Source: Marinobacter panjinensis
Lineage (GTDB): Bacteria > Pseudomonadota > Gammaproteobacteria > Pseudomonadales > Oleiphilaceae
NCBI RefSeq assembly: GCF_005298175.1
Contig: NZ_SZYH01000001.1
Coordinates: 1,054,001 to 1,118,000, forward strand
DNA: 64,000 nt
Direction of reading: 5' to 3'
Part shown: positions 1-64,000 of the stretch, piece after piece
Layout of the letters: the number at the start of each line of letters is the position of its first letter
Position numbering within the stretch: position 1 is the stretch's first letter
Position numbers and translations under genes: made by a program
Notes under the pieces: generated by a model
What the model was told of the DNA's origin: nothing
The model's database searches: none
The model's input: only the letters and a program-made list of their open reading frames with translations

Positions 1-200
1 ATCAGGGCAAGGCCGAGTCGGGTGAGCTCAGTGGCCCCGGGAACGGGACTGTTGAAGAGATAACGACCGGCCACGTCCAGGCAGGTAGTCAACATGAGCA
101 GGAAGAGAACTGACGCTGCTACAGCCTCCAGAAGGAAGACCAGCCACTTGGCTGGCCCCTTCTCGCTATAATGCCTGTTAACCCATTTAGCGAGAGACAT
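1..200 (-). CDS. TRAP transporter small permease (DctQ-type), 3' part outside the window
   Basis: This is the 5' part of a frame starting at the ATG at 198-200 and running off the left edge; 66 codons are visible. The protein begins MSLAKWVNRHYSEKGPAKWL, followed by a hydrophobic segment (about residues 20-43) and then DVAGRYLFNSPVPGATEL, the usual DctQ hallmark of a membrane helix followed by a conserved (D/R)-rich turn and a Pro-Gly-x-x-E motif. It starts 4 nt after the dctP stop codon, so the two are certainly co-transcribed. The large permease DctM is expected just outside the window. DctQ proteins are four-helix inner-membrane subunits that join the periplasmic binding protein to the DctM channel. 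Confidence 0.85.
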   Translation of the reverse strand, partial: MSLAKWVNRHYSEKGPAKWLVFLLEAVAASVLFLLMLTTCLDVAGRYLFNSPVPGATELTRLGLAL

Positions 201-204
201 GCGG

Positions 205-1242
205 TTACTCCTGGTGCTCACGCTCATACTCTCGAGCAACGGTCCGCAGCTCTTTGAGCGCTTTTCGGGCATTCGGAGCACGATCAGACACGCTCTGAAT
301 CCACTGTTCGTCCATGCCCTGAATCAGCTTCTGGAACTCCTGAGCCATCTGATCCCCTTCCTTCACCCGGATGATGTTGACGCCGGCTTCCTGCGCGGCC
401 TTCAGGCCCTCGTCATCAATACCATCCCAGGCGCGTCCGGCCAGGGCGGAGAGTTTTTCACCCGATACGCTCATGATCGCCTCGCGATCCTTGGGGTCCA
501 GCTTTTCCAGGAAATATGGATCGATGAACATGGAAAAACTGCCGAGGTACATGCCTCCAGGGAGCATCGTGACGTTGGGCGCCACTTCCTTAAGACGCAG
601 GGTCTTCTGCTCACCCATGGGGAGGAAGGCACCATCAATCACGCCCTGCTGCATCATTTGATAGACTTCGGGGGCTGGCGCTGAAACCGCAGTCACGCCC
701 ATTCGCTCGCCAAGCTCGGTCTGGACGCCACCACCAATGCGAATCTTCTTGCCCTTTATCTGGTCGAAGGAGGTGATTGGATCAATGGACTGGATATAGC
801 CCGGACCATGGGTAAACATGCCCAGGAGGGTCAGGCCTACAAACTCGCCGGAGTCCATAAAGTACTTGTTATACACCCGCCACAGTGCTACCGAACCCGC
901 CTCGGCTCCTACACCCAGGCCCGGCAATTCCACTATCTGGGGCAACTTGAAACGGCCCGGAACGTAACCGTGGTAACTGAATCCGGCGTTGACGACACCG
1001 TCCTCTACCAGCTGGAACATGGTTTTCGGGTGGCCCAGATCGTGTTCGATTTCAACCTTAACCCGCCCTTCCGTGGCCTCTTCGACCCATTTGGCCCATG
1101 TCGGCCAGACCACGGCGTTCTGTGGGTTGGTCGGTGGCAGCCAGGTCCCGACGTGCAATGTCGTGGCGGCGAAAGCGCTGGCGGATATTGCCATCCCCAA
1201 TGAAAGGATGGCGGCTTTAGAAAAGAGTTTTGTTTTTGTCAT
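205..1242 (-). CDS. dctP: TRAP transporter substrate-binding protein, DctP family
   Basis: 345 residues. A clean Sec signal peptide is seen (basic MTKTK start, hydrophobic core, cleavage expected after ASAFA near residue 25), followed by a DctP-type periplasmic binding fold with LHVGTWLPPTNPQN at the N-terminus and the conserved central region around KGKKIRIGG. The start has AGGAG about 8 nt upstream. It lies downstream of hpaF on the same strand with a 121 nt gap and no strong terminator in between. It may therefore be transcribed from the operator-bearing hpaF promoter and capture an aromatic acid such as hydroxyphenylacetate; this substrate is an inference from position only. DctP proteins as a family bind small carboxylates in the periplasm for Na+-driven uptake. 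Confidence 0.9.
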   Translation of the reverse strand: MTKTKLFSKAAILSLGMAISASAFAATTLHVGTWLPPTNPQNAVVWPTWAKWVEEATEGRVKVEIEHDLGHPKTMFQLVEDGVVNAGFSYHGYVPGRFKLPQIVELPGLGVGAEAGSVALWRVYNKYFMDSGEFVGLTLLGMFTHGPGYIQSIDPITSFDQIKGKKIRIGGGVQTELGERMGVTAVSAPAPEVYQMMQQGVIDGAFLPMGEQKTLRLKEVAPNVTMLPGGMYLGSFSMFIDPYFLEKLDPKDREAIMSVSGEKLSALAGRAWDGIDDEGLKAAQEAGVNIIRVKEGDQMAQEFQKLIQGMDEQWIQSVSDRAPNARKALKELRTVAREYEREHQE

Positions 1243-1363
1243 AACGGCCTATCTCCTGATAGTTTTGTAGTTATTACTTGCGTTGCCGCGGCCCTGAAAG
1301 ACCTACGAACCTTCCTGACGCTGCCACTACAGGTCTTGCAGCGCCCCCCATGTCAGACTCCCC

Positions 1364-1750
1364 TCAGGTAGTTGAGAACAGTGGATGAATGTTGTTTTTG
1401 TTGAATTTGAGAACAGGATCCAGCTCCGTCATCTCGAATGAGATCTGACAATAGCTGGTATCAGTGACCGGCTTCATCCAGTCGCAGAGAATGTCGAACA
1501 CCCGCTCCGCAACTTCCTGCTTCAACACCATCTCTCGGCCATGACCGATCTTCAGAGTCAGGTTGAGAAAGGAGAAGCCTTCCCTGCCATCCGCGACCCG
1601 GAAGTCGTCACAACGAATAGCCCGGCTACGCACACCACCAATCGGAAAAGCCCCGGTAGAGACAATGTACTCGTGTAAGCTTGCAAACAGCGGCTGGAAC
1701 TCCAGGCGGTCGTGGAGATTACCTGAATACTCAACGATGAAATGAGGCAT
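1364..1750 (-). CDS. hpaF: 5-carboxymethyl-2-hydroxymuconate isomerase
   Basis: 128 residues from the ATG at 1750. This start gives MPHFIVEYSGNL, with Pro-1 of the mature protein as the catalytic base expected of this tautomerase-fold enzyme. An upstream in-frame ATG at 1777 would add nine residues and bury that proline, so it was not chosen. The family isomerises 5-carboxymethyl-2-hydroxymuconate in the homoprotocatechuate meta-cleavage pathway, after HpaE. The gene is divergent from hpaH-hpaI-hpaG1-hpaG2-hpaE and shares with them an intergenic region containing two palindromic operators. Confidence 0.92.
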   Translation of the reverse strand: MPHFIVEYSGNLHDRLEFQPLFASLHEYIVSTGAFPIGGVRSRAIRCDDFRVADGREGFSFLNLTLKIGHGREMVLKQEVAERVFDILCDWMKPVTDTSYCQISFEMTELDPVLKFNKNNIHPLFSTT

Positions 1751-1829
1751 AGAATGAGTCCCGGATAATAGGTTCATCGTTATTGGTTGACGCCCCTGAC
1801 GTTACTTCAGCACAGAGACCACTCACCAG

Positions 1830-1858
1830 AATCTAATTAACATATTAAGTTTTGTCAA
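1830..1858 (-). promoter_or_regulatory. hpaF promoter with embedded HpaR-type operator
   Basis: On the minus strand TTGACA (1853-1858) and TAGATT (1830-1835) are separated by 17 bp. The spacer contains the palindrome TTAATATGTTAA (1837-1848 on the plus strand as TTAACATATTAA). A repressor bound there would block RNA polymerase. The 311 bp between the hpaF and hpaH starts contains this site, its partner at 1925-1944 and otherwise nothing I recognise. Confidence 0.75.
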
Positions 1859-1919
1859 CACGCTCTATGAAATGACACACGCCTGCCAGGCAGGTGTTCA
1901 GAAGCCTGGAATCTGCCCC

Positions 1920-1947
1920 TTGACTTAGTTAATATGTTAACTAAAAT
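1920..1947 (+). promoter_or_regulatory. hpaHIG1G2E promoter with embedded HpaR-type operator
   Basis: TTGACT (1920-1925) and TAAAAT (1942-1947) are 16 bp apart. A dyad with 8-bp perfect arms, TTAGTTAA at 1925-1932 and TTAACTAA at 1937-1944, fills the spacer. Its core matches the operator-like sites at 1837, 7748, 8307 and 8331. Confidence 0.78.
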
Positions 1948-2061
1948 AAAATGATTGTTTATGAGACTCAGAGTTCATCCCGGCCTCGGAACCTGGGCAA
2001 TTGCGGCTCGTGACAGGCCATCGCCGGTCATCCCCTCGACAAATAAAGGTGCATAGCAAGC

Positions 2062-2865
2062 ATGTTGACGAAAGAACAGATCGAAACGGCTGCCGACCGC
2101 CTATACCAGGCCGAGACCAGCCGCAAACAGATCCCGGCCCTGACACTCGACTACCCGGATATGACCATGGAGGATGCCTACGCCATCCAGAAAGCCTGGG
2201 TGGATCGTAAAGTGGCCGAAGGCCGTAAGGTAATGGGCTACAAGATTGGCCTGACTTCCCGTGCCATGCAGATGTCATCCAATATTGATGAGCCGGACTA
2301 TGGCGTTTTGCTTGATGACATGCTGTTCGAGGATGGCGCCACCATCAAGGCATCCGACTTCCTTGATCCGCGCATAGAAGTCGAACTGGCCTTCGTACTG
2401 AAAAAACCTCTGTTCGGCAGTACCGTCACCATCTTCGATGTTATCAACGCCACTGATTACGTAATCCCGTCCCTCGAACTGATCGCGGCCCGGTGCCTGC
2501 GCACCGATCCCGAAACCGGCTACACGCGCAAGGTCTACGATACTATTTCGGACAATGCCGCCAATGCAGGCATCGTTCTGGGTGGCCGCCCCATTCGCCC
2601 GACGGACATCGACTTGCGGTGGGCCGGCTGTATGCTGTACCTGAACGGCCAGATCGAAGAAACCGGCCTTGCCGGTGGTGTTCTGGGGAACCCCCTCAAA
2701 GGCATAACCTGGGTTTGCAAGCGCTTCGCGCCGCACAATGTTGGTCTCGAACCGGGCCAGGTCATCCTGTCCGGCTCGTTCACCCGCCCCGTCCCGGTCA
2801 AGGCCGGCGATACCGTGCATGCAGATTTCGGCTCTCTGGGTGGTGTGACCCTGAACTTCGAATAA
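2062..2865 (+). CDS. hpaH: 2-oxo-hept-4-ene-1,7-dioate hydratase
   Basis: 267 residues, the normal length for HpaH. It belongs to the fumarylacetoacetate-hydrolase-like / vinylpyruvate hydratase family. KVMGYKIGLTSRAMQ and the metal-site region DPRIEVELAFVL (about residues 109-120) are clear. The enzyme adds water to 2-oxohept-4-ene-1,7-dioate to give 4-hydroxy-2-oxoheptanedioate, a late cytoplasmic step of homoprotocatechuate breakdown. It is the first gene of an operon continuing into hpaI (24 nt gap), hpaG1, hpaG2 and hpaE, and is transcribed from the promoter at 1920-1947. The order H-I-G1-G2-E differs from the E. coli order but all the steps are present. Confidence 0.94.
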   Translation: MLTKEQIETAADRLYQAETSRKQIPALTLDYPDMTMEDAYAIQKAWVDRKVAEGRKVMGYKIGLTSRAMQMSSNIDEPDYGVLLDDMLFEDGATIKASDFLDPRIEVELAFVLKKPLFGSTVTIFDVINATDYVIPSLELIAARCLRTDPETGYTRKVYDTISDNAANAGIVLGGRPIRPTDIDLRWAGCMLYLNGQIEETGLAGGVLGNPLKGITWVCKRFAPHNVGLEPGQVILSGSFTRPVPVKAGDTVHADFGSLGGVTLNFE

Positions 2866-2889
2866 CCAGACTGCACGGAGGGACCACGC

Positions 2890-3696
2890 ATGGAACTGCC
2901 CAAAAATCGTTTCAAACAGGGTTTGGCCACCGGGGAAACCCAATATGGGCTCTGGCTGGGCCTGCCGGACAACAGCGCGGCCGAAATCGCCGCGGCAGCC
3001 GGTTTTGATTGGCTGCTGATAGATGGCGAACACGCCCCATTCGACTTGCGCACCATAATGTCTCACCTGCAGGCTATGGCACCCTACGACGTCGCCCCGG
3101 TTGTACGTTGTGTCGAAGGCAATACTGCGCTGATCAAGCAACTGCTCGATATTGGTGTGCAGACGCTACTGGTACCAATGGTAGAGGACGCGGAGCAAGC
3201 GAAACAGTTGGTAAAGGCGGTTCGCTATCCACCGGACGGCATTCGCGGCCTGGGCACCTCGCTGGCCCGCGCGGCCCGCTGGAATCAGATACCAGGCTAT
3301 CTGAAAAAGGCCAATGACGAGATCTGCCTGATCGTCCAGGTGGAAACCGCCAGTGCCATGGAAAACCTTGACGAAATTCTCGCCATTGAGGGTGTCGACG
3401 GAGTGTTCATAGGCCCATCCGACCTGTCCGCTTCCATGGGCTACATCGGCGACGCGGGTAACCGGGAGGTGGTCGACACCATCAACAAGGGCCTCCACAG
3501 GATACGTACTGCCGGCAAGTATGCCGGCCTGCTCTGCCCCGACCCATCTCTGGCGGAAAGCTACATCCGCCAGGGTGCCAATTTTGTCGGTGTCGGTGTC
3601 GACACTTTGATCCTGGCCAACGAAACCCGAAAGCTGGCGCAGCGCTTCAAACAGGGCGCACCGGTTCAAGACGACAAACCTCAGGCCGGCTACTAG
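2890..3696 (+). CDS. hpaI: 4-hydroxy-2-oxoheptanedioate aldolase
   Basis: 268 residues of the HpcH/HpaI class II pyruvate-aldolase family. Visible motifs are LIDGEHAPFD (about residues 42-51), YPPDGIRGLGTS near 117, the metal-binding segment QVETASAMENLDEI near 155 and IGPSDLSASMG near 177. The enzyme splits 4-hydroxy-2-oxoheptanedioate into pyruvate and succinate semialdehyde and needs a divalent metal. A ribosome site GGAGGGACC lies just before the ATG. The succinate semialdehyde it makes would need an oxidising enzyme, which the dehydrogenase at 8394-9824 may supply. Confidence 0.95.
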   Translation: MELPKNRFKQGLATGETQYGLWLGLPDNSAAEIAAAAGFDWLLIDGEHAPFDLRTIMSHLQAMAPYDVAPVVRCVEGNTALIKQLLDIGVQTLLVPMVEDAEQAKQLVKAVRYPPDGIRGLGTSLARAARWNQIPGYLKKANDEICLIVQVETASAMENLDEILAIEGVDGVFIGPSDLSASMGYIGDAGNREVVDTINKGLHRIRTAGKYAGLLCPDPSLAESYIRQGANFVGVGVDTLILANETRKLAQRFKQGAPVQDDKPQAGY

Positions 3697-3728
3697 TCAA
3701 TGGCGGCCACCACAAGAAAAGGTTAATC

Positions 3729-4397
3729 ATGACAGCAAACACCCTGGTTCACAGCAAGCTGGTCTGCGTCGCACTGAACGACAAGTCCCAGTTGACTGCT
3801 CTGGAGGGGACATTCAACGAAGCCCCCTACAAGAAACCACCGACCCAGCCAGTGCTGTATTACAAGCCGCGTAACACCTGGAATGTTGATGGTGCCGAGG
3901 TGGAATGGGCGAAGGACTTCGACGGCAGCGACGTTACAGCCATGGCCGTTGGCGCCAGCCTGGGCGTGGTCATTGGCCGCGAAACCTGCCGCGTCAGTCA
4001 GGCTGAAGCACTGGATTATGTCCGTGGCTACACCATCGTCAGCGATTTTTCGCTGCCGGAAGAAAACTACTTCCGCCCCGATATCAAGGGCAAATGCCTG
4101 GACACTTCCGCGCCGGTCGGCCCGGAGATCGTCCCGGCCGACACCATCGCCAACCCGGACGCCCTCACTGTCACCATCCGTGTTAATGAGGAGCAGAAGA
4201 GTGCGTTTGCGCTGGCTGACATGCAGCGCAGCGTTGCCGAGCTGATCAGCACGATCTCCTGGATCATGACGCTGCAGCCGGGGGAGATCATCGCCGTCGG
4301 CTTTGCCGGTGACCGTGTTCCGGTTGCCCAGGGTGACAGAGTGGAAGCAACCATCGAGGGTGTCGGCACCCTGACCAACACACTGGGAGGTGCCTGA
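3729..4397 (+). CDS. hpaG1: HpaG1: N-terminal-type subunit of the homoprotocatechuate decarboxylase/isomerase
   Basis: 222 residues, fumarylacetoacetate-hydrolase fold. It carries GYTIVSDFSLPEENYFRP and TMTLQPGEI-like sequence near the C-terminus (seen as WIMTLQPGEIIAVG). In E. coli this domain is the first half of the fused HpaG, which decarboxylates 5-oxopent-3-ene-1,2,5-tricarboxylate and isomerises the product. Here it is a separate gene ending 3 nt before hpaG2. The ExE metal ligands seen in HpaG2 (YECELVAVIG) are replaced here by GASLGVVIG, so this subunit probably has a structural or partial catalytic role; that is inference. Confidence 0.9.
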   Translation: MTANTLVHSKLVCVALNDKSQLTALEGTFNEAPYKKPPTQPVLYYKPRNTWNVDGAEVEWAKDFDGSDVTAMAVGASLGVVIGRETCRVSQAEALDYVRGYTIVSDFSLPEENYFRPDIKGKCLDTSAPVGPEIVPADTIANPDALTVTIRVNEEQKSAFALADMQRSVAELISTISWIMTLQPGEIIAVGFAGDRVPVAQGDRVEATIEGVGTLTNTLGGA

Positions 4398-4400
4398 GCC

Positions 4401-5183
4401 ATGAGACACGCACGCATCATTTTTGACGGCCGTGAGCTGGACATCGACATCGATACCAACGATCGCATCACCACCACTGACGGCGAGGTGCTGGACGTTG
4501 CACTGGATTCGAACGATATCACCTGGCTGGCGCCGGTAAAGGACCCCGGCACCATCTTCGCGCTGGGCCTGAACTACGCCGACCACGCCACCGAGCTGTC
4601 GTTCGAACCGCCCAAGGAACCACTGGTTTTCATCAAGCATGCCAATACCCTGACCGGGCACAAGCAGGTCAGCTACCGCCCCGACAACATCGAGTTCCAG
4701 CATTACGAATGCGAACTGGTGGCGGTGATCGGTAAAACCGGCAAGAACATCAGGCGCGAAGATGCAATGGACTATGTTGCCGGCTACACGGTCTGCAACG
4801 ACTTCGCAATCCGCGACTATCTGGAGAACTACTATCGCCCCAACCTGCGGGTAAAGAGCCGGGACTCCCTGTTGCCGATGGGACCGTGGATTGTTGATCG
4901 CGAGGACGTGGCGGACGCCAACAACCTGCGCCTGACTACCGAAGTCAACGGCAAGATCACCCAGGACGGCTCCACCAGCGATATGATCTTCGACGTTCCC
5001 TTTCTGGTGGAATACCTGAGCAAGATCATGACCCTGAACCCGGGTGACATGATCGCCACCGGTACCCCCCACGGTGTGGTCGACATGCAGCCCGGCGACA
5101 CCGTGATCTGCACCATCGAAAACATCTGCTCACTGGAGACACGCATCGTCTCCGAAAAAGAGTACTTCGGCGACAAATACTGA
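4401..5183 (+). CDS. hpaG2: HpaG2: C-terminal-type, metal-binding subunit of the decarboxylase/isomerase
   Basis: 260 residues with the complete FAH-family active-site signature. FALGLNYADHATEL lies near residue 52, the acidic pair HYECELVAVIG near 98, GYTVCNDFAIRDY near 127, and NPGDMIATGTPHGV near 213. It corresponds to the second half of the fused E. coli HpaG and should carry out the metal-dependent 5-oxopent-3-ene-1,2,5-tricarboxylate decarboxylation and 2-hydroxyhepta-2,4-diene-1,7-dioate isomerisation. The start codon follows the hpaG1 stop by 3 nt, which fits translational coupling and an equal ratio of the two subunits. Confidence 0.92.
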   Translation: MRHARIIFDGRELDIDIDTNDRITTTDGEVLDVALDSNDITWLAPVKDPGTIFALGLNYADHATELSFEPPKEPLVFIKHANTLTGHKQVSYRPDNIEFQHYECELVAVIGKTGKNIRREDAMDYVAGYTVCNDFAIRDYLENYYRPNLRVKSRDSLLPMGPWIVDREDVADANNLRLTTEVNGKITQDGSTSDMIFDVPFLVEYLSKIMTLNPGDMIATGTPHGVVDMQPGDTVICTIENICSLETRIVSEKEYFGDKY

Positions 5184-5201
5184 GCCTTCAGGAGAACGAT
5201 C

Positions 5202-6737
5202 ATGAGTGAAACACAAGCGACCAACCTGGAACGTGCCCAACGCTACCTGGAGCGCTTCAGAAACAACACCACCGGCCATTACATCAACGGTGAGTTCACC
5301 CTGGGTAACGGCGGCAAGGAATACGACAACATCACGCCGACCGACAATACCCCCATCGGTAAGGTCATGGCCGGGTCAACCGACGATATGGATGCCGCCT
5401 GCAAGGCTGCCGAAGATGCCTTTGAAGCCTGGGCCGCCACACCGGGCGCCGAGCGCAAGCGACTCCTCAACAAATTCGCCGACCGCCTGGTCGAGCGTGC
5501 TGACGAAATCGCCCTGGTCGAGGCCATGGACTGCGGCCAGGCCATCCGTTTCATGAAAAAGGCTGCCGAGCGCGGCGCCGCCAATTTCCGCTTCTTTGCT
5601 GACAAGGCGCCGGAAGCCCAGGATGGCCTCGCCCTCCAGCAACCGGAACATACCAACTTTACGATCCGAAAGGCGATTGGTCCGGTGGGCATCATCACGC
5701 CCTGGAATACGCCGTTCATGCTGTCTACCTGGAAAATCGCTCCGGCTCTGGCGGCAGGCTGTACCGTTGTCCACAAGCCGGCCGAACTGACCCCGCTGAG
5801 TGCGCATATCCTCGCCGAGATCGCCAATGAAACCCTGCCCAAAGGCGTCTGGAACATGGTCAATGGCTTCGGCGAGAGCGTCGGCAAATGTATGACCGAA
5901 CATCCCGCAATCAAGGCTGTGGCGCTGGTGGGAGAATCCGCCACTGGTTCCCACGTCATGCGCCAGGGTGCCGATACCCTTAAACGCATGCATTTCGAAC
6001 TGGGTGGAAAGAACCCGGTCATTGTGTTTGATGACGCCGACTTCGATCGAGCGCTGGACGCAGTTGTGTTCATGATCTACAGCCTCAACGGCCAGCGCTG
6101 TACGTCTTCTAGCCGATTGCTGATCCAGAGTGGCATTCGTGACAAGTTCATGGCCGCATTGGAGCAGCGGGTTCGCAACCTTAAGGTTGGCCACCCGCTG
6201 GACCCGAACACGGAAGTCGGTCCGCTGGTACACAAAGAGCACTACGACAAGGTGCTGAGCTATTTCGACATCGCCAGAGAAGATGGCGCCAACATCGCCG
6301 TGGGTGGCCAGCGCATCACCGAGGCGAACGGTGATCTGGATCCGGCCGGCAACTACCTGGAGCCGACCCTGTTCACCGAAGCCAGCAGCAGGATGCGCAT
6401 CGCGCAGGAAGAGATTTTCGGGCCGGTGCTGACCACCATCACCTTCGACACCGAAGAGGAAGCGATCGCAATCGCCAACGATACGGAATACGGCCTGTCA
6501 GGGTACATCTGGACCGAAAATACCGGTCGGGCCATGCGCATGGCCCGGCATGTCGAGGCTGGCATGTTGTGGGTGAACTCCGAGAACAGCCGCAACCTGC
6601 CCTCCCCGTTCGGCGGTACCAAGATGTCCGGCATCGGCCGTGACGGCGGCGACTGGAGCTTCGACTTCTACATGGAAACCAAGAACGTCTGCATCGCGCA
6701 CGGTACTCACCGGGTACCACAGCTTGGCAAGGGCTGA
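5202..6737 (+). CDS. hpaE: 5-carboxymethyl-2-hydroxymuconate semialdehyde dehydrogenase
   Basis: 511 residues, aldehyde dehydrogenase superfamily. The cofactor and active-site motifs are all visible: ITPWNTPFMLSTWKIAPALA, HFELGGKNPVIVFDDADFD with the general-base Glu, and NGQRCTSSSRLLIQ with the catalytic Cys near residue 302. The C-terminal PFGGTKMSGIGRDGG is typical of this clade. The enzyme oxidises the ring-opened semialdehyde made by HpaD, using NAD+. It is the last gene of the hpaHIG1G2E operon: a strong hairpin follows 22 nt after the stop codon, before hpaA. Confidence 0.95.
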   Translation: MSETQATNLERAQRYLERFRNNTTGHYINGEFTLGNGGKEYDNITPTDNTPIGKVMAGSTDDMDAACKAAEDAFEAWAATPGAERKRLLNKFADRLVERADEIALVEAMDCGQAIRFMKKAAERGAANFRFFADKAPEAQDGLALQQPEHTNFTIRKAIGPVGIITPWNTPFMLSTWKIAPALAAGCTVVHKPAELTPLSAHILAEIANETLPKGVWNMVNGFGESVGKCMTEHPAIKAVALVGESATGSHVMRQGADTLKRMHFELGGKNPVIVFDDADFDRALDAVVFMIYSLNGQRCTSSSRLLIQSGIRDKFMAALEQRVRNLKVGHPLDPNTEVGPLVHKEHYDKVLSYFDIAREDGANIAVGGQRITEANGDLDPAGNYLEPTLFTEASSRMRIAQEEIFGPVLTTITFDTEEEAIAIANDTEYGLSGYIWTENTGRAMRMARHVEAGMLWVNSENSRNLPSPFGGTKMSGIGRDGGDWSFDFYMETKNVCIAHGTHRVPQLGKG

Positions 6738-6759
6738 TGCGCATCCCAGACCAAACCAG

Positions 6760-6789
6760 CCGGTCCCCGTGTCGCTGCACGGGGACCGG
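6760..6789 (+). terminator. Strong stem-loop between hpaE and hpaA
   Basis: A perfect 12-bp stem, CCGGTCCCCGTG (6760-6771) with CACGGGGACCGG (6778-6789), has a 6-nt loop. No U-tract follows, so it may stabilise the upstream mRNA end, cause pausing or act as a Rho-aided terminator rather than a classical terminator. Confidence 0.55.
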
Positions 6790-6819
6790 GCGCCCTCAAA
6801 AAGCTGCTATATTCGCCTC

Positions 6820-7740
6820 ATGAGCGAAGAAAATCATACCGAATGGATTCCCAACATCATCCTGGGTCAGGATTACGACAGACGTTATCTGGATGCCCCC
6901 ATACATTATGATGTGTTGGAAAATCTGGCTGCGTTCTATGGCCGCGACATGCCGGTGCACCGCCATGCCCAGTATGTCCAGATTCACTATATCGATCATG
7001 GCGCGATCGATTTTCATATCGATGACAAGGTCTACGAAGTAACCGGGCCCAGTTGTTTCTTTACGCCGGCATCCATTCCCCATTCCTTCCGCACCGATCC
7101 CAGTGCCCGTGGACACGTCCTGACAATTCATCAGTCCCTGGTATGGCAACTCATGCAGGACAACGTCGGTCGCGAAATCGATGCCAGCCTCACCGAAGGC
7201 ATCTGTCTGGAACGGGACCGGCTCCCCAGAGGACAGAAAGCCCAATGGACACTGCTGGTCCGAGTACTGCAAGATATCCAGATGGAATGGTCTTCGGATC
7301 AGGTGGCGAAGGAACTGGCAATGAAGAGTCTGGTCCGGCTGTTACTGATCCGCATGGCCCGGCTTTCTTTTAAACGGTCCGCCAGCAGAACCGTAAACAG
7401 TGAGGATCTGCGGCTGTTCCGTTATTTTGCCAATATGATAGAGGAGCACTATCAGGAGCAGTGGCATCTGCCTCGCTACACTACGGAAATGGCGATTTCG
7501 GAAAGCCGGTTGAATCAGACCTGTCAGCGAATTGCCAACAGGTCCCCCAAACGGCTGATCCACGACCGGGTGATTCAGGAAAGCAAGCGCCTGCTGATTT
7601 TCAGCAATCTTTCCAGTAACGAGATTTGCTACCAGCTTGGCTTCTCCGATCCTGCTTACTTCTCACGTTTCTTCAAGAAGCATACCGGTATGACCGCCCA
7701 GCAATTCCGCAAAGACATGGCGGTCCACAGAACACACTAG
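6820..7740 (+). CDS. hpaA: AraC-family activator of the homoprotocatechuate pathway, HpaA-like
   Basis: 306 residues from the ATG at 6820. The N-terminal cupin sensor domain begins with WIPNIILGQDYDRRYLDAP, then NMPVHRH-like metal/ligand sequence (RDMPVHRHAQYVQIHY), closely following the E. coli HpaA layout (…NLADFFGRNMPVHRHDRF…). The C-terminal AraC double helix-turn-helix is about residues 205-300, ending GFSDPAYFSRFFKKHTGM. The frame is open 60 codons further upstream, but that part runs back through the hairpin and the hpaE 3' end and has no family similarity. The chosen ATG has no Shine-Dalgarno sequence, and a -10-like TATATT lies only 5 nt upstream. HpaA proteins activate hydroxyphenylacetate genes in response to the aromatic inducer. 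Confidence 0.88.
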   Translation: MSEENHTEWIPNIILGQDYDRRYLDAPIHYDVLENLAAFYGRDMPVHRHAQYVQIHYIDHGAIDFHIDDKVYEVTGPSCFFTPASIPHSFRTDPSARGHVLTIHQSLVWQLMQDNVGREIDASLTEGICLERDRLPRGQKAQWTLLVRVLQDIQMEWSSDQVAKELAMKSLVRLLLIRMARLSFKRSASRTVNSEDLRLFRYFANMIEEHYQEQWHLPRYTTEMAISESRLNQTCQRIANRSPKRLIHDRVIQESKRLLIFSNLSSNEICYQLGFSDPAYFSRFFKKHTGMTAQQFRKDMAVHRTH

Positions 7741-7765
7741 ACATTCCTTAATATATTAATAAAAT
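7738..7765 (+). promoter_or_regulatory. hpaR promoter with embedded HpaR-type operator
   Basis: TAGACA (7738-7743, overlapping the hpaA stop codon) and TAAAAT (7760-7765) are separated by 16 bp. The palindrome TTAATATATTAA (7748-7759) fills the end of the spacer. This predicts autorepression of hpaR. Confidence 0.68.
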
Positions 7766-7834
7766 GATCCATTGCTCATTTTCGCAACGACTAGCAGAAC
7801 CCCCAGAGACTGGACGACTAAGGTAACTCAATAC

Positions 7835-8257
7835 ATGCGCAAGTTTGATGACTCGCTTCCCCTGCGGCTACTCAAGGCCCGCGAGGCTGCCATGGGCTTT
7901 TTCCGCCCGCTTCTCCAGGAGATCCCTCTTACCGAACAGCAATGGCGTGTCATCCGGGCTCTCAACGAATTCGAGGAACTGGAGTCGAAACAACTTGCAG
8001 AACTCTGCTGCATCCTCAGCCCCAGCCTTACCGGAATCATCAACCGGCTGGAACAGCAGGGTTACATAAAACGCCGAAAGTCCAGCGAGGATCAGCGCCG
8101 AATCCTGCTCAGCCTGACTGAAAAATCCAAGGAGATGTTCGCCAGAATGAGCCCTCTCCTCGAAACACGCTACCAGGAAATGACTGAGCGTTTCTCGCCT
8201 GAGGACATGAAAAAACTAGAAGAGTTGCTGAACAAACTCTGCGATCTGAAACCCTGA
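7835..8257 (+). CDS. hpaR: MarR-family repressor of the homoprotocatechuate operon, HpaR-like
   Basis: 140 residues from the ATG at 7835 (MRKFDDSLPLRLLKAREAAM), which matches the usual HpaR N-terminus. An upstream in-frame ATG at 7772 lies in the operator/promoter leader and was rejected. The winged-helix domain is visible: LTEQQWRVIRALNEFEELES (about 35-54), recognition helix CCILSPSLTGIINRLEQQGY and wing KRRKSSEDQRRILLSLTEKS. HpaR proteins repress the meta-cleavage operon until a pathway aromatic binds. The five palindromic sites in this locus are the likely targets. Confidence 0.93.
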   Translation: MRKFDDSLPLRLLKAREAAMGFFRPLLQEIPLTEQQWRVIRALNEFEELESKQLAELCCILSPSLTGIINRLEQQGYIKRRKSSEDQRRILLSLTEKSKEMFARMSPLLETRYQEMTERFSPEDMKKLEELLNKLCDLKP

Positions 8258-8296
8258 AGCACCTTTCTGAACCAGCGATCCCCTGATCTGAAGACA

Positions 8297-8325
8297 TTGA
8301 CATTAGATAATATGTTAACTAAATT
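8297..8325 (+). promoter_or_regulatory. Promoter with HpaR-type operator upstream of the second aldehyde dehydrogenase
   Basis: TTGACA (8297-8302), a 17-bp spacer and TAAATT (8320-8325). The dyad TTAGATAATATGTTAACTAA (8303-8322) occupies the whole spacer. It likely drives the dehydrogenase and the two MFS genes, and possibly hpaD and the monooxygenase. Confidence 0.75.
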
Positions 8326-8330
8326 TGTAC

Positions 8331-8342
8331 TTAATATATTAA
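8331..8342 (+). promoter_or_regulatory. Second HpaR-type operator near the transcription start
   Basis: The perfect palindrome TTAATATATTAA, identical to the site before hpaR, is centred 24 bp downstream of the centre of the promoter-embedded site. It would fall at about +1 to +12 of the transcript. Paired sites fit cooperative binding of two repressor dimers. Confidence 0.65.
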
Positions 8343-8393
8343 CTATCTTGGAGTGGCAGAACCCGCTCCTCGTCAGATGGAGATCACCTCGTA

Positions 8394-9824
8394 ATGCTTC
8401 AAGAAAGTTACCCGTACTTCCTCGCCAACACCCCGGTGTCGCCAAATCAGGACCTGGTGGTGTACGACAAGTATTCCGGTGAAATAGCCGCCCGGGTGGC
8501 ACTGGCTGATGCCGAAGCCATTGATCAGGCAGTTGCAGCGGCCACTTCGGCGGCCGAGCCGATGCGCAAGCTGCCCGCCTACAAGCGCCAGGCGATTCTT
8601 TACCACTGCGTCAAGCGCTTCGAAGAACGCTCCGAGGAACTGGCCGAGGCACTGTGCATCGAGGCCGGCAAGCCGATCAGGGATGCCCGTGGCGAGGTCA
8701 CCCGGCTGATCGATACTTTCCGCATTGCCGGCGAGGAAGCTGTACGTATCGGCGGCGAAGTAGTACCGATGGACATCAACCCACGCGCCGAAGGCTACAC
8801 CGGCATGTGGAAGCGGGTACCCATTGGCCCATGTTCGTTTATTTCACCGTTCAACTTCCCGCTGAACCTGGCCGCGCACAAGGTGGCACCGGCGCTGGCA
8901 GCGGGCTGCCCTTTTATCCTGAAACCCGCCAGCCTGACTCCGATCGGCGCACTGATCATCGGTGAAGTCCTGGCGGAAACCGATCTGCCCAAAGGGGCAT
9001 TTTCCATCCTGCCCTGCCGCCGTGATGGCGCCGACCTGTTCACCACAGATGACCGGCTCAAGCTGCTAAGCTTCACCGGTTCGCCAGAAGTGGGCTGGGC
9101 CCTCAAGGCCCGCGCCGGCAAAAAGCCAGTCGTGCTGGAACTCGGCGGAAATGCCGCCTGTATCGTCGACGAGGGCAGTGACATTAACGACGCCGTGGCC
9201 CGCATTGTTTTTGGCGCCTATTACCAGTCCGGCCAGAGCTGCATCAGCGTGCAGCGCATCATTGTGCATGAATCCCACTACGACGAAGTACGGGAGAAAC
9301 TGAGCACTGCCGTCAATGGACTGGTCCATGGCGACCCCAAGGACGAAAGCACCTTTATCGGCCCGATGATCTCCGAGAAGGAGGCCACCCGCCTGCATGA
9401 CTGGGTGCTGGAGGCGAAGGAAGCGGGCGCCACGGTGCTGGCCGGTGGTGAGCGCGGCGGTGCCATGCTGCAGGCCACCCTGCTGGAAAACGTGCCCGTG
9501 AACACCAATGTGAACTGCCAGGAGGCGTTCGGTCCGGTGGCGATCCTGTCCCGATTCAGCGATTTCGATGCGGCCCTGGACGAAATCAACAACTCCGATT
9601 TCGGTCTGCAGGCCGGCATCTTTACTCGGGATATCTACAAGATTCAGAGTGCCTGGGACAAACTTGAGGTCGGTGGTGTTGTTATCGGTGACGTACCGTC
9701 CTGGCGCGTGGACCACATGCCTTATGGCGGCGTCAAGGACAGCGGTCTTGGTCGTGAGGGTGTGCGCTACGCCATTGAGGACATGACCGAACTGCGCCTG
9801 CTGGTCATCCGCGACCCATACTGA
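8394..9824 (+). CDS. NAD(P)-dependent aldehyde dehydrogenase of the hpa cluster
   Basis: 476 residues, aldehyde dehydrogenase superfamily. FISPFNFPLNLAAHKVAPAL, LELGGNAACIVDEGSD with the general-base Glu, and QSGQSCISVQRIIVHE with the catalytic Cys (near residue 284) are all present, as is the C-terminal MPYGGVKDSGLGREG. It is a different clade from HpaE. The aldolase HpaI yields succinate semialdehyde, and no other enzyme in the locus would oxidise it, so a succinate semialdehyde dehydrogenase role is the best guess. Sequence alone does not fix the substrate; lactaldehyde-like or aromatic aldehydes remain possible. It is preceded by a promoter with two HpaR-type sites and followed after 13 nt by an MFS gene. 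Confidence 0.8.
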   Translation: MLQESYPYFLANTPVSPNQDLVVYDKYSGEIAARVALADAEAIDQAVAAATSAAEPMRKLPAYKRQAILYHCVKRFEERSEELAEALCIEAGKPIRDARGEVTRLIDTFRIAGEEAVRIGGEVVPMDINPRAEGYTGMWKRVPIGPCSFISPFNFPLNLAAHKVAPALAAGCPFILKPASLTPIGALIIGEVLAETDLPKGAFSILPCRRDGADLFTTDDRLKLLSFTGSPEVGWALKARAGKKPVVLELGGNAACIVDEGSDINDAVARIVFGAYYQSGQSCISVQRIIVHESHYDEVREKLSTAVNGLVHGDPKDESTFIGPMISEKEATRLHDWVLEAKEAGATVLAGGERGGAMLQATLLENVPVNTNVNCQEAFGPVAILSRFSDFDAALDEINNSDFGLQAGIFTRDIYKIQSAWDKLEVGGVVIGDVPSWRVDHMPYGGVKDSGLGREGVRYAIEDMTELRLLVIRDPY

Positions 9825-9837
9825 GACATCGTCGAAT

Positions 9838-11040
9838 ATGATTGCTGATACCCCGGTGCGCGCACCGTCCATCGCACTGATGACGCTGATCGCCATGGCG
9901 AGCCCGTTGGCGCTCAACCTCTTCGTGCCGGCGATGCCGGACGCGGCCCGGGAGCTGCAGACCGATGTCAGTGTGATCCAGTTGAGCTTTACCGCTTACC
10001 TGTTCACGCTGGCGTTCGGCCAGTTGTTGTCCGGCCCGCTGGCCGACCACTTCGGACGTCGTCCAATCCTGCTGGGGGGGCTGGTTTTCCACACCCTCGG
10101 GAGCCTGCTGGCGGCCCTCGCACCCGATGTGACTCAGCTGATCTCTGGCCGCGTATTGCAGGCACTCGGTGGCAGTGCCGCTATGGTCATGGCACGCACA
10201 ATCATCATCGACATCTATGGTCGCGAGGGAGCCTCCGCCCGCATGGGTTATGTCGTTATGGCAATTGCCACTGCCCAGACAATCGCCCCGACGGTCGGGG
10301 GCTTTCTGAATCTCTGGGCGGGATGGAATTCCATCTTCTATGTTTCCCTGGGCATGGGCGGCGTCGCACTTCTTGTCGCCACGCTGCAGTTGCCGGAAAC
10401 CTGCTGTGTGAGGAGCGACAGCCTGAGGTTGGGGCCGGTCATCCGGCGTTATGCCAGTGTCTTCAACTCGGAGGGGTATATTGGCTATGCTCTCTCCACC
10501 ACCTGCATCGCCGCGGCATTCTATATGTTCGTTGGCACCGCACCCTATATCGTCGACGACCTCGGTGGTAACTCTGCGCTGTTTGGCACCTGGTTCCTGA
10601 CGGTGTCGCTGGCATTTATGGCAGGCAGTTTCTTGTCGACGCGGGTGGCCTCGCACGCCGGTACCGATCAGGTGCTGTTGTCAGGTAATGTGCTCTCGCT
10701 GACCGGCGGACTGACACTGCTCGGCTTCACGCTTGGTAGTACGCTGACCTATGCCACGCTGTTTCTTCCGATGGCGCTGGTAACTTTCGGCCGCGGATTG
10801 AGCCAACCCAATGCCCAGTCCGCTGCAATCTGCTGTTCGCCAACATCCGCGGCCACCGCCTCCGGGCTGATGGGGTTTATCCAACTGTTGGCCGGAGCCG
10901 TGATTGCCCAGTTGATGCCATTGCTGCTCGGCAAAGGCGTACTACCGATTGCGGTTTGCATATTTCTGGCACCTGTAGCTGCTCTCGGTGCCCACTATTA
11001 CGCGATAACTCGCCAGCGCAGCCCGGAAGCAGAAGCTTGA
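9838..11040 (+). CDS. MFS transporter, Bcr/CflA (DHA1) family, first of a tandem pair
   Basis: 400 residues with about 12 hydrophobic segments. The N-terminal region LNLFVPAMPDAARELQTD is the typical Bcr/CflA opening helix, and the MFS loop 2-3 signature appears as GPLADHFGRRPILLGG (about residues 63-78). Bcr/CflA proteins are inner-membrane proton-driven exporters of drugs and small metabolites. It lies in the hpa cluster, 13 nt behind an aldehyde dehydrogenase and 10 nt before a second gene of the same family. Export of a toxic catechol or pathway intermediate, or uptake of the substrate, are both possible; family knowledge favours export. Confidence 0.85.
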   Translation: MIADTPVRAPSIALMTLIAMASPLALNLFVPAMPDAARELQTDVSVIQLSFTAYLFTLAFGQLLSGPLADHFGRRPILLGGLVFHTLGSLLAALAPDVTQLISGRVLQALGGSAAMVMARTIIIDIYGREGASARMGYVVMAIATAQTIAPTVGGFLNLWAGWNSIFYVSLGMGGVALLVATLQLPETCCVRSDSLRLGPVIRRYASVFNSEGYIGYALSTTCIAAAFYMFVGTAPYIVDDLGGNSALFGTWFLTVSLAFMAGSFLSTRVASHAGTDQVLLSGNVLSLTGGLTLLGFTLGSTLTYATLFLPMALVTFGRGLSQPNAQSAAICCSPTSAATASGLMGFIQLLAGAVIAQLMPLLLGKGVLPIAVCIFLAPVAALGAHYYAITRQRSPEAEA

Positions 11041-11050
11041 GGGGGGTATT

Positions 11051-12268
11051 GTGGTTTCGTTAAAACATCCCCGACGACTGATCGTCCTACTGGCCGCACT
11101 ACAGGCGTTCGGCCCGCTTTCCATCGACATGTATCTCCCAGGGCTGCCACTCATCGCTGCTGACCTCCAGAGCCCGGAAAGCAGTATCCAACTGACTATC
11201 ACGACGTTCCTCTTAGGCCTGTTCATTGGCATGCTGCTCTATGGCCCTCTGTCCGACAAATATGGCCGACGCCCACTGCTCCTTGGCGGCATTTCCCTGT
11301 ACCTGCTCGCCAGTCTCGGCTGTATTCTCGCCCGCGACGCCAATCAACTCATTTCACTACGTTTCGTCCAGGCTTTGGGCGGCGCAGCCGCTTCCGTTCT
11401 CGGCCGGGCGGTAGTTCGCGACCTGTTTCCAGTCAACGAGGCGGCCCGTATTCTGTCACTGATGCACCTGATCACCATGATCGCAACCCTGATAGCGCCG
11501 TTGCTCGGCGGTTACCTTTTGCTGATCTATGGCTGGCGCGCCCTTTTTGTCGCCCTGATGATATTTGCCGGTACAGTTCTCGCCATTACAGCCTTCAAGG
11601 TGCCGGAAACCAATACGGGGAACGCCCGAAATGCCACTATTCCCGCTGTCTTCGCGGCCTATTTCCGCATCATTCGTCACCCGCTGGCGCTCGGCTACAT
11701 CCTGTGCATGTCCTTTTCCTTCGCCGGCATGTTTGCCTACATCACCGCATCGCCGTTCGTTTACATTAACTACTTCGGCGTGCAACCCCAGCAATATGCC
11801 TGGCTTTTCAGCCTCAATATTGGCGGCGTCATTCTCTTTGTCACCGTCAACGCCCGCACGGTCCGCCGAACCGGTCCCCGCATGATGCTCCTGATTGGGG
11901 CCGGCACTGCCGCCGCCTCCGGAACCGCACTTTTGGTAACCGGACTGCTGGGCATCGGAGGACTGCCAGCCATTGTTGCCGGGCTGTTTGGATATGTCGG
12001 AGTAACCGGTGTCCTGGGGGCAAACTGCATGGCGAGCCTGCTGCAGCATTATCCCCAACAGGCAGGGGCCGCGGCCGGGCTCGCCGTAGCGACACAATTC
12101 GGACTCGGGGCTCTGGCAAGCTCCCTGGTCAGCGCTCTCCACGACGGCACACCGCTACCGATGACACTGGTCGTCGGTCTGGCAGGCCTGCTTTCGGCCT
12201 CAGCCCTGGCGGTGGCACTGCTCTCCGAGAGACTGTCGGCACATGCCTCGCCCAAAAGCGCAGGATAA
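11051..12268 (+). CDS. MFS transporter, Bcr/CflA (DHA1) family, second of a tandem pair
   Basis: 405 residues, GTG start with GGGGGG about 5 nt upstream. The opening AFGPLSIDMYLPGLPLIAAD and the loop signature GPLSDKYGRRPLLLGG (about residues 66-81) identify the Bcr/CflA group; twelve membrane segments are expected. It resembles its upstream neighbour in layout but the two are clearly diverged, so this is an old duplication or two separate acquisitions. The pair sits between the aldehyde dehydrogenase and hpaD; a paired (heteromeric or redundant) role in the aromatic pathway is inferred from position only. A gap of 199 bp with no clear promoter follows. Confidence 0.85.
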   Translation: MVSLKHPRRLIVLLAALQAFGPLSIDMYLPGLPLIAADLQSPESSIQLTITTFLLGLFIGMLLYGPLSDKYGRRPLLLGGISLYLLASLGCILARDANQLISLRFVQALGGAAASVLGRAVVRDLFPVNEAARILSLMHLITMIATLIAPLLGGYLLLIYGWRALFVALMIFAGTVLAITAFKVPETNTGNARNATIPAVFAAYFRIIRHPLALGYILCMSFSFAGMFAYITASPFVYINYFGVQPQQYAWLFSLNIGGVILFVTVNARTVRRTGPRMMLLIGAGTAAASGTALLVTGLLGIGGLPAIVAGLFGYVGVTGVLGANCMASLLQHYPQQAGAAAGLAVATQFGLGALASSLVSALHDGTPLPMTLVVGLAGLLSASALAVALLSERLSAHASPKSAG

Positions 12269-12467
12269 GAGAAAGGAAATCAGGCAATTCCGGGAAGGCA
12301 AAACCGAAAAATGCAAGTTTTAACGTGAATACTACATTTCCTGTTGCAGAGGAGCCGAGAATAATTGAGTTACTGAAACTGGAATCAGGCGCTGCCATTC
12401 AAAATCAATAACAAGGCACGTTGTCACCCAATGTACCCACAAAGTTCAACAACAAAAGGAAACTGTC

Positions 12468-13394
12468 ATGGGAAAACTCGCGCTTGCAGCTAAGATCACG
12501 CATGTGCCGTCCATGTATCTATCCGAGCTGGACGGTCCGCAGAAGGGCTTTCGCCAACCGGCCATCGACGGCCATATCGAGATCGGCCGCCGCTGCCGTG
12601 AACTGGGCGTGGATACCATTGTCGTATTCGATACCCACTGGCTGGTAAACGCCAACTACCACATCAATTGTGGCGCCCACTTCAAAGGTAATTACACCAG
12701 TGGTGAGCTGCCTCACTTCATCTCCAATATGAAGTTTGAATACGACGGCAACCCTGAGCTCGGCAAACTGCTGGCCGCCGAATGCAATGCTCAGGGCGTG
12801 GAAACACTGGCGCATGACAAAACCACCCTCGATCCTGAGTACGGTACTCTGGTACCGATGCGCTATATGAACGAAGACCGCCATTTCAAGGTGATCTCGG
12901 TCTCTGCCCTGTGCACCGTGCACTACCTGAATGACAGTGCCCGTCTGGGCTGGGCAATGCGCAAGGCAATTGAAGAACACTACGATGGCACCGTAGCCAT
13001 TTTTGCCAGCGGCTCATTGTCTCACCGCTTTGCCCAGAACGGTCAGGCACCGAAGTTCGCCACCAAAACCTGGTCTCCATTCCTGGAACGCCTGGATCAC
13101 GATGTGGTTCGGATGTGGGAAAACGGCGAGTGGGAAGACTTCTGCGAAATGTTGCCCGAATACGCTGTAAAAGGTCACGGTGAAGGCTTTATGCACGATA
13201 CCGCCATGCTGCTGGGCGCACTGGGCTGGTCCGAGTACGACCAGAAAGCGGAAGTACTTACCCCTTACTTCGGCAGCTCAGGGACTGGCCAGATCAACGC
13301 CGTGTTCCCGGTGTCCAAGGTCAGCGGCGACAAGGTGCCTGCTCCACAGGCCTCAGTCACCGAGTCATTTATTCCCGGTTCAAGCCGCATCTGA
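12468..13394 (+). CDS. hpaD: 3,4-dihydroxyphenylacetate 2,3-dioxygenase
   Basis: 308 residues, class III extradiol dioxygenase (LigB-type fold). His12 and the VFDTHWLVNANYHINC segment (His57 and His65) supply the expected metal-ligand and acid-base residues. The C-terminal part, KGHGEGFMHDTAMLLGALGW, holds the expected acidic ligand. The enzyme uses Fe(II) or Mn(II) to cleave homoprotocatechuate at the 2,3 bond, giving 5-carboxymethyl-2-hydroxymuconate semialdehyde for HpaE. AAAGGAAAC precedes the start. Unlike in E. coli it is separated from the other hpa enzymes by two transporter genes and followed by a flavin monooxygenase that likely makes its substrate. Confidence 0.93.
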   Translation: MGKLALAAKITHVPSMYLSELDGPQKGFRQPAIDGHIEIGRRCRELGVDTIVVFDTHWLVNANYHINCGAHFKGNYTSGELPHFISNMKFEYDGNPELGKLLAAECNAQGVETLAHDKTTLDPEYGTLVPMRYMNEDRHFKVISVSALCTVHYLNDSARLGWAMRKAIEEHYDGTVAIFASGSLSHRFAQNGQAPKFATKTWSPFLERLDHDVVRMWENGEWEDFCEMLPEYAVKGHGEGFMHDTAMLLGALGWSEYDQKAEVLTPYFGSSGTGQINAVFPVSKVSGDKVPAPQASVTESFIPGSSRI

Positions 13395-13453
13395 GGGCAA
13401 ATCGGTCTCAGTATTATCCGGCCGGACCCAAAAAACAAAAAGGAGAAGTAACA

Positions 13454-15355
13454 ATGCAGTTTCACCACCACGGATACGTATCCAGCGACCCGAGGATCGA
13501 GGAGGCATCCGGCACGGGCATTAATCGCCCCGAGACGCTACCGAATGTTGTGGATGTTCTTATCGTCGGCAGCGGTCCTGCCGGCGTGATTGCCGCCGCT
13601 CAGTTGGCGAAGTTCCCGAACATCAATACCCGAATTATCGAACGGCGCCCCGCGCGACTGGAAATCGGCCAGGCCGACGGCATCCAGGCACGCAGTGTCG
13701 AGACATTCCAGGCATTCGGTTTTGCCGGAAGAATCACCGACGAGGCCTACCGTATTACCGAGATGGCCTTTTGGAGCCCGGACGCCGATAACCCATCGCA
13801 TATTGCTCGATCCTCGGTGGCGCCGGACGATCCCACCGGTGAAATCAGCGAGTTTCCCCATCTAATCGTCAACCAGGCCAGGGTCCTCGATTACTTCACC
13901 GAGTTCGCCAAAAACGCGCCCGCCCGGCTGACCCCCGACTACGGCCTGGAATTCGTCGGGCTGGAGATTCACGACGGCGAGGACTATCCCGTCGAAGTAA
14001 CATTGCGCCATACCGCGGGCGATAAAGAAGGGCAGGAATGCACGGTGAAAGCCAAATACGTCATCGGTTGCGATGGCGCGCACAGTCGCGTTCGTGAATC
14101 GATTGGCCGCAAGCATATCGGCGCGGTGTCGAATCATGCCTGGGGTGTCATGGATGTACTGGCCACCACCGACTTCCCGGACATTCGCACCAAGTGTGCC
14201 ATTCAGTCATCAACCGGTGGCAGTATTTTGCACATTCCCCGTGAAGGCGGTCACCTGTTCCGGATGTACGTCGACCTCGGCGAAGTCCCCGAGGATGACA
14301 ACCACCAGATACGCCAGACTACCCTGGAGACCACTGTCAAGAAGGCCAACCAGATCCTGCACCCCTATACCCTCGAGGTGAAGAACTGCGCCTGGTACAC
14401 CGTCTACGAGGTTGGCCACCGAGTGACCGACAAATTCGATGACGTCCCACCCGGCGAAGAAGACTCTCGGGATCCGCGAGTCTTTATCACCGGTGACGCC
14501 TGCCACACCCACAGCGCCAAAGCTGGTCAGGGCATGAATGTGTCCATGCAGGACGGTTGGAACATCGCCTGGAAGCTGGGCCATGTGCTCTCCGGCATTG
14601 CGCCCGAATCTCTGCTCAGTACTTATTCGAGTGAACGTCAGGTTGTCGCGCAGAACCTGATCGACTTCGACCGGGAATGGTCGAGCTTGATGGCCAAGCC
14701 CGCCAAGGAGTTCGAGGATCCGAGAGAACTTGCGGATTTCTATGTCAAAACCGCGGAATTTCCGGCGGGCTTCATGACCGAGTACACGGAGTCGATGATT
14801 ACTGGCACCACAGAACATCAGAACCTGGCCACCGGCTTCCCCGTTGGCAAACGGTTCAAATCGGAGCGGGTGACGCGCGTTTGCGATGGTAATGACGTCC
14901 ACCTGGGTCACCATGCTACCGCCGACGGCCGTTGGCGGATCTATGCCTTTGCGGACAAGGCGCGTCCCGGAGAGGATTCCCGTTTGTCCGCCTGGGCGGA
15001 ATGGCTGGTCAGCTCACCCGACTCGCCGGTTGTGAAGTACACCCCCGAGGGCTGGGACCTGGACAGCATCTTTGACGTCAAGGTGATCTACCAACGACCC
15101 CATGGCGAGATCGAATTCGGCCCGAACATACCGGCCATTTTTGCGCCAAAGGTGGGGCCCTTCCAAGTAACTGACTATGAAAAGGTCTACGCCATCGATC
15201 CGGACGTCGACATTTTCGAAACGCGCGGTATCGACGGAAACGGAGCCGTTGTCGTAGTGCGACCGGACCATTACGTTTCGCAGGTGCTTTCACTTGGTGA
15301 CGTTGATGAGCTTGCCACGTTCTTCGACGGGGCCCTGCACCGCCGCTCCCGGTGA
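13454..15355 (+). CDS. One-component FAD-dependent aromatic monooxygenase (phenol hydroxylase / 3-hydroxybenzoate 4-hydroxylase-like)
   Basis: 633 residues, the length of the phenol-2-monooxygenase/MobA group. The N-terminal FAD dinucleotide fold VLIVGSGPAGVIAA is near residues 35-48, the group-A NAD(P)H/FAD motif YVIGCDGAHSRVRE is near 200, and the second FAD motif FITGDACHTHSAKAGQGMN is near 343. The last ~150 residues form the thioredoxin-like tail of this clade (ending in RPDHYVSQV). Such enzymes add one hydroxyl next to a phenolic OH using NAD(P)H. It begins 59 nt after hpaD, with AGGAG before the ATG. Conversion of 3- or 4-hydroxyphenylacetate to homoprotocatechuate is inferred from the context, because no HpaB/HpaC pair is in the window. 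Confidence 0.85.
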   Translation: MQFHHHGYVSSDPRIEEASGTGINRPETLPNVVDVLIVGSGPAGVIAAAQLAKFPNINTRIIERRPARLEIGQADGIQARSVETFQAFGFAGRITDEAYRITEMAFWSPDADNPSHIARSSVAPDDPTGEISEFPHLIVNQARVLDYFTEFAKNAPARLTPDYGLEFVGLEIHDGEDYPVEVTLRHTAGDKEGQECTVKAKYVIGCDGAHSRVRESIGRKHIGAVSNHAWGVMDVLATTDFPDIRTKCAIQSSTGGSILHIPREGGHLFRMYVDLGEVPEDDNHQIRQTTLETTVKKANQILHPYTLEVKNCAWYTVYEVGHRVTDKFDDVPPGEEDSRDPRVFITGDACHTHSAKAGQGMNVSMQDGWNIAWKLGHVLSGIAPESLLSTYSSERQVVAQNLIDFDREWSSLMAKPAKEFEDPRELADFYVKTAEFPAGFMTEYTESMITGTTEHQNLATGFPVGKRFKSERVTRVCDGNDVHLGHHATADGRWRIYAFADKARPGEDSRLSAWAEWLVSSPDSPVVKYTPEGWDLDSIFDVKVIYQRPHGEIEFGPNIPAIFAPKVGPFQVTDYEKVYAIDPDVDIFETRGIDGNGAVVVVRPDHYVSQVLSLGDVDELATFFDGALHRRSR

Positions 15356-15357
15356 TG

Positions 15358-15376
15358 ATGCGCATTGAATGCGCAT
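15358..15376 (+). repeat. Tandem copies of the self-palindrome ATGCGCAT after the monooxygenase stop
   Basis: ATGCGCAT occurs at 15358-15365 and 15369-15376 with a 3-nt spacer, forming a possible hairpin immediately after the stop codon. There is no U-tract; the true terminator lies 98 nt further on. Confidence 0.4.
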
Positions 15377-15473
15377 AGCAAGATGGGAAGGCTCCGGCAA
15401 AACTCAGGGATGAGTTGGTGCCATTGAACTAACGGATTCCATTGCTAAGTGCGGGATTCTGCCCAGCTTTAAG

Positions 15474-15496
15474 CAGCCCCATATGGGGCTGTTTTT
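15474..15496 (+). terminator. Rho-independent terminator of the hpaD-monooxygenase unit
   Basis: CAGCCCC (15474-15480), ATAT loop and GGGGCTG (15485-15491), followed by TTTTT (15492-15496). It is 118 nt past the monooxygenase stop and closes the plus-strand hpa locus before the convergent genes. Confidence 0.88.
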
Positions 15497-15585
15497 CGTT
15501 GGCGCGCCCGTCAGGCGCTGCGCGCGATGCCCCGCGCACCACAAAAAAGGTTCCCTCCCGCTGCCGAGTATATGGAGCTGGCCGC

Positions 15586-16578
15586 TCACCGCTCGAGAAG
15601 AATTTTTCCCACAGCCAGGCCGGACTCAATACGGCGATGGGCCTCACCAACCTGACCAAACGCATACCGCTGCTCATCCAGCAGCGGACGCACCCCGCCC
15701 CGCTCCAGCATGTCGCTCAGCGCCGCCATCAACCGGGGCTGATCATCCATACCGATACCGTGAAGGAGTGGAATGGAACGAAAAATTACATGCAGGCTAA
15801 GGCTTTTGGCATGCATGAGTGTCAGGTCGTGGGTGGAACGGGTATTGATGGAGCACAAGCGCCCGCAAATTGCCGTGGCCTCGATGGACCGGTCAACATT
15901 CTCACCGCCCACGGTGTCAAACACCAGGCTGAACCCCCGGCCCTCAGTCAGCCGCTGACTGTAATCCCCCACCGCCTCTTCCCGGTAGAAAATAATATCG
16001 TCGGCCCCCAGATCCCGGGCCATGTCCGCCTTGTCTTCCGTCGACACGGTTGTCGCGACACGGGCGCCCATCGCCTTCGCTATCTGGATCGCCACATGCC
16101 CCACGCCCCCGGTCCCGGCATGGATCAGCACATGCTCGCCCGACTGTATACCGGCCCGATCCACCAGCGCGCTCCACGCGGTCAGGAACACCAGCGGTAA
16201 CGCAGCGCATTCCGCCAGAGATAACGAAATTGCTGGTGTTCGCTTTGCCAGCAACCGGACATCGGCGACCATGTAATCAGCCAGGGCGCCCTGCCAGCCA
16301 CGGACACCACCGGCACAGCCGAACACTTCATCGCCGACTGCCAATGACGTGACACCGGGGCCGACCTTATCTATCACACCGGCGACATCACCATTGAGTA
16401 TCGCCGGCAAAGCGGGCCCGGTTTTCACCAGGCCTGAACGGATTTTGGTTTCGATCGGGTTCACACTGGAGGCAAGAACCCTAATCCGGACCTGACCCTC
16501 GGCCGGCTCCGGTGTCGGCACCTCCCGTTCAACAAAAACTTCCGGCCCGCCAAACGCTTCAATAACCATGGCTCTCAT
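15586..16578 (-). CDS. Quinone oxidoreductase-like NAD(P)H-dependent enzyme, MDR superfamily
   Basis: 330 residues from the ATG at 16578, which has GGGAGG about 8 nt upstream; a longer open frame to 16665 lacks a ribosome site and overlaps the upstream gene. The start MRAMVIEAFGGPEVF is typical of zinc-independent quinone oxidoreductases. The nucleotide-binding motif HAGTGGVGHVAIQIAKAMGA is near residue 145. No structural-zinc Cys cluster is seen. These enzymes reduce quinones or alkenals with NADPH. It is the last gene of an operon with a TAXI-TRAP importer and a TSUP permease; the substrate is unknown. Confidence 0.83.
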   Translation of the reverse strand: MRAMVIEAFGGPEVFVEREVPTPEPAEGQVRIRVLASSVNPIETKIRSGLVKTGPALPAILNGDVAGVIDKVGPGVTSLAVGDEVFGCAGGVRGWQGALADYMVADVRLLAKRTPAISLSLAECAALPLVFLTAWSALVDRAGIQSGEHVLIHAGTGGVGHVAIQIAKAMGARVATTVSTEDKADMARDLGADDIIFYREEAVGDYSQRLTEGRGFSLVFDTVGGENVDRSIEATAICGRLCSINTRSTHDLTLMHAKSLSLHVIFRSIPLLHGIGMDDQPRLMAALSDMLERGGVRPLLDEQRYAFGQVGEAHRRIESGLAVGKILLER

Positions 16579-16601
16579 GGCTGTTACCTCCCAGTCGTAA
16601 A

Positions 16602-17348
16602 TTAATAAACGATGAGTCTGACCAGAATGGCTGCGACCATCCCCAGGGTGATCCACTTGACCCACCTGGCGCCTTCGTCACTCAGATTGACGCGAACTGC
16701 AATGAATGCACCGGTGATATTGCCAAGAGCCAGCGTCAGCCCCATACCCCACCGCACCTGGTCACTGATGGCGAAAATCAGCAGCGCCGGCAAGGTATAC
16801 AGCAAGACTATGGAAACCTTGAATACGTTCACCTGGCGCAGGTCAATTTTCAGCATTCGGTACAGAACCACCAGGAAAAGCGCGCCAACGCCCACCTGTA
16901 TGAAGCCGCCGTAGACACCAATCAGGAACATGGCCAGGTAGATAACAGGGCCAAGCCGGTCCGGCGTCAGCGGGCGGGTGTCCAGCATTGGCTGGGGCAG
17001 CAGCATAAACACAGAGGCGCCGATCATGGCGGTCACCAGCACAAATTCGAAGACTGCATCGGCCACCCAGGTGGCCACCCAGGCTCCCAGCAGCGAACCA
17101 ACGACCGCCGGCACCGCCAGATGCAGGCTGACCACCAGGTTGCCATGCCCCATCCGATGGAAGCTGCCCACCGCAGTGATGCTCTGGAAGGTAATGGCGA
17201 CCCGGTTGGTGCCGTTTGCCACTTGGGGTGGCAGCCCGAGAAACATAAGCAGCGGCAGTGTCAGCATGGACCCACCGGCAGACAACACATTAATGAAGCC
17301 GGCGAGACCACCGAGAGCAAGCAGGGCCAGGACATCAGTTACCGTCAT
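16602..17348 (-). CDS. TSUP-family permease (TauE/SafE-like)
   Basis: 248 residues with about eight hydrophobic segments. The opening LALLALGGLAGFINVLSAGG (about 7-26) and SMLTLPLLMFLGLPPQVANG with the conserved P-x-x-A-N-G-TNR turn are typical of the TauE/SafE family. The family moves sulfite, sulfonates, sulfoacetate or other organic anions out of, or into, the cytoplasm. Its start overlaps the stop of the TRAP permease gene by 4 nt (ATGA), showing translational coupling. That coupling suggests the two permeases handle a related substrate and by-product, for example uptake of an organic acid and export of an anion released from it. That is inference. Confidence 0.85.
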   Translation of the reverse strand: MTVTDVLALLALGGLAGFINVLSAGGSMLTLPLLMFLGLPPQVANGTNRVAITFQSITAVGSFHRMGHGNLVVSLHLAVPAVVGSLLGAWVATWVADAVFEFVLVTAMIGASVFMLLPQPMLDTRPLTPDRLGPVIYLAMFLIGVYGGFIQVGVGALFLVVLYRMLKIDLRQVNVFKVSIVLLYTLPALLIFAISDQVRWGMGLTLALGNITGAFIAVRVNLSDEGARWVKWITLGMVAAILVRLIVY

Positions 17349-19507
17349 GACTCAGCCCGGGCAACCTGCTCCAATGCCGGCGAAGCCCTGCCTCGGCGAG
17401 CGCTCCAGATCAGAATTGCCAAAAATATCACCACCCCGGCTCCATCCAGCAGAACCTGACCGTGGGGCCATAGCATGAGGGCCCCGATGGGGAACATCAG
17501 CAGCCGCACAACCGGGTGGAGCCTGTGCTCCAGATAGCCCTCAAGTCCGGCGACAATGGCATAGATGCCAAACAGGGCGAAACAGAATACCCGGATCATT
17601 TCGGTAAAGTCACCGGTAATCAATGGTGAATAGGCAAACAGCAGCGGCACAATATACAGGCCCTTGGCCAGCTTCCACGCAGTAAATCCGGTGCGCATCT
17701 GCGGTGTGCCCGCAATCGCCGCCGCTGCGAACGCGGTCAGGCAGACCGGCGGTGTCACATTGGAGTCCTGCGACAACCAGAAAATGATCATGTGAGCAGC
17801 CACCAGCACCATCGACAGGGTCGCCGGGGAAAGGGCCTGCTCCAACAGCTGGGTACTGAAAGTGTCCGGCACCACTGCCAGCAGCTGCTGAGCCGTGGCC
17901 AGCTCCATCGGCGCATTGAGCAGCTCCATTTTGTCGGGGGCTGCCAGCATGAAGATGGCTTTTGCCTGTTCCGGCAGGTTGCCATTCACCAGCAATTCCA
18001 GCACCTGGCCCTGGGCGATCAGGTTATAGATCGCGGGTGCCGATAGAGTCGCCAGTACAATGTAAGCCGCTGTAACCGGCAAGCCCATACCCAGAATCAG
18101 TGATGCCAGGGCGACAAGCAGGATTGTGATAACCAGGCTGCCACCGGCCCAGTCGGTAATCATCAGGGAAAAGGTATTTCCAATACCCGTAGTGGAGACC
18201 ACCATCACGATCAGACCAACGGTAATCAGCAAAATCGCCGTGGTGGTTATGTTTCTTGCGCCCATGGCCAGCGCATCCAGAATATCCCGAAACCCCATAG
18301 GGTGCCTGGACAAACGGGACGCAACGATCACGGAAAGGATGGCGATGCCTGCGGCGTAGGTGGGCGTGAACCCATAAATCAGTGCTGCAATCAGCACGAC
18401 CAGTGGCAACAGAAAATGCCAGCCGTCTTTCATCACCTCCTTCAGAGTGGGCGCTTCGTCGTCTTCCAGTTTGACCGCGTGGCTGCGTTTCGCCTCAATC
18501 CGCACGAACATGGCCACCGAGAGGAAGTACAACAGCGCAGGTAGCGCTGCCACGCCAATGATGGTCAGGTAGGAGACCTGGGTGTAAGAGGCCATGATAA
18601 ACGCCCCGGCTCCCATCACCGGAGGCATCAGCTGGCCACCGGTGGATGCCGCCGCTTCAACGCCGGCAGCAAAGCGGGCCGGAAAGCCCGCTTTGCGCAT
18701 CAGGGGTATAGTGATAACACCGGTCGACACGGTATTGGCGACACTGGAGCCGGATACCGATCCCATCAGCCCCGAGGAAAAGACCGCCACAAAGCCAGGG
18801 CCACCGACAAAGCGGCCGGCAGCACAGCGCGCCAACTCAATGATAAAATCGCCAGCGCCGGATTTGACGAGGAAGGCACCGAACAGGATAAACATGAACA
18901 CGTAGGTCCAGGATATCCGTGCAATCGAGCCCAGCATGCCCTGGCCACCGAGGTAGGATCGGAACAGCACCGTTTCCCATGAAAGACCCGGAAAGTTGAA
19001 GATACCGTCAACATACTGCCCCCACCAGGCCACATAGGTCAGGGCCACCACACACAACAGCGGAATGAACCAGCCCACGGTCCTTCGGGCCAACTCCAGA
19101 ATCAATACCACTGCAGCGATGGAGGCCATCCAGTCCGCCATATTGAAGTTGACGCCACGCTGGTAAAGGTCATCCTCAAAGAGGATCAGGTAAAAGGCGC
19201 AGGCCATTGCGACCAGACCAAGCACCACATCCACGCCCAGCACCACCCGCTGACCGGCAGCCGAGCGGGCCTTCAGCATCGGGTTGGTCAGGGTGCAGAT
19301 CAGACCGAACAGGCCAAAGTGCAACGCCGATGTCCACAGGGTCGACAGCGTGGACAGGGTGTTGAAGTACAGGTGAATCAATGCAGCGCCAACGGCCAGC
19401 CAGAAGATCACCGGCCCGATCAGCCGGTGATCCAGTCGTTCCGCTGCATCGCTGATGCTTTCGTCGCGAACCTCCACCGGAGGTTCGCCCGTTTCCCGCT
19501 CAGCCAC
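17345..19507 (-). CDS. TRAP transporter, fused 4TM/12TM permease (TAXI type)
   Basis: 720 residues, GTG start. The N-terminal ~190 residues correspond to the small DctQ-like unit, and the rest to DctM. DctM-type motifs are visible: GSVSGSSVANTVSTGVITIPLMRKAGF and, later, LGMGLPVTAAYIVLA and VTPPVCLTAFAAAAIAG. Fusion of the two permease subunits is normal for TAXI-type TRAP systems. The start follows the stop of the binding-protein gene by 2 nt. The inner-membrane protein would import a carboxylate-type solute with Na+. Confidence 0.92.
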   Translation of the reverse strand: MAERETGEPPVEVRDESISDAAERLDHRLIGPVIFWLAVGAALIHLYFNTLSTLSTLWTSALHFGLFGLICTLTNPMLKARSAAGQRVVLGVDVVLGLVAMACAFYLILFEDDLYQRGVNFNMADWMASIAAVVLILELARRTVGWFIPLLCVVALTYVAWWGQYVDGIFNFPGLSWETVLFRSYLGGQGMLGSIARISWTYVFMFILFGAFLVKSGAGDFIIELARCAAGRFVGGPGFVAVFSSGLMGSVSGSSVANTVSTGVITIPLMRKAGFPARFAAGVEAAASTGGQLMPPVMGAGAFIMASYTQVSYLTIIGVAALPALLYFLSVAMFVRIEAKRSHAVKLEDDEAPTLKEVMKDGWHFLLPLVVLIAALIYGFTPTYAAGIAILSVIVASRLSRHPMGFRDILDALAMGARNITTTAILLITVGLIVMVVSTTGIGNTFSLMITDWAGGSLVITILLVALASLILGMGLPVTAAYIVLATLSAPAIYNLIAQGQVLELLVNGNLPEQAKAIFMLAAPDKMELLNAPMELATAQQLLAVVPDTFSTQLLEQALSPATLSMVLVAAHMIIFWLSQDSNVTPPVCLTAFAAAAIAGTPQMRTGFTAWKLAKGLYIVPLLFAYSPLITGDFTEMIRVFCFALFGIYAIVAGLEGYLEHRLHPVVRLLMFPIGALMLWPHGQVLLDGAGVVIFLAILIWSARRGRASPALEQVARAES

Positions 19508-19509
19508 GA

Positions 19510-20517
19510 TTACTCGGCAATCAGCCGATCAGGAATGGTGAGCCCCTGCTCCTGGTAAAACCGGACTGCGCCCGGATGAAGCGGCATGGGCAAACCGGCT
19601 ATGGCCTTGTCCAGTGCCATCGCCTTTGTAGCCGGATGGATGTTGTTCAGGAACGGCAGATTGGCGTAGATCGTTTTCGTGATCTGGTAAACATCCTCTT
19701 CGGAAACGTCCGCACGCACGGCGAGGATATTGGGCTGGGCAATGGTCTCGATCGCCTCGTCCTGATTGGGGTAGGTGCCCGCCGGGATGGTGTACGGAGT
19801 CCACAGCTCGAAATCACTGTTCACCTCGGCCAACTGTTCCGTGGTGAAATTCAGGGTGGTAATGTCGCTGCCCATGTTGGCATAAGCCCGGGTGACCGCT
19901 GATGCCGGTACGCCGGCCGGGATGTTCATGCCATCGATATTGCCATTCTGCAGTGCGTCAGCACTGGGACCATAGCCGAGATACGCCAGATCGATCTTGT
20001 CCAGGTCAATGCCCACGTTGCCCAGGATAAAGCGTCCGGAGCCCTCAGTGCCGGAGTTCCGGGCACCAATGGAAAAGCTTTCGTCGTATAGATTGGTCAT
20101 GTCGGCAATGGTGCCGGTGTCCGCCAATTCTTTGGACACCACGAAGTGTTCGACGTTTTGCCAGAGCATGGAGACGGAGCGGAGGTTCTTGTAGGCCTTT
20201 GGTACCGGTCCGGTACCATTCCAGGCATAGGCACCATAAAGGCCCTGGAGAATACCGAACTGAATCTGGTCCTCGTCCATCAGCTTGAGGTTCTCGCCGG
20301 AACCGGCAGAACTGATGGCAGACACGGAAATGTTGGTCGTGGGTTCAAGCTTTACCTTGATCAGCGTGGAAAGGGCAACGCCCACCGGGTAATAGGTACC
20401 TCCGGTCGTCGCGGTGCCCATTACGTAGTTGCCTTCGGCGTGCACCCCGGGAGAAAAGGAAAAAATGGCGGCTGCCAGTAAGCCCACGGTGGATTGCAGA
20501 AATCGGTTCTTGTTCAT
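19510..20517 (-). CDS. TAXI-family TRAP transporter solute-binding protein
   Basis: 335 residues. The signal peptide is clear (MNKNRFLQ, hydrophobic stretch, cleavage after GVHA near residue 28). The mature start YVMGTATTGGTYYPVGVALS is the TAXI-family signature, and IGARNSGTEGSGRFILGNVGI is the ligand-loop sequence (about residues 150-170). It heads the operon with the fused permease, the TSUP permease and the oxidoreductase. AAGGAT precedes the ATG. TAXI proteins bind glutamate, other dicarboxylates or related acids; the ligand cannot be read from the sequence. Confidence 0.92.
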   Translation of the reverse strand: MNKNRFLQSTVGLLAAAIFSFSPGVHAEGNYVMGTATTGGTYYPVGVALSTLIKVKLEPTTNISVSAISSAGSGENLKLMDEDQIQFGILQGLYGAYAWNGTGPVPKAYKNLRSVSMLWQNVEHFVVSKELADTGTIADMTNLYDESFSIGARNSGTEGSGRFILGNVGIDLDKIDLAYLGYGPSADALQNGNIDGMNIPAGVPASAVTRAYANMGSDITTLNFTTEQLAEVNSDFELWTPYTIPAGTYPNQDEAIETIAQPNILAVRADVSEEDVYQITKTIYANLPFLNNIHPATKAMALDKAIAGLPMPLHPGAVRFYQEQGLTIPDRLIAE

Positions 20518-20673
20518 AATCCATTATCCTTTTGTGATTATTATCGTCCGCAACTGAGATCTCACCTTATTAAGGTAGTGGCTAAGTCTGGGATCTACCA
20601 GTTGATGCAACGAGTTCTAGACCTTGGTATGAGTCTTGATTTGCTCCGCAATAGTTCGCTGCTCCTAATGCAA

Positions 20674-20701
20674 CAAACCCCCGCTGGTAGGCGGGGGTTT
20701 G
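20674..20701 (-). terminator. Terminator-like hairpin downstream of putP
   Basis: An 11-bp perfect stem, CAAACCCCCGC (20674-20684) with GCGGGGGTTTG (20691-20701), and a 6-nt loop. Read on the minus strand it is about 65 nt past the putP stop and ends in GTTTGTTG, a weak U-tract. The 249 bp between putP and the TAXI gene contains no other feature I recognise. Confidence 0.65.
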
Positions 20702-20766
20702 TCGACAAACTCACAGGGCTCCTTGCTAAACCCTGCCATTTCTTCGGGCGCTATGCGCCCGTTGCA

Positions 20767-22257
20767 TCAGCGAGTGATGTGCTGATATTCACCAGCATCT
20801 GCAGTCACACTGCTCACCGCCAGGATCGCAATGAAGGAAAGGAGGAAGCCAGGAATGATCTCATACACACCCGGGCCACCCATGAACTCACCGTTCCAGC
20901 CCAGTGAAATCCAGATCATAACGGTAGCAGCACCTACAACCATACCAGCGATGGCGCCCGCGCCGTTGGTGCGCGACCACATCAGCGACAGGATGATCAG
21001 CGGGCCAAAGGCGGCACCGAAACCTGCCCAGGCGTTACTGACCAGAGCCAGAACCTGAGAATCCGGGTCGGAGGCGATTACGGCAGCAACCAGACCAACC
21101 AGTACAACACAGATCCGGCCAACAAATACGCATTCCTTGTCGTCGGCTTCCTTGCGCAGGAACAGACGATAGAAGTCTTCAGTCAATGACGATGAAGACA
21201 CCAGAAGCTGGCTTGAAATGGTACTCATGACTGCGGCAAGCAATGCAGCATAGAGGAAACCGGTGATCAGCGGATGGAACAGCAGGTTCGACAGAATGAT
21301 AAAGATGGTTTCCGGATCTTCAACATCCAATCCATTGCGAATGGCGTAGGCCCGGCCGAACACGCCCAGAGAGACGGCACCAATCAGGGAAATAGTCATC
21401 CAGCCCATCCCGATGTTACGAGCAATAGGTACTTCTTTCAAAGTGCGAATTGCCATAAAGCGCACGATGATGTGGGGCTGACCGAAATACCCAAGCCCCC
21501 AGGTAACCGCAGACAGCCAGCCTATAAAGGTCAGTCCCTCCGTCCACGACAGTAGCGTGGGGTCGACTTCATTCAGAGTCTGTGAAGCCTGGGCGAAACC
21601 ACCGCCACCTTCACCAAAGAGCACCACCGCCGGCATAATCACCAGCGCCAGCATCATGATACAACCCTGGACAAAATCCGTCATGCTCACCGCCAGGAAA
21701 CCACCAACAACGGTGTAGGCCAATACGACACCCAGCGTGATGACAATACCCACTGCGTAATCACTCAAACCACCGAAGTTGAAGATTCCGGCAAACGCAC
21801 TTTCAAACAGCTTGCCGCCGGCAACCAGGCCGGACGCGGTGTAAACCGCAAAGAAAATAACGATAACGATCGCGGATACCGTTCTCAGCGACAGTGCCTG
21901 AGTCGGGAACCTGTTCGCCAGGAACGACGGAATGGTGATCGCATTACCATAGTGAACCGTCTGTTCACGAAGCCGTGGCGCCACCAGGGTCCAGTTAAAG
22001 AACGCACCCACAAGCAGGCCGATACCGATCCAGGCCGAACCCAGGCCCGATGCAAACAGCGCCCCTGGAAGACCCAGAAGCAACCAACCACTCATGTCTG
22101 ATGCCCCGGCCGATAGCGCCGCCACCTTTGGACTGAGTGCTCGCCCACCCAACATGTAATCTTCGGATGAAGACGTAGCTCTGCGCATTGCATAAACGCC
22201 GATGGCGATCATGAGCGCAAAATAAAGAAATAGACTTATCCAAACACCAATAGCCAT
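20767..22257 (-). CDS. putP: Sodium/proline symporter
   Basis: 496 residues from the ATG at 22257, which is preceded by GGAGGAG. The protein is an SSS-family carrier with about 13 hydrophobic segments. Its segments SEDYMLGGRALSPKVAAL, SAGASDMSGWLLLGLPGA and, near the C-terminus, SNAWAGFGAAFGPLIILSLM match PutP closely. The serine-rich Na+ site segment TISSQLLVSSSSLTEDFYR (about residue 330) is present. It imports proline with Na+ across the inner membrane to feed PutA, encoded just upstream on the same strand (212 nt gap). A hairpin at 22375-22395 with no good U-tract lies between them, so read-through is likely. Confidence 0.94.
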   Translation of the reverse strand: MAIGVWISLFLYFALMIAIGVYAMRRATSSSEDYMLGGRALSPKVAALSAGASDMSGWLLLGLPGALFASGLGSAWIGIGLLVGAFFNWTLVAPRLREQTVHYGNAITIPSFLANRFPTQALSLRTVSAIVIVIFFAVYTASGLVAGGKLFESAFAGIFNFGGLSDYAVGIVITLGVVLAYTVVGGFLAVSMTDFVQGCIMMLALVIMPAVVLFGEGGGGFAQASQTLNEVDPTLLSWTEGLTFIGWLSAVTWGLGYFGQPHIIVRFMAIRTLKEVPIARNIGMGWMTISLIGAVSLGVFGRAYAIRNGLDVEDPETIFIILSNLLFHPLITGFLYAALLAAVMSTISSQLLVSSSSLTEDFYRLFLRKEADDKECVFVGRICVVLVGLVAAVIASDPDSQVLALVSNAWAGFGAAFGPLIILSLMWSRTNGAGAIAGMVVGAATVMIWISLGWNGEFMGGPGVYEIIPGFLLSFIAILAVSSVTADAGEYQHITR

Positions 22258-22469
22258 GAAACTCCTCCAGTTCAATAGGACGGATCTGACTCCGACCGGT
22301 TGGTGCGCTTACCATGTTCAAACCGGTAGCCGCACGCTTTGTTTTTTTAATGCTTCTTCTTGCCCAAGTGATGAGGCGCTACTGCCTATAGCGCCAGCCT
22401 CCGCATCGCAATGCCTACCTCCTTATCCGTCAGTTTTCGTTCCGCCCTGCTTTAAGAGCATAGCGCCGT

Positions 22470-25400
22470 TTACACCTTTTCGATTCCAAGAGACAGCAAC
22501 GAGGCATTCCCCCCCACGGCTGTCGTGTTGATCGTACGGGTTCTCTCGGTGGCGAACCGCAGCAGATAATGCGGACCGCCGGCTTTCGGGCCGGTGCCCG
22601 ACAAGCCCCGACCACCAAAGGGCTGAACACCGACAACCGCACCGATCTGATTCCGGTTGACGTAGGTATTGCCCACTTTCACGCGCTGTTCAATATACGC
22701 AGCTGTGGATTCGCTGCGGCTGTGAATTCCCAGCGTAAGGCCATACCCGGCTGAGTTAATGTCGTCAATAACCTCATCCAGTTTCTCTGCAGTGTAGTGG
22801 ACAACGTGAACAATAGGCCCGAAATGTTCCCTTTTCAGCTCATTGATGCCCGAAATTCCGTAGGCCGATGGTGCTACGAAATACCCTGACTGGCAGGTTT
22901 CAGGCAGTGGCGTACTGGCAATGAAGCGGGCGCCCTTGTCCAGCTCCGTCAGATGCGACTGCAGACTGGACCGTGCTTCGTCATCAATCACCGGCCCGAC
23001 ATCGGTACTGTGCAGCTCCGGATTACCAACCGACAGCTCCTGCATGGCGCCTGCCAGCAAGGTTTCCATTCGCTCGGCCACATCCTTCTGAATATAGAGC
23101 ACACGCAGTGCCGAGCAGCGCTGCCCTGCACTGGCAAAGGCGGACTGGATCACATCTCTGACCACCTGCTCCGGTAACGCACTGCTGTCCACAATCATGG
23201 CATTCTGCCCGCCCGTCTCTGCGATCAGGGGCACAATGGCTCCCTCGCGCTGAGCAAGGGCACGATTGAGGACATGCGCTACCTCTGTAGAACCGGTGAA
23301 GGCGACGCCGGCAATCCTGGGGTCCGGGGTCAGTTTGCCGCCGATTGATGCACCATCACCGGGTAAAAGTTGAATCACGTCAGGCGGGAATCCGGCCTCG
23401 AGCATCAGCTCAAAAGCGCGGCCTGCCACCAGGCTTGTCTGTTCCGCCGGTTTGGCAATGACTGTATTACCCGCAACCAGGGCTGCCATGATCTGGCCGG
23501 TAAATATGGCCAGCGGAAAATTCCAGGGACTGATACAGAGAAATACGCCACGCCCTTCCATGTAGAGTTCGTTGCTCTCTCCCGTTGGCCCAGGCAAGGC
23601 CATGGCGTCGCCGAACCGGGCCCGCCCCTGAATGGCGTAATAACGACAGAAATCAACAGCTTCACGAACCTCATCGATGCCATCCTGCATGGTTTTACCG
23701 GCTTCACGGCAACAGATTGCCATGAGTTCTTCCATGTGGGATTCCATCAGGTCCGCGAATGTTTCCAGGCACCGGGCACGATCACCCACAGGGCGATCCC
23801 GCCAACCGGGGAAGCCCGCAGCAGCCACATCAAGCGCTTCAGCCGACAGGGCCTCGGTGCTCCAGTAGACATGCCCCACGGGTCGGGTTGTGTCGAAGGG
23901 CGCGGTAATTTCCCTGGGGCTTCCTTCGCGTCTTTTCTCACCCCTGATCACCGGGGCTGCTTCCCAGCCGGATTCCGACCACTGGGCAAGATGGTTCAGC
24001 AGCGGATCAAGATCGGCGGCAACGTGAATATTCATACCCCTGGAATTACGACGCTCATCGCCATAGATATGAGTTGGCGCCGGAATCCGGTCATTGGGCA
24101 GTGAATCGTATTTCTGGAGTTCGTGAACCGGATTCTGAATCAGGTCTTCAATGGGGGTCGCCGCATCCACCAGACGGTGTACAAAGGAGGAATTGGCGCC
24201 GTTTTCCAGGAGGCGACGCACCAGATACGGCAACAGATCCTTGTGGGCGCCAACCGGAGCGTAAATGCGCACGGGGATATCGTTCTCCGCGAGGATACTG
24301 TTGTAAAGCGCATCACCCATACCATGGAGGCGCTGGAACTCGATCCGGCGGCGCTTGCTCTTTGCCATGGCCAGCACCGAGGCAACGGTGTGGGCGTTAT
24401 GACTGGCCAGCTGGGGATACAACGCTCCTTGGGTATAGTCACTCAGCAGGAATCGAAGGCACGCCAGATAGGACGTATCGGTGGCTTCCTTGCGGGTGAA
24501 TACCGGGTAACTTTCCAGCCCCAACTGCTGGCAGATCTTGATTTCGGTGTCCCAGTAGGCACCTTTGACCAGCCGGATGGGAATCTCATCACCCTGCTCC
24601 CTGGCCAGCTTTGTCAGCCAGCACAGAACCGGCAGCGCCCGCTTTGAATAGGCCTGGATAACCAGCCCGAAGCCGCCCCACCCTCTGACCACGGGGGAGC
24701 TGAACACCCTTTCGAACAACTTTAGTGAGATTTCCAGACGATCCATCTCTTCGGCGTCGATGGTAATCGACACCTTGTTCTCCCGGGCGAATTCCAGAAG
24801 ACCCGTCAGTGTGGCACCGAGTTCCTGCAGAACACGCTCTTCCTGGGACACTTCGTAGCGGGGATGCAGCGCGGAGAGCTTGATGGAAATCGAGGGTGCC
24901 GGGGCCTTGCTGCCGGGATAGGTGTCGTTTCCGACCGATGCGATGGCATCCCTATAATCCTTCAGGTAGCGGGCGGCATCGTCGCTGGTCATTGCCGCTT
25001 CGCCCAGCATATCGAAGGAATAGCTGTAGCCCATGTCGCGGTATTCCCGGGCGTTCTTCAGTGCCTCATCAATATCGCGGCCGAGAACAAACTGTTTGCC
25101 CATAATGGCCATAGCCTGGTACATGGCACTGCGAATGACCGGCTCACCGCTGCGCTTGACCAGGCGTCGCCAGATGCTGGAGGGCGAACCGTCAAGGCGC
25201 TTGTCCATTTTGACCACCCGCCCTGTCAGCAGAAGTCCCCAGGTAGAGGCATTGACGAGCGTGGACTCACTGCGACCAACGTGTTTTTTCCAGTCGGCGT
25301 CGGAAAGTTTGTCCTGAATCAGGGCATCGGCAGTGTATTTATCAGGAATACGCATCAATGCTTCCGCCAGACACATGAGCAGGATGCCTTCCTGGGTATC

Positions 25401-25649
25401 CAGGCTGTACTCCTGAAGGAGTGCATCGATCATATGGACGGAATCGTCCTGGTCCCGGACCTTTTTAATCAGGCTGGTAGCCGTCTCGGTGACGGCGCGA
25501 TGCTCTGCAGCATCACTCTGGGCCAGGGGAATCAGTTCATTAAGGTAGCGCGCTTCATCAACGGCGTAGTTGGCGATGATTCCCTGCCAGAAAAAGGATT
25601 TTGGCTGTTCCTGAAATGCAGGCTCTAACACCTTGCTTGCATTGAACAT
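22470..25649 (-). CDS. putA: Bifunctional proline dehydrogenase / L-glutamate gamma-semialdehyde dehydrogenase, short type
   Basis: 1059 residues. The proline dehydrogenase barrel is about 170-480 (SIKLSALHPRYE near 255; RLVKGAYWDTEIK near 360). The aldehyde dehydrogenase is about 560-1040, with the catalytic Cys in SAGQRCSALRVLYIQ near 840. The protein oxidises proline to glutamate in two steps, with FAD/quinone and NAD+. E. coli PutA is about 1320 residues and starts with a ribbon-helix-helix DNA-binding domain. Here the N-terminus MFNASKVLEPAFQEQPKSFF has no such domain, and the C-terminal extension is also missing. It is therefore the minimal form, which cannot repress its own operon; a regulator must come from elsewhere. 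Confidence 0.96.
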   Translation of the reverse strand: MFNASKVLEPAFQEQPKSFFWQGIIANYAVDEARYLNELIPLAQSDAAEHRAVTETATSLIKKVRDQDDSVHMIDALLQEYSLDTQEGILLMCLAEALMRIPDKYTADALIQDKLSDADWKKHVGRSESTLVNASTWGLLLTGRVVKMDKRLDGSPSSIWRRLVKRSGEPVIRSAMYQAMAIMGKQFVLGRDIDEALKNAREYRDMGYSYSFDMLGEAAMTSDDAARYLKDYRDAIASVGNDTYPGSKAPAPSISIKLSALHPRYEVSQEERVLQELGATLTGLLEFARENKVSITIDAEEMDRLEISLKLFERVFSSPVVRGWGGFGLVIQAYSKRALPVLCWLTKLAREQGDEIPIRLVKGAYWDTEIKICQQLGLESYPVFTRKEATDTSYLACLRFLLSDYTQGALYPQLASHNAHTVASVLAMAKSKRRRIEFQRLHGMGDALYNSILAENDIPVRIYAPVGAHKDLLPYLVRRLLENGANSSFVHRLVDAATPIEDLIQNPVHELQKYDSLPNDRIPAPTHIYGDERRNSRGMNIHVAADLDPLLNHLAQWSESGWEAAPVIRGEKRREGSPREITAPFDTTRPVGHVYWSTEALSAEALDVAAAGFPGWRDRPVGDRARCLETFADLMESHMEELMAICCREAGKTMQDGIDEVREAVDFCRYYAIQGRARFGDAMALPGPTGESNELYMEGRGVFLCISPWNFPLAIFTGQIMAALVAGNTVIAKPAEQTSLVAGRAFELMLEAGFPPDVIQLLPGDGASIGGKLTPDPRIAGVAFTGSTEVAHVLNRALAQREGAIVPLIAETGGQNAMIVDSSALPEQVVRDVIQSAFASAGQRCSALRVLYIQKDVAERMETLLAGAMQELSVGNPELHSTDVGPVIDDEARSSLQSHLTELDKGARFIASTPLPETCQSGYFVAPSAYGISGINELKREHFGPIVHVVHYTAEKLDEVIDDINSAGYGLTLGIHSRSESTAAYIEQRVKVGNTYVNRNQIGAVVGVQPFGGRGLSGTGPKAGGPHYLLRFATERTRTINTTAVGGNASLLSLGIEKV

Positions 25650-25852
25650 GTCCGCGCCTCGTCGATGGCACCGGCTACCAGCCGAATACCCGGATTTATT
25701 ATTCTGTTTGGGTCAGACAACACGCACGAATCAATCCAGCGCCCTGACGATGACCAGCTACCTCCATAAGTTAGTATTACTACGGATCACAGGCTTACAA
25801 AATCCTACGATTTTTTTGTAAATTCATCCGAAAATGGTCGTTTTTTAGCAAA

Positions 25853-26632
25853 TCAGGCAACTTTGCCATCAATTCGTAGTCTGGAAGGTGTTGTGCCCTT
25901 GTGTTTTCGGAGGGCATTGGTGAGCGCACTCTGTGAGGAGAATCCAGTTCGGTAACTGACTTCCGACACTGACAGCGGGGTCATTGTCAGCAGCTGTACA
26001 GCCTGGTCAAGGCGGGTCTGCAGCAGGAACTGATGTGGCGTCACGCCAACCACCTCCCGGAACATTTCATGAAAACGGCTGACACTGAGGCAGGCAACCC
26101 CGGCAAGATCGTTGACAGTTATCTTACGCTGGATGTTTTCCATGATATAGCGCCGGATCGTATCCGGGCTTATGGCATGGCGATTCTGGCGAACTTCGCG
26201 GCCGTCATTCAAGCGCTCGGCCATACAGTGCAGGATACTCGCGCCCATGTGGTGCTTCATGCCCTCGTTTTCAGGCGAGCGATCAAACTCTCCGGCGACA
26301 AACTGCACCAGTCCCTGCAATTTGCTATCCAGCACCAGCGTGCGTGGCCGTTCGAATAGCGGGGCCAATGTTTCGTATTCACTGTGAGCAGGACTGTTGA
26401 AGGCTGGCACGTAAGGATCGAGATTGATCACCAGAACGTGATTCTGGAGGTCGCCACAGTAATCATGCCTGGCTTCGGTGGGCACCAGGCATGCACGCCA
26501 GGTATCCAGGTGGGAACCGGTTCCGTCTACGCTGAGATCGGCTTCGCCGCGAACCCCGACAACAATCTGGTGGTGTTCATGGCGATGGTGATGAGAAGCC
26601 GTTGGAAGCTTGAGCAAGCGTGCGTTCAACAT
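25853..26632 (-). CDS. AraC-family regulator, probably of the put genes
   Basis: 259 residues. The N-terminal cupin sensor domain is about 1-150, and the AraC DNA-binding domain about 160-255, with DLAGVACLSVSRFHEMFREVVG as the first helix-turn-helix and VSEVSYRTGFSSQSALTNALRKH as the second. It lies 203 nt upstream of putA on the same strand. In Pseudomonas aeruginosa the AraC/XylS protein PruR activates proline genes, and its putA also needs an outside regulator. The truncated PutA next door makes a similar role likely here. Start assigned at the ATG at 26632. Confidence 0.82.
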   Translation of the reverse strand: MLNARLLKLPTASHHHRHEHHQIVVGVRGEADLSVDGTGSHLDTWRACLVPTEARHDYCGDLQNHVLVINLDPYVPAFNSPAHSEYETLAPLFERPRTLVLDSKLQGLVQFVAGEFDRSPENEGMKHHMGASILHCMAERLNDGREVRQNRHAISPDTIRRYIMENIQRKITVNDLAGVACLSVSRFHEMFREVVGVTPHQFLLQTRLDQAVQLLTMTPLSVSEVSYRTGFSSQSALTNALRKHKGTTPSRLRIDGKVA

Positions 26633-26699
26633 ACCCGCGACCCGGAGGATGATTGAGAATGTTACTCAATTAAAGCAGAACATCGCGCAACATGCACGA

Positions 26700-27332
26700 T
26701 CAGGACCGACTGACCAGCCGGTTAATCAGACTGGTAACGTCGCGGCTGACCGCTTCCAGCGGCTGTGCCGCATCCACTATATGATATCGGCCATGGTCTG
26801 CTGCAGCCCGCTCGAGATAGGTCCGGCGAATGCGTTCGAAGAACGCGACGGCTTCCTGCTCAAACCGGTCCAGCTCGCCCCTGTGACGGGCGCGCGTCAT
26901 CCCGGTTTCTACTGGCGCGTCCAGCAGAATCACCTGGTCCGGCCGAAAGCTCCCCTGCACCAGGTTTTCCAGAAGGGCGATACGCTCTGCAGGCACACCG
27001 CGCCCTCCTCCCTGATAGGCAAAGGTGGCGTCGGTAAAGCGGTCACACAATACCCAGCGCCCGGCCTCCAGCTCCGGAAGTATGCGTGTGTGAAGGTGCT
27101 GCGCACGAGCCGCGAACATCAGCAGCAACTCGGTCATGTCATTGACTGGCTCGTCCCTGGGAGCCAGCAGAAGCTCGCGAATGGACTCCGCCATGGGCGT
27201 GCCGCCGGGTTCCCGGGTCACGGTATAGTCAACACCGAGCGCCTTCAGGGTAGCCGCCGCATTTGCCAGTTGAGTGGACTTACCAACGCCTTCGGTGCCC
27301 TCAAAGGTAATGAACTGCCCGCGCCCGGTCAT
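26700..27332 (-). CDS. tmk: Thymidylate kinase
   Basis: 210 residues. The P-loop FEGTEGVGKSTQ is at about residues 9-20, the TREPGGTP motif near 40, and the Lid/DR motif LCDRFTDATFAYQGGGRGV near 96. It phosphorylates dTMP to dTDP. The start codon overlaps the mltG stop codon by 4 nt (ATGA). In pseudomonads tmk is normally followed by holB and pilZ; here the next genes are the put regulator and putA, so the conserved cluster breaks immediately after tmk. Confidence 0.96.
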   Translation of the reverse strand: MTGRGQFITFEGTEGVGKSTQLANAAATLKALGVDYTVTREPGGTPMAESIRELLLAPRDEPVNDMTELLLMFAARAQHLHTRILPELEAGRWVLCDRFTDATFAYQGGGRGVPAERIALLENLVQGSFRPDQVILLDAPVETGMTRARHRGELDRFEQEAVAFFERIRRTYLERAAADHGRYHIVDAAQPLEAVSRDVTSLINRLVSRS

Positions 27333-28396
27333 TGCTCAGCTTCCCCGGTTTCAGGTGCCGGGACAGGTGCCGGCGACGAGCGGTAGTCAGAGCGGCGGTT
27401 GAGCTGGAATTCCCGCACGGCCTTCTGATGCTCCTGCAAGGTCCGGGAAAACTTGTGGGTGCCGTCACCGCGTGCGACAAAATACAGAGCATCACCATCG
27501 GCCGGGTTCAGTGCAGCGTGAATCGCTTCCTGTCCGGGCAAGGCTATGGGTGTGGGTGGCAGGCCATCGATGCGGTAAGTGTTGTAGTCAGTGCGGGTTT
27601 GCAAATCGCTGCGGGTGATTCGGCCCTGATAATTCTCCCCCATGCCATAAATCACCGTTGGGTCCGTCTGCAGCCGCATGCCTTTCTCCAGGCGGCGGAC
27701 GAAAACACCCGCTACCTCTTCACGTTCGTGGGCGGCACCGGTTTCACGCTCGACAATCGAGGCCATGATCAGTGCTTCGTAAGGCGAATCATAAGGCAGG
27801 TTTTCAGCTTTGGACTCCCATTCAGCGGCCAGCACTTCTTCCATCCGTTCGAATGCGCGGCGCAACAGATCGAGATCGGATTCATTACTGGTAAACAGAT
27901 AGGTATCCGGGAAGAACCGCCCCTCAGGATGCTCGCCTTCAGCCCCCATGGCTTCCATGATCTGATCGTCGGTCCAGTCCGTGGTTACTTTCTCAAGTCG
28001 TTCGCTGGCTTCCAGCGCACGGCGCATATCCCGGAAGGTCCAACCTTCGATGAACTGGATCTGCCAATGCTTGGTGGCGCCGGCTACCATCATCGAAATC
28101 ATGTCCAGCGCACTCATTCCGGCGGTGAATTCGTACTCCCCGGCTTTCAGGCGAGTCTGGTCCGGGAAGAGCCTGCCATGGATCTTCAGCCACAGGCTGT
28201 CACCTGCAAGACCTTCCTCCTCGAGCTTGCGGGCAACCTGCCCGTAACCACTACCTGAGGGAACACTGAACAGCACCGGCTCGGTCAGTGCTACCGGTTG
28301 CTCAAGGGTCTGGAGACCCTGCCATACCCAGAGGCTACTGCCGGCAACTGCCAGAACGAGGAGGCAAAAAAGACTGATTAATAACTTCTTGAACAA
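27329..28396 (-). CDS. mltG: Endolytic peptidoglycan transglycosylase MltG
   Basis: 355 residues, TTG start (MFKKLLISLFCLLVLAVAGS) giving one N-terminal membrane anchor, about residues 4-25. The YceG/MltG domain contains ASIVERETGAAHEREEVAGV near 215, with the catalytic Glu of the family, and LQTDPTVIYGMGENYQGRIT near 243. It cuts nascent glycan strands in the periplasm and so sets chain length. It sits 5 nt after pabC and overlaps tmk. Confidence 0.93.
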   Translation of the reverse strand: MFKKLLISLFCLLVLAVAGSSLWVWQGLQTLEQPVALTEPVLFSVPSGSGYGQVARKLEEEGLAGDSLWLKIHGRLFPDQTRLKAGEYEFTAGMSALDMISMMVAGATKHWQIQFIEGWTFRDMRRALEASERLEKVTTDWTDDQIMEAMGAEGEHPEGRFFPDTYLFTSNESDLDLLRRAFERMEEVLAAEWESKAENLPYDSPYEALIMASIVERETGAAHEREEVAGVFVRRLEKGMRLQTDPTVIYGMGENYQGRITRSDLQTRTDYNTYRIDGLPPTPIALPGQEAIHAALNPADGDALYFVARGDGTHKFSRTLQEHQKAVREFQLNRRSDYRSSPAPVPAPETGEAEQ

Positions 28397-28401
28397 GCTC
28401 T

Positions 28402-29220
28402 TTATTCCAATGTTTGCAGAGGGTCGCAGATTGTCTCAAGCCCGCAATCCACTGGCAAATCAACACCACTCATTATGCGAACAGGAACAATACCCACAAC
28501 GCTGTTGGTCAGATAAAGCCCCCGGAAACCGGGCAACGAGAGGATGGAAGGCGGAACGGTTTCCTCGCGGATCTCGTGTCCGGTTTCCCTCAGACAATCA
28601 ATCAGATACTTTCGCATTACACCTGCTACCGCAAGACTCCCGGCAGGTGGGGTAAGCCATTTATCACCGTGCCGGACAAACAGATTTGTCCGTGTGCCCT
28701 CAACCAGGTTCCCTGCTGAATCCCGCATAATCAGCTCGAACTCCTTACCGGTAAACTCGCGGCTTGCCATAACCTGTTCCAGCCGGTTGAGCGTTTTGAT
28801 ACCGGCCAGTTGTGGATTCACGGTCAGCGGAAATCGCGAACAGTCTGCCACAACCCCGCCATTGTCGGGGAGCGCCGGCATGGCTGATACGGACACAATC
28901 AGGTGAGGCTGGCAGATCTCGGGCAAGCGATACCCCCGCCCCCCGTTGCCGCGGGTAAGAATGAGCTTGAGCACCCAGTCGAAGCCTTCAAAACCGGATT
29001 CGTAATCGAACCCGGCCTGCGTTATTGCGGCATCCAGGTCACGACGGTCAACCGGTATGCCCAGCCGAGCGGCATCCGCCACCATCCGGTCCAGATGGAG
29101 CCGGCGCAATACTGCCTGGCGACCGCGCATCCGGATGGTTTCAAACAGGCCGTCACCATAGGCTAGTCCGCGATCGGCTGCGGGAATGTCACTGCTGTCA
29201 GCCCGGATAACATTCAGCAC
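28402..29220 (-). CDS. pabC: Aminodeoxychorismate lyase
   Basis: 272 residues, GTG start. It is a class IV PLP aminotransferase-fold enzyme: DRGLAYGDGLFETIRMRGRQ near residue 17, AGIKTLNRLEQVMASRE near 138 with the PLP lysine, and NLVEGTRTNLFVRHG near 170. It converts aminodeoxychorismate to 4-aminobenzoate and pyruvate for folate synthesis. It lies between fabF and mltG, the standard position in gammaproteobacteria. Confidence 0.93.
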   Translation of the reverse strand: MLNVIRADSSDIPAADRGLAYGDGLFETIRMRGRQAVLRRLHLDRMVADAARLGIPVDRRDLDAAITQAGFDYESGFEGFDWVLKLILTRGNGGRGYRLPEICQPHLIVSVSAMPALPDNGGVVADCSRFPLTVNPQLAGIKTLNRLEQVMASREFTGKEFELIMRDSAGNLVEGTRTNLFVRHGDKWLTPPAGSLAVAGVMRKYLIDCLRETGHEIREETVPPSILSLPGFRGLYLTNSVVGIVPVRIMSGVDLPVDCGLETICDPLQTLE

Positions 29221-29228
29221 AAGCTTGC

Positions 29229-30476
29229 TCAGTCCTCGTAGCGCCGGAAAATCAGGGTACCGTTGGTTCCGCCAAACCCGAAGGAGTTTGACAGGGCAAC
29301 CCGAACGTCCGCCTTGCGGCTTTTTCCGGCGACAAAGTCGAGGTCACAGCCATCATCCGGCTCATCCAGGTTGATGGTGGGAGGCAGGACACCGTCGCGA
29401 ATCGACAACAACGAGAAAATGGCCTCAACGGCCCCTGCCGCGCCGAGGAGATGTCCGGTCATGGACTTCGTGCTGCTCACAGACAATTTGTAGGCGTGGT
29501 CGGCAAACACCGACTTTACGGCGGCTACTTCGGCTACGTCACCCACCTGGGTGGAGGTGCCGTGAGCGTTGATGTAGTCGACCTTGTCGGGGTCAAGTCC
29601 GGCATCGCGGATGGCATTTCTCATCGAACGGGCCGCACCCTCGCCATTTGCTGGCGGGGAGGTGATGTGAAAAGCGTCGTCACTCATGCCAAATCCGATG
29701 ACTTCCCCGTGGATAGTTGCGCCTCTGCGCTTGGCATGCTCAAGTTCCTCAAGCACCACCACGCCGGCGCCATCACTGAGTACAAAACCATCCCTGCCAG
29801 AGTCCCAGGGCCGGCTTGCCTTTTCCGGCTCGTCATTGCGAGTGGATAATGCCCTTGCCGCCGAAAACGCGGCGATGGAGCTGCGAGTGGTCGCCATTTC
29901 CGACCCACCAGCCAGCATCACATCCGCATCACCATAGGCGATGGTACGGGCGGCATAACCGATATTATGGGTGCCCGTGGTGCAGGCGGTCACGATGGCA
30001 ATGTTGGGGCCCTGGTAACCAAAGCGAATGGCGACATTACCGGAGATCATGTTGATCACAGACGCTGGCACAAAAAAAGGCGACACCTTTCTGGGCCCCG
30101 ACTTCTCCATGGTAATTACCGTCTTTTCGATATATTCAAGACCGCCGATACCCGAGCCGATGGCAACCCCCACCCTTTCCCGATCAAGGTCAGCATAGTC
30201 TTCCAGACCGCTGGCATTGACTGCCTGCTGGGCTGCAATGAGACCATAATGAATAAATGGGTCGAGCTTCCTGGCGTCTTTGGTGGACAGGTAGGATTCC
30301 ATATCCAGATTTTTGATACCGCCGCCGATCCGTGTGTTGTATCCGGTCGTGTCGAACCGGTCGATTTCGGTGATACCACTGCGCCCGGCCAGGATACCCT
30401 CCCAGGACGAATCCACATCATTGCCCAGTGGTGACAGCATTCCCATGCCTGTTATCACAACACGTCGTTTAGCCAT
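29229..30476 (-). CDS. fabF: Beta-ketoacyl-ACP synthase II
   Basis: 415 residues. The catalytic Cys is in TACTTGTHNIGYA near residue 163, the two His in YINAHGTSTQVGD near 303 and STKSMTGHLLGAAGAVE near 340; this is the complete Cys-His-His set. It elongates acyl chains on ACP by decarboxylative condensation with malonyl-ACP. FabF and acpP are separated by a hairpin terminator (30534-30566), so fabF probably depends on partial read-through from acpP. Confidence 0.97.
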   Translation of the reverse strand: MAKRRVVITGMGMLSPLGNDVDSSWEGILAGRSGITEIDRFDTTGYNTRIGGGIKNLDMESYLSTKDARKLDPFIHYGLIAAQQAVNASGLEDYADLDRERVGVAIGSGIGGLEYIEKTVITMEKSGPRKVSPFFVPASVINMISGNVAIRFGYQGPNIAIVTACTTGTHNIGYAARTIAYGDADVMLAGGSEMATTRSSIAAFSAARALSTRNDEPEKASRPWDSGRDGFVLSDGAGVVVLEELEHAKRRGATIHGEVIGFGMSDDAFHITSPPANGEGAARSMRNAIRDAGLDPDKVDYINAHGTSTQVGDVAEVAAVKSVFADHAYKLSVSSTKSMTGHLLGAAGAVEAIFSLLSIRDGVLPPTINLDEPDDGCDLDFVAGKSRKADVRVALSNSFGFGGTNGTLIFRRYED

Positions 30477-30526
30477 ATCCCCTTCACCTGAAGTCTTTTC
30501 CGGTACTGGTATAAAAAATGCCAGCC

Positions 30527-30566
30527 AATAAAAAAGCCGCCCATTGCAGTATCACATGGACGGCTT
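30527..30566 (-). terminator. Terminator/attenuator between acpP and fabF
   Basis: Minus-strand stem AAGCCGTCCAT (30566-30556) with ATGGGCGGCTT (30544-30534; one mismatch) and an 11-nt loop, followed by the T-run TTTTTTA (30533-30527). Partial termination here would keep acyl carrier protein mRNA more abundant than fabF mRNA. Confidence 0.8.
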
Positions 30567-30595
30567 CTTGCCTGGCGTAAAAAACGTGCTGAGTA

Positions 30596-30829
30596 TCAGG
30601 TGTGCGCGACGATGTAGTCGATCGCGTCCTGAACACTCGCCAGCTTTTCCGCTTCCTCGTCCGGAATCTCGGTCTCGAACTCTTCCTCGAGTGCCATGAC
30701 CAGCTCAACGGTGTCCAGTGAGTCAGCGCCAAGGTCCTCTACAAAAGAAGATGTGTTCTGAACTTCGGACTCTTTCACGCCCAACTGCTCACAAACGATC
30801 TTCTTAACGCGCTCTTCAACTGTACTCAT
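30596..30829 (-). CDS. acpP: Acyl carrier protein
   Basis: 77 residues, highly acidic. The phosphopantetheine serine is Ser37 in [12 protein letters not shown]. It carries the growing acyl chain for FabD, FabG, FabF and PlsX. The gene has its own candidate promoter (30873-30901) and its own terminator, as is usual for this very highly expressed gene. GAGGAC precedes the ATG. Confidence 0.98.
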
Positions 30830-30872
30830 AATGTCCTCACTTTTGTGTCAACCAAGCAACTTAAGTGCTGCC

Positions 30873-30901
30873 AGTTTAGTTTAAACCATACCTGCAAACA
30901 A
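30873..30901 (-). promoter_or_regulatory. Candidate acpP promoter
   Basis: On the minus strand TTGTTT (30901-30896), a 17-bp spacer and TAAACT (30878-30873). The spacer contains the palindrome GTTTAAAC. It is 44 nt upstream of the acpP start, in the fabG-acpP gap. Confidence 0.5.
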
Positions 30902-30961
30902 GCAGGGGTTCCATTCAAACATGTTGTGCAACAAGGGTTTGCGCACATGCCCCCGCAGGGG

Positions 30962-31705
30962 CTATCCCATGTACATACCGCCATTGACGTGTATCGTTTC
31001 GCCCGTCACGTAACCGGCGGCCTCCGAGGCCAGGAAGGCAACAACCGCTGCCACTTCTTCCGGCTCACCCAGACGACCGGCAGGTATGACTTCCATCATA
31101 GCCTCGCGTTGCTTGTCGTCCAGTTTTCGGGTCATATCCGTGTCAATAAATCCCGGGGCAACACAGTTTGCGGTGATGCCCCGGTTCGACATTTCTTTCG
31201 CCAGGCTACGGGTAAAGCCCTCTACACCGGCCTTGGCAGCACAGTAGTTGGCCTGCCCGGGATTACCCATGCCGGCCACTACGGAGCTGATATTGATAAC
31301 CCGGCCCCATCGGGCCTTTGCCATGCCACGCAATACAGCCTTGCTGGTGCGATAGACACTCGACAGGTTGGTTTCAATCACAGACGACCAGTCGTCGTCC
31401 TTCAGGCGCATCAACAGGTTATCACGGGTGATCCCTGCGTTGTTGACCAGGATCACCGGGGTGCCGGCTTTTTCATTCACTTCCTTCAGCCCGGCGTCGA
31501 TGCTGTCCGGGTCGGCGACGTTCATTACAATACCGAAACCCTTCGCACCCGCGGCTTTCAGGTCGGCCGAGATAGACTCCGCACCCGCTTCACTTGTTGC
31601 GGTGCCAACGACTGTTGCGCCCTGATCAGCCAGCGCTCTGGCGATGGCTTTACCGATTCCACGGGTTGCACCGGTTACCAGTGCAGTTTTGCCTTCAAGA
31701 GACAT
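30962..31705 (-). CDS. fabG: 3-oxoacyl-ACP reductase FabG
   Basis: 247 residues, classical short-chain dehydrogenase. The NADPH motif GATRGIGKAIA is at about residues 12-22, the catalytic Ser in INISSVVAG near 137, and the YxxxK motif YCAAKAGVEGF near 150. It reduces 3-oxoacyl-ACP in the fatty-acid cycle. The hairpin GCCCC-TGC-GGGGGC covers its stop codon (30949-30962). The start lies 9 nt after the fabD stop. Confidence 0.96.
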   Translation of the reverse strand: MSLEGKTALVTGATRGIGKAIARALADQGATVVGTATSEAGAESISADLKAAGAKGFGIVMNVADPDSIDAGLKEVNEKAGTPVILVNNAGITRDNLLMRLKDDDWSSVIETNLSSVYRTSKAVLRGMAKARWGRVINISSVVAGMGNPGQANYCAAKAGVEGFTRSLAKEMSNRGITANCVAPGFIDTDMTRKLDDKQREAMMEVIPAGRLGEPEEVAAVVAFLASEAAGYVTGETIHVNGGMYMG

Positions 31706-31714
31706 GTAATGCTC

Positions 31715-32656
31715 CTATCCTTTCTGTCCGAATGCCTCTGACGCCTTTGCCAGGGCATCCGGCTCCTCAATTCCATAGACCGACAGGTCACGATCGATCC
31801 GCTTTGCCAGGCCAGCAAGCACCTTGCCGGCGCCGCACTCTACCGCGATCCCGACTTCATTAGCCACCAGCTCGCGGATTGTGTCTGTCCACAACACTGG
31901 AGAGTATAGCTGCTTGACCAGATTGCTCTTGAGTGTGTCGCTATCCCGGGCAACAGTCGCTGTGACATTCTGAACCACGGGAATGACAGCATCGTTAAAA
32001 CTGACTTCATCAAGTGCTGCTGCCAGCTCCTCTGCAGCACCCTTCATCAGCGCACAGTGGGACGGCACACTCACCGGCAGAGGCATTGCCTTGCGCGCAC
32101 CTCGAGCCTTGCAGGCCTCGATAGCACGCTCCACTGCAGCAGCAGAACCGGCAATCACCACCTGGCCAGGCGCATTGAAGTTCACGGCACTAACCACATC
32201 ACCATTGGCGGCCTCTGAACAAGCCGCGATAACCTCGTCATCCTCCAGACCGATAATCGCCGCCATCTTGCCTTCACCGGCCGGCACAGCTGTTTGCATG
32301 AGCTCACCGCGTAAACGCACCAGCTTGATGGCATCAAAGAAGTTCAGGCTTTCGGCCGCCACCAGGGCGCTGTATTCCCCAAGGCTGTGTCCGGCCAGAA
32401 AATCAGGCGCCTTACCACCGGCGACAAACCATTGCCGCCACAGCGCAACACTGGCGGTAAGCAGGGCGGGCTGTGTCACCGTGGTCTGGTTCAGCTCCTC
32501 TGCCGGGCCATGCTGGCACAAGTGCCAGAGGTCATACCCCAGTAGGTCGGAGGCTTCCGAGAAGGTTTTTTCTATGATCGGCCAGCTCTCGGCTGCTGTC
32601 GCCAGCATGCCTACAGACTGCGATCCTTGTCCGGGAAAAATAAAAGCTGATTTCAT
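31715..32656 (-). CDS. fabD: Malonyl-CoA:ACP transacylase
   Basis: 313 residues. FIFPGQGSQSVGML opens the protein, LAGHSLGEYSALVAA near residue 90 carries the active-site Ser, and SVPSHCALMKGAAEELAAAL near 198 the catalytic His. It transfers malonyl groups to ACP. No fabH lies between plsX and fabD, as in Pseudomonas and unlike E. coli. The 128 bp upstream of the gene hold a dyad GAGACT-TT-AGTCTC (32748-32761) of unknown role. Confidence 0.95.
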   Translation of the reverse strand: MKSAFIFPGQGSQSVGMLATAAESWPIIEKTFSEASDLLGYDLWHLCQHGPAEELNQTTVTQPALLTASVALWRQWFVAGGKAPDFLAGHSLGEYSALVAAESLNFFDAIKLVRLRGELMQTAVPAGEGKMAAIIGLEDDEVIAACSEAANGDVVSAVNFNAPGQVVIAGSAAAVERAIEACKARGARKAMPLPVSVPSHCALMKGAAEELAAALDEVSFNDAVIPVVQNVTATVARDSDTLKSNLVKQLYSPVLWTDTIRELVANEVGIAVECGAGKVLAGLAKRIDRDLSVYGIEEPDALAKASEAFGQKG

Positions 32657-32784
32657 AGCGCGAATCTTACCGTTAATGAGGGGTTACGGGAGATTAGCCA
32701 ATAGTACAACTCCGGGGCCGGTACAGCCAATCTGGCAAATATGGGAAGAGACTTTAGTCTCAGAGGGCTTTCGCAGAGGGACAT

Positions 32785-33786
32785 TCAGAACATCAGGTCA
32801 TCGAGACGTTCATTGATGCGGATGGGCACTTCCAGCTCTACCTCGAGTACAGCCTGACGAATCGCTGCCAGCATGGCGCGCTCATTCGCATTGCCGTGAC
32901 TCTTGATCACTACGCCCTGGAGCCCGAGAAGGCTGGCGCCGTTATGGCGCGAAGGGTCCATCAGCCTGAGCAGACGCCCGATCATCGGACGGGCCAGCAA
33001 GCCGACAAATTTCCCGTAAAGGGTTTTGGTGAATGCCTGCTCCAGCAGTTCAATCAACAGTCCGGCAACACCCTCGCCGGTCTTCAGGGCGATATTGCCA
33101 ACGAAGCCATCACAGACCACCACATCAGCGACATCCCTGAACAGGTCACTACCCTCGATATACCCGATGTAATTGATGGTATCGCACTGGGCCAGCATAT
33201 GAGAGGCAAGCCGCACCTGCTCATTACCCTTGATCTCTTCCTCGCCGACGTTCAGCAGTGCCACGCGCGGCTCGGGCTGATTGCAGATGGCCGACGCCAT
33301 CAGCGACCCCATCAAGGCATACTGATAGAGATTTTCCGCCGTGGAATCCACGTTGGCACCCAGGTCCAGCACGTGGCAGCGGCCCCGCAGAGACGGGATC
33401 AGTTTGGCAATTGCGGGCCGCTCGATACCCGGATACATGCGGATAACAGACCGCCCGAAAGCCATCAGCGCGCCGGTATTACCAGCACTGACGCAGCCCT
33501 GGGCAACGCCATCACGAACCAGCCCAAGGGCAACGGCCATGGAGGAATTGCGTTTATGCCGAAGCGCATGGGAGGGCCGCTCATTCATGCGCACCACATC
33601 AGCCGCCTCGACAATGCGAATTCGAGAGTGGCCCTCATGCAACAAAGCCTCGAGTTCGCTCCGGATTCCCACCAGAACAAGACTCAAGGCTTCGTTTTCT
33701 TTCACCGCATCCAGTGAAGCGGAGACCACCACGGCGGCTCCGCGATCACCACTCATGGCGTCAATCGCGATGGTGACCGGCTTCAC
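32785..33786 (-). CDS. plsX: Phosphate acyltransferase PlsX
   Basis: 333 residues from the GTG at 33786 (start MKPVTIAIDAMSGDRGAAVV). This start has GGAGG 5 nt upstream and leaves 43 nt after rpmF. A TTG at 33849 would run into rpmF and give a family-foreign N-terminus. IAIDAMSGDRG and the segment CVSAGNTGALMAFGRSVIRM are typical. The enzyme converts acyl-ACP to acyl phosphate for phospholipid synthesis at the membrane. Confidence 0.94.
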   Translation of the reverse strand: MKPVTIAIDAMSGDRGAAVVVSASLDAVKENEALSLVLVGIRSELEALLHEGHSRIRIVEAADVVRMNERPSHALRHKRNSSMAVALGLVRDGVAQGCVSAGNTGALMAFGRSVIRMYPGIERPAIAKLIPSLRGRCHVLDLGANVDSTAENLYQYALMGSLMASAICNQPEPRVALLNVGEEEIKGNEQVRLASHMLAQCDTINYIGYIEGSDLFRDVADVVVCDGFVGNIALKTGEGVAGLLIELLEQAFTKTLYGKFVGLLARPMIGRLLRLMDPSRHNGASLLGLQGVVIKSHGNANERAMLAAIRQAVLEVELEVPIRINERLDDLMF

Positions 33787-33829
33787 CGTTCCTCCATCTC
33801 GCACTGGCGGGTGGGGTGCTAGCGACGAT

Positions 33830-34009
33830 TTACTCGTCGCTGGCCTCAATTACCTGCTTGCCACGGTAAAAACCGTCTGGCGAGACATGGTGACGACGAT
33901 GCACTTCACCAGTGGTGGTGTCAGTGGACAAAGCTGCAGTGCTCAGGGCGTCGTGTGAGCGACGCATACCGCGCTTTGAGCGGGTCTTTCGGTTCTTCTG
34001 TACAGCCAT
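33830..34009 (-). CDS. rpmF: 50S ribosomal protein L32
   Basis: 59 residues, starting ATG at 34007-34009 and ending TAA at 33830-33832. The translated start [20 protein letters not shown] and the later [14 protein letters not shown] are clear L32 sequence, comparable to the 57-residue E. coli protein. This small basic protein of the large ribosomal subunit has no zinc-Cys pairs here. It lies between yceD and plsX in the conserved order, 72 nt behind yceD. The gene is short enough to be missed by a length filter. Confidence 0.97.
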
Positions 34010-34081
34010 GGTTATGCTCCTGACCTGATAAACGTGTGTTCGTGAAATTCGCGCCGGCTTTCTGTGAAAAACGACGCCTGA

Positions 34082-34636
34082 TTAGTGTTTCTTCGTCTTG
34101 AGATCCGCCAGCACGCTGAACGGATTGTCTTCAGACTTTTTCACCGGCTCTTCACCGGAATTATCCGGCTCGAAGGCTTCCAGTTCCTCCCTGGCGGGAC
34201 ATTCGTCGCGCTCATGAAGTGGGAACGGAGGCAGAACCAGCAGCAGCTCGTCTTCGGTCATGGACCACAAATTCGCGCTGAAATCGTCTGTCAGAAACGG
34301 TTCAAGTTCCTTGGGCAGCTGTTGCGCCTGCTCATCGCTGGTTACCAGCCCCAGCGTAAAGCTGGAAACCAGCGTTCTCTGCATGGGCCCCATGCAACGC
34401 TGACATTCCAGGATTACCGGCGCTTCCAGCTCGCCTGTTACCATGCGCCGGCGCTCACTGTCCATGGAAAATGACAGCTCTACACGGCACACCGCACCGT
34501 CCTCAAATCCGTAAACGGAATCACCAAAGCGAGACAATGCCTTCAGAGGAATTTCTCCCTCCAACACAATGTTTTGCTCTGCCAAACGATAAGGATCGAC
34601 AGTTTTGGGAAGCTCGGCGTTTGAGGCATTTGACAT
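34082..34636 (-). CDS. yceD: YceD family (DUF177), 23S rRNA accumulation protein
   Basis: 184 residues. The CxxC-type core ILECQRCMGPMQRTLVSSF near residue 77 and the DECPAREELEAFEPDN segment near 143 are typical of DUF177. The family is needed for normal 23S rRNA levels in bacteria and always sits before rpmF. The function beyond that is not established. Confidence 0.9.
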   Translation of the reverse strand: MSNASNAELPKTVDPYRLAEQNIVLEGEIPLKALSRFGDSVYGFEDGAVCRVELSFSMDSERRRMVTGELEAPVILECQRCMGPMQRTLVSSFTLGLVTSDEQAQQLPKELEPFLTDDFSANLWSMTEDELLLVLPPFPLHERDECPAREELEAFEPDNSGEEPVKKSEDNPFSVLADLKTKKH

Positions 34637-34799
34637 AGGCGCGCAATTTTAGGGGCCCGACGCGCTGCTGTCAAAGACTTCATGCGTATTTGACCAGGGG
34701 TTACACCGGGGATAGGTGTATTCTACGATAATAGCGTCGAAACGGGGCCCGCCCCGACCACTTATCACACATATCACCGCCCTTTCTTCAAGGAAGCTC

Positions 34800-35423
34800 A
34801 TGACCCCGCGCCCACTCCTGCTTGCCTCCTCATCGCCCTACCGGCGACAACTGCTGACAAGGCTCGGCTTGCCGTTTGAAGCGGCGTCACCGGATATCGA
34901 TGAATCGCCTGCCAGGAACGAAACGGCTGAACAGCTGGCTACACGGCTGGCCGAAAGCAAGGCCAGAGCGCTTGCAAAGGCCTGGCCCGGGCACTGGATT
35001 ATCGGCTCGGACCAGGTTGCCTGCCTGGAGGATGGCACCCTGCTGAACAAGCCGGGAAACCATGAGTGTGCCGTGCAGCAACTTGCTCGCAGCAGTGGCC
35101 AGCGGGTTTCCTTCTTGACCGGCCTGGCGCTGCTGGATGCCAGTTCAGGACAAATACAGATCCACTGTGAGCCTTTCCATGCCCATTTTCGGGGCCTCAG
35201 GCGAGAGGAGATCGAGAATTATCTGCATACGGAGCAACCCTATGACTGCGCCGGCAGCTTCAAAATGGAAGGCCTGGGTATCGCGTTATTCAGTCAACTG
35301 GAGGGCAGAGACCCCAACAGCCTGGTGGGCCTGCCCTTGATCGCACTGACTGACATGCTGCGCAACTGGGGGCTGAATCCGTTGCTCCAGCCCCCTGTCA
35401 CATCAGCGAAGCTCGAGCCTTGA
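34800..35423 (+). CDS. maf: Maf-family nucleotide pyrophosphatase
   Basis: 207 residues from the ATG at 34800, preceded by AAGGAAG; a longer frame back to 34716 has no family sequence. The Maf signature LLLASSSPYRRQLLTRLGLPF opens the protein, and the catalytic Asp is in IIGSDQVACLEDG near residue 67. The family hydrolyses non-canonical or methylated nucleoside triphosphates; this is the YceF type (7-methyl-GTP) by position next to yceD. The 3' end overlaps the sppA 3' end by 21 bp on opposite strands. Confidence 0.92.
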   Translation: MTPRPLLLASSSPYRRQLLTRLGLPFEAASPDIDESPARNETAEQLATRLAESKARALAKAWPGHWIIGSDQVACLEDGTLLNKPGNHECAVQQLARSSGQRVSFLTGLALLDASSGQIQIHCEPFHAHFRGLRREEIENYLHTEQPYDCAGSFKMEGLGIALFSQLEGRDPNSLVGLPLIALTDMLRNWGLNPLLQPPVTSAKLEP

Positions 35424-36455
35424 CTCGGTAACGTAGCGGGCAATGCCGCTACCCACCGACACGCCGAACTGATCCACAATATCCTGCAATGGCGATTTGC
35501 GGCGGCTGTAATCCACAAGGTCTTCCTGGCCGATCACCTGCCTGGCTACGTGGGACGAGCTGCCCAGGCCATCAATAAGGCCCAGTTCCAGCGCCTGCTC
35601 ACCGCTCCAGACCAACCCTGAGAACAGGCGCTCATCATCGGCGAGGCGATCGCCGCGGCCCTCACGTACACTTTCGATAAACTGTCCGTGAGTGGTTTCC
35701 AGCACGCTCTCCCAGAACTGAACCTCTTCCTCTTCTTCCGGCGAGAATGGATCGAGAAACGCCTTGTTCTCGCCAGCGGTATAGAGACGGCGGTCAACCC
35801 CGATCTTTTCCATTATGCCGGTAAACCCAAAGCCACCGGCAACCACACCGATGGAACCAACCAGGCTGGCTTTGTCTGCGTAGATTTCATCGGCGGCGGC
35901 CGCGATGTAGTAAGCGCCGGACGCGCCTATGTCGGAAATAACAGCGTACAGTTTTTTATCCGGATACTCGTCCCGCAGGCGGACGATTTCATCGTAGATG
36001 TACCCCGACTGCACAGGACTTCCGCCCGGGCTGTTAATCCGCAGAATAATAGCCACCGAATTTTCAGCCTCAAAGGCATTGCGCAGAGCACCAACAATAT
36101 TGTCCGCACTGGCCAGCTCATCTGCGGCAATAGTGCCCTCCACTTCCACAAGAGCCGTGTGCTTGCCCTTGGTGGCAGACTCCAGGGCTCCGCCAAAGGG
36201 GAACTGAATCATGAGCAACAGCGCGAAAAGATATCCGAACGTCAGCAGCTTGAAGAAAATTCCCCAGCGCCGACTCTTTCTTTGTTCCGACTGGAGAGAC
36301 ATCACCAGCTTTTCAATCAGTTTCCAGTCGCGGGCGGATTCCGGTGGTATTGCCGGCGACTTGCGGCTCCCGGACCGCTTGCCCGCATCCTTCTCCGCCC
36401 CGCTCTCTGGCTCACTTCCCCAGCCCGGATTCCTGTCTGACTCCCAATCACTCAT
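35403..36455 (-). CDS. sppA: Signal peptide peptidase SppA, S49 family
   Basis: 350 residues. A cytoplasmic N-terminal arm of about 65 residues (with many charged residues) is followed by one membrane helix (about 67-86). The peptidase domain has the nucleophile Ser179 in DIGASGAYYIAAAADEIY and the Lys general base in ADKASLVGSIGVV (Lys195). This is the single-domain form. It degrades cleaved signal peptides on the periplasmic side. It is the first gene of the run sppA-gph-rluC on this strand. Confidence 0.92.
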   Translation of the reverse strand: MSDWESDRNPGWGSEPESGAEKDAGKRSGSRKSPAIPPESARDWKLIEKLVMSLQSEQRKSRRWGIFFKLLTFGYLFALLLMIQFPFGGALESATKGKHTALVEVEGTIAADELASADNIVGALRNAFEAENSVAIILRINSPGGSPVQSGYIYDEIVRLRDEYPDKKLYAVISDIGASGAYYIAAAADEIYADKASLVGSIGVVAGGFGFTGIMEKIGVDRRLYTAGENKAFLDPFSPEEEEEVQFWESVLETTHGQFIESVREGRGDRLADDERLFSGLVWSGEQALELGLIDGLGSSSHVARQVIGQEDLVDYSRRKSPLQDIVDQFGVSVGSGIARYVTESRLELR

Positions 36456-36480
36456 TGATGCATCCTGTTACTGTTTCAGT

Positions 36481-37128
36481 TCAGAGGCCAAGTACGTCCC
36501 GCAGATCCTTTACAGAATCAACGATCGCATGTGGCGAATAGTGCCCCAGCACATCCCGCTTGTGCACACCCCACTCCACGCCGATGGAGGGCATGCCGAT
36601 GCGCTGCGCCATCTCGAGATCGTACCGGGTATCACCAATCATTACCGCCTGGGACGGCTCGATGCCATAAAAGCGGATAATCTCGACCAGCATGGCCGGG
36701 TCCGGTTTGGAGCGGGTTTCATCGGCGCAGCGGGTAATGTCGAAATGAGTGCCGAGACCACTTGAAACAAGTGCGCCCTCAAGGCCGCGGCGACTCTTGC
36801 CAGTGGCAACGGAGCAGCCACGCCCGCCACCGCGCAGATCGGCCAACACATCCGCCATCCCCTCGAAGACATTCTGCGGGGTGGTGGTCTTGGAAAAGAA
36901 GTAGCGGGCGTAACCCTCGCGGATGGTGTTCATTTCCTCGCGACTGATACCCGGATAGAGCTTTTCCAGCGCTTCGATCATACCCAGGCCAATAATATCC
37001 CGGTAGGCTTCACGCTCAAGCTCCGGGTAACCCAGTTCGGTGGCTGCCTGGTGAAGGCTGTCGGCGATGTGGTCGACGGAATCCACCAATGTTCCGTCCC
37101 AGTCAAAAATTACGACCTTTACGTCCAT
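36481..37128 (-). CDS. HAD-family phosphatase, phosphoglycolate phosphatase-like
   Basis: 215 residues. HAD motif I is VIFDWDGTLVDSVDHIADSL (nucleophile Asp), motif III KPDPAMLVEIIRF and motif IV VMIGDTRYDLEMAQRIGM. The sub-type (helical cap C1) is that of Gph/YqaB-like phosphatases, with phosphoglycolate or a sugar phosphate as substrate. It sits between rluC and sppA, its usual place in pseudomonads. Which phosphate ester it cleaves is not decided by the sequence. Confidence 0.85.
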   Translation of the reverse strand: MDVKVVIFDWDGTLVDSVDHIADSLHQAATELGYPELEREAYRDIIGLGMIEALEKLYPGISREEMNTIREGYARYFFSKTTTPQNVFEGMADVLADLRGGGRGCSVATGKSRRGLEGALVSSGLGTHFDITRCADETRSKPDPAMLVEIIRFYGIEPSQAVMIGDTRYDLEMAQRIGMPSIGVEWGVHKRDVLGHYSPHAIVDSVKDLRDVLGL

Positions 37129-37178
37129 TCTTACTACCCTGCTGTGATCATGCTACACGTACTTGGCAGCACAACCGG

Positions 37179-38228
37179 TTATTCGGATGCCTTCCGACGC
37201 GCCGTCAGCCTGGCTATGGTATCGCCAAACGCCTTGTCATAAGGCGCCTCCAGATGAACAGCTTCGCCGGTTGAAGGCAATGTAAAGTCCAGCGACCGGG
37301 CATGCAGCATCAATCGCTGGCCACCAGCGGAGCGGAAAGCCCGAAGACTCACATCATCCATATACTTGTCATCCCCGGCAATCGGATGACCCGCCCAGGC
37401 ACTGTGCACACGAATCTGATGGGTCCGCCCCGTTACCGGAGAGGCTTCCACCAGACTGTACCCACTGTAGAATTCCAGACACCGGAACAGCGTGAGAGAC
37501 TCCTTGCCGGCACTGTCTACCCGTACCCGGCGTTCACCTGAGCCCAACTCAAAGCGCAATAGCGGTTCGTCAACCCGCTTGACCGACGGCGACCAGTCCC
37601 CGGCTACCAGCGCATGATACCTCTTACGGATGCGCTTATGGCGCAATTCATCCTGAAGATAGCGCAACGCCGAGCGCTTTTTCGCCACCATCACAAGGCC
37701 GGAGGTGTCGCGGTCCAGGCGATGAACCAGTTCCAGGAACTTTGACTCGGGCCTTGCTGCCCTGAGCACCTCGATCAGGCCAAAATCCAGGCCGCTGCCA
37801 CCATGAACGGCGATGCCGGAAGGTTTGTTCACCACCAGCATCTCATCGTTCTCGAAAATGACCGCATCCTGCATCACCCCCTGAACACGGGAACCGGGCA
37901 CAATCTGCTCAGGTTTTTGCTTACGGGTGACGGGGGGAATGCGCACTTCATCCCCGGTGTTCAGGCGGGTGTCAGGCTTGACCCGCCCCTTGTTCACCCG
38001 CACCTCGCCCTTGCGGATAATGCGGTAGATGATACTGCGCGGCACATCCCGGATCTGCGCCATCAGGTAATTGTCTACCCGCTGCCCGGCGTTGTCCTCA
38101 TCCACCACCACTTTTCGCACCCCCTGCTTCACCTCTGCATTCCGGGTGCCGGGCGCCTGACTGCTCCGCGCATCCCTGCCTGGGCGGGGGGAGGAAGAAG
38201 CGCGTTTCTGCCTGGGAGATCTGGACAT
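37179..38228 (-). CDS. rluC: 23S rRNA pseudouridine(955/2504/2580) synthase RluC
   Basis: 349 residues. A basic N-terminal tail (about 1-35; SRSPRQKRASSSPRPGRDAR) is followed by an S4-type RNA-binding domain and the RluC/RluA catalytic domain, with the catalytic Asp in LVHRLDRDTSGLVMVAKK near residue 170. The C-terminal part TGRTHQIRVHSAWAGHPIAG is typical. It modifies three uridines of 23S rRNA. It is divergent from rne, the conserved arrangement. Confidence 0.94.
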   Translation of the reverse strand: MSRSPRQKRASSSPRPGRDARSSQAPGTRNAEVKQGVRKVVVDEDNAGQRVDNYLMAQIRDVPRSIIYRIIRKGEVRVNKGRVKPDTRLNTGDEVRIPPVTRKQKPEQIVPGSRVQGVMQDAVIFENDEMLVVNKPSGIAVHGGSGLDFGLIEVLRAARPESKFLELVHRLDRDTSGLVMVAKKRSALRYLQDELRHKRIRKRYHALVAGDWSPSVKRVDEPLLRFELGSGERRVRVDSAGKESLTLFRCLEFYSGYSLVEASPVTGRTHQIRVHSAWAGHPIAGDDKYMDDVSLRAFRSAGGQRLMLHARSLDFTLPSTGEAVHLEAPYDKAFGDTIARLTARRKASE

Positions 38229-38258
38229 GATTACCTTACCGCCGAAAAGCCTGCGGGA

Positions 38259-38287
38259 TTGAAGGGTATGACAAATACTGTTATATT
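38259..38287 (+). promoter_or_regulatory. Predicted rne promoter
   Basis: TTGAAG (38259-38264) and TATATT (38282-38287) with a 17-bp spacer, near the sigma70 consensus. It is 31 nt from the rluC start, in the divergent gap. Initiation would be at about 38294, leaving a leader of about 530 nt. Confidence 0.72.
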
Positions 38288-38823
38288 CCGGCGTGCTTTA
38301 CCGTTTGTCTACGGCCTGGCCAGTATGTCAGAAGCCGGAGCGGCAGAAGTATACCGACACTATTTGAGAGTTTGAACGCCGAAAGCCCAATCATTACCGG
38401 GCACGGCGACCGAATCCTCCCGGGTTGAAACGGAAGAAGCCGAGAACGGCAACTGACCGGGCGCCGGGAGAACATGAAACCGTACGGAAAACCGTCGGGC
38501 GACATCGCGAAGAATCTTTACCAGCACGCAGGGCCGGGCCGTCCAGCTTACGAATACGACGTGAGACCCAGGCACCCGCGTGAACCTGAAAACGGATAAC
38601 ATGCGTCAACAGACATTAACCCTACACGACACCTCCCTGCCTTCGGGCAGGCGAACTGTCGGCGGTGGCCTCGGAACCCCGGGAAGACTTCCCGCAGGGA
38701 TCTGATTCGTCTGGCCGCCGGCTTGCCCCGAACGACGGGGCCCGCGGCACGCAAGTTCTGCTTCGCTGATGCCATTCCCCAAGGTTTTCTGTCCAAACCA
38801 AACGACAGGAACCACTTCTTTCC
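38288..38823 (+). promoter_or_regulatory. Long 5' leader of rne with hairpins
   Basis: This 536-nt stretch has no convincing gene. Visible hairpins are CCTGCC-TTCG-GGCAGG (38636-38651, with a UUCG tetraloop), CGGGA-AGACT-TCCCG (38680-38694) and GCCCC-GAACGAC-GGGGC (38725-38741). In E. coli the rne leader, 361 nt, carries hairpins through which RNase E reduces its own mRNA; the same is likely here. The Shine-Dalgarno AGGAA lies 12 nt from the ATG. Confidence 0.6.
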
Positions 38824-41800
38824 ATGAAAAGAATGCTGATCAATGCAACTCACCCTGAAGAGTTGCGCGTAGCCCTGGTAGACGGCCAGCGTCTGTTCGA
38901 CCTGGACATTGAATCCAGCTCCCGCGAGCAGAAAAAAGCCAACATCTACAAAGGCCGCATTACCCGCGTAGAGCCCAGCCTGGAAGCCGCCTTCGTGGAC
39001 TTCGGCGCTGACCGTCACGGATTCCTCCCCCTTAAAGAAATCTCCAAGGAGTATTTCAAAAAATCACCAGGCCAGATTGAAGGCAAGATCAACATCAAGG
39101 ATGTTGTTGCCGAAGGCCAGGAAGTAATCATCCAGGTCGACAAGGAAGAGCGTGGCAACAAGGGCGCGGCCCTGACCACCTTTATTTCCCTCGCCGGCCG
39201 TTATCTGGTGCTGATGCCCAACAACCCTCGTGCCGGTGGCATTTCCCGCCGCATTGAAGGTGATGAGCGGGCTCAGCTGAAAGATGCCATGAGCGATGTC
39301 CAGGTGCCCAAATCCATGGGCATCATCGTGCGCACCGCCGGCATCGGCCGCACCACGGAAGAACTCCAATGGGACCTCGACTACCTGGTCCAGTTCTGGG
39401 AAGCCATCACCCAGGCAGCCGGCGAGCGCAAGGCACCGTTCCTGATCCATCAGGAAAGCAACGTGATCATCCGTGCCGTGCGTGACTATCTGCGCCAGGA
39501 CATTGGCGAGGTATTGATTGACGCCAGTACGGTTTACGAGGACGTACTGAACTTTGTTCGTGCCGTGATGCCGTCGTTCGAGAACAAGATCAAGCTGTAC
39601 AAGGACGAAATCCCCCTGTTCAGCCGCTACCAGATCGAAGGCCAGATCGAGACTGCCTTCCAGCGGGAAGTGAAGCTACCCTCTGGTGGTTCGATCGTCA
39701 TCGATCCCACCGAAGCACTGGTGTCCATCGACATCAACTCCTCGCGGGCCACCAAGGGCCACGACATCGAGGAAACCGCGTTTCAGACCAACCTGGAAGC
39801 AGCAGAAGAGATCGCCCGCCAGTTGCGCCTGCGGGACATGGGTGGTCTGATCGTCATCGATTTCATCGACATGACCCCGGCCAAGCACCAGCGGGAAGTC
39901 GAACAGAAAATGCGTGAAGCGCTGGAGATCGACCGCGCCCGGGTTCAGGTGGGCAAGATTTCCCGCTTTGGCCTGCTGGAAATGTCGCGGCAACGCCTGC
40001 GCCCGTCACTGGGCGAAACCCGCAGTGAAGTCTGCCCACGCTGTGAAGGCCAGGGCACGATCCGGGGCATAGAGTCCCTCGCCCTGAGTATCATGCGCCT
40101 GATTTTCGAAGAGTCTTCCAAAGAGAAGACCGGCCAGGTACGGGCCGTGGTGCCCGTGGCGGTCGCCACCTTCCTGCTCAATGAAAAACGCAAGCAGCTG
40201 GCCGACATTGAAGCCCGCCAGGAAGTGGAAGTTGTGGTGGTCCCTGCACCTCACATGGAAACTCCGCACTTCGAAATTCTGCGCATGCGTGACGATGAGT
40301 CCGGCGCGGAGCATGTATCGAGCTACCAGGTGGCTCAGGAATACAGCGAGCGGGAAGAAGAAATATTCGAGGCTCCGGCGGCCCAGCCTCCGGTTCGCGA
40401 GCAGGCTGCCGTGAAAGCCATTCGCCCGGTTGCTCCGGCTCCGGCTGCAGCGCCGGCCCCGGAGAAAGCAGCGGAAACAACTCAGTCCGAACAGACCGAA
40501 AGTCTGTTCAGAAAACTGGGCCGCAAAATTGCCGACTTTTTCAGTGGCGAGGAAGTTATTGGCGAGCCACCGGCGAAGCGTCAGCAAACCGGCCGCCCCA
40601 ATAATGAAGAGCGTCGCACCCAGGACCGCCAGGAACGTCGCAAGTCCAGGGTAGCCAGGGACGATAACCGCTCCGGCAACCGCAGCGGCGCCGATCGTCG
40701 TCAGGGCAATGGTAACGGGAATCGCAGTGACAGTGGTCGCAGCGACGAAAATCGTAGCCGCAATCGTGGTGCCAACCGCACTCGCGGTGAAGACCAGGCT
40801 CGAGGTGGGCAGGCCCAGCAGGGCGGCGCCGAAAAGGCAGCTGATAGCCGCCGGGACAGCAGCCGCAAGGACGGCCAGTCTCAGGGCCGCAACCAGGGTC
40901 GTAACCGGCCCCAGAGCCGCGACCAGAAGGATACCCGAGAGCAGAAAGACGCCCGGGAGCTGAAAGACAAGCCCGAGCCGCAGGACAGCATTGCCCAACC
41001 AGCTGCTGACAAATCCGGCTCCGATGAGAAGCGCCGCAAGCCCAGGCGCAACCGCAATCGCGACGGCTCACCGGCAGAAACCCCGGCCTCCACACCGGCG
41101 GATCGCAAGACTGCCCGGAGTGAAAAGCACCAGAAAGATACCCAGCCGGAAGACCAGCTGGAAAAACAACCTGCAGAGCAATCCCCTGCAGAGCAACCCG
41201 CTGTAAAGCCGGACGTAGCGGCGGCCAATACGGCAGACGACAAGTCGGCGGAGAAGCCGGTAGATAAACCAGTAGAAAAGCCGGCAGAACCCCAGAGCGG
41301 CAACGAGGCTGAAGCAGCAGCGACTCCGGAGGCATCTCCGAAGCAGCCAGAATCGGAGTCCTCAGACACAGTGAACGCTGATCAGGGGGAAGCACCTGCT
41401 GAATCACCGGTAACGGAACAGCCGGTCAACGAAGAAAAGCCAAAACGCCCTGCCCGTCCGCGCAGGTCCTCCACAAGGAAGCCTGCAGCGAAGAAGGCCG
41501 AAACCGCTGCTGACACGGCCACGCCGGAGAAATCGGTCGAGCCGTCAGGGGACAAAGCAGCTGCGAAGCCGGAGGCAGAAACCGGGACTTCAGAACCCGA
41601 AGCCACTGCAGAACCCGAGCAGCAGGCCGAAGCCAAGGCAACCACCAGCGCTGATGGCACTGCTGAAACGGCAGCCGCTGCTCCGGAAGCTGATAAAACC
41701 GAACAGCCTGCAGAGCAGACTCCTGCAGCGGAACCCGCTGCAAAGGATGATGACAACAAACCGGAAGACAAGCCGGCGGCAGCTCCGGAACCTTCCGCAG

Positions 41801-41991
41801 AGCCGGAAGCCGAACAGGCCAAGCAGGACGACAAGCCCGCCGAAAAGGCCGAGAAGCCAGCAGCAGAGCCGGAAAAACCAACCGACCAGGTGGATGTACC
41901 GGTAACACCGGGCCGCGCCTACAATGATCCGAGGGAAGTCCGTAAACGTCAGCGGGCAGCCGAAGAGGCCAAAAAGGCCGGGAGTAACTGA
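38824..41991 (+). CDS. rne: Ribonuclease E
   Basis: 1055 residues. The N-terminal half is catalytic: S1 domain near 35-125, DNase-like domain with the metal-binding Asp pair in [10 protein letters not shown] (about 303) and LIVIDFIDM (about 346), and the zinc-link [12 protein letters not shown] near 404. These positions match E. coli Asp303 and Asp346. Residues about 520-1010 form a low-complexity Arg/Asn/Asp-rich then Pro/Ala/Glu/Lys-rich scaffold. The last segment [14 protein letters not shown] is a conserved C-terminal motif, perhaps a partner-binding site. RNase E starts most mRNA decay and processes tRNA and rRNA; it sits on the inner membrane. Confidence 0.97.
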
Positions 41992-41994
41992 CGA

Positions 41995-42534
41995 ATGCTA
42001 TCAGATTCGGACATCGAAGCGCTGGAAGACATCTTGTTCGCAGAACCCTGGGGCGACGACGCCCTGGACTTCTTCGGTTTGCACGGGGTTGTCTGCGCCA
42101 GCGTGGTAGGCCCGGCATCACTCAGCACTGAGGACATCTTCAGGCTGGCTACGGGCGCCGATGAGGCGCCCGGCGGCCAGATTCCGGATACCTTCCGTAA
42201 TGCCGTGGAACAACTCGGCAGGGATATGGCCCACGCACTGGACCTGGGACAGCCCCTGGAATTGCCGGAACCTGAAGATGGCGATCCGATGAATGCACTG
42301 GAAAACTGGTGCGCAGGCTTTGTGGATACGTTCCTTGAAAATGAGGATGCGTGGCTGGAAGCCGGTGAGGAAGAAACCGCAGACCTGCTGGTGCCCATGC
42401 TGACACTGTCAGGCCTGTTCGAGGATGAAGATTTCCAGAACGTCCGCAACAGCCCGAAACTGTCACGTGACATGGCGGACGCGATTCCGGACTCGCTGAC
42501 GGATCTGTACCTGTTGTTCCACGCTCCGGATTAA
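41995..42534 (+). CDS. UPF0149 (YecA/YgfB-like) protein
   Basis: 179 residues, strongly acidic. The stretches FFGLHGVVCASVVGP, and LENWCAGFVDTFLENEDAWL, with LSGLFEDEDF, match the UPF0149 family, of unknown biochemical function. The start codon lies 3 nt after the rne stop codon, so the gene is translated from the rne message. That suggests coordinated expression with RNase E. The 3' end meets the convergent PHP-domain gene with a 4-bp overlap. Confidence 0.78.
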   Translation: MLSDSDIEALEDILFAEPWGDDALDFFGLHGVVCASVVGPASLSTEDIFRLATGADEAPGGQIPDTFRNAVEQLGRDMAHALDLGQPLELPEPEDGDPMNALENWCAGFVDTFLENEDAWLEAGEEETADLLVPMLTLSGLFEDEDFQNVRNSPKLSRDMADAIPDSLTDLYLLFHAPD

Positions 42535-43409
42535 ACCGCTGCGGGAACTCCTACCGGTTGTCTGAAATGATGCCAGACGGGTTCGAGCCCGTCTGGCATT
42601 TTCATTATGGAGCCCAGTTCGCACCAGGGTGCCCCGGGAAAGTGAAAATCACTGCCCTGGGAAGCCAACAGATTCTCACGGCGGCACAGCTCCGCCAGGA
42701 AGCCAAGGTCGCCACTGGACTGGCCCGATGTGGACACCTCGATAGCCCGGCCGCCGGCCTGGCGAAAATCGCTGGTCAACGCCCGCAACCGGGTAGCAGT
42801 CAGTTTGTATTTTCTGGGATGCGCCAGGACTGCAATCCCCCCTGCACCGGTAATCCATTGCACCACCTCCTCCAGCGAAGGCCAGAAGCCCTTCACATCA
42901 CCCGCCTTGCCGGTTCCCAGGTAACGTTTGAAGGCCTGTGCCGAGTCCTTGACCGCTCCTTCCTCCACCAGCACCCGGGCAAAATGCGGCCGGCCCGGCA
43001 CATCGCCGCCAGCCTTGAGCGTGGCCTTCTCCACCATGTCGTCAATTTTCAACTTGGCAAGCTTTTCGGCAATCGTGCGGGCGCGGCGCCAGCGGTTATC
43101 ATTCTGACGTGCCAGAGCAGCATTGAGGTTGTGGTCTGAGGTATCAAAATCCAGCCCGACGATATGTATCGTGTGGCTTCTCCAGAGACAGGAGAGTTCA
43201 GTGCCCGCAACCAGGGAAATACCAGCGGCCTGCGCTGCCTCAGCGGCATCGTCCAGACCTGAGATAGTGTCGTGATCCGTCAGTGCGAGGTGGGTCACAC
43301 CTTTATCGCTGGCCCGCCGCACAAGATCTTCCGGCGCCAGGGCACCGTCTGATGCCGTACTGTGGCAATGCAGATCAATGCAGAACTCAGCTTCTTGCGT
43401 TATAGTCAC
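42531..43409 (-). CDS. PHP-domain phosphoesterase, RNase AM (YciV/TrpH) homologue
   Basis: 292 residues from the GTG at 43409; E. coli YciV is about the same length. The longer open frame to 43496 overlaps the start of the divergent gene and was rejected, although the GTG has only a weak ribosome site. The PHP metal ligands are clear: [32 protein letters not shown], and SDFHFPG near the C-terminus. In E. coli YciV (RNase AM, rnm) shortens the 5' ends of 5S and 23S rRNA. In this window it lies between rne and rraA. Confidence 0.83.
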
Positions 43410-43494
43410 ATCGATTCCGATTTCAGAGTTATTACAAAGGTGCCAGTGTATCAGCCAGGCACTGGCCCGTGTCAGCAAATATCCGGAGAACGCC

Positions 43495-43794
43495 ATGTAT
43501 TACGCCATTATCAGCGAGGACGTTGAAGACAGCCTGTCACTGAGATCTTCGGCCCGTCCAGACCATATTGCACGGCTCAACGCCCTGAAGGACGAGGGCA
43601 GGCTGCTGGTTGCAGGCCCCCACCCTGCACTCGACACCCCGGAACCGGGTGATGCGGGATTTACCGGCAGCCTGGTCATTGCCGAGTTTGACTCCCTGGA
43701 GTCAGCCCAGGCCTGGGCAGATGCCGATCCCTACGTGGAAGCCGGGGTTTACCAGCGGGTTACCGTCAAACCCTTCAAGGCTGTGCTCCCGTGA
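43495..43794 (+). CDS. YciI family protein
   Basis: 99 residues from the ATG at 43495 ([20 protein letters not shown]). The [22 protein letters not shown] and [17 protein letters not shown] segments are typical of YciI, an alpha-beta fold related to muconolactone isomerases with the His-Asp pair. The fold is known but the function is not. In the E. coli genome yciI lies close to yciV, and the same pairing is seen here, head to head with the PHP gene. Confidence 0.85.
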
Positions 43795-43912
43795 GCCGCA
43801 TCCTTGTGCCTGCATCGAACTCCATGAGTTTTTTGTAATGAACGCTACCTTGTATGACCCGGTATCTGTGACAAAATTGCGCCTCAAATTGCTGTTTCAG
43901 GGAACCAAGCCA

Positions 43913-44584
43913 GTGTCGCCTATACGTCTTTTTATCTGCTTGATTGTGTTGATGGTCGCCGCCACCTCAGCCCATGCAAAAACCGTCTACGTCGACGATA
44001 CACTTTTTGCTCCCATCCGCAGCGGTGAAGGGACACAATATCGCATTCTCCATTCCGGCGTTCGTAGTGGCACCGCCCTCGAGCTCCTGGAAACCTCTGA
44101 GTCGGGCTATAGCCGGGTACGCACCCCTGATGGCATCGAAGGCTGGATAGTCAGCCGCTACATCACCGAGACTCCGATAGCCCGCCAGCGTCTTGAACAG
44201 GCAAACCGGCAGCTTGAACAGGCCCGTAACGAACTGAGCGAGGTCAAGACACAACTGCAGGAAGTCACCAGCGAAAGGAATGAGCTCAGAAACTCCGAGG
44301 AAGCTCTTCAATCCAGGGCCGGCCGTCTCAGCGAAGAGCTCAGCAATATTAAGGAAGTGGCTGCGGATTCAATCAACCTTGACCGCCGAAACGGCGAGCT
44401 TCGCGAGGAGAATCAGAAGCTTCGCAATGAGCTGGAAGTACTCACCGCGGAAAAGGAAAGACTGGAGGCGAAGGAAGAATCCGACTTCATGCTGCTTGGC
44501 GCCGCCCTGGTTTTGCTGGGCGTGATTCTCGCGTTGGTGATCCCGCTCCTGAAGCCAACCCGGAAAACCGATAACTGGGCATAG
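43913..44584 (+). CDS. SH3-domain protein (TIGR04211 / YgiM-like)
   Basis: 223 residues from the GTG at 43913, which gives a compact signal peptide MSPIRLFICLIVLMVAATSAHA. An ATG at 43838 would put 25 extra residues before it and has no ribosome site; the choice is likely, not certain. After cleavage comes a bacterial SH3 domain (about 23-85: LFAPIRSGEGTQYRILHSGV), a coiled coil of about 100 residues and a C-terminal membrane helix (MLLGAALVLLGVILALVIPLL). It is therefore periplasmic and anchored in the inner membrane. The family role is unclear; SH3 domains of this type bind cell-wall peptides. Confidence 0.78.
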   Translation: MSPIRLFICLIVLMVAATSAHAKTVYVDDTLFAPIRSGEGTQYRILHSGVRSGTALELLETSESGYSRVRTPDGIEGWIVSRYITETPIARQRLEQANRQLEQARNELSEVKTQLQEVTSERNELRNSEEALQSRAGRLSEELSNIKEVAADSINLDRRNGELREENQKLRNELEVLTAEKERLEAKEESDFMLLGAALVLLGVILALVIPLLKPTRKTDNWA

Positions 44585-44672
44585 CCTCTGCCCCGGCACT
44601 CTCACGTATATGCTTTGACGCTCAGCGCCATAGCCATTATAAAGAATAAAACAACAACCATGAGGTGCCGCA

Positions 44673-44975
44673 ATGACGGAGTTCATGAAAAACTATTCGG
44701 AGAAACGCGATTTTCATCGCATGACGATGAATCTTGAAATCGAACTCACGGACAGTAACGGTGTGACATTTCCGGGTATTTGCAAAGACCTGAGCGGCAC
44801 TGGCATGCAACTCTTCGTTGAAAGGGCGTTTTCCGAAGGGGACGAACTAAATACCCTGCTGCCGACAACCAGTGAGCAGTTCCCCCCGTTCGAGACAGTT
44901 TGTCGCGTACTGCGCTGCGAGCCTGACGGCGACGGTTTCCTGCTGGGTATGGAGATTGTCGAGGTAAAACGCTGA
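44673..44975 (+). CDS. PilZ-domain protein (c-di-GMP receptor type)
   Basis: 100 residues, a stand-alone PilZ domain. The two c-di-GMP-binding motifs are present: RDFHR (Arg12 and Arg16, RxxxR) and DLSGTG (Asp39, Ser41, Gly44; D/NxSxxG). It should bind cyclic di-GMP in the cytoplasm. The target is not known. GAGG precedes the ATG; it follows the SH3-domain gene by 88 nt. Confidence 0.85.
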   Translation: MTEFMKNYSEKRDFHRMTMNLEIELTDSNGVTFPGICKDLSGTGMQLFVERAFSEGDELNTLLPTTSEQFPPFETVCRVLRCEPDGDGFLLGMEIVEVKR

Positions 44976-45043
44976 TCAGGATGACCAGACAGCGATACCC
45001 GGTAACCGCAGAGGACTACCGGGCATTCGCAGAATGAAAAGAA

Positions 45044-45526
45044 TCAACCGGTCTTGAGCGCCTTCTCGGATACAACAATACCGTTGTTGTCAGCATAGAC
45101 ATAGTGGCCGGGGTGGAAGGTCACGCCTCCAAATGTCACCGGTACGTTCAGATCACCCACACCGCGCTTTTCAGTTTTGCGCGGATGGGAGCCCAGCGCC
45201 TGCACACCCAGAGCCGTCTTTCCGATCACGTCCACGTCCCGGATGCAGCCATAAATAATCAGCCCGGCCCATCCATTGTCAGCCGCCTTTTCCGCCAGCA
45301 TATCGCCGAGCAGCGCGGCGCGCTTTGAGCCGCCGCCATCAACAACCATCACCCGGCCGTTGCCCGGAAGGGCAACCTGCTCTTTGACGATGGAGTTATC
45401 CTCAAAACACTTGACCGTCACAATCTCGCCGCCGAACGCATCCAGGGCGCCATAATTGCGAAATCCCGGTTCCACCACGAGTATTTCCGGATAATCATCA
45501 CACAGATCAGGGGTTACGATAGGCAC
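45044..45526 (-). CDS. rraA: Regulator of ribonuclease E activity A (RraA)
   Basis: 160 residues, GTG start with AGGAGAG upstream. The core motifs are [20 protein letters not shown] near residue 66 and [13 protein letters not shown] near 94, and [19 protein letters not shown] near the end. In E. coli the trimer binds the RNase E C-terminal scaffold and inhibits it. Members of this fold can also act as aldolases, but the residues and the genome context favour RraA. The gene sits about 3 kb from rne in the same window. Confidence 0.9.
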
Positions 45527-45553
45527 GCTTGTGCTCTCCTTTTCTCGAAATGG

Positions 45554-47926
45554 TCAGTCGATTTTCTCGTCAGCAAGGAAGAACCAGGTATCCAGAACCG
45601 AGTCCGGGTTCAGGGAAACCGAATCGATACCCTGGTCCATCAGCCACTTTGCAAGATCCGGGTGATCGGATGGCCCCTGCCCGCAGATACCGATGTACTT
45701 ATTGGCCTTTTTACAGGCCTGGATAGCACTGGCCAGCAAGGCCTTGACGGCATCGTTGCGCTCATCAAACAGGTGCGCAATGATGCCGGAGTCCCTGTCC
45801 AGGCCCAGGGTCAGCTGGGTCAGATCGTTGGAGCCGATGGAAAAACCGTCAAAATGCTCCAGGAACTGATCCGCCAGCAAGGCGTTGGCAGGCAGCTCAC
45901 ACATCATAATGACTCTCAGGCCGTTTTCACCACGCTTGAGGCCATTCTCGGCCAGCAGGCTCACCACCTGTTCCGCTTCACCCACGGTGCGCACAAACGG
46001 CACCATCACTTCCACGTTGGTGAAGCCCATCTCGTTGCGCACCTTCTTCAGGGCACGACACTCAAGCTCGAAACAGTCACGGAAGGTCTCGGAGATATAG
46101 CGGGAAGCACCGCGGAAACCCAGCATCGGGTTTTCCTCGTCCGGCTCGTAAAGGGTGCCGCCGATGAGGTTGGCGTACTCGTTGGACTTGAAGTCCGACA
46201 GCCGGACAATCACTTTCTTGGGGGCAAACGCCGCTGCCAGGGTGGAAATGCCTTCAACCAGTTTGTCGACGTAGAAATCCACCGGTGAGCTGTACCCGGA
46301 AATGCGCTTTTCCACGGTCTGGCGAATGTCACGGGGCAGGCCGTCGTAGTTCAGCAGCGCCTTGGGGTGCACACCGATCATACGGTTGATAATGAATTCC
46401 AGGCGTGCCAGGCCTACGCCTTCATTGGGCAGGGCCTGGAAGTCGAAGGCCCGGTCCGGGTTGCCCACGTTCATCATGATCTTGAACGGAATATTGGGCA
46501 TGGAATCCACCGTATTCTCTTTCAGCTCGAAATCCAGGCTGCCTTCGTAAATCAGGCCGGTGTCACCTTCGGCGCAGGATACGGTCACTTCCTGACCGTC
46601 TTTCAGCACGTCCGTTGCGTCGCCGCAACCAACCACCGCCGGTATGCCCAGTTCACGGGCAATAATGGCCGCGTGGCAGGTACGCCCGCCACGGTCCGTG
46701 ACAATGGCGGAGGCCCGCTTCATCACCGGTTCCCAGTCCGGATCGGTCATATCGGTGACCAGCACATCGCCGGCCTGTACCCGGTCCATTTCCTTGATAC
46801 TGGTGATGATCTTGACGGGGCCACTGCCAATCTTGTGACCAATACTGCGACCTTCCACCAGAACCGTGCCGGTTTCGTTCAGCAGATAGCGCTCCATCAC
46901 ATTGGCGGATGCGCGGCTCTTGACGGTTTCCGGACGGGCCTGAACGATGTAGATAAGGCCGTCATCACCGTCTTTCGCCCACTCGATGTCCATCGGGCGC
47001 TGGTAGTGGTTTTCGATAATCATGGCCTGTTTGGCCAGCTCTTCCACTTCCGCATCGGTAATACAGAAGCGATTACGCTCCTCCTGCTCAACCTTTACGG
47101 TTTCCACAAACTGCTCTGCGGACGGATCCGTATGATAGACCATCTTGATGGCCTTGCTGCCGAGGTTACGACGCAGAACAGCGGGTCGGCCGGCATCAAG
47201 GGTGGGCTTGTGAACGTAAAACTCATCGGGGTTTACCGCCCCCTGAACCACGGTTTCGCCGAGTCCATAGGAGCCGGTAATAAACACGACATCCCGGAAG
47301 CCGGATTCCGTGTCCAGGGTAAACATGACACCGCTGGCGGCAGTTTCGCTGCGGACCATCTTCTGGATGCCCGCAGACAGGGCTACCTGCTTGTGATCAA
47401 AACCGTGGTGAACACGGTAGGATATGGCACGGTCATTAAACAGCGAGGCAAACACTTCCTTCACCGACGTGCGAACCTGCTCCAGCCCCACTACATTGAG
47501 GAACGTTTCCTGCTGGCCGGCAAAAGAAGCATCCGGCAAGTCTTCGGCTGTGGCGGAGGAACGCACCGCAACCGCCATATTGTCGTTACCACCGCGCAGT
47601 TTCGCGTAAGCGTCTTCCAGCGGTTTTTCCAGTGCATCGGGGAAGGGTGTATCGAGGATCCACTGGCGGATCTGGGAGCCAACTCGTGCAAGTTCATTAA
47701 CATCGTTAATGTCCAGGGCATCGAGCGTGTTATCGATCTTTTCGCGCAGGCCATCTTTTGCGAGGAATTCACGATAAGCATGGGCCGTGGTGGCAAAGCC
47801 GCCGGGCACCGTAACACCTGCATTGGCGAGATTACTGATCATTTCACCGAGGGAGGCATTCTTTCCTCCAACCCGATCAACATCTGACATTCCCAGGTGA
47901 TCAAACCAGATAATGTAATCTTCCAA
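45554..47926 (-). CDS. ppsA: Phosphoenolpyruvate synthase
   Basis: 790 residues from the TTG at 47926 ([20 protein letters not shown]); a GGGAG lies 8 nt upstream. E. coli PpsA is 792 residues. A longer frame to 48016 has no family sequence. The pyruvate-binding KNASLGEM, the phosphohistidine loop [14 protein letters not shown] near 420 and the PEP-binding C-terminus [18 protein letters not shown] are present. It makes PEP from pyruvate and ATP for gluconeogenesis, which fits growth on aromatic acids and proline. The regulator gene ppsR is divergent. Confidence 0.95.
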
Positions 47927-48111
47927 AGCGCGTCTCCCTTGATTCGTTGAAGCAAAGAGCGAAACCGAAGCGGTGGAGGTGACTCTCACGTGACCCTGCC
48001 CCTGCAATTCCTGCATTCTCCACTGCGGGCTCTCGAACTTGGCGTGTATGATACTGTAACCTGTGGCAATTACCTAGGGAACCCGCCAAATACGGAGCCG
48101 GACTACACGCC

Positions 48112-48927
48112 ATGAAAAGAACCGCTTTCTTTATTTCCGATGGTACTGGCCTGACCGCCGAAGCTCTCGGCCACAGCCTGCTGGCGCAATTCGAGAAAAT
48201 CGATTTCGAGCGCATTACGGTGCCATACATCGATGACACTGACAAAGCCCGGGAAATGGTCAAACGCATCAACAAGGCAGCGGACGTTGACGGTACACGG
48301 CCTCTGGTCTTTGACACCATCGTAAACAGCGATATCCGCGATCTTATTTCCGGCGCCGACGGCTTCATGGTGGACATCTTCGGAACCTTCCTGAGCCCGC
48401 TTGAGCAGGAACTGAGGTCGTCTTCGTCCTACACTGTCGGCAAGTCCCACGCCATCAACAACGAAGGCAGCTACGAGCGAAGAATCAAAGCCGTCAACTT
48501 CGCGCTGGATAACGACGATGGCGCACGCACCCGTCACTATAACGAGGCCGACCTTATTCTGGTGGGCGCTTCCCGCAGCGGAAAAACGCCCACGTGCCTG
48601 TATCTGGCTCTGCAATATGGCGTAAAGGCTGCCAACTACCCCATTACCGAAGAAGATCTGGAAGACCAGAAAATGCCGGCCGCCCTTCGCAACCACAAGG
48701 AAAAGATCTTCGGGCTGACCATCGAGCCTGAACGGCTGGCCACGATCCGCAATGAGCGCAAGCCGAATTCCCGGTACTCGTCCCTGAAACAGTGCATGCA
48801 CGAAATCGAGGAAATAGAACTGATGTACCGCAGGGAGCGGATCCCTTACCTCAATACGACAGCCTACTCAGTGGAAGAAATATCCACCCGTATCATGGTA
48901 AGCACCGGGCTCAAACGCAACCGTTAG
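48112..48927 (+). CDS. ppsR: PEP synthase regulatory protein (DUF299 bifunctional kinase/pyrophosphorylase)
   Basis: 271 residues. The P-loop-like motif is [19 protein letters not shown] near residue 152, and [19 protein letters not shown] opens the protein. This is the family that phosphorylates (ADP-dependent) and dephosphorylates a threonine of PpsA. The start is divergent from ppsA with 185 bp between the genes, so the pair shares a regulatory region. The 3' end lies 5 nt from the convergent M16 peptidase gene. Confidence 0.95.
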
Positions 48928-48932
48928 GAGAC

Positions 48933-51857
48933 TTACAGCTCCTGAATCTCCAGCCCGAGTTTTCTGGCAGAGTCGCGATTTTCAAAGCTGGTGACAACCG
49001 CCACACTGGCGCTCTCCGGCTTCAGCCATTCCCTAGCCACCCGCTTTATGTCTTCCAGGGTCACCGCCAGTACACGCTCCCGGAAGCGGGCGCGCTGCTC
49101 AGGGGTGCGGCCGAACAGGCGGTTATGGAAGGCGTGACGGGCCGCACCGGCCGGGGAGCGTGGCCGGTCGAGCTGGCCGATGACCCCGAGGATGGACTCC
49201 TCCAGCTCCTGAGGATCATGCTGCTCTTCCTGCAGCCAATCCAGGGCCCTGTCGAAATCTCCGAGGGTTTCACCCAGCCGGGGATCGCGATAGGAGAAGA
49301 ATCGGAAGGTACCGTTAACGCTGTCCTGGCCGGCACCACCACCGTAGGCACCCCCCTTTTCACGGATCGCCCTGTGCAGGTATCCGTTGCGCAAGAAGCC
49401 ACCCAACACCGTCAGTGCAGCAGCATCCGGATGATCGATGGCAACGGTGCTGTACGCCTTGGCGCAGAAGTTCACCTGAGTTGAGGTAAGCCATGCTTCG
49501 CGAGCCTGGTAACTGACCGGCGCCAATTTCCAGGAATCACCGGCTGCGGCGTTGGTGTCGCCCCAGATGGATTTCAGTTCAGTGAGCATGGGGTCCAGGT
49601 GCTCTTCCTCGCCAATCAGCAGGAACTCACGGGTTTGCTGCCGGATACGCTCATGCAGTGCGGCGAGTCGTTCACAAAGCTTTTCCAGTTCAGCCGGGTC
49701 ATCGAGTGACTTGTCCAGGGCCTTGACCCCGCGAATCGCCGCCAGGCCACCGAGCCGGAATGACAGCCAGGCTCCCGGACTGATGCCCTGGGAGGCCGCG
49801 CCCATGGCCAGAGCGTGACCACTGCCGGTCACCCCCTGCTCTCTGCGAGCGCGAATCTGGGCCACCAGTTCGCGAACCCGTTCTTTCTCATCGAAACGGG
49901 CACCGTCGAACACGTCCTTCAACAGGCGGGTCAATGCCTCGCGGTTCCTGGCCAGTGCCTTGCCGTTAAAGACAATGTAGCCGGACAGATCCTGCACATC
50001 ATCGATTCGCCCCTTGGCGGAGAATGACGCACTGATGCCGCCGGATTCAGCGGAAATACGGTCCTGCATCTGAAGGTAATCCAGGTTACCGCAGCCTACT
50101 TCCGGGATCAGCGTGGTGTAGTACGGCAATAACAGCAGCTCATCTTCGGACAGGTTCGGAACCGGCACGACCACCTGTTCGTAGACCAGGCCGTTGGTCC
50201 CCCGCGCATAAATGGTAGCCGACATGTCGCCGGCGAACCGGGCTTCGGGTTCCGGAAGCTGCAGTGGCACGTCTGACAAATCCACCTTGGGCAGTATGGA
50301 ATCGTCATCCTTGCGGGTCTGGCGTTCTTCGAGTGCCCGGGCCCGGTCGATAATCTGCTGGACCTCGTCATCGGTCAGTGACGCCTTGCGACGGGCCAGA
50401 GCCTCACGGATCGCGGCCTGACGGCGGCTTTCGAGCTTGTCGTCCGGACGCAGAGTGAGAGTGACCCGGTGCGGGTTTTCCAGCAGTTTGCTGCGAATCA
50501 GGCCGGGCACGTAGTCCGGATCCCGGATCTTCTCCCGCATATCCACCAGCACAGGCTCCAGGTCCAGAAGCTCCACCGGGTCACCGCCGTGAACCATCGG
50601 CGAAATGGCGGTCATGATCAACTGCAGGCCATAAGGGAAACTGTCGCCGGCAATTTCGCGCTGATGAAGCTCCAACTGGTGCAGAATGGCTTCCAGACGG
50701 TCCTGACTGACCCCCTCTTCCACCACTTTTGCCAGGGTCTGTTCGATCAACTGTTCGAGGTCGCCCTGCTTGTCCGGCTCGCTGCCCTCAATACCACACA
50801 CGAAGGTCATCTCGCGATTGGAGTCCTCCAGGCCACACATGGGCGAGGGGGAGTGCCCGATATCCGTGGTTTCCAGGGCCCGCATCAATGGCGAAGCGCT
50901 GTTTTCCAGTAACACACTGGCCAGCAACTGGCCTTCGAGATTTTCCTGCAGGTCAAAGCTGTGCCCCAGCAACCAGCCCATCACAATATGGGTCTTGTGG
51001 CCGGTTTCCTCGCCTTCACTGACGGCATAGCTCTGATCAACCCGGATCGGCGAAAACATCCGCTTCTCGTCCCGCACCGGCAGCTCTACATCCAGGTAAT
51101 CAAACCGCTTGAGCGCAAGCTCTTCGAACCGCTCATGGTGCTCATGGGCCGGAATATCGCCGTAAGTGGCAAAAATCGCGTTGCTGGGATGGTAATGGTG
51201 CCGGTAGAAGCGCAACAGATCATCGTAGCTCAAATCGACTATGTGGTCTGGCTCACCGCCACTGTTGTAGTGATAGGTAGTGGTGGGGAACAACTGGCTG
51301 GACAGGTTCTGCCACAACTGGGACGTCGGTGCACTCATGGCGCCTTTCATCTCGTTGTACACCACGCCACGGTAGACCAGATCCGAGGAGGGATCCTCCG
51401 GCGTGTCGAATTCCAGGCGATGGCCTTCCTGGGCAAAATCCAACGGATCAAGCGTGGAGAAAAACACCGAATCCAGGTAGACCGTCAGCAGGTTATCAAA
51501 ATCCTTGCGGTTCATGCTGGCAAACGGGTATGCCGTCCAGTCGCTGCTGGTGAACGCATTCATGAAGGTGTTCAGGGAACGGTGAATCATCATGAAAAAC
51601 GGATCCCGCACCGGGAAGCGTTCACTACCGCAAAGTGCAGTATGCTCCAGGACATGGGCGACCCCGGAGGAATCCATCGGAAAGGTCCGCAGCGCCACAA
51701 AAAACACATTCTCGTCGTTATCTGCCGCCAGGTGCAGGTGGCGGGCGCCGGTTTTACGGTGACGGTATTCTTCGACGGTCACGTTCAGCGTGCTGACGCG
51801 GTGACTTCGTAGCATTTCAAACGCCGGATGGACTGTGTTCTCGATCACTGCCGCCAT
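48933..51857 (-). CDS. M16C-family metallopeptidase (presequence-protease-like)
   Basis: 974 residues from the ATG at 51857, preceded by AGGAT; an earlier ATG at 51923 gives an N-terminus without family sequence. The inverted zinc motif is HVLEH (His68, Glu71, His72), with a downstream Glu expected near GVVYNEMKGAM (about 150). The four M16 half-domains fit the length. The family includes human PreP and degrades peptides and signal/transit fragments inside a closed chamber. No signal peptide is seen, so a cytoplasmic role is expected. Confidence 0.9.
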   Translation of the reverse strand: MAAVIENTVHPAFEMLRSHRVSTLNVTVEEYRHRKTGARHLHLAADNDENVFFVALRTFPMDSSGVAHVLEHTALCGSERFPVRDPFFMMIHRSLNTFMNAFTSSDWTAYPFASMNRKDFDNLLTVYLDSVFFSTLDPLDFAQEGHRLEFDTPEDPSSDLVYRGVVYNEMKGAMSAPTSQLWQNLSSQLFPTTTYHYNSGGEPDHIVDLSYDDLLRFYRHHYHPSNAIFATYGDIPAHEHHERFEELALKRFDYLDVELPVRDEKRMFSPIRVDQSYAVSEGEETGHKTHIVMGWLLGHSFDLQENLEGQLLASVLLENSASPLMRALETTDIGHSPSPMCGLEDSNREMTFVCGIEGSEPDKQGDLEQLIEQTLAKVVEEGVSQDRLEAILHQLELHQREIAGDSFPYGLQLIMTAISPMVHGGDPVELLDLEPVLVDMREKIRDPDYVPGLIRSKLLENPHRVTLTLRPDDKLESRRQAAIREALARRKASLTDDEVQQIIDRARALEERQTRKDDDSILPKVDLSDVPLQLPEPEARFAGDMSATIYARGTNGLVYEQVVVPVPNLSEDELLLLPYYTTLIPEVGCGNLDYLQMQDRISAESGGISASFSAKGRIDDVQDLSGYIVFNGKALARNREALTRLLKDVFDGARFDEKERVRELVAQIRARREQGVTGSGHALAMGAASQGISPGAWLSFRLGGLAAIRGVKALDKSLDDPAELEKLCERLAALHERIRQQTREFLLIGEEEHLDPMLTELKSIWGDTNAAAGDSWKLAPVSYQAREAWLTSTQVNFCAKAYSTVAIDHPDAAALTVLGGFLRNGYLHRAIREKGGAYGGGAGQDSVNGTFRFFSYRDPRLGETLGDFDRALDWLQEEQHDPQELEESILGVIGQLDRPRSPAGAARHAFHNRLFGRTPEQRARFRERVLAVTLEDIKRVAREWLKPESASVAVVTSFENRDSARKLGLEIQEL

Positions 51858-51955
51858 TAAAACTATCCTGTCTTTAACCAAATGGGGATTGTAGGGTAAC
51901 ACGTACTTTCTATTATCATGCACTAACCCGAAGCCACAAGGCAGTACCCGACGCC

Positions 51956-52477
51956 ATGACCACTGAAACCCAGGGCAATCACACTCCGGACACCGCCAGA
52001 AGCGCCTCCGGAACCGGCCACAAGCCCGCCAGCAAAGGCCATAATGTCCACGCCCCGGAAGTGGCTGCCTACTGGGACGAACGGCGCCGTTACCTGGAGC
52101 GCATACGCCGGGTTCCCGAGATCAGGCAACGATACTGGCGCGCCATCGGCATATACCTGTTGCGCAGGGTGTTGTGGTCCTTCGGGTTCTTTCCGGTGTT
52201 CCTGGCCTTCTGGATACCGTTCGTACTATCGAGTTTCAACCCGGTGGTGATGGCATCGGACCTGATACCACTACTGGAAAGTTTTGTCGACGCAAACCCG
52301 GAAGTCCAGGCCACCACTATAAGTACGCTGTTCATCGCCTGGGGATCTGTCGGATTCTTCTTTCTGGTGTTCGACTTCGTGCTGACCCCTTTCAAATCCC
52401 CCTATCAGTACGAGGCAGATGTGTACATGCGTTCCTGGGAACAGCTCAACCATGATCAGCTTCCGGAGAAAGTGTGA
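51956..52477 (+). CDS. Unknown two-helix membrane protein
   Basis: 173 residues, family not recognised. The first ~40 residues are hydrophilic and Ser/Thr/His-rich, followed by a basic stretch YWDERRRYLERIRRVPEIRQ and two membrane helices (about residues 66-98 and 125-145). The C-terminal tail SPYQYEADVYMRSWEQLNHD is polar. The gene is divergent from the M16 peptidase, with 98 bp between the starts, and sits 161 bp before the MORN protein gene. Confidence 0.65.
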   Translation: MTTETQGNHTPDTARSASGTGHKPASKGHNVHAPEVAAYWDERRRYLERIRRVPEIRQRYWRAIGIYLLRRVLWSFGFFPVFLAFWIPFVLSSFNPVVMASDLIPLLESFVDANPEVQATTISTLFIAWGSVGFFFLVFDFVLTPFKSPYQYEADVYMRSWEQLNHDQLPEKV

Positions 52478-52638
52478 TTTGTCCTGCATTCTCGTTAACT
52501 TCCGTGACTTTGTGTTACATAAGATTGCCCCGACTGGGTAAGATAAGGCTGTGTAATCCCTGATTCCCGTTGAACAACGACAATGACACGGGCGGGGCAC
52601 CGGCTGTAACACAAGAATGCAGAATCGAGAGGTTTCCC

Positions 52639-54021
52639 ATGGTCGATTTCAGACCGCTACTGTTCGTCAACGCCCTGGCACTGATGCTTCTGGTGACGGC
52701 CGGCTTTGCATCGGTGCGCAATGATCTTTCCATGGGCACGGATATCATTGCCAGTGAGCCGGAAGCCAAAGAAACCATCGCCACCGTTTCCACAGATACC
52801 CTGGAACCCGCATCCGACCAACTTTACCGGGAAGACAGCACCACCGAAGCCAGCGCTGCTGAAACTCCGGAACTGCCATTGGGGGACAGCGCTCTGGCCG
52901 CTTCCGGAGAACCCACTGGTGACGAGGCCGACACTGATCGTCGCGCCCGCGGCCGCATCACCGGCGAGCCCTTCTTTATTCCCGAACTACCCGAAGACCC
53001 GGAAATGCTGGCGGTTGCTGAACCCCATTCGGCAATGCCTGAAACGCGCACAGACGCATCCCCACAACAACCGGAAGAGCCCCGCCCGACAACCGGCAAG
53101 CTGGTGCTGCGCTCAAACGTGGTCGGCGATGAGGTCACTATCAACGGCAAGCACTACGGTGCCACCCGGCTGGATCTGGAACTGGAACCCGGCAGATACG
53201 AAGTGGTTATCAGCAAGGAGGGCCACAAGCCATGGCAGCAAACAGTAGCGCTCGCCGCTGGCAATGAAAAGACGCTGGTGGGCAAACTGGACGCCTACAC
53301 CCGGGTCGAATACCGCGACGGCACCTGGGTTGGCGGCATCAAAACCGGCGATGGCATCTATGAAGATGCCAAGGGCCTGCGCTACGAAGGACACTTCGTG
53401 GATGGCGAGTTTGATGGCAAAGGTACCGCCTGGTACCCCGACGGCAGTCGCTATAAAGGCGATTGGCGTGAGGGGCAGCGCCACGGTGAAGGGACCTGGC
53501 GGAATGCTGACGACACCCGCTATACCGGCCAGTTCCGCAACGACCAGTTTGACGGCCAGGGCACGCTGACCCTGGCGAACGATGATATTCTGACCGGGCA
53601 ATGGTCCGAAGGACAGCTGAACGGACATGGCTCACTCACTACGTCGGACGGCATGCTTTATGTCGGCGGCTTCCGGAACGACGAATTTCATGGCGAAGGC
53701 ACCCTCACCTACCCCGACGGACGACATTACGAAGGCGAATTTTCCAACGGCGAGTTCCATGGCAAAGGCAAGGAAGTGTTTGCCGATGGCAAGAAATACG
53801 AAGGTGAATACATCGAAGGCTCGTTCCACGGCAAGGGGCTGCTACGCAATCCCAACGGCAGCTCGATCGAGGCCACTTTCAGGTATGGCGAACCCTACGG
53901 ACAGGTGCGCCTGACAACGGCGGCCGGGGAGATTTTCACCGCCCGGACCAAGGAACCCGGTGTTTGTTATCGGGAGAAGAGCTATCGGGCAACCCAATGC
54001 CCGAAACTGGAAGGCTGGTAA
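52639..54021 (+). CDS. Membrane-anchored PEGA + MORN-repeat protein
   Basis: 460 residues from the ATG at 52639 (MVDFRPLLFVNALALMLLVT), with GAGAGG upstream; an in-frame TTG at 52570 was rejected. It has an N-terminal membrane anchor (about 7-23), a Pro/Glu-rich linker of ~130 residues, a PEGA-type domain (about 155-215: VTINGKHYGATRLDLELEPG), and about eight 23-residue MORN repeats (about 236-430, pattern YxGxFxxGxFxGxGTxxxxDG). The repeats form a long beta-sheet that would lie in the periplasm. MORN proteins bind lipids or act as scaffolds in other systems. The receiver-domain gene follows after 49 nt. Confidence 0.8.
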   Translation: MVDFRPLLFVNALALMLLVTAGFASVRNDLSMGTDIIASEPEAKETIATVSTDTLEPASDQLYREDSTTEASAAETPELPLGDSALAASGEPTGDEADTDRRARGRITGEPFFIPELPEDPEMLAVAEPHSAMPETRTDASPQQPEEPRPTTGKLVLRSNVVGDEVTINGKHYGATRLDLELEPGRYEVVISKEGHKPWQQTVALAAGNEKTLVGKLDAYTRVEYRDGTWVGGIKTGDGIYEDAKGLRYEGHFVDGEFDGKGTAWYPDGSRYKGDWREGQRHGEGTWRNADDTRYTGQFRNDQFDGQGTLTLANDDILTGQWSEGQLNGHGSLTTSDGMLYVGGFRNDEFHGEGTLTYPDGRHYEGEFSNGEFHGKGKEVFADGKKYEGEYIEGSFHGKGLLRNPNGSSIEATFRYGEPYGQVRLTTAAGEIFTARTKEPGVCYREKSYRATQCPKLEGW

Positions 54022-54070
54022 GCATCAGCCCGCTATTGAACACACATGCAGTAAAGGTTGAGGTTGTGAC

Positions 54071-55174
54071 ATGGCGATCAAGAATGCACTCCTGGTAGAC
54101 GACTCGAAAGTGGCTCGATTTGCCCTGAGCAAACTGCTGGAAGGCCGGGACATGGAAGTGAATATGGCCGGCTCGGCAGAGGAGGCGCTGGACTTCCTCA
54201 ACGCCAATAAGCGCCCCGATGTGATCTTCATGGATCACCTGATGCCGGGCATGAATGGCGTGGAAGCCACGAAGGCCATCAAGGGCAATCCGGAAACAGC
54301 CGCCATCCCCATCATCATGTGCACCTCGAAGAAGTCCCAGTCGTTTATGGAGGAGGCACGCAATTTCGGTGTCTACAACATTCTCACCAAGCCGCCTCAC
54401 ACAGAGGGCCTCAGCCTGGTCCTGGAGCAGCTTGACAGCGATGTGACCGATGGCAACCTTCCCGAACCACCGGAACCGGGCAACGCCGTCGCCGGGGCTA
54501 CGGAGGACGAACCTCTGGACATCCCCACGGATGCATCCCTGGAAATGTCTCCGAAAGCCGATGGTGAACCGCAGGGCAATGGCAGCGGTAGCGGCCCGCA
54601 GGTGGTTCCACTGACCAGCGATCTGATCGAACAGATTGCCCGCTCGGCTGTGAAGACTCACATCAACAATCGCCTGCATGAACTGCTCAGCTCACTGTTC
54701 GACGAACAGTTTGACCACCTCAAGCGGGCGCTGGACGAATCCGGCAAAAGACAGGAAGCAGCAGTTGAAGAGCGTCTCAACGCTGTGACCGAAATGATCG
54801 AACAGCGTACTCGCAATCTCCGGGATGACGTGGCAGCAGAGGTCAATCTCAACCTGGCTCGTGAGCTGGCCGAGTTGCGCAAGGATCTGTCCCGCAACAC
54901 GGGCTTCACCAGCAATCACATGGCAGAACTCAAAGACCACATCACCAGCGTACAGACCATTGATACCGAGTTCTGGCAGACCCTGCAATCAGAAGCCATA
55001 CAGCAGGCCCACGAGATCTCCCGGGAAACCGCCGAGGACATCGCCCAGCGCACTATCGATCTGTTTGTATCCCAGCAGCGTTCGGCCACATCCCGCCTCT
55101 ACACCATGGGCCTGGCCGCCAGCCTGGGCATTTTTGCAGTGGGCATCGCCTGGTTGTCAGGGCTGTTCGGGTAA
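54071..55174 (+). CDS. CheY-like receiver with C-terminal coiled coil and membrane tail
   Basis: 367 residues. Residues 1-125 are a receiver domain with all key residues: Asp10, Asp11, phospho-acceptor Asp55 ([12 protein letters not shown]), Thr85 and Lys107. No DNA-binding, GGDEF, EAL or HPt output domain follows. Instead there is a linker (about 125-185), a long coiled coil (about 190-340) and one membrane helix near the C-terminus (about 345-365), leaving the receiver in the cytoplasm. No histidine kinase gene is nearby. The gene lies 49 nt after the MORN protein gene, and its 3' end overlaps the convergent gene by 18 bp. Confidence 0.85.
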
Positions 55175-55768
55175 CTGACGGTTGACACGGCACCAGTCTG
55201 CGGGCGTATCCACATCCGAAGCGGCGCCAGCCATGGCAATTCGGATGGCACCGTTGCTCGCAAGGATGGCGGCGGCCCCTCTGTCTCCTTCCAGCATCAT
55301 TACCTGAGGCCACAAACGCCTGGGGATATAGGCCGGCGCACCAGGTTTGCCATGCAGATCTGCCGCCACGGGTTGCGAGGGGTTATTTCTGGCCGCCTGC
55401 GCCAGTGCGGTCAGCGCGCCGGATTCAATCAGCGGTTGATCCAGCAACACCACAAACACCCCTTTGGCATGAGCCCCCAGACTTCCCACACCGACTTTCA
55501 AAGACGCCGACATACCTTTGTGCCAATCCCTGTTAAATACCCAGGCTGACGGTTGCACACGGCAACGATAGCGAACCAGCGGGTACCAACCACCCGCAAC
55601 GACAGTGACCGGGGCACCCAGCAGCTTTGCCTGGCCAATGGCGTGATCCAGTAGCGTGCCCGAATGCACCGGCAACAGGGCCTTTGATCTGCCCATCCTC
55701 CGGGACGCGCCGGCGGCCAACACCAGTGCGGGGAAGTCATCATGGCGATCTTCATCGGTGTTTTCCAT
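55157..55768 (-). CDS. MobA-like nucleotidyltransferase (MocA/CoxI-partner type)
   Basis: 203 residues from the ATG at 55768, preceded by GGAGCAGG; a GTG at 55795 is the alternative. The NTP-binding motif [20 protein letters not shown] is at about residues 15-34, and [17 protein letters not shown] near 110 carries the metal-binding Asp. This is the molybdenum-cofactor cytidylyl/guanylyltransferase-like family. No molybdenum enzyme gene is next to it, so the substrate is uncertain. Confidence 0.78.
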
Positions 55769-55878
55769 TCTCACCTGCTCCGTTGTTTTCACCACGCACC
55801 CTATGCAAAGCTGCTAGCGTTGGCGGATTTTTGCTAGAATCCGCCCACCAATCAACCTCATCTTCCCGGGCCCCTCCG

Positions 55879-56739
55879 ATGAACCACCTTTTCGTAGACA
55901 ATCTGACGGTTATCGACTTTGCCTATCTGGACGCCTCCCGCGGGCTCGTGGGCGAAAGCTGGATTGTGGATGTGGTTCTGGGTGGCGAGCTGGACGACCA
56001 GGGTATGGTGTTTGATTTCAGTAACGTCAAACGCACCATCAAGCGGGTAATTGATGAGCGAGTGGATCACCGCCTGGTGATCCCCCGGGGCAATAGCGGG
56101 CTCGAATGGAACGAAGACGAGCCGGACCGCTTTGTGTGGCATCTGACAGACGGCACCCGCATTCTTCATCAATCCCCGGACGAGGCCGTGGTTTGGCTGT
56201 CCTCTGAACGGGTGGTTCCATCTGCGGTCGCAACTCTTCTGGAGCACGAGTTGCGGGCAGTGCTGCCGGCCAATGTGACGGACGTGGAGATTTCACTACG
56301 GGAAGATGTGATTGAAGGTGCCTACTACCACTACGTTCATGGGCTGAAAAAACATCTGGGTAACTGCCAGCGGATTGCTCACGGACACCGCTCCCCGATC
56401 CGGATTGACCGCAACGGTCATCGCGACCGGGATCTTGAAAATCGCTGGGCGAAGTTGTGGCAGGATATCTACGTGGGGTCCGAGGAAGATGTAACCCGGC
56501 GCTGGGTAGCCGCGGACGGCACGGAATATGTGACCTTCGAATATGAGGCAAACCAGGGAGAATTTGCGCTGACGCTGCCGGAGAGCCGGGTTTACATGCT
56601 GGATTCCGATACGACGGTGGAGCTGATTGCAGCTCATATTGCCGAGCAGCTTAAAGCAGAATTTCCGGAGGATATTATTCGAGTGAAGGCTTATGAGGGG
56701 GTTGGAAAAGGCGCTATTGCTTCAAGGGGTCTGTCCTAG
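55879..56739 (+). CDS. Two-domain 6-pyruvoyl-tetrahydropterin-synthase-like protein (QueD-like)
   Basis: 286 residues from the ATG at 55879; the open frame reaches back to 55627 without family sequence. Domain 1 (about 1-135) has the QueD-type GMVFDFSNVKRTIKRV and VDHRLV motifs, but its zinc-site segment is GLVGESWIVDV rather than xHGHSxxV. Domain 2 (about 140-286) has the Cys and zinc ligands, VHGLKK…NCQRIAHGHRS, but no DF…DH pair. The two halves therefore look complementary. QueD makes 6-carboxytetrahydropterin for queuosine. The stop codon TAG shares its last base with a repeated element. Confidence 0.8.
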   Translation: MNHLFVDNLTVIDFAYLDASRGLVGESWIVDVVLGGELDDQGMVFDFSNVKRTIKRVIDERVDHRLVIPRGNSGLEWNEDEPDRFVWHLTDGTRILHQSPDEAVVWLSSERVVPSAVATLLEHELRAVLPANVTDVEISLREDVIEGAYYHYVHGLKKHLGNCQRIAHGHRSPIRIDRNGHRDRDLENRWAKLWQDIYVGSEEDVTRRWVAADGTEYVTFEYEANQGEFALTLPESRVYMLDSDTTVELIAAHIAEQLKAEFPEDIIRVKAYEGVGKGAIASRGLS

Positions 56740-56902
56740 GGGTCTGTCCCTGCGGGACTGACCCCACAAACATTGACCAACTCAATGCTTACAGCGGGGT
56801 TTATCGGCGACTGGCGACTGAGCCCTTAATTCTCATCAGGATTATGGTGGTAAGGGATAGCTGGTCAGTATGGTTGGGGTCAGTCCCGCAGGGACAGACC
56901 CC
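56739..56902. repeat. Large inverted repeat of hairpin-forming units (REP-like)
   Basis: Arms of 28 bp at 56739-56766 and 56875-56902 are exact reverse complements of each other, 108 bp apart. Each arm is itself a near-perfect hairpin, GGGGTCTGTCCC, TGC, GGGACTGACCCC, with one T-T mismatch. A partial copy, GGGGTCTGTCC, lies just before, at 56726-56736, inside the coding end of the QueD-like gene. The layout resembles REP/BIME elements spread by RAYT transposases; no transposase is present here. Confidence 0.75.
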
Positions 56903-56915
56903 GGCAGACACCCAC

Positions 56916-56943
56916 AAAAAAACCGCCCGAAGGCGGTTTTTTT
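56916..56943 (-). terminator. Bidirectional terminator after the tRNA genes
   Basis: Stem AAAAAAACCGCC (56916-56927) and GGCGGTTTTTTT (56932-56943) with a 4-nt loop. On the minus strand the loop is UUCG and a T-run follows, so it ends the tRNA-Ala/tRNA-Glu transcript 37 nt past tRNA-Glu. On the plus strand it can also end the QueD-like gene transcript. Confidence 0.85.
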
Positions 56944-56979
56944 GATGGCTTACCGGTGGACTAGACCGTCAAGCCGTAT

Positions 56980-57055
56980 TGGCGTCCCCTAGGGGGTTCG
57001 AACCCCTGTTGCCGCCGTGAAAGGGCGGAGTCCTAGGCCACTAGACGAAGGGGAC
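56980..57055 (-). tRNA. tRNA-Glu (anticodon TTC)
   Basis: 76 nt including an encoded CCA (56980-56982 on the plus strand). Acceptor GTCCCC pairs with GGGGAC, the anticodon loop is CTTTCAC with anticodon TTC, and the T-arm reads GGTTCGAACCC. It is the second gene of a two-tRNA operon, 7 nt behind tRNA-Ala. The enzyme that charges it, GltX, is encoded immediately upstream on the same strand. Confidence 0.97.
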
Positions 57056-57062
57056 TAGAAAT

Positions 57063-57138
57063 TGGTGGAGCCAAGCGGGATCGAACCGCTGACCTCAACA
57101 CTGCCAGTGTTGCGCTCTCCCAGCTGAGCTATGGCCCC
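57063..57138 (-). tRNA. tRNA-Ala (anticodon GGC)
   Basis: 76 nt including an encoded CCA. Acceptor GGGGCCA pairs with TGGCTCC and contains the G3:U70 wobble pair that identifies alanine tRNAs. The anticodon loop gives GGC and the T-arm is GGTTCGATCCC. It is the first gene of the operon and is preceded by a consensus promoter. Confidence 0.97.
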
Positions 57139-57151
57139 TCAACGGCTGCGT

Positions 57152-57180
57152 ATATTAAGGATCGGCCCCTGGGGCGTCAA
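57152..57180 (-). promoter_or_regulatory. Promoter of the tRNA-Ala/tRNA-Glu operon
   Basis: On the minus strand TTGACG (57180-57175), a 17-bp spacer and TAATAT (57157-57152). A GC-rich discriminator (ACGCAG) follows, as is usual for stringently controlled stable-RNA promoters. Confidence 0.88.
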
Positions 57181-57250
57181 CCTTTTTTCCAACGTTTTTT
57201 CAGTTTCGTGAACATCCCTGCCCAGGCCGTTTACTTATTCACCAATCTGG

Positions 57251-58735
57251 TTACTCGGCAAGCAGGGCTGCATACTCCTTCTCCACCCGCTTGGTTTCCT
57301 TCTTGGAGAAACCGCCCAGGACTTCAAGAGCATGGCGCAGGCGGGAGCGGGTCATGTCCGGGCCGAGCATGGCCATGGAGTCCATCACGGACCAGGAATT
57401 GGGGGTTCCGGCGATGGCCACGAAGATGGCGAACATAAAATCACCCATTTTCAGTTCCATGGACTTGGCCAGGGTTTTGATGTCGGCAAAAATGTTGTCT
57501 TTGCTCCAGTGTCGCTGGGCCTCCAGTTTCCACAGGGTGAACTGGAGTACCCGCTTGACCTGGGCTTCGTCCAGCTTGTTGTGGCTGAAATCTTCCGGTT
57601 TGAGGTTGAGCATGCCGGAGAACATGAACGAGGCCATCGGCGCCACGTCGCTGAACACTTCCGCCCTGCCCTTGATATGGGGCACCAGGTCCCGCAGGGC
57701 CTGCTCGTTGAACCACCAGTGGCGCATGCGCTCGATAAACTGTTCATCACTGAGTTCGTCGCGGATCCACTGGCCGTTGAGCCAGCGCAGTTTCTCCACA
57801 TCGAAAACCGGGCCACCCAGGGAGACACGCTGGATGTCGAAGTTCTCGATCATTTCATCCAGGGTAAATTTCTCTCTTTCGTCCGGCATGGACCAGCCCA
57901 TGCGGCCCAGGTAATTCGTCACTGCCTCCGGCAGGAACCCCATGCGCTCGTAGAAATTGATGCTGGTGGGATTCTTGCGTTTGGACAGCTTGCTCTTGTC
58001 CGGGTTACGCAGCAGCGGTAGATGGCACAGCATCGGCATATCCCAGCCAAAATACTCATACAGCAGTTTGTGCTTGGGGGCGGAGTTGATCCATTCTTCG
58101 CCACGCAGCACGTGGGTGATTTCCATCAGGTGATCGTCCACCACGTTGGCCAGATGGTAGGTGGGCATGCCGTCGGACTTCAGCAGGATCTGGCTGTCTA
58201 CCTGGGACCAGTCGATCTCGATGGTGCCACGGAGCATGTCCTCGATCTCGCAGACGCCGTGTTCCGGTACTTTCATGCGAATCACATACGGGTCGCCCGC
58301 ATCCAGGCGGCGATTGACCTCTTCTTCCGGCAGTTCCAGATCACCCTTGATGCCCGGGTTCAGGCCCTGGGCCTTGCGTTCTTCACGGATGGCATCCAGC
58401 TCTTCCGGGGTGCGGAAACAGTAGAACGCATGCCCCTTGGTGACCAGATCCAATGCGTACTGCCGATACGAGTCCTTGCGCTCTGACTGCCTGTAGGGGC
58501 CATGAGGACCACCCACATCAGGGCCTTCGTCCCATTCAAGTCCCAACCAGCGCAGGGCTTGCAGGATGTCCTGTTCGGACTCATCGGTACTGCGGACCTG
58601 GTCCGTATCTTCAATCCGCAGAATAAACTGGCCGCCGTGTTGTCGGGCAAAGCACAGATTAAACAGCGCCACGAAAGCGGTACCAACGTGGGGATCACCG
58701 GTGGGGGACGGTGCGATTCGGGTACGTACGGTCAT
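57251..58735 (-). CDS. gltX: Glutamyl-tRNA synthetase
   Basis: 494 residues from the ATG at 58735, preceded by AGGA; the open frame to 58786 is not family sequence. The HIGH-type motif is in [18 protein letters not shown] near residue 7, and the KMSKS-type motif in [11 protein letters not shown] near 248. It charges tRNA-Glu in the cytoplasm. The tRNA-Glu gene lies 195 nt downstream on the same strand, although with its own promoter. It is divergent from znuA. Confidence 0.96.
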
Positions 58736-58854
58736 GAAAGCATCCTGAAGGTTACTGCCTGGTAAAGGCTGTGCGTTAAAGGCCACGCATTATACCGGCC
58801 ACGGGCGGATTTCGCATGGGCCGGCGGCAATCCATTTTATCTGCGCGCCTTATT

Positions 58855-58867
58855 GTTATATTATAAC
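58855..58867 (+). promoter_or_regulatory. Zur box upstream of znuA
   Basis: The 13-nt perfect palindrome GTTATA-T-TATAAC at 58855-58867, 30 nt before the znuA start, matches the gammaproteobacterial Zur operator core. Zinc-loaded Zur would repress znuA from here. Confidence 0.85.
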
Positions 58868-58897
58868 GTACCATCAATTCTGGAGACCTTACCTACT

Positions 58898-59830
58898 ATG
58901 ATCGCCAATCGCTTTGTCGGCGCCACCGCACTGGGATGTGCCGCACTCCTCGGATCCGCCACTGCCCTGGCGGCCACCCAGGTTGTCACGTCACTCAAAC
59001 CCATCGAACTGCTGGTAAAAGCCGTGGCAGCGGACGATGTAGAAGTAACAACACTGGTCCAGCCCGGCGCGAGCCCCCATAACTACACCATGAAACCCTC
59101 TCAGCGCCGGGCCCTGGAGAATGCTGACGCCATTTTCTGGGTGGGGCCGGAGCTGGAAACCTTTCTCACACGCCTGCTCAGCGGCAATGAGTTTCGGGAC
59201 CGCACCTACTCACTGATGCACGGAGAAGATATACCCGAGATTGAAACCGAAGATGATCACGGTGGTCACGATGATCACGCCGGGCACGGCCACGATCACG
59301 GCGACGGCGAGGACCCGCATATCTGGTTGGACCCCGCACTGGCACTGGATATGGCAAGGGATATTCACAAGGTACTCGTGCAGCAGGATGGCGCCGACGT
59401 GGCTGCCCTTGACGCCAACCTCAAACGGTTTGAGCGAGACCTGTCCACCGCCGAAAGTGACATTACCACCCGACTGAAGCCTGTGGCAGAGATCGACCTG
59501 TTCACCTACCACAACGCCTTCACGCGATTCGCAGAGCACTATGGCCTGACACTGCAAGGTATCCTGACCCTGAATCCCGAGTTGTCTCCGGGCGCACGGC
59601 ATATTGCAGAGGTGCAACAGAAGCTGCAGGAGGCCAACCATCCCTGCCTGATGACGGAACCCCAGTTCAATCGCCAGTGGTGGCGCTCGATCACTGAAGG
59701 CCTGGATATTACCTTCAGCACCTGGGACCCGCTTGCCACGGACATCGAGCCCGGCCGCGACGGGTATATCACTTTCCAGCAGAGCCTGGCAGACGCGGCG
59801 CTCAGGTGTTTACCAGAGAATGCCCAGTAA
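58898..59830 (+). CDS. znuA: Zinc ABC transporter substrate-binding protein ZnuA
   Basis: 310 residues from the ATG at 58898; a longer start at 58853 would place the Zur box inside the coding region. The signal peptide ends near residue 25 (ATALA). Zinc ligands are His61 in GASPHNYTMKP, His140 in DPHIWLDP and His near 204 in FTYHNAFTRF. A charged loop at 118-139 holds six His, the typical zinc-sensing loop. The protein captures zinc in the periplasm. The permease and ATPase genes znuB and znuC, and zur itself, are not next to it. The 3' end overlaps the convergent AEC gene by 21 bp. Confidence 0.94.
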   Translation: MIANRFVGATALGCAALLGSATALAATQVVTSLKPIELLVKAVAADDVEVTTLVQPGASPHNYTMKPSQRRALENADAIFWVGPELETFLTRLLSGNEFRDRTYSLMHGEDIPEIETEDDHGGHDDHAGHGHDHGDGEDPHIWLDPALALDMARDIHKVLVQQDGADVAALDANLKRFERDLSTAESDITTRLKPVAEIDLFTYHNAFTRFAEHYGLTLQGILTLNPELSPGARHIAEVQQKLQEANHPCLMTEPQFNRQWWRSITEGLDITFSTWDPLATDIEPGRDGYITFQQSLADAALRCLPENAQ

Positions 59831-60724
59831 CAGCGGAATGGTCACCATGGCCAGCAATGTCTGGCCACTGACAATGCCTGCCATCAATGGCGCGTCACCA
59901 CCCAACTGACGCGCCAGGATGTAGGACGACGTGGCTGTCGGCAGGGCTGCCAGCAACACGATCACCTGAACCATCAACCCTTCCATACCCAACAGTATCG
60001 CCAGAGCAGCCGTCAGCAAGGGGAAAATGACAAGTTTGGCGGTCGAGGAGACCAGGAAAGGCATCGAAGCACCACGCAGCGCCTTCAGTTGCAGGCCGGC
60101 GCCTACGGTCATCAGTCCCAGTGGCAGGGCCAGGTCACTCAAGGGTTCAAGAATGCCGGCCACCAGCGGATGAAAGCCGATCTGGAAATAGCTCCAGACC
60201 ATCCCGATCACCGAGCCGATAATCAACGGGTTGGAGACAATGGCCTGGACAACCGGTTTCAGCTTGACTGCACCGTTCCCGGCCACCAGGGAAAACATCA
60301 GAATGCACAGCAGGTTGAGTAACGGAACTTTCACCGCGACTGCAATGGCAATCAGCGACAGGCCCTCATCACCGAGCAACATCCCTGCCGCCGCCAGGGC
60401 AACGTAGGAGTTAAAACGAATGCCGCCCTGGAAAACCGAGGAGAAAACCGCCCCGGGCCAGCGCCAGATCCACTGAAGAGCGGCCAGCAACAGCGTCATG
60501 GACACCAGCATGGCAACGATAAGAATCAGGATGTCGCCATAGGCCGACGGCGGCACCCTTGCCTGGCCCAGCTTGAAGATCAGCATGGCCGGAAAGAGCA
60601 CGTAGTAGGTAAAGCGCTCCGCCTGGATCCAGAAGTCGTCCCCCGGGAAGTGCCAGCGCCGGAACAGGTAGCCCAACAGGATCAACGCAAACACAGGCGT
60701 GAGAGCCTGAACCATTACCGGCAT
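59810..60724 (-). CDS. AEC-family transporter (auxin efflux carrier-like)
   Basis: 304 residues with about ten hydrophobic segments. FALILLGYLFRRWHF in the first helix and the crossover segments GLMTVGAGLQLKALRG and LAALPTATSSYILARQLGGD near the C-terminus are typical of bacterial AEC permeases. Relatives export or exchange malonate, malate and amino acids. It follows the hemerythrin gene on the same strand after 6 nt, so the two are probably co-transcribed. Confidence 0.87.
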   Translation of the reverse strand: MPVMVQALTPVFALILLGYLFRRWHFPGDDFWIQAERFTYYVLFPAMLIFKLGQARVPPSAYGDILILIVAMLVSMTLLLAALQWIWRWPGAVFSSVFQGGIRFNSYVALAAAGMLLGDEGLSLIAIAVAVKVPLLNLLCILMFSLVAGNGAVKLKPVVQAIVSNPLIIGSVIGMVWSYFQIGFHPLVAGILEPLSDLALPLGLMTVGAGLQLKALRGASMPFLVSSTAKLVIFPLLTAALAILLGMEGLMVQVIVLLAALPTATSSYILARQLGGDAPLMAGIVSGQTLLAMVTIPLLLGILW

Positions 60725-60730
60725 TGAAAC

Positions 60731-61312
60731 TTACTCTCTGGTGAGGTTTTCCCGCATCAACTGCGCGGTACTCGAAGAGAGCTTACTGTAGACTTCCAGC
60801 AACGCCGAAATCAACTCACCCCCACTGCCCCCCAACTGGTCATCAACCTGCTTTCTGGCTTCATCCAGGGAGGCCCCCTGCTCAACAGCCTTGACTGTCA
60901 TGGCCATCCGGCGATCCGACTCCAGAATATGAAACGCCAACCAGCGGGCGAGAAAATCAAACAGATCAGCCATTATCTGGCCTTTGGACTGACCGCTGCT
61001 GCGAAGCGTCTGAATCTGGGCGAAGAACATCTGGTGAGCGTCGTGGTGGTTGCGGGCAATGGTCGCGCCACCAAAGGCCGAATTCCAGATGCGTTCTTCA
61101 GACGTAAAGTGATAATTGGCGTAGGACAGTAATTCATCGAGGATCTGATCAACCCGGGACTGGGGGCCGGCAGACACAGAATGCCAGACCAGCCTGTTGA
61201 CAATCTTCACGAGCATTTTGTGCTGCTCATCAATCTCCTTGATGCCAACCTCGAAATGCCGGCTCCACGGAAAGAATTCCAAAGACGCCAATGCATCGCC
61301 AGAACTGGACAT
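60731..61312 (-). CDS. Bacteriohemerythrin-domain protein
   Basis: 193 residues from the ATG at 61312, which follows AGGAGG by 7 nt; a longer frame to 61345 was rejected. The di-iron ligands are visible: His31, His68 with Glu72 in HFTSEE, the His pair 89-93 in NHHDAH, and His128 with Asp133 in HILESD. It binds oxygen reversibly, for storage or sensing, in the cytoplasm. A C-terminal helical stretch of about 50 residues follows the domain. Confidence 0.9.
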   Translation of the reverse strand: MSSSGDALASLEFFPWSRHFEVGIKEIDEQHKMLVKIVNRLVWHSVSAGPQSRVDQILDELLSYANYHFTSEERIWNSAFGGATIARNHHDAHQMFFAQIQTLRSSGQSKGQIMADLFDFLARWLAFHILESDRRMAMTVKAVEQGASLDEARKQVDDQLGGSGGELISALLEVYSKLSSSTAQLMRENLTRE

Positions 61313-61412
61313 GACTGACCTCCTGAAGATAAAGCTGCCGTGCATCCGAGCAACCTAGCAGATTCAGGAAATCAGTTCGTTGTCATAAGTCATTTCCAGG
61401 CACCAGAACTTG

Positions 61413-62186
61413 CTAACCGTTGCGCCACAGCCGCTTCATAACCGTCCGGGTAACAGCGATCGGCGCGGTGCGGGTAATGGGCCAGAGCGCCCGGAACTGC
61501 ATCGAAATCGGGCGGTGCAGCCGGGGCTTGCGGACCTGGTCCCGAACCGCAGCGGCCACAGTTTCCGCGGTCAGATTGATGCCCATGTTGTCGAACAGTG
61601 CCGACTGCCCCTCGTTGGACTGGACCATCCCGGTATTCACAAACGGCGGCATCAGATCCCCTACTTTTATATCATATTGCTCCCATTCAATATCCAGCGC
61701 TTCGGTCAGTGCACGCACTGCGTGCTTGCTGGCGGAATAGGAGGCGAAATCAGGGGTACCATAGGATGCCGATGCGGAGCTCATATTGATCACCTGCGCG
61801 CCAGGCGTTGCCTTGAGGTAGGGAAAAGCGGCATGAAGGACATTCATCAGGCCAATCACATTCACCTCCACCACACTGCGGTGGACGGCGGGGCTGATTC
61901 CGTCAAAGGCGCCAACTTTCAATATACCGGCATTATTGTGCAGCACCTTCAACCTGCCGCCAGTGTGCCCGGCAAACTGCGCCAGCGCCTGCGTTACTGA
62001 CGGGGAATCGGTAACGTCCGCGATATGGATACTGCACCTGTCAGCTCCGAGCTCATTGCGCAAAGCTTCCAGAGCTTCCGCATCCCTGTCTGCCGCGCCG
62101 ACAAACCAGCCTTTCTCGGCAAAAAGCCGGGCCGTAGCGCGACCGATTCCGGCACCGGCGCCGGTAATAAATATAGATTCGTTCAT
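61413..62186 (-). CDS. SDR-family NAD(P)-dependent oxidoreductase
   Basis: 257 residues. The cofactor motif FITGAGAGIGRATARLFAEK is at about residues 6-25, the active-site Ser in VINMSSASASYGT near 139, and the YxxxK motif in YSASKHAVRAL near 155. It is a classical short-chain dehydrogenase of uncertain substrate. The last 20 residues are basic. The start is divergent from dusA. Confidence 0.88.
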   Translation of the reverse strand: MNESIFITGAGAGIGRATARLFAEKGWFVGAADRDAEALEALRNELGADRCSIHIADVTDSPSVTQALAQFAGHTGGRLKVLHNNAGILKVGAFDGISPAVHRSVVEVNVIGLMNVLHAAFPYLKATPGAQVINMSSASASYGTPDFASYSASKHAVRALTEALDIEWEQYDIKVGDLMPPFVNTGMVQSNEGQSALFDNMGINLTAETVAAAVRDQVRKPRLHRPISMQFRALWPITRTAPIAVTRTVMKRLWRNG

Positions 62187-62313
62187 AACGTTCTCTTTGT
62201 TTCGCCAAAGCCCTACGGCCAGGCGCGCCGATTTCCTGATAGAATAGCAGCCCTTTTCATTTGATCCGTTGACCTCAGCGACGAATGACAGACAGATTCA
62301 GATTGGGCAGTTA

Positions 62314-63372
62314 ATGATCACGAGCAGCACCACAGATATGCCAGCACAGACAGTGGAAAATCAGGTAAACACCCGTTTCGGGCCGTCACGAAGGTTCTGC
62401 GTGGCCCCGATGATGGATTGGACAACTACCCACTATCGCTACCTGGCCCGTCAGCTCAGCCGGCACGCCCTGCTGTACACCGAGATGGTCACCACTGGCG
62501 CGTTGATTCATGGCGATACGTCGCGTTTCCTGCGGCATGATGCGGCGGAATACCCGCTGGCACTGCAATTGGGTGGCAGCAATCCACAGGAGTTGGCTCA
62601 CTGCGCAGCGCTGGCGGAGCAATACGGTTTTGATGAAGTAAACCTGAATGTGGGCTGCCCCAGCGACCGGGTGCAGAACAACATGATCGGCGCCTGCCTG
62701 ATGGCTTGCCCGGACAAGGTTGCCGAGGGCGTGCGGGCGATGATCAACGCCACCGGTCTTCCGGTAACGGTAAAACACAGGATCGGAATTGACGGCCGGG
62801 AATCCTGGGAGGAACTGTGCGAGTTTATTGAAAAGGTCTCCGAGGCAGGCTGTCGCACCTTTATCGTCCATGCCCGCATTGCCGTTCTGGAAGGACTGAG
62901 CCCCAAGGAAAACCGGGACATACCGCCGCTCAAGTACGACTGGGTCTATCGGCTCAAGGCCTGCTATCCCCATCTCGAAATCATCATCAATGGCGGCATC
63001 AAGACCTTCGACGAATGCCGCCAACATCTTGAACATACCGACGGCGTCATGCTCGGTCGCGAGGCCTATCACAACCCCTGGCTGCTGGCAGGTGTGGACA
63101 CCGAATTTTTCGGGCAACCCGGACCGGCCCGTTCCCGGCACGATGCCTTGCGTGCGGTATTACCATTCATTCAGGATGAACTGGACCGGGGGGTTTACCT
63201 GAGCCATATGTCCCGGCACCTGATGGGCCTGTTCCATGGCCAGCCCGGCGGCCGCCAGTTCCGGCGCTACATCAGTGAGAACGCCCACAAACCGGGTTCC
63301 GGCATTGAGGTTATCGAGCAGGCCATGGCCCGGGTTCCGGAGCCGGACGTCTCACTGGTCGTGCCGGCCTGA
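62314..63372 (+). CDS. dusA: tRNA-dihydrouridine(20/20a) synthase DusA
   Basis: 352 residues from the ATG at 62314; ATGs and a TTG at 62338 and 62269 are alternatives and no start has a strong ribosome site. FMN-binding FCVAPMMDWTTTHYRYLAR and the catalytic Cys in NLNVGCPSDRVQNNMIGACL (near residue 115) identify DusA. VMLGREAYHNPWLLAGV near 250 is conserved. It reduces uridines 20/20a in the tRNA D-loop. Confidence 0.93.
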   Translation: MITSSTTDMPAQTVENQVNTRFGPSRRFCVAPMMDWTTTHYRYLARQLSRHALLYTEMVTTGALIHGDTSRFLRHDAAEYPLALQLGGSNPQELAHCAALAEQYGFDEVNLNVGCPSDRVQNNMIGACLMACPDKVAEGVRAMINATGLPVTVKHRIGIDGRESWEELCEFIEKVSEAGCRTFIVHARIAVLEGLSPKENRDIPPLKYDWVYRLKACYPHLEIIINGGIKTFDECRQHLEHTDGVMLGREAYHNPWLLAGVDTEFFGQPGPARSRHDALRAVLPFIQDELDRGVYLSHMSRHLMGLFHGQPGGRQFRRYISENAHKPGSGIEVIEQAMARVPEPDVSLVVPA

Positions 63373-63491
63373 TCGCCCTGATACCTTTTACTGTCTTGTT
63401 CCTGTCAGGGCAGCCCGTTATTGTAGGCGTATAACCTTCAGCGCCCGCGATACGGGCGATCAATAACAAACCTATCAGGACGACAGGACGA

Positions 63492-64000
63492 ATGACCAGC
63501 AAGCTTGAACAACTCAAAGCCATGACCACCGTGGTAGCCGATACCGGGGACCTGGACGCCATTGCCCAGTGGAAACCGCAGGATGCTACCACCAACCCGT
63601 CGCTTCTGCTCAAGGCCGCGGCCTCCGATGCCTACCGCCCCATGCTGGACGAAGCCGTGACCGCCGCCCGCAAACAGGGTGGTTCGGATGCCGAGCAGCT
63701 GACTTACGCCACCGATATGCTGGCCGTACTGGCGGGAAAGCAGATTCTGGGCCGTATACCGGGCGTGGTTTCAACGGAAGTGGATGCCCGGCTGTCTTTC
63801 GACACCGGCGCCACCCTCACCCGGGCCCGCCGCCTGGTGGAGCTTTATGACCATCTCGGCATGGACACCAGCCGGGTTCTGATCAAAATCGCCTCTACCT
63901 GGGAAGGGATTCGCGCCGCCGAGCAACTGGAAAAGGAAGGCATTCACTGTAACCTGACTCTACTGTTCTCCTTTATCCAGGCCGCCGCCTGTGCCGATGC
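63492..64000 (+). CDS. tal: Transaldolase, C-terminal part outside the window
   Basis: The visible 169 codons start [20 protein letters not shown]. The class I transaldolase motifs [13 protein letters not shown] and the Schiff-base lysine segment [20 protein letters not shown], followed by CNLTLLFSF, are clear. It moves a dihydroxyacetone unit in the pentose phosphate pathway. The frame continues past the right edge. The 119 bp before it contain a short hairpin but no clear promoter. Confidence 0.95.

Follow-up and report, generated by a model that had tools for sequence, protein, structure and literature searches.

Linked inheritance of a tail-anchored receiver protein and a PEGA/MORN membrane protein in Marinobacter panjinensis and its family

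The genes of a PEGA and MORN repeat protein with an N-terminal membrane helix (P2) and of a receiver protein ending in a membrane helix (P3) form a linked pair in the window, i.e. the whole stretch of 64,000 nucleotides of Marinobacter panjinensis DNA that was analysed. On the basis of genome comparison, the two genes were inherited together, P2 was not found without P3, and the constraint on P3, including one face of its transmembrane (TM) helix, depended on the presence of P2. Co-occurrence, co-loss, the faster evolution of P3 once P2 is gone and the released TM face point to a partnership across the membrane. The reading we prefer, and to which about an even chance is given, is one inner-membrane complex, in which a helix pair would join a cytoplasmic phospho-switch to periplasmic MORN and PEGA domains.

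Three intact genes, P1, P2 and P3, follow each other on the plus strand (Table 1). This order and the domains ascribed to the genes in the earlier note were confirmed by the ORFs, hydropathy, Pfam and AlphaFold. Of 80 named contigs retrieved through their similarity to P3, all had a P1 match and 79 a P2 match (one of them a 25-residue remnant only), and thus the three genes are not chance ORFs. The ATG of P2 at 52639 was found in all 11 sequences of an alignment of the window with 10 loci; the 460-aa reading was preferred, and the longer, TTG-started ORF of 483 aa was not used. The conserved non-coding block that follows P1 was recognisable before P3 in four loci devoid of P2 (L148, L053, L151, L154), and was gone in the seven joint-loss loci read, except for its first bases in L159. 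The block probably controls the P2-P3 pair, with a putative promoter role; a search of it for a sigma-70 consensus found none.

Table 1. Features of the P1-P2-P3 locus, in positions of the window.
Feature	Position	Strand	Basis
P1, two-helix membrane protein, judged a neighbour outside the P2-P3 unit	51956..52477	+	173 aa; hydropathy, distribution
Conserved non-coding block after P1 stop, probable control region of P2-P3	52475..52546	+	11-sequence alignment
P2, PEGA and MORN protein with N-terminal membrane helix and predicted periplasmic domain	52639..54021	+	460 aa; Pfam, aligned orthologues
P2 residues 1-26, N-terminal membrane helix, proposed P3 contact	52639..52716	+	conservation
P2 PEGA domain, residues 153-213	53095..53277	+	Pfam
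P2 MORN repeat region, residues about 228-420	53320..53898	+	Pfam and solved MORN folds; limits approximate
P2 C-terminal conserved segment with C443 and C454	53956..54006	+	alignment
P3, tail-anchored receiver protein	54071..55174	+	367 aa; Pfam, alignment, AlphaFold
P3 receiver domain, residues 1-120, with D10, D11, D55, T85 and K107	54071..54430	+	Pfam, alignment
P3 long helices 183-275 and 281-343, coiled-coil stalk	54617..55099	+	AlphaFold model, conservation
P3 C-terminal membrane helix, residues 344-367, face S351/F355/I359	55100..55171	+	hydropathy, conservation; face constrained with P2 present

P2 carries a hydrophobic segment at residues 8-26, a PEGA profile of 54.6 bits (cut-off 20.8) and a MORN profile of 135.8 bits (cut-off 22.5), the latter as seven stretches in tandem. 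Residues 1-26 are the most conserved part of the protein, with a mean identity of 92.9% over 54 loci, against 25.7% for the signal peptide of a periplasmic binding protein encoded nearby; judged by this conservation, the segment is unlike a cleaved signal peptide. C443 and C454 were invariant in 13/13 aligned sequences, and a periplasmic disulfide between them is possible. MORN repeats are shared with the solved MORN proteins, i.e. junctophilins and MORN1. Junctophilin has a membrane helix at one end, and the one protein bridges two membranes. P2 differs from junctophilins in being bacterial, in its N-terminal helix, in a MORN region predicted to be periplasmic and in the added PEGA domain, and its likeness to a junctophilin-like tether is one of architecture only.

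The receiver of P3 (Response_reg, PF00072) scored 81.9 bits against a cut-off of 30.2. Its five catalytic residues were invariant in 46/46 aligned sequences, and the acid pocket, phosphoacceptor Asp, Thr and Lys were kept in 80/80 proteins with P2 and in 11/11 without. The AlphaFold model (mean pLDDT 77.7, pTM 0.41) consists of the receiver and two helices, 183-275 and 281-366. The sole hydropathy peak, at 348-366, stops one residue short of the C-terminus, and P3 resembles tail-anchored proteins in its single membrane helix, which lies in the final 30 or so residues, and in lacking an N-terminal signal; the position of the helix would suggest post-translational membrane insertion. The best 50 matches of the fold search were dominated by the receiver, with RR468, Spo0F, CheY and DivK among the best solved folds listed. 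The coil gave only weak Pfam matches below the cut-offs, read as chance coiled-coil similarity, and Pfam recognised no output domain beyond the coil, neither DNA-binding nor enzymatic. The receiver described in the earlier note, with its catalytic residues, coil, C-terminal helix and missing output domain, was in this way borne out. Two outcomes named beforehand as speaking against the proposal, genes not together elsewhere and broken receiver residues, were looked for, and neither occurred.

P2 was found in 126 of 151 family genomes and was accompanied by P3 in all 126, P3 being in two frames in one of them (G122). Both genes were lost and P1 kept in 13 genomes of six clades, which may have come about by single deletions of neighbouring genes; G136, where the contig ends inside P2, was left out of this set. 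P3 without P2 was present in 10 genomes whose loci were read at a distance from the ends of their contigs. Locus L155 (G005), which starts at a contig edge, was left out of the P2-less set, and L045 and L154 were treated as one contig on account of the same length (4802 bases) and layout.

After loss of P2 alone, P3 evolved much faster than the flanking genes in five of the six lineages tested, with the receiver residues kept. Unique changes in P3 residues 181-367, in the P2-less protein versus its P2-bearing relative, were 46/6, 48/10, 31/6, 49/7 and 82/7 in the five lineages. Flanking controls were balanced in four of these five; in the L152 comparison the relative was distant and the controls were partly raised. 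Residues L181, Q188, R191, S192 and A255 of the first coil were released as well, A255 as widely as F355 and I359 of the TM helix. No overall acceleration of P3 was seen in L148 and L053, both without P2, when compared against L048. Purifying selection acted on P3 in the P2-less pairs tested, and since P3 also persists without P2, it must serve some function independently of P2.

In the TM helix, F355 was kept in 79/79 P3 proteins with P2 and changed in 8/11 without, and I359 was kept in 78/79 and changed in 9/11; one or both residues were changed in six of seven P2-less lineages. L148 and L053, the least changed P2-less pair differing at conserved TM sites, had five distinct changes at 112 conserved sites, three of which were S351, F355 and I359, so that most of the changes fall on the TM face (post hoc hypergeometric p 0.0015 for at least three of five among 7 conserved TM sites). 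All three residues were unchanged in L154, which lacks P2, and L155 keeps F355 and I359. The 281-aa P3 of L076 was excluded from this comparison by its length, and L062 has gaps at 351-359. The face could also serve a self-association of P3 that mattered only with P2.

By its sequence the receiver is able to accept phosphate, as in classical two-component systems, from which P3 differs in having no kinase gene nearby and no recognised DNA-binding or enzymatic output. The nearest HATPase_c match in the genome lies about 62 kb from P1-P2-P3, none being closer, and for this family the earlier remark that no kinase is nearby was right; a distant cognate kinase is compatible with the layout, in which the two-component hallmark of a cognate kinase encoded nearby was not found for P3. 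The suggested search for an orphan kinase covered a single candidate, a strong match without a neighbouring receiver match that was picked by eye and is BvgS-like by appearance (L209, 3089-5887). It was rejected as the partner of P3, with a strong match in 13/13 genomes without P2-P3 and no match at E≤1e-120 in nine genomes with P2-P3 or P3, g4 included, and the distribution gave the idea no support.

Relatives of the pair were sought more widely. The P3 C-terminal profile matched 12 of 283 order genomes, 10 of these being family members and the other two, at E of about 1e-4, judged chance; run on G010 and G014, it does not find the other tail-anchored receivers named below. The P2 profile (E≤1e-25) matched 15 of 274 class genomes besides G000, always within profile positions 215-419, so that neither the N-terminus nor PEGA was covered. 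With the profile of whole P3 (E≤1e-38), four class genomes besides G000 were matched through the receiver: L206 and L208 end in a membrane helix, L205 (222 aa) has no hydropathy peak, and the only peak of L207 is at 214 of 450. Tail-anchored receivers without P2 thus exist elsewhere, in L206 and L208 by hydropathy script and in L145 and L146 by eye; they share with P3 the receiver, a long middle part and the hydrophobic C-terminal segment, but no MORN gene was recognised beside them. For the own genome, 68 receiver matches were recorded, 18 regions fetched and 17 scripted, of which 12 gave a receiver-like ORF (L172-L174, L182 and L184 gave none under the filter), and none of the 12 had a C-terminal membrane helix.

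Stand-alone receivers of the CheY, DivK and Spo0F type have the receiver fold and all five catalytic residues in common with P3, which has in addition a stalk of some 160 residues as well as the C-terminal helix and is predicted to be non-diffusible. The MetOD3 response regulators of methanogens, with very few members, are said to have a membrane-anchored output part (PMC5847659); they are likewise membrane-anchored but archaeal, and the passages on them there mention no MORN. In the literature searched, with most subscription journals outside it, no papers were returned for membrane-, tail- or transmembrane-anchored "response regulator" phrases, for tail-anchored with receiver domain and response regulator in bacteria, for MORN repeat, PEGA domain and response regulator together, or for any three or more of MORN, Marinobacter, response regulator and PEGA.

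P1, with hydropathy peaks at residues 72-90 and 125-143, matched no family of Pfam or NCBIfam at E≤1, and its AlphaFold model (pLDDT 78.3) had no Foldseek match with E≤0.001; the model against three chains aligned by VIA-align gave only rows of Z 3.5 and 3.2, which does not make the fold a new one. A system of all three genes, as proposed in the earlier note, would agree with P1 directly upstream of P2-P3 in most loci read, its detection in 145 of the 151 family genomes and its raised rate in two P2-only-loss comparisons (L131, 26/8; L152, 28/11). Against this, a P1 match persists in all 13 genomes that lost P2-P3, occurs in two f7 genomes without the pair, and is absent from 5/5 sampled genomes of genus g4, all carrying P2-P3, which leaves 13 genomes with P1 only and five with P2-P3 only in place of joint gain and loss; nor did the P1 rate rise significantly in five pairs with P2-P3 lost. 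The three-gene system was rejected on these grounds and is very improbable, and by distribution the unit is P2-P3, with P1 as a neighbour. The coupling of a membrane-fixed receiver to the MORN/PEGA protein, as in the earlier note, was supported, and membership of P1 was not. Still less credible are unrelated neighbours held together by general gene-order conservation: synteny extends from an M16-type protease to gltX in the majority of Marinobacter loci, and the protease adjoins the pair in g4 as well, but P2 and P3 remain side by side in loci with a different downstream flank or a difference in P1 (L074, L080, L130, L168, L169), and the co-loss and the response of the P3 rate to P2 contradict it.

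For contact, topology, phosphorylation, inside-to-outside direction and periplasmic target of the preferred complex, we infer the following. P3 would place its receiver in the cytoplasm, followed by the long helical stalk and one membrane helix at the very end, and the uncleaved N-terminal helix of P2 would be an anchor, with the PEGA and MORN parts on the periplasmic side. The membrane helices of P2 and P3 would pack together, the P3 side being S351-F355-I359. A distant kinase would phosphorylate D55, and the change would pass down the stalk and the helix pair, altering what MORN and PEGA bind in the periplasm. The same data fit signalling from outside to inside, where P2 would sense the periplasm through PEGA and MORN and set the conformation or dephosphorylation of P3 via the helix pair, P3 then addressing cytoplasmic partners. 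The own function of P3 in the 10 genomes without P2 is something that P2 could tune, yet the data give no direction, and past the coil no output domain was recognised in P3; we regard this as rather unlikely. It is distinctly unlikely that P2 and P3 serve a common process without contact, the TM face being for homodimers or for a membrane partner lost with P2. The receiver (16/1, 24/4, 15/4, 15/1 and 29/2 changes) and the first coil accelerate too, not the TM helix alone, as such a process would allow, whereas the concentration of changes on the TM face in L148 and L053 and the unusual conservation of P2's own helix favour contact. As a tentative extension of the inner-membrane complex, well short of an even chance, the P3 helix might switch P2 as a junctophilin-like envelope tether under control of phosphorylation; a two-component phosphoryl signal would then exit the cytoplasm by way of the helix pair and change how the inner membrane is attached to the wall or the outer membrane, without transcription or an enzyme.

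As a rule, receivers are soluble or are fused to a DNA-binding or enzymatic domain. A tail-fixed receiver paired across the membrane with a periplasmic repeat protein would, if true, offer two-component signalling a way from the inside to the outside, and contact of P2 and P3 via their membrane helices would allow a cytoplasmic switch to affect the cell wall space. Residues at which to test this pairing are given by the evolutionary data; the pairing, if true, would give MORN repeats a concrete partner in the bacterial periplasm.

The three consecutive plus-strand genes proposed in the earlier note are all open, in the order and on the strand claimed, and the helices assigned to their products agree with hydropathy segments. 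They encode P1, a two-helix membrane protein, P2, a 460-aa PEGA and MORN protein with an N-terminal membrane helix, and P3, a 367-aa tail-anchored receiver with a long helical stalk. No profile-family match was found for P1 in Pfam or NCBIfam. The MORN part of P2 gave sequence-profile matches to MORN1, radial-spoke and junctophilin chains, and the closest named matches of P3 were Marinobacter contigs (91–92% identity). For P3, AlphaFold (46 sequences) modelled the receiver and two long helices (residues 183–275 and 281–366); in model fold comparison the receiver fitted solved RR468, Spo0F, CheY and DivK chains, and with a mean pLDDT of 77.7 and pTM of 0.41 the domain arrangement is uncertain. 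From sequence appearance, we take the flanking genes to encode an M16-type protease, MobA-like, QueD-like and GltX proteins, and a Znu-type binding protein. The MobA-like gene runs convergently to P3, and its 3′ end overlaps the last 18 bases of P3 (55157–55174).

Genes of the three-gene region and their predicted features (window coordinates)
Gene	Position	Strand	Features
P1	51956-52477	+	Open reading frame; two hydropathy membrane segments
P2	52639-54021	+	Open reading frame; PEGA and MORN above curated cut-offs; one N-terminal membrane segment
P3	54071-55174	+	Open reading frame; Response_reg match; membrane segment 348-366 of 367 (hydropathy)

Among 80 named contigs retrieved through their similarity to P3, and hence P3-selected, P1 was matched in all 80 and P2 was carried by 78, being absent from locus L053 and reduced to a 25-residue remnant in L045 (L045/L154; L154 1445–1519). 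In the fairer sample of 151 family genomes, 137 matched the P3 C-terminal profile, 126 had P2 (E≤1e-20) and 145 had P1. The 14 P3-less genomes all fell within the 25 lacking P2, five of the latter being assigned by elimination from match rows. In one of the 14 (G136) the contig ends inside P2; the loci of the other 13 held neither P2 nor P3, bar the last 20 P3 residues directly after P1 in genome G094 (L159, about 6165–6224), which are the footprint of a P2-P3 deletion. P3 without P2 occurred in 11 family genomes, counting G005, whose locus sits at a contig edge where P2 is not readable. In a FastTree phylogeny built from three flanking proteins (103 loci and the window; support was weak at several inner nodes, neither L154 nor L155 was included, and L053, unlabelled, is sister to L148), the 13 joint losses fell into six clades and the P2-only losses likewise into six. 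The expectation that the three genes stay together elsewhere thus held for P2 and P3, inherited together (126/126 P2-bearing genomes, with P3 split over two frames in G122), but not for P1, which was detectable in 13/13 joint-loss genomes (broken up in G134) and had no match in 5/5 sampled genomes of genus g4, all P2-P3-bearing (three loci read: L130, L168, L169), nor in G005.

Outside the family, no convincing match to the P3 C-terminal profile turned up in a 283-genome order sample, and P2 matches in a 274-genome class sample were confined to the MORN part. A P1-like two-helix protein without P2 or P3 was found in two genomes of family f7 in a 293-genome order sample (L128:9679–10293, L129:9089–9745), its gene being divergent from what we take to be a run of type II secretion genes.

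Where the flanking protease was equally diverged (74–83% identity to the window), P3s taken as P2-bearing (n=45, including L053, without P2, and L076, with a short P3) averaged 86.1% identity to the window in the receiver and 79.7% in the C-terminal part, against 70.1% and 47.1% in P2-less P3s (n=9). Relative rates were counted as unique changes in the P2-less sequence/nearest P2-bearing relative, with the window as outgroup. For P3 181–367 these were 46/6 (L150/L047), 48/10 (L131/L037), 31/6 (L151/L043), 49/7 (L149/L050) and 82/7 (L152/L059); for the receiver, in the same order, 16/1, 24/4, 15/4, 15/1 and 29/2. The control genes protease, GltX and QueD-like were balanced (p above 0.05) for L150, L131, L151 and L149, and two of them, protease (98/63) and QueD-like (39/13), were also raised in L152; P1 was raised in L131 (26/8) and L152 (28/11). 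In L148 and L053, which share one common loss, P3 181–367 was not accelerated versus L048 (11/12 and 14/11). The dN/dS of P3 was 0.04–0.20 in three pairs tested of the P2-less clade L132/L147/L152/L153 and 0.07–0.08 for L148/L154, rough ratios with synonymous divergence near or above 1; in these P2-less loci P3 is therefore still under selection and not a pseudogene.

Aligning 80 P3s from P2-bearing loci and 11 from P2-less ones, excluding L155, gave 112 positions at least 97% conserved among P2-bearing sequences, of which F355, I359 and A255 were altered in most P2-less lineages (5/7). F355 was invariant in 79/79 with P2 (gap in L062) and altered in 8/11 without; I359 was kept in 78/79 (Leu in L130) and altered in 9/11. 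S351, F355 and I359, spaced by four, lie on a single helix face. Among the 112 positions, the pair L148/L053 carried only five distinct changes (R191H, I359A, S351G, A33V, F355L), three of them on this face (hypergeometric p 0.0015). This value and a Fisher p of 1e-7 (lineages versus sequences) were both post hoc and ignore kinship of P2-bearing sequences. L154, still with its P2 remnant, had one change, E300D, and none on the face. The receiver residues D10, D11, D55, T85 and K107 listed in the earlier note were intact in 80/80 P3s with P2 and 11/11 without.

A conserved block of about 70 bases (52475–52546; 11 aligned sequences) follows the P1 stop. It was recognisable upstream of P3 in L148, L053, L151 and L154, all without P2, difficult to make out by eye in the remaining P2-less loci, and not seen in seven joint-loss loci read, except for its first bases in L159. 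This distribution makes it the probable control region of P2-P3; a sigma-70 scan found nothing.

In P2, mean identity to the window (54 loci) was 92.9% for residues 1–26, 71.3% for PEGA, 76.6% for MORN and tail and 33.4% for the linker; in the nearby Znu-type protein it was 25.7% for the signal peptide and 62.9% for the mature part, the best-matching start codon being chosen for both N-termini, which lifts both figures alike. Residues 1–26 are taken as a working membrane helix, because the best-conserved part of a protein is unlikely to be a signal peptide that is cleaved off. Cysteines C443 and C454, invariant in 13/13, would fit a periplasmic location.

No HATPase_c-type kinase match lies nearby, in line with the earlier note, the closest being about 62 kb off; the 4.42-Mb genome has 68 receiver matches, P3 among them. 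The one kinase followed, BvgS-like by appearance (L209:3089–5887) and with no receiver match nearby, was rejected as partner of P3, since its presence does not track P2-P3 (E≤1e-120 match in 142/151 family genomes, partly only over the C-terminal two thirds). As a guess, the phosphoryl donor would be of CheA or ChpA type.

Tail-anchored receivers were also recognised by hydropathy in two genera of family f150 (L206:5764–6873, 369 aa; L208:991–2142, 383 aa), with no MORN gene recognised beside them and adjoining what are presumably sugar-nucleotide and polysaccharide genes. By eye, two more were found not beside a MORN gene (L145:6788–7915, 375 aa; L146:8302–9654, 450 aa), as second ones in genomes G010 and G014, which also have P2-P3. 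P2 thus appears to have joined, as a partner, a wider class of membrane-fixed receivers, for which no paper was found in the literature searched; MetOD3 of methanogens is one precedent for a membrane-anchored response regulator (PMC5847659). Comparative data give good support for a functional link between P2 and P3, which is very likely, and direct contact of their membrane helices is fairly probable. Inside-out signalling is the preferred but unproven mechanism for P2-P3.
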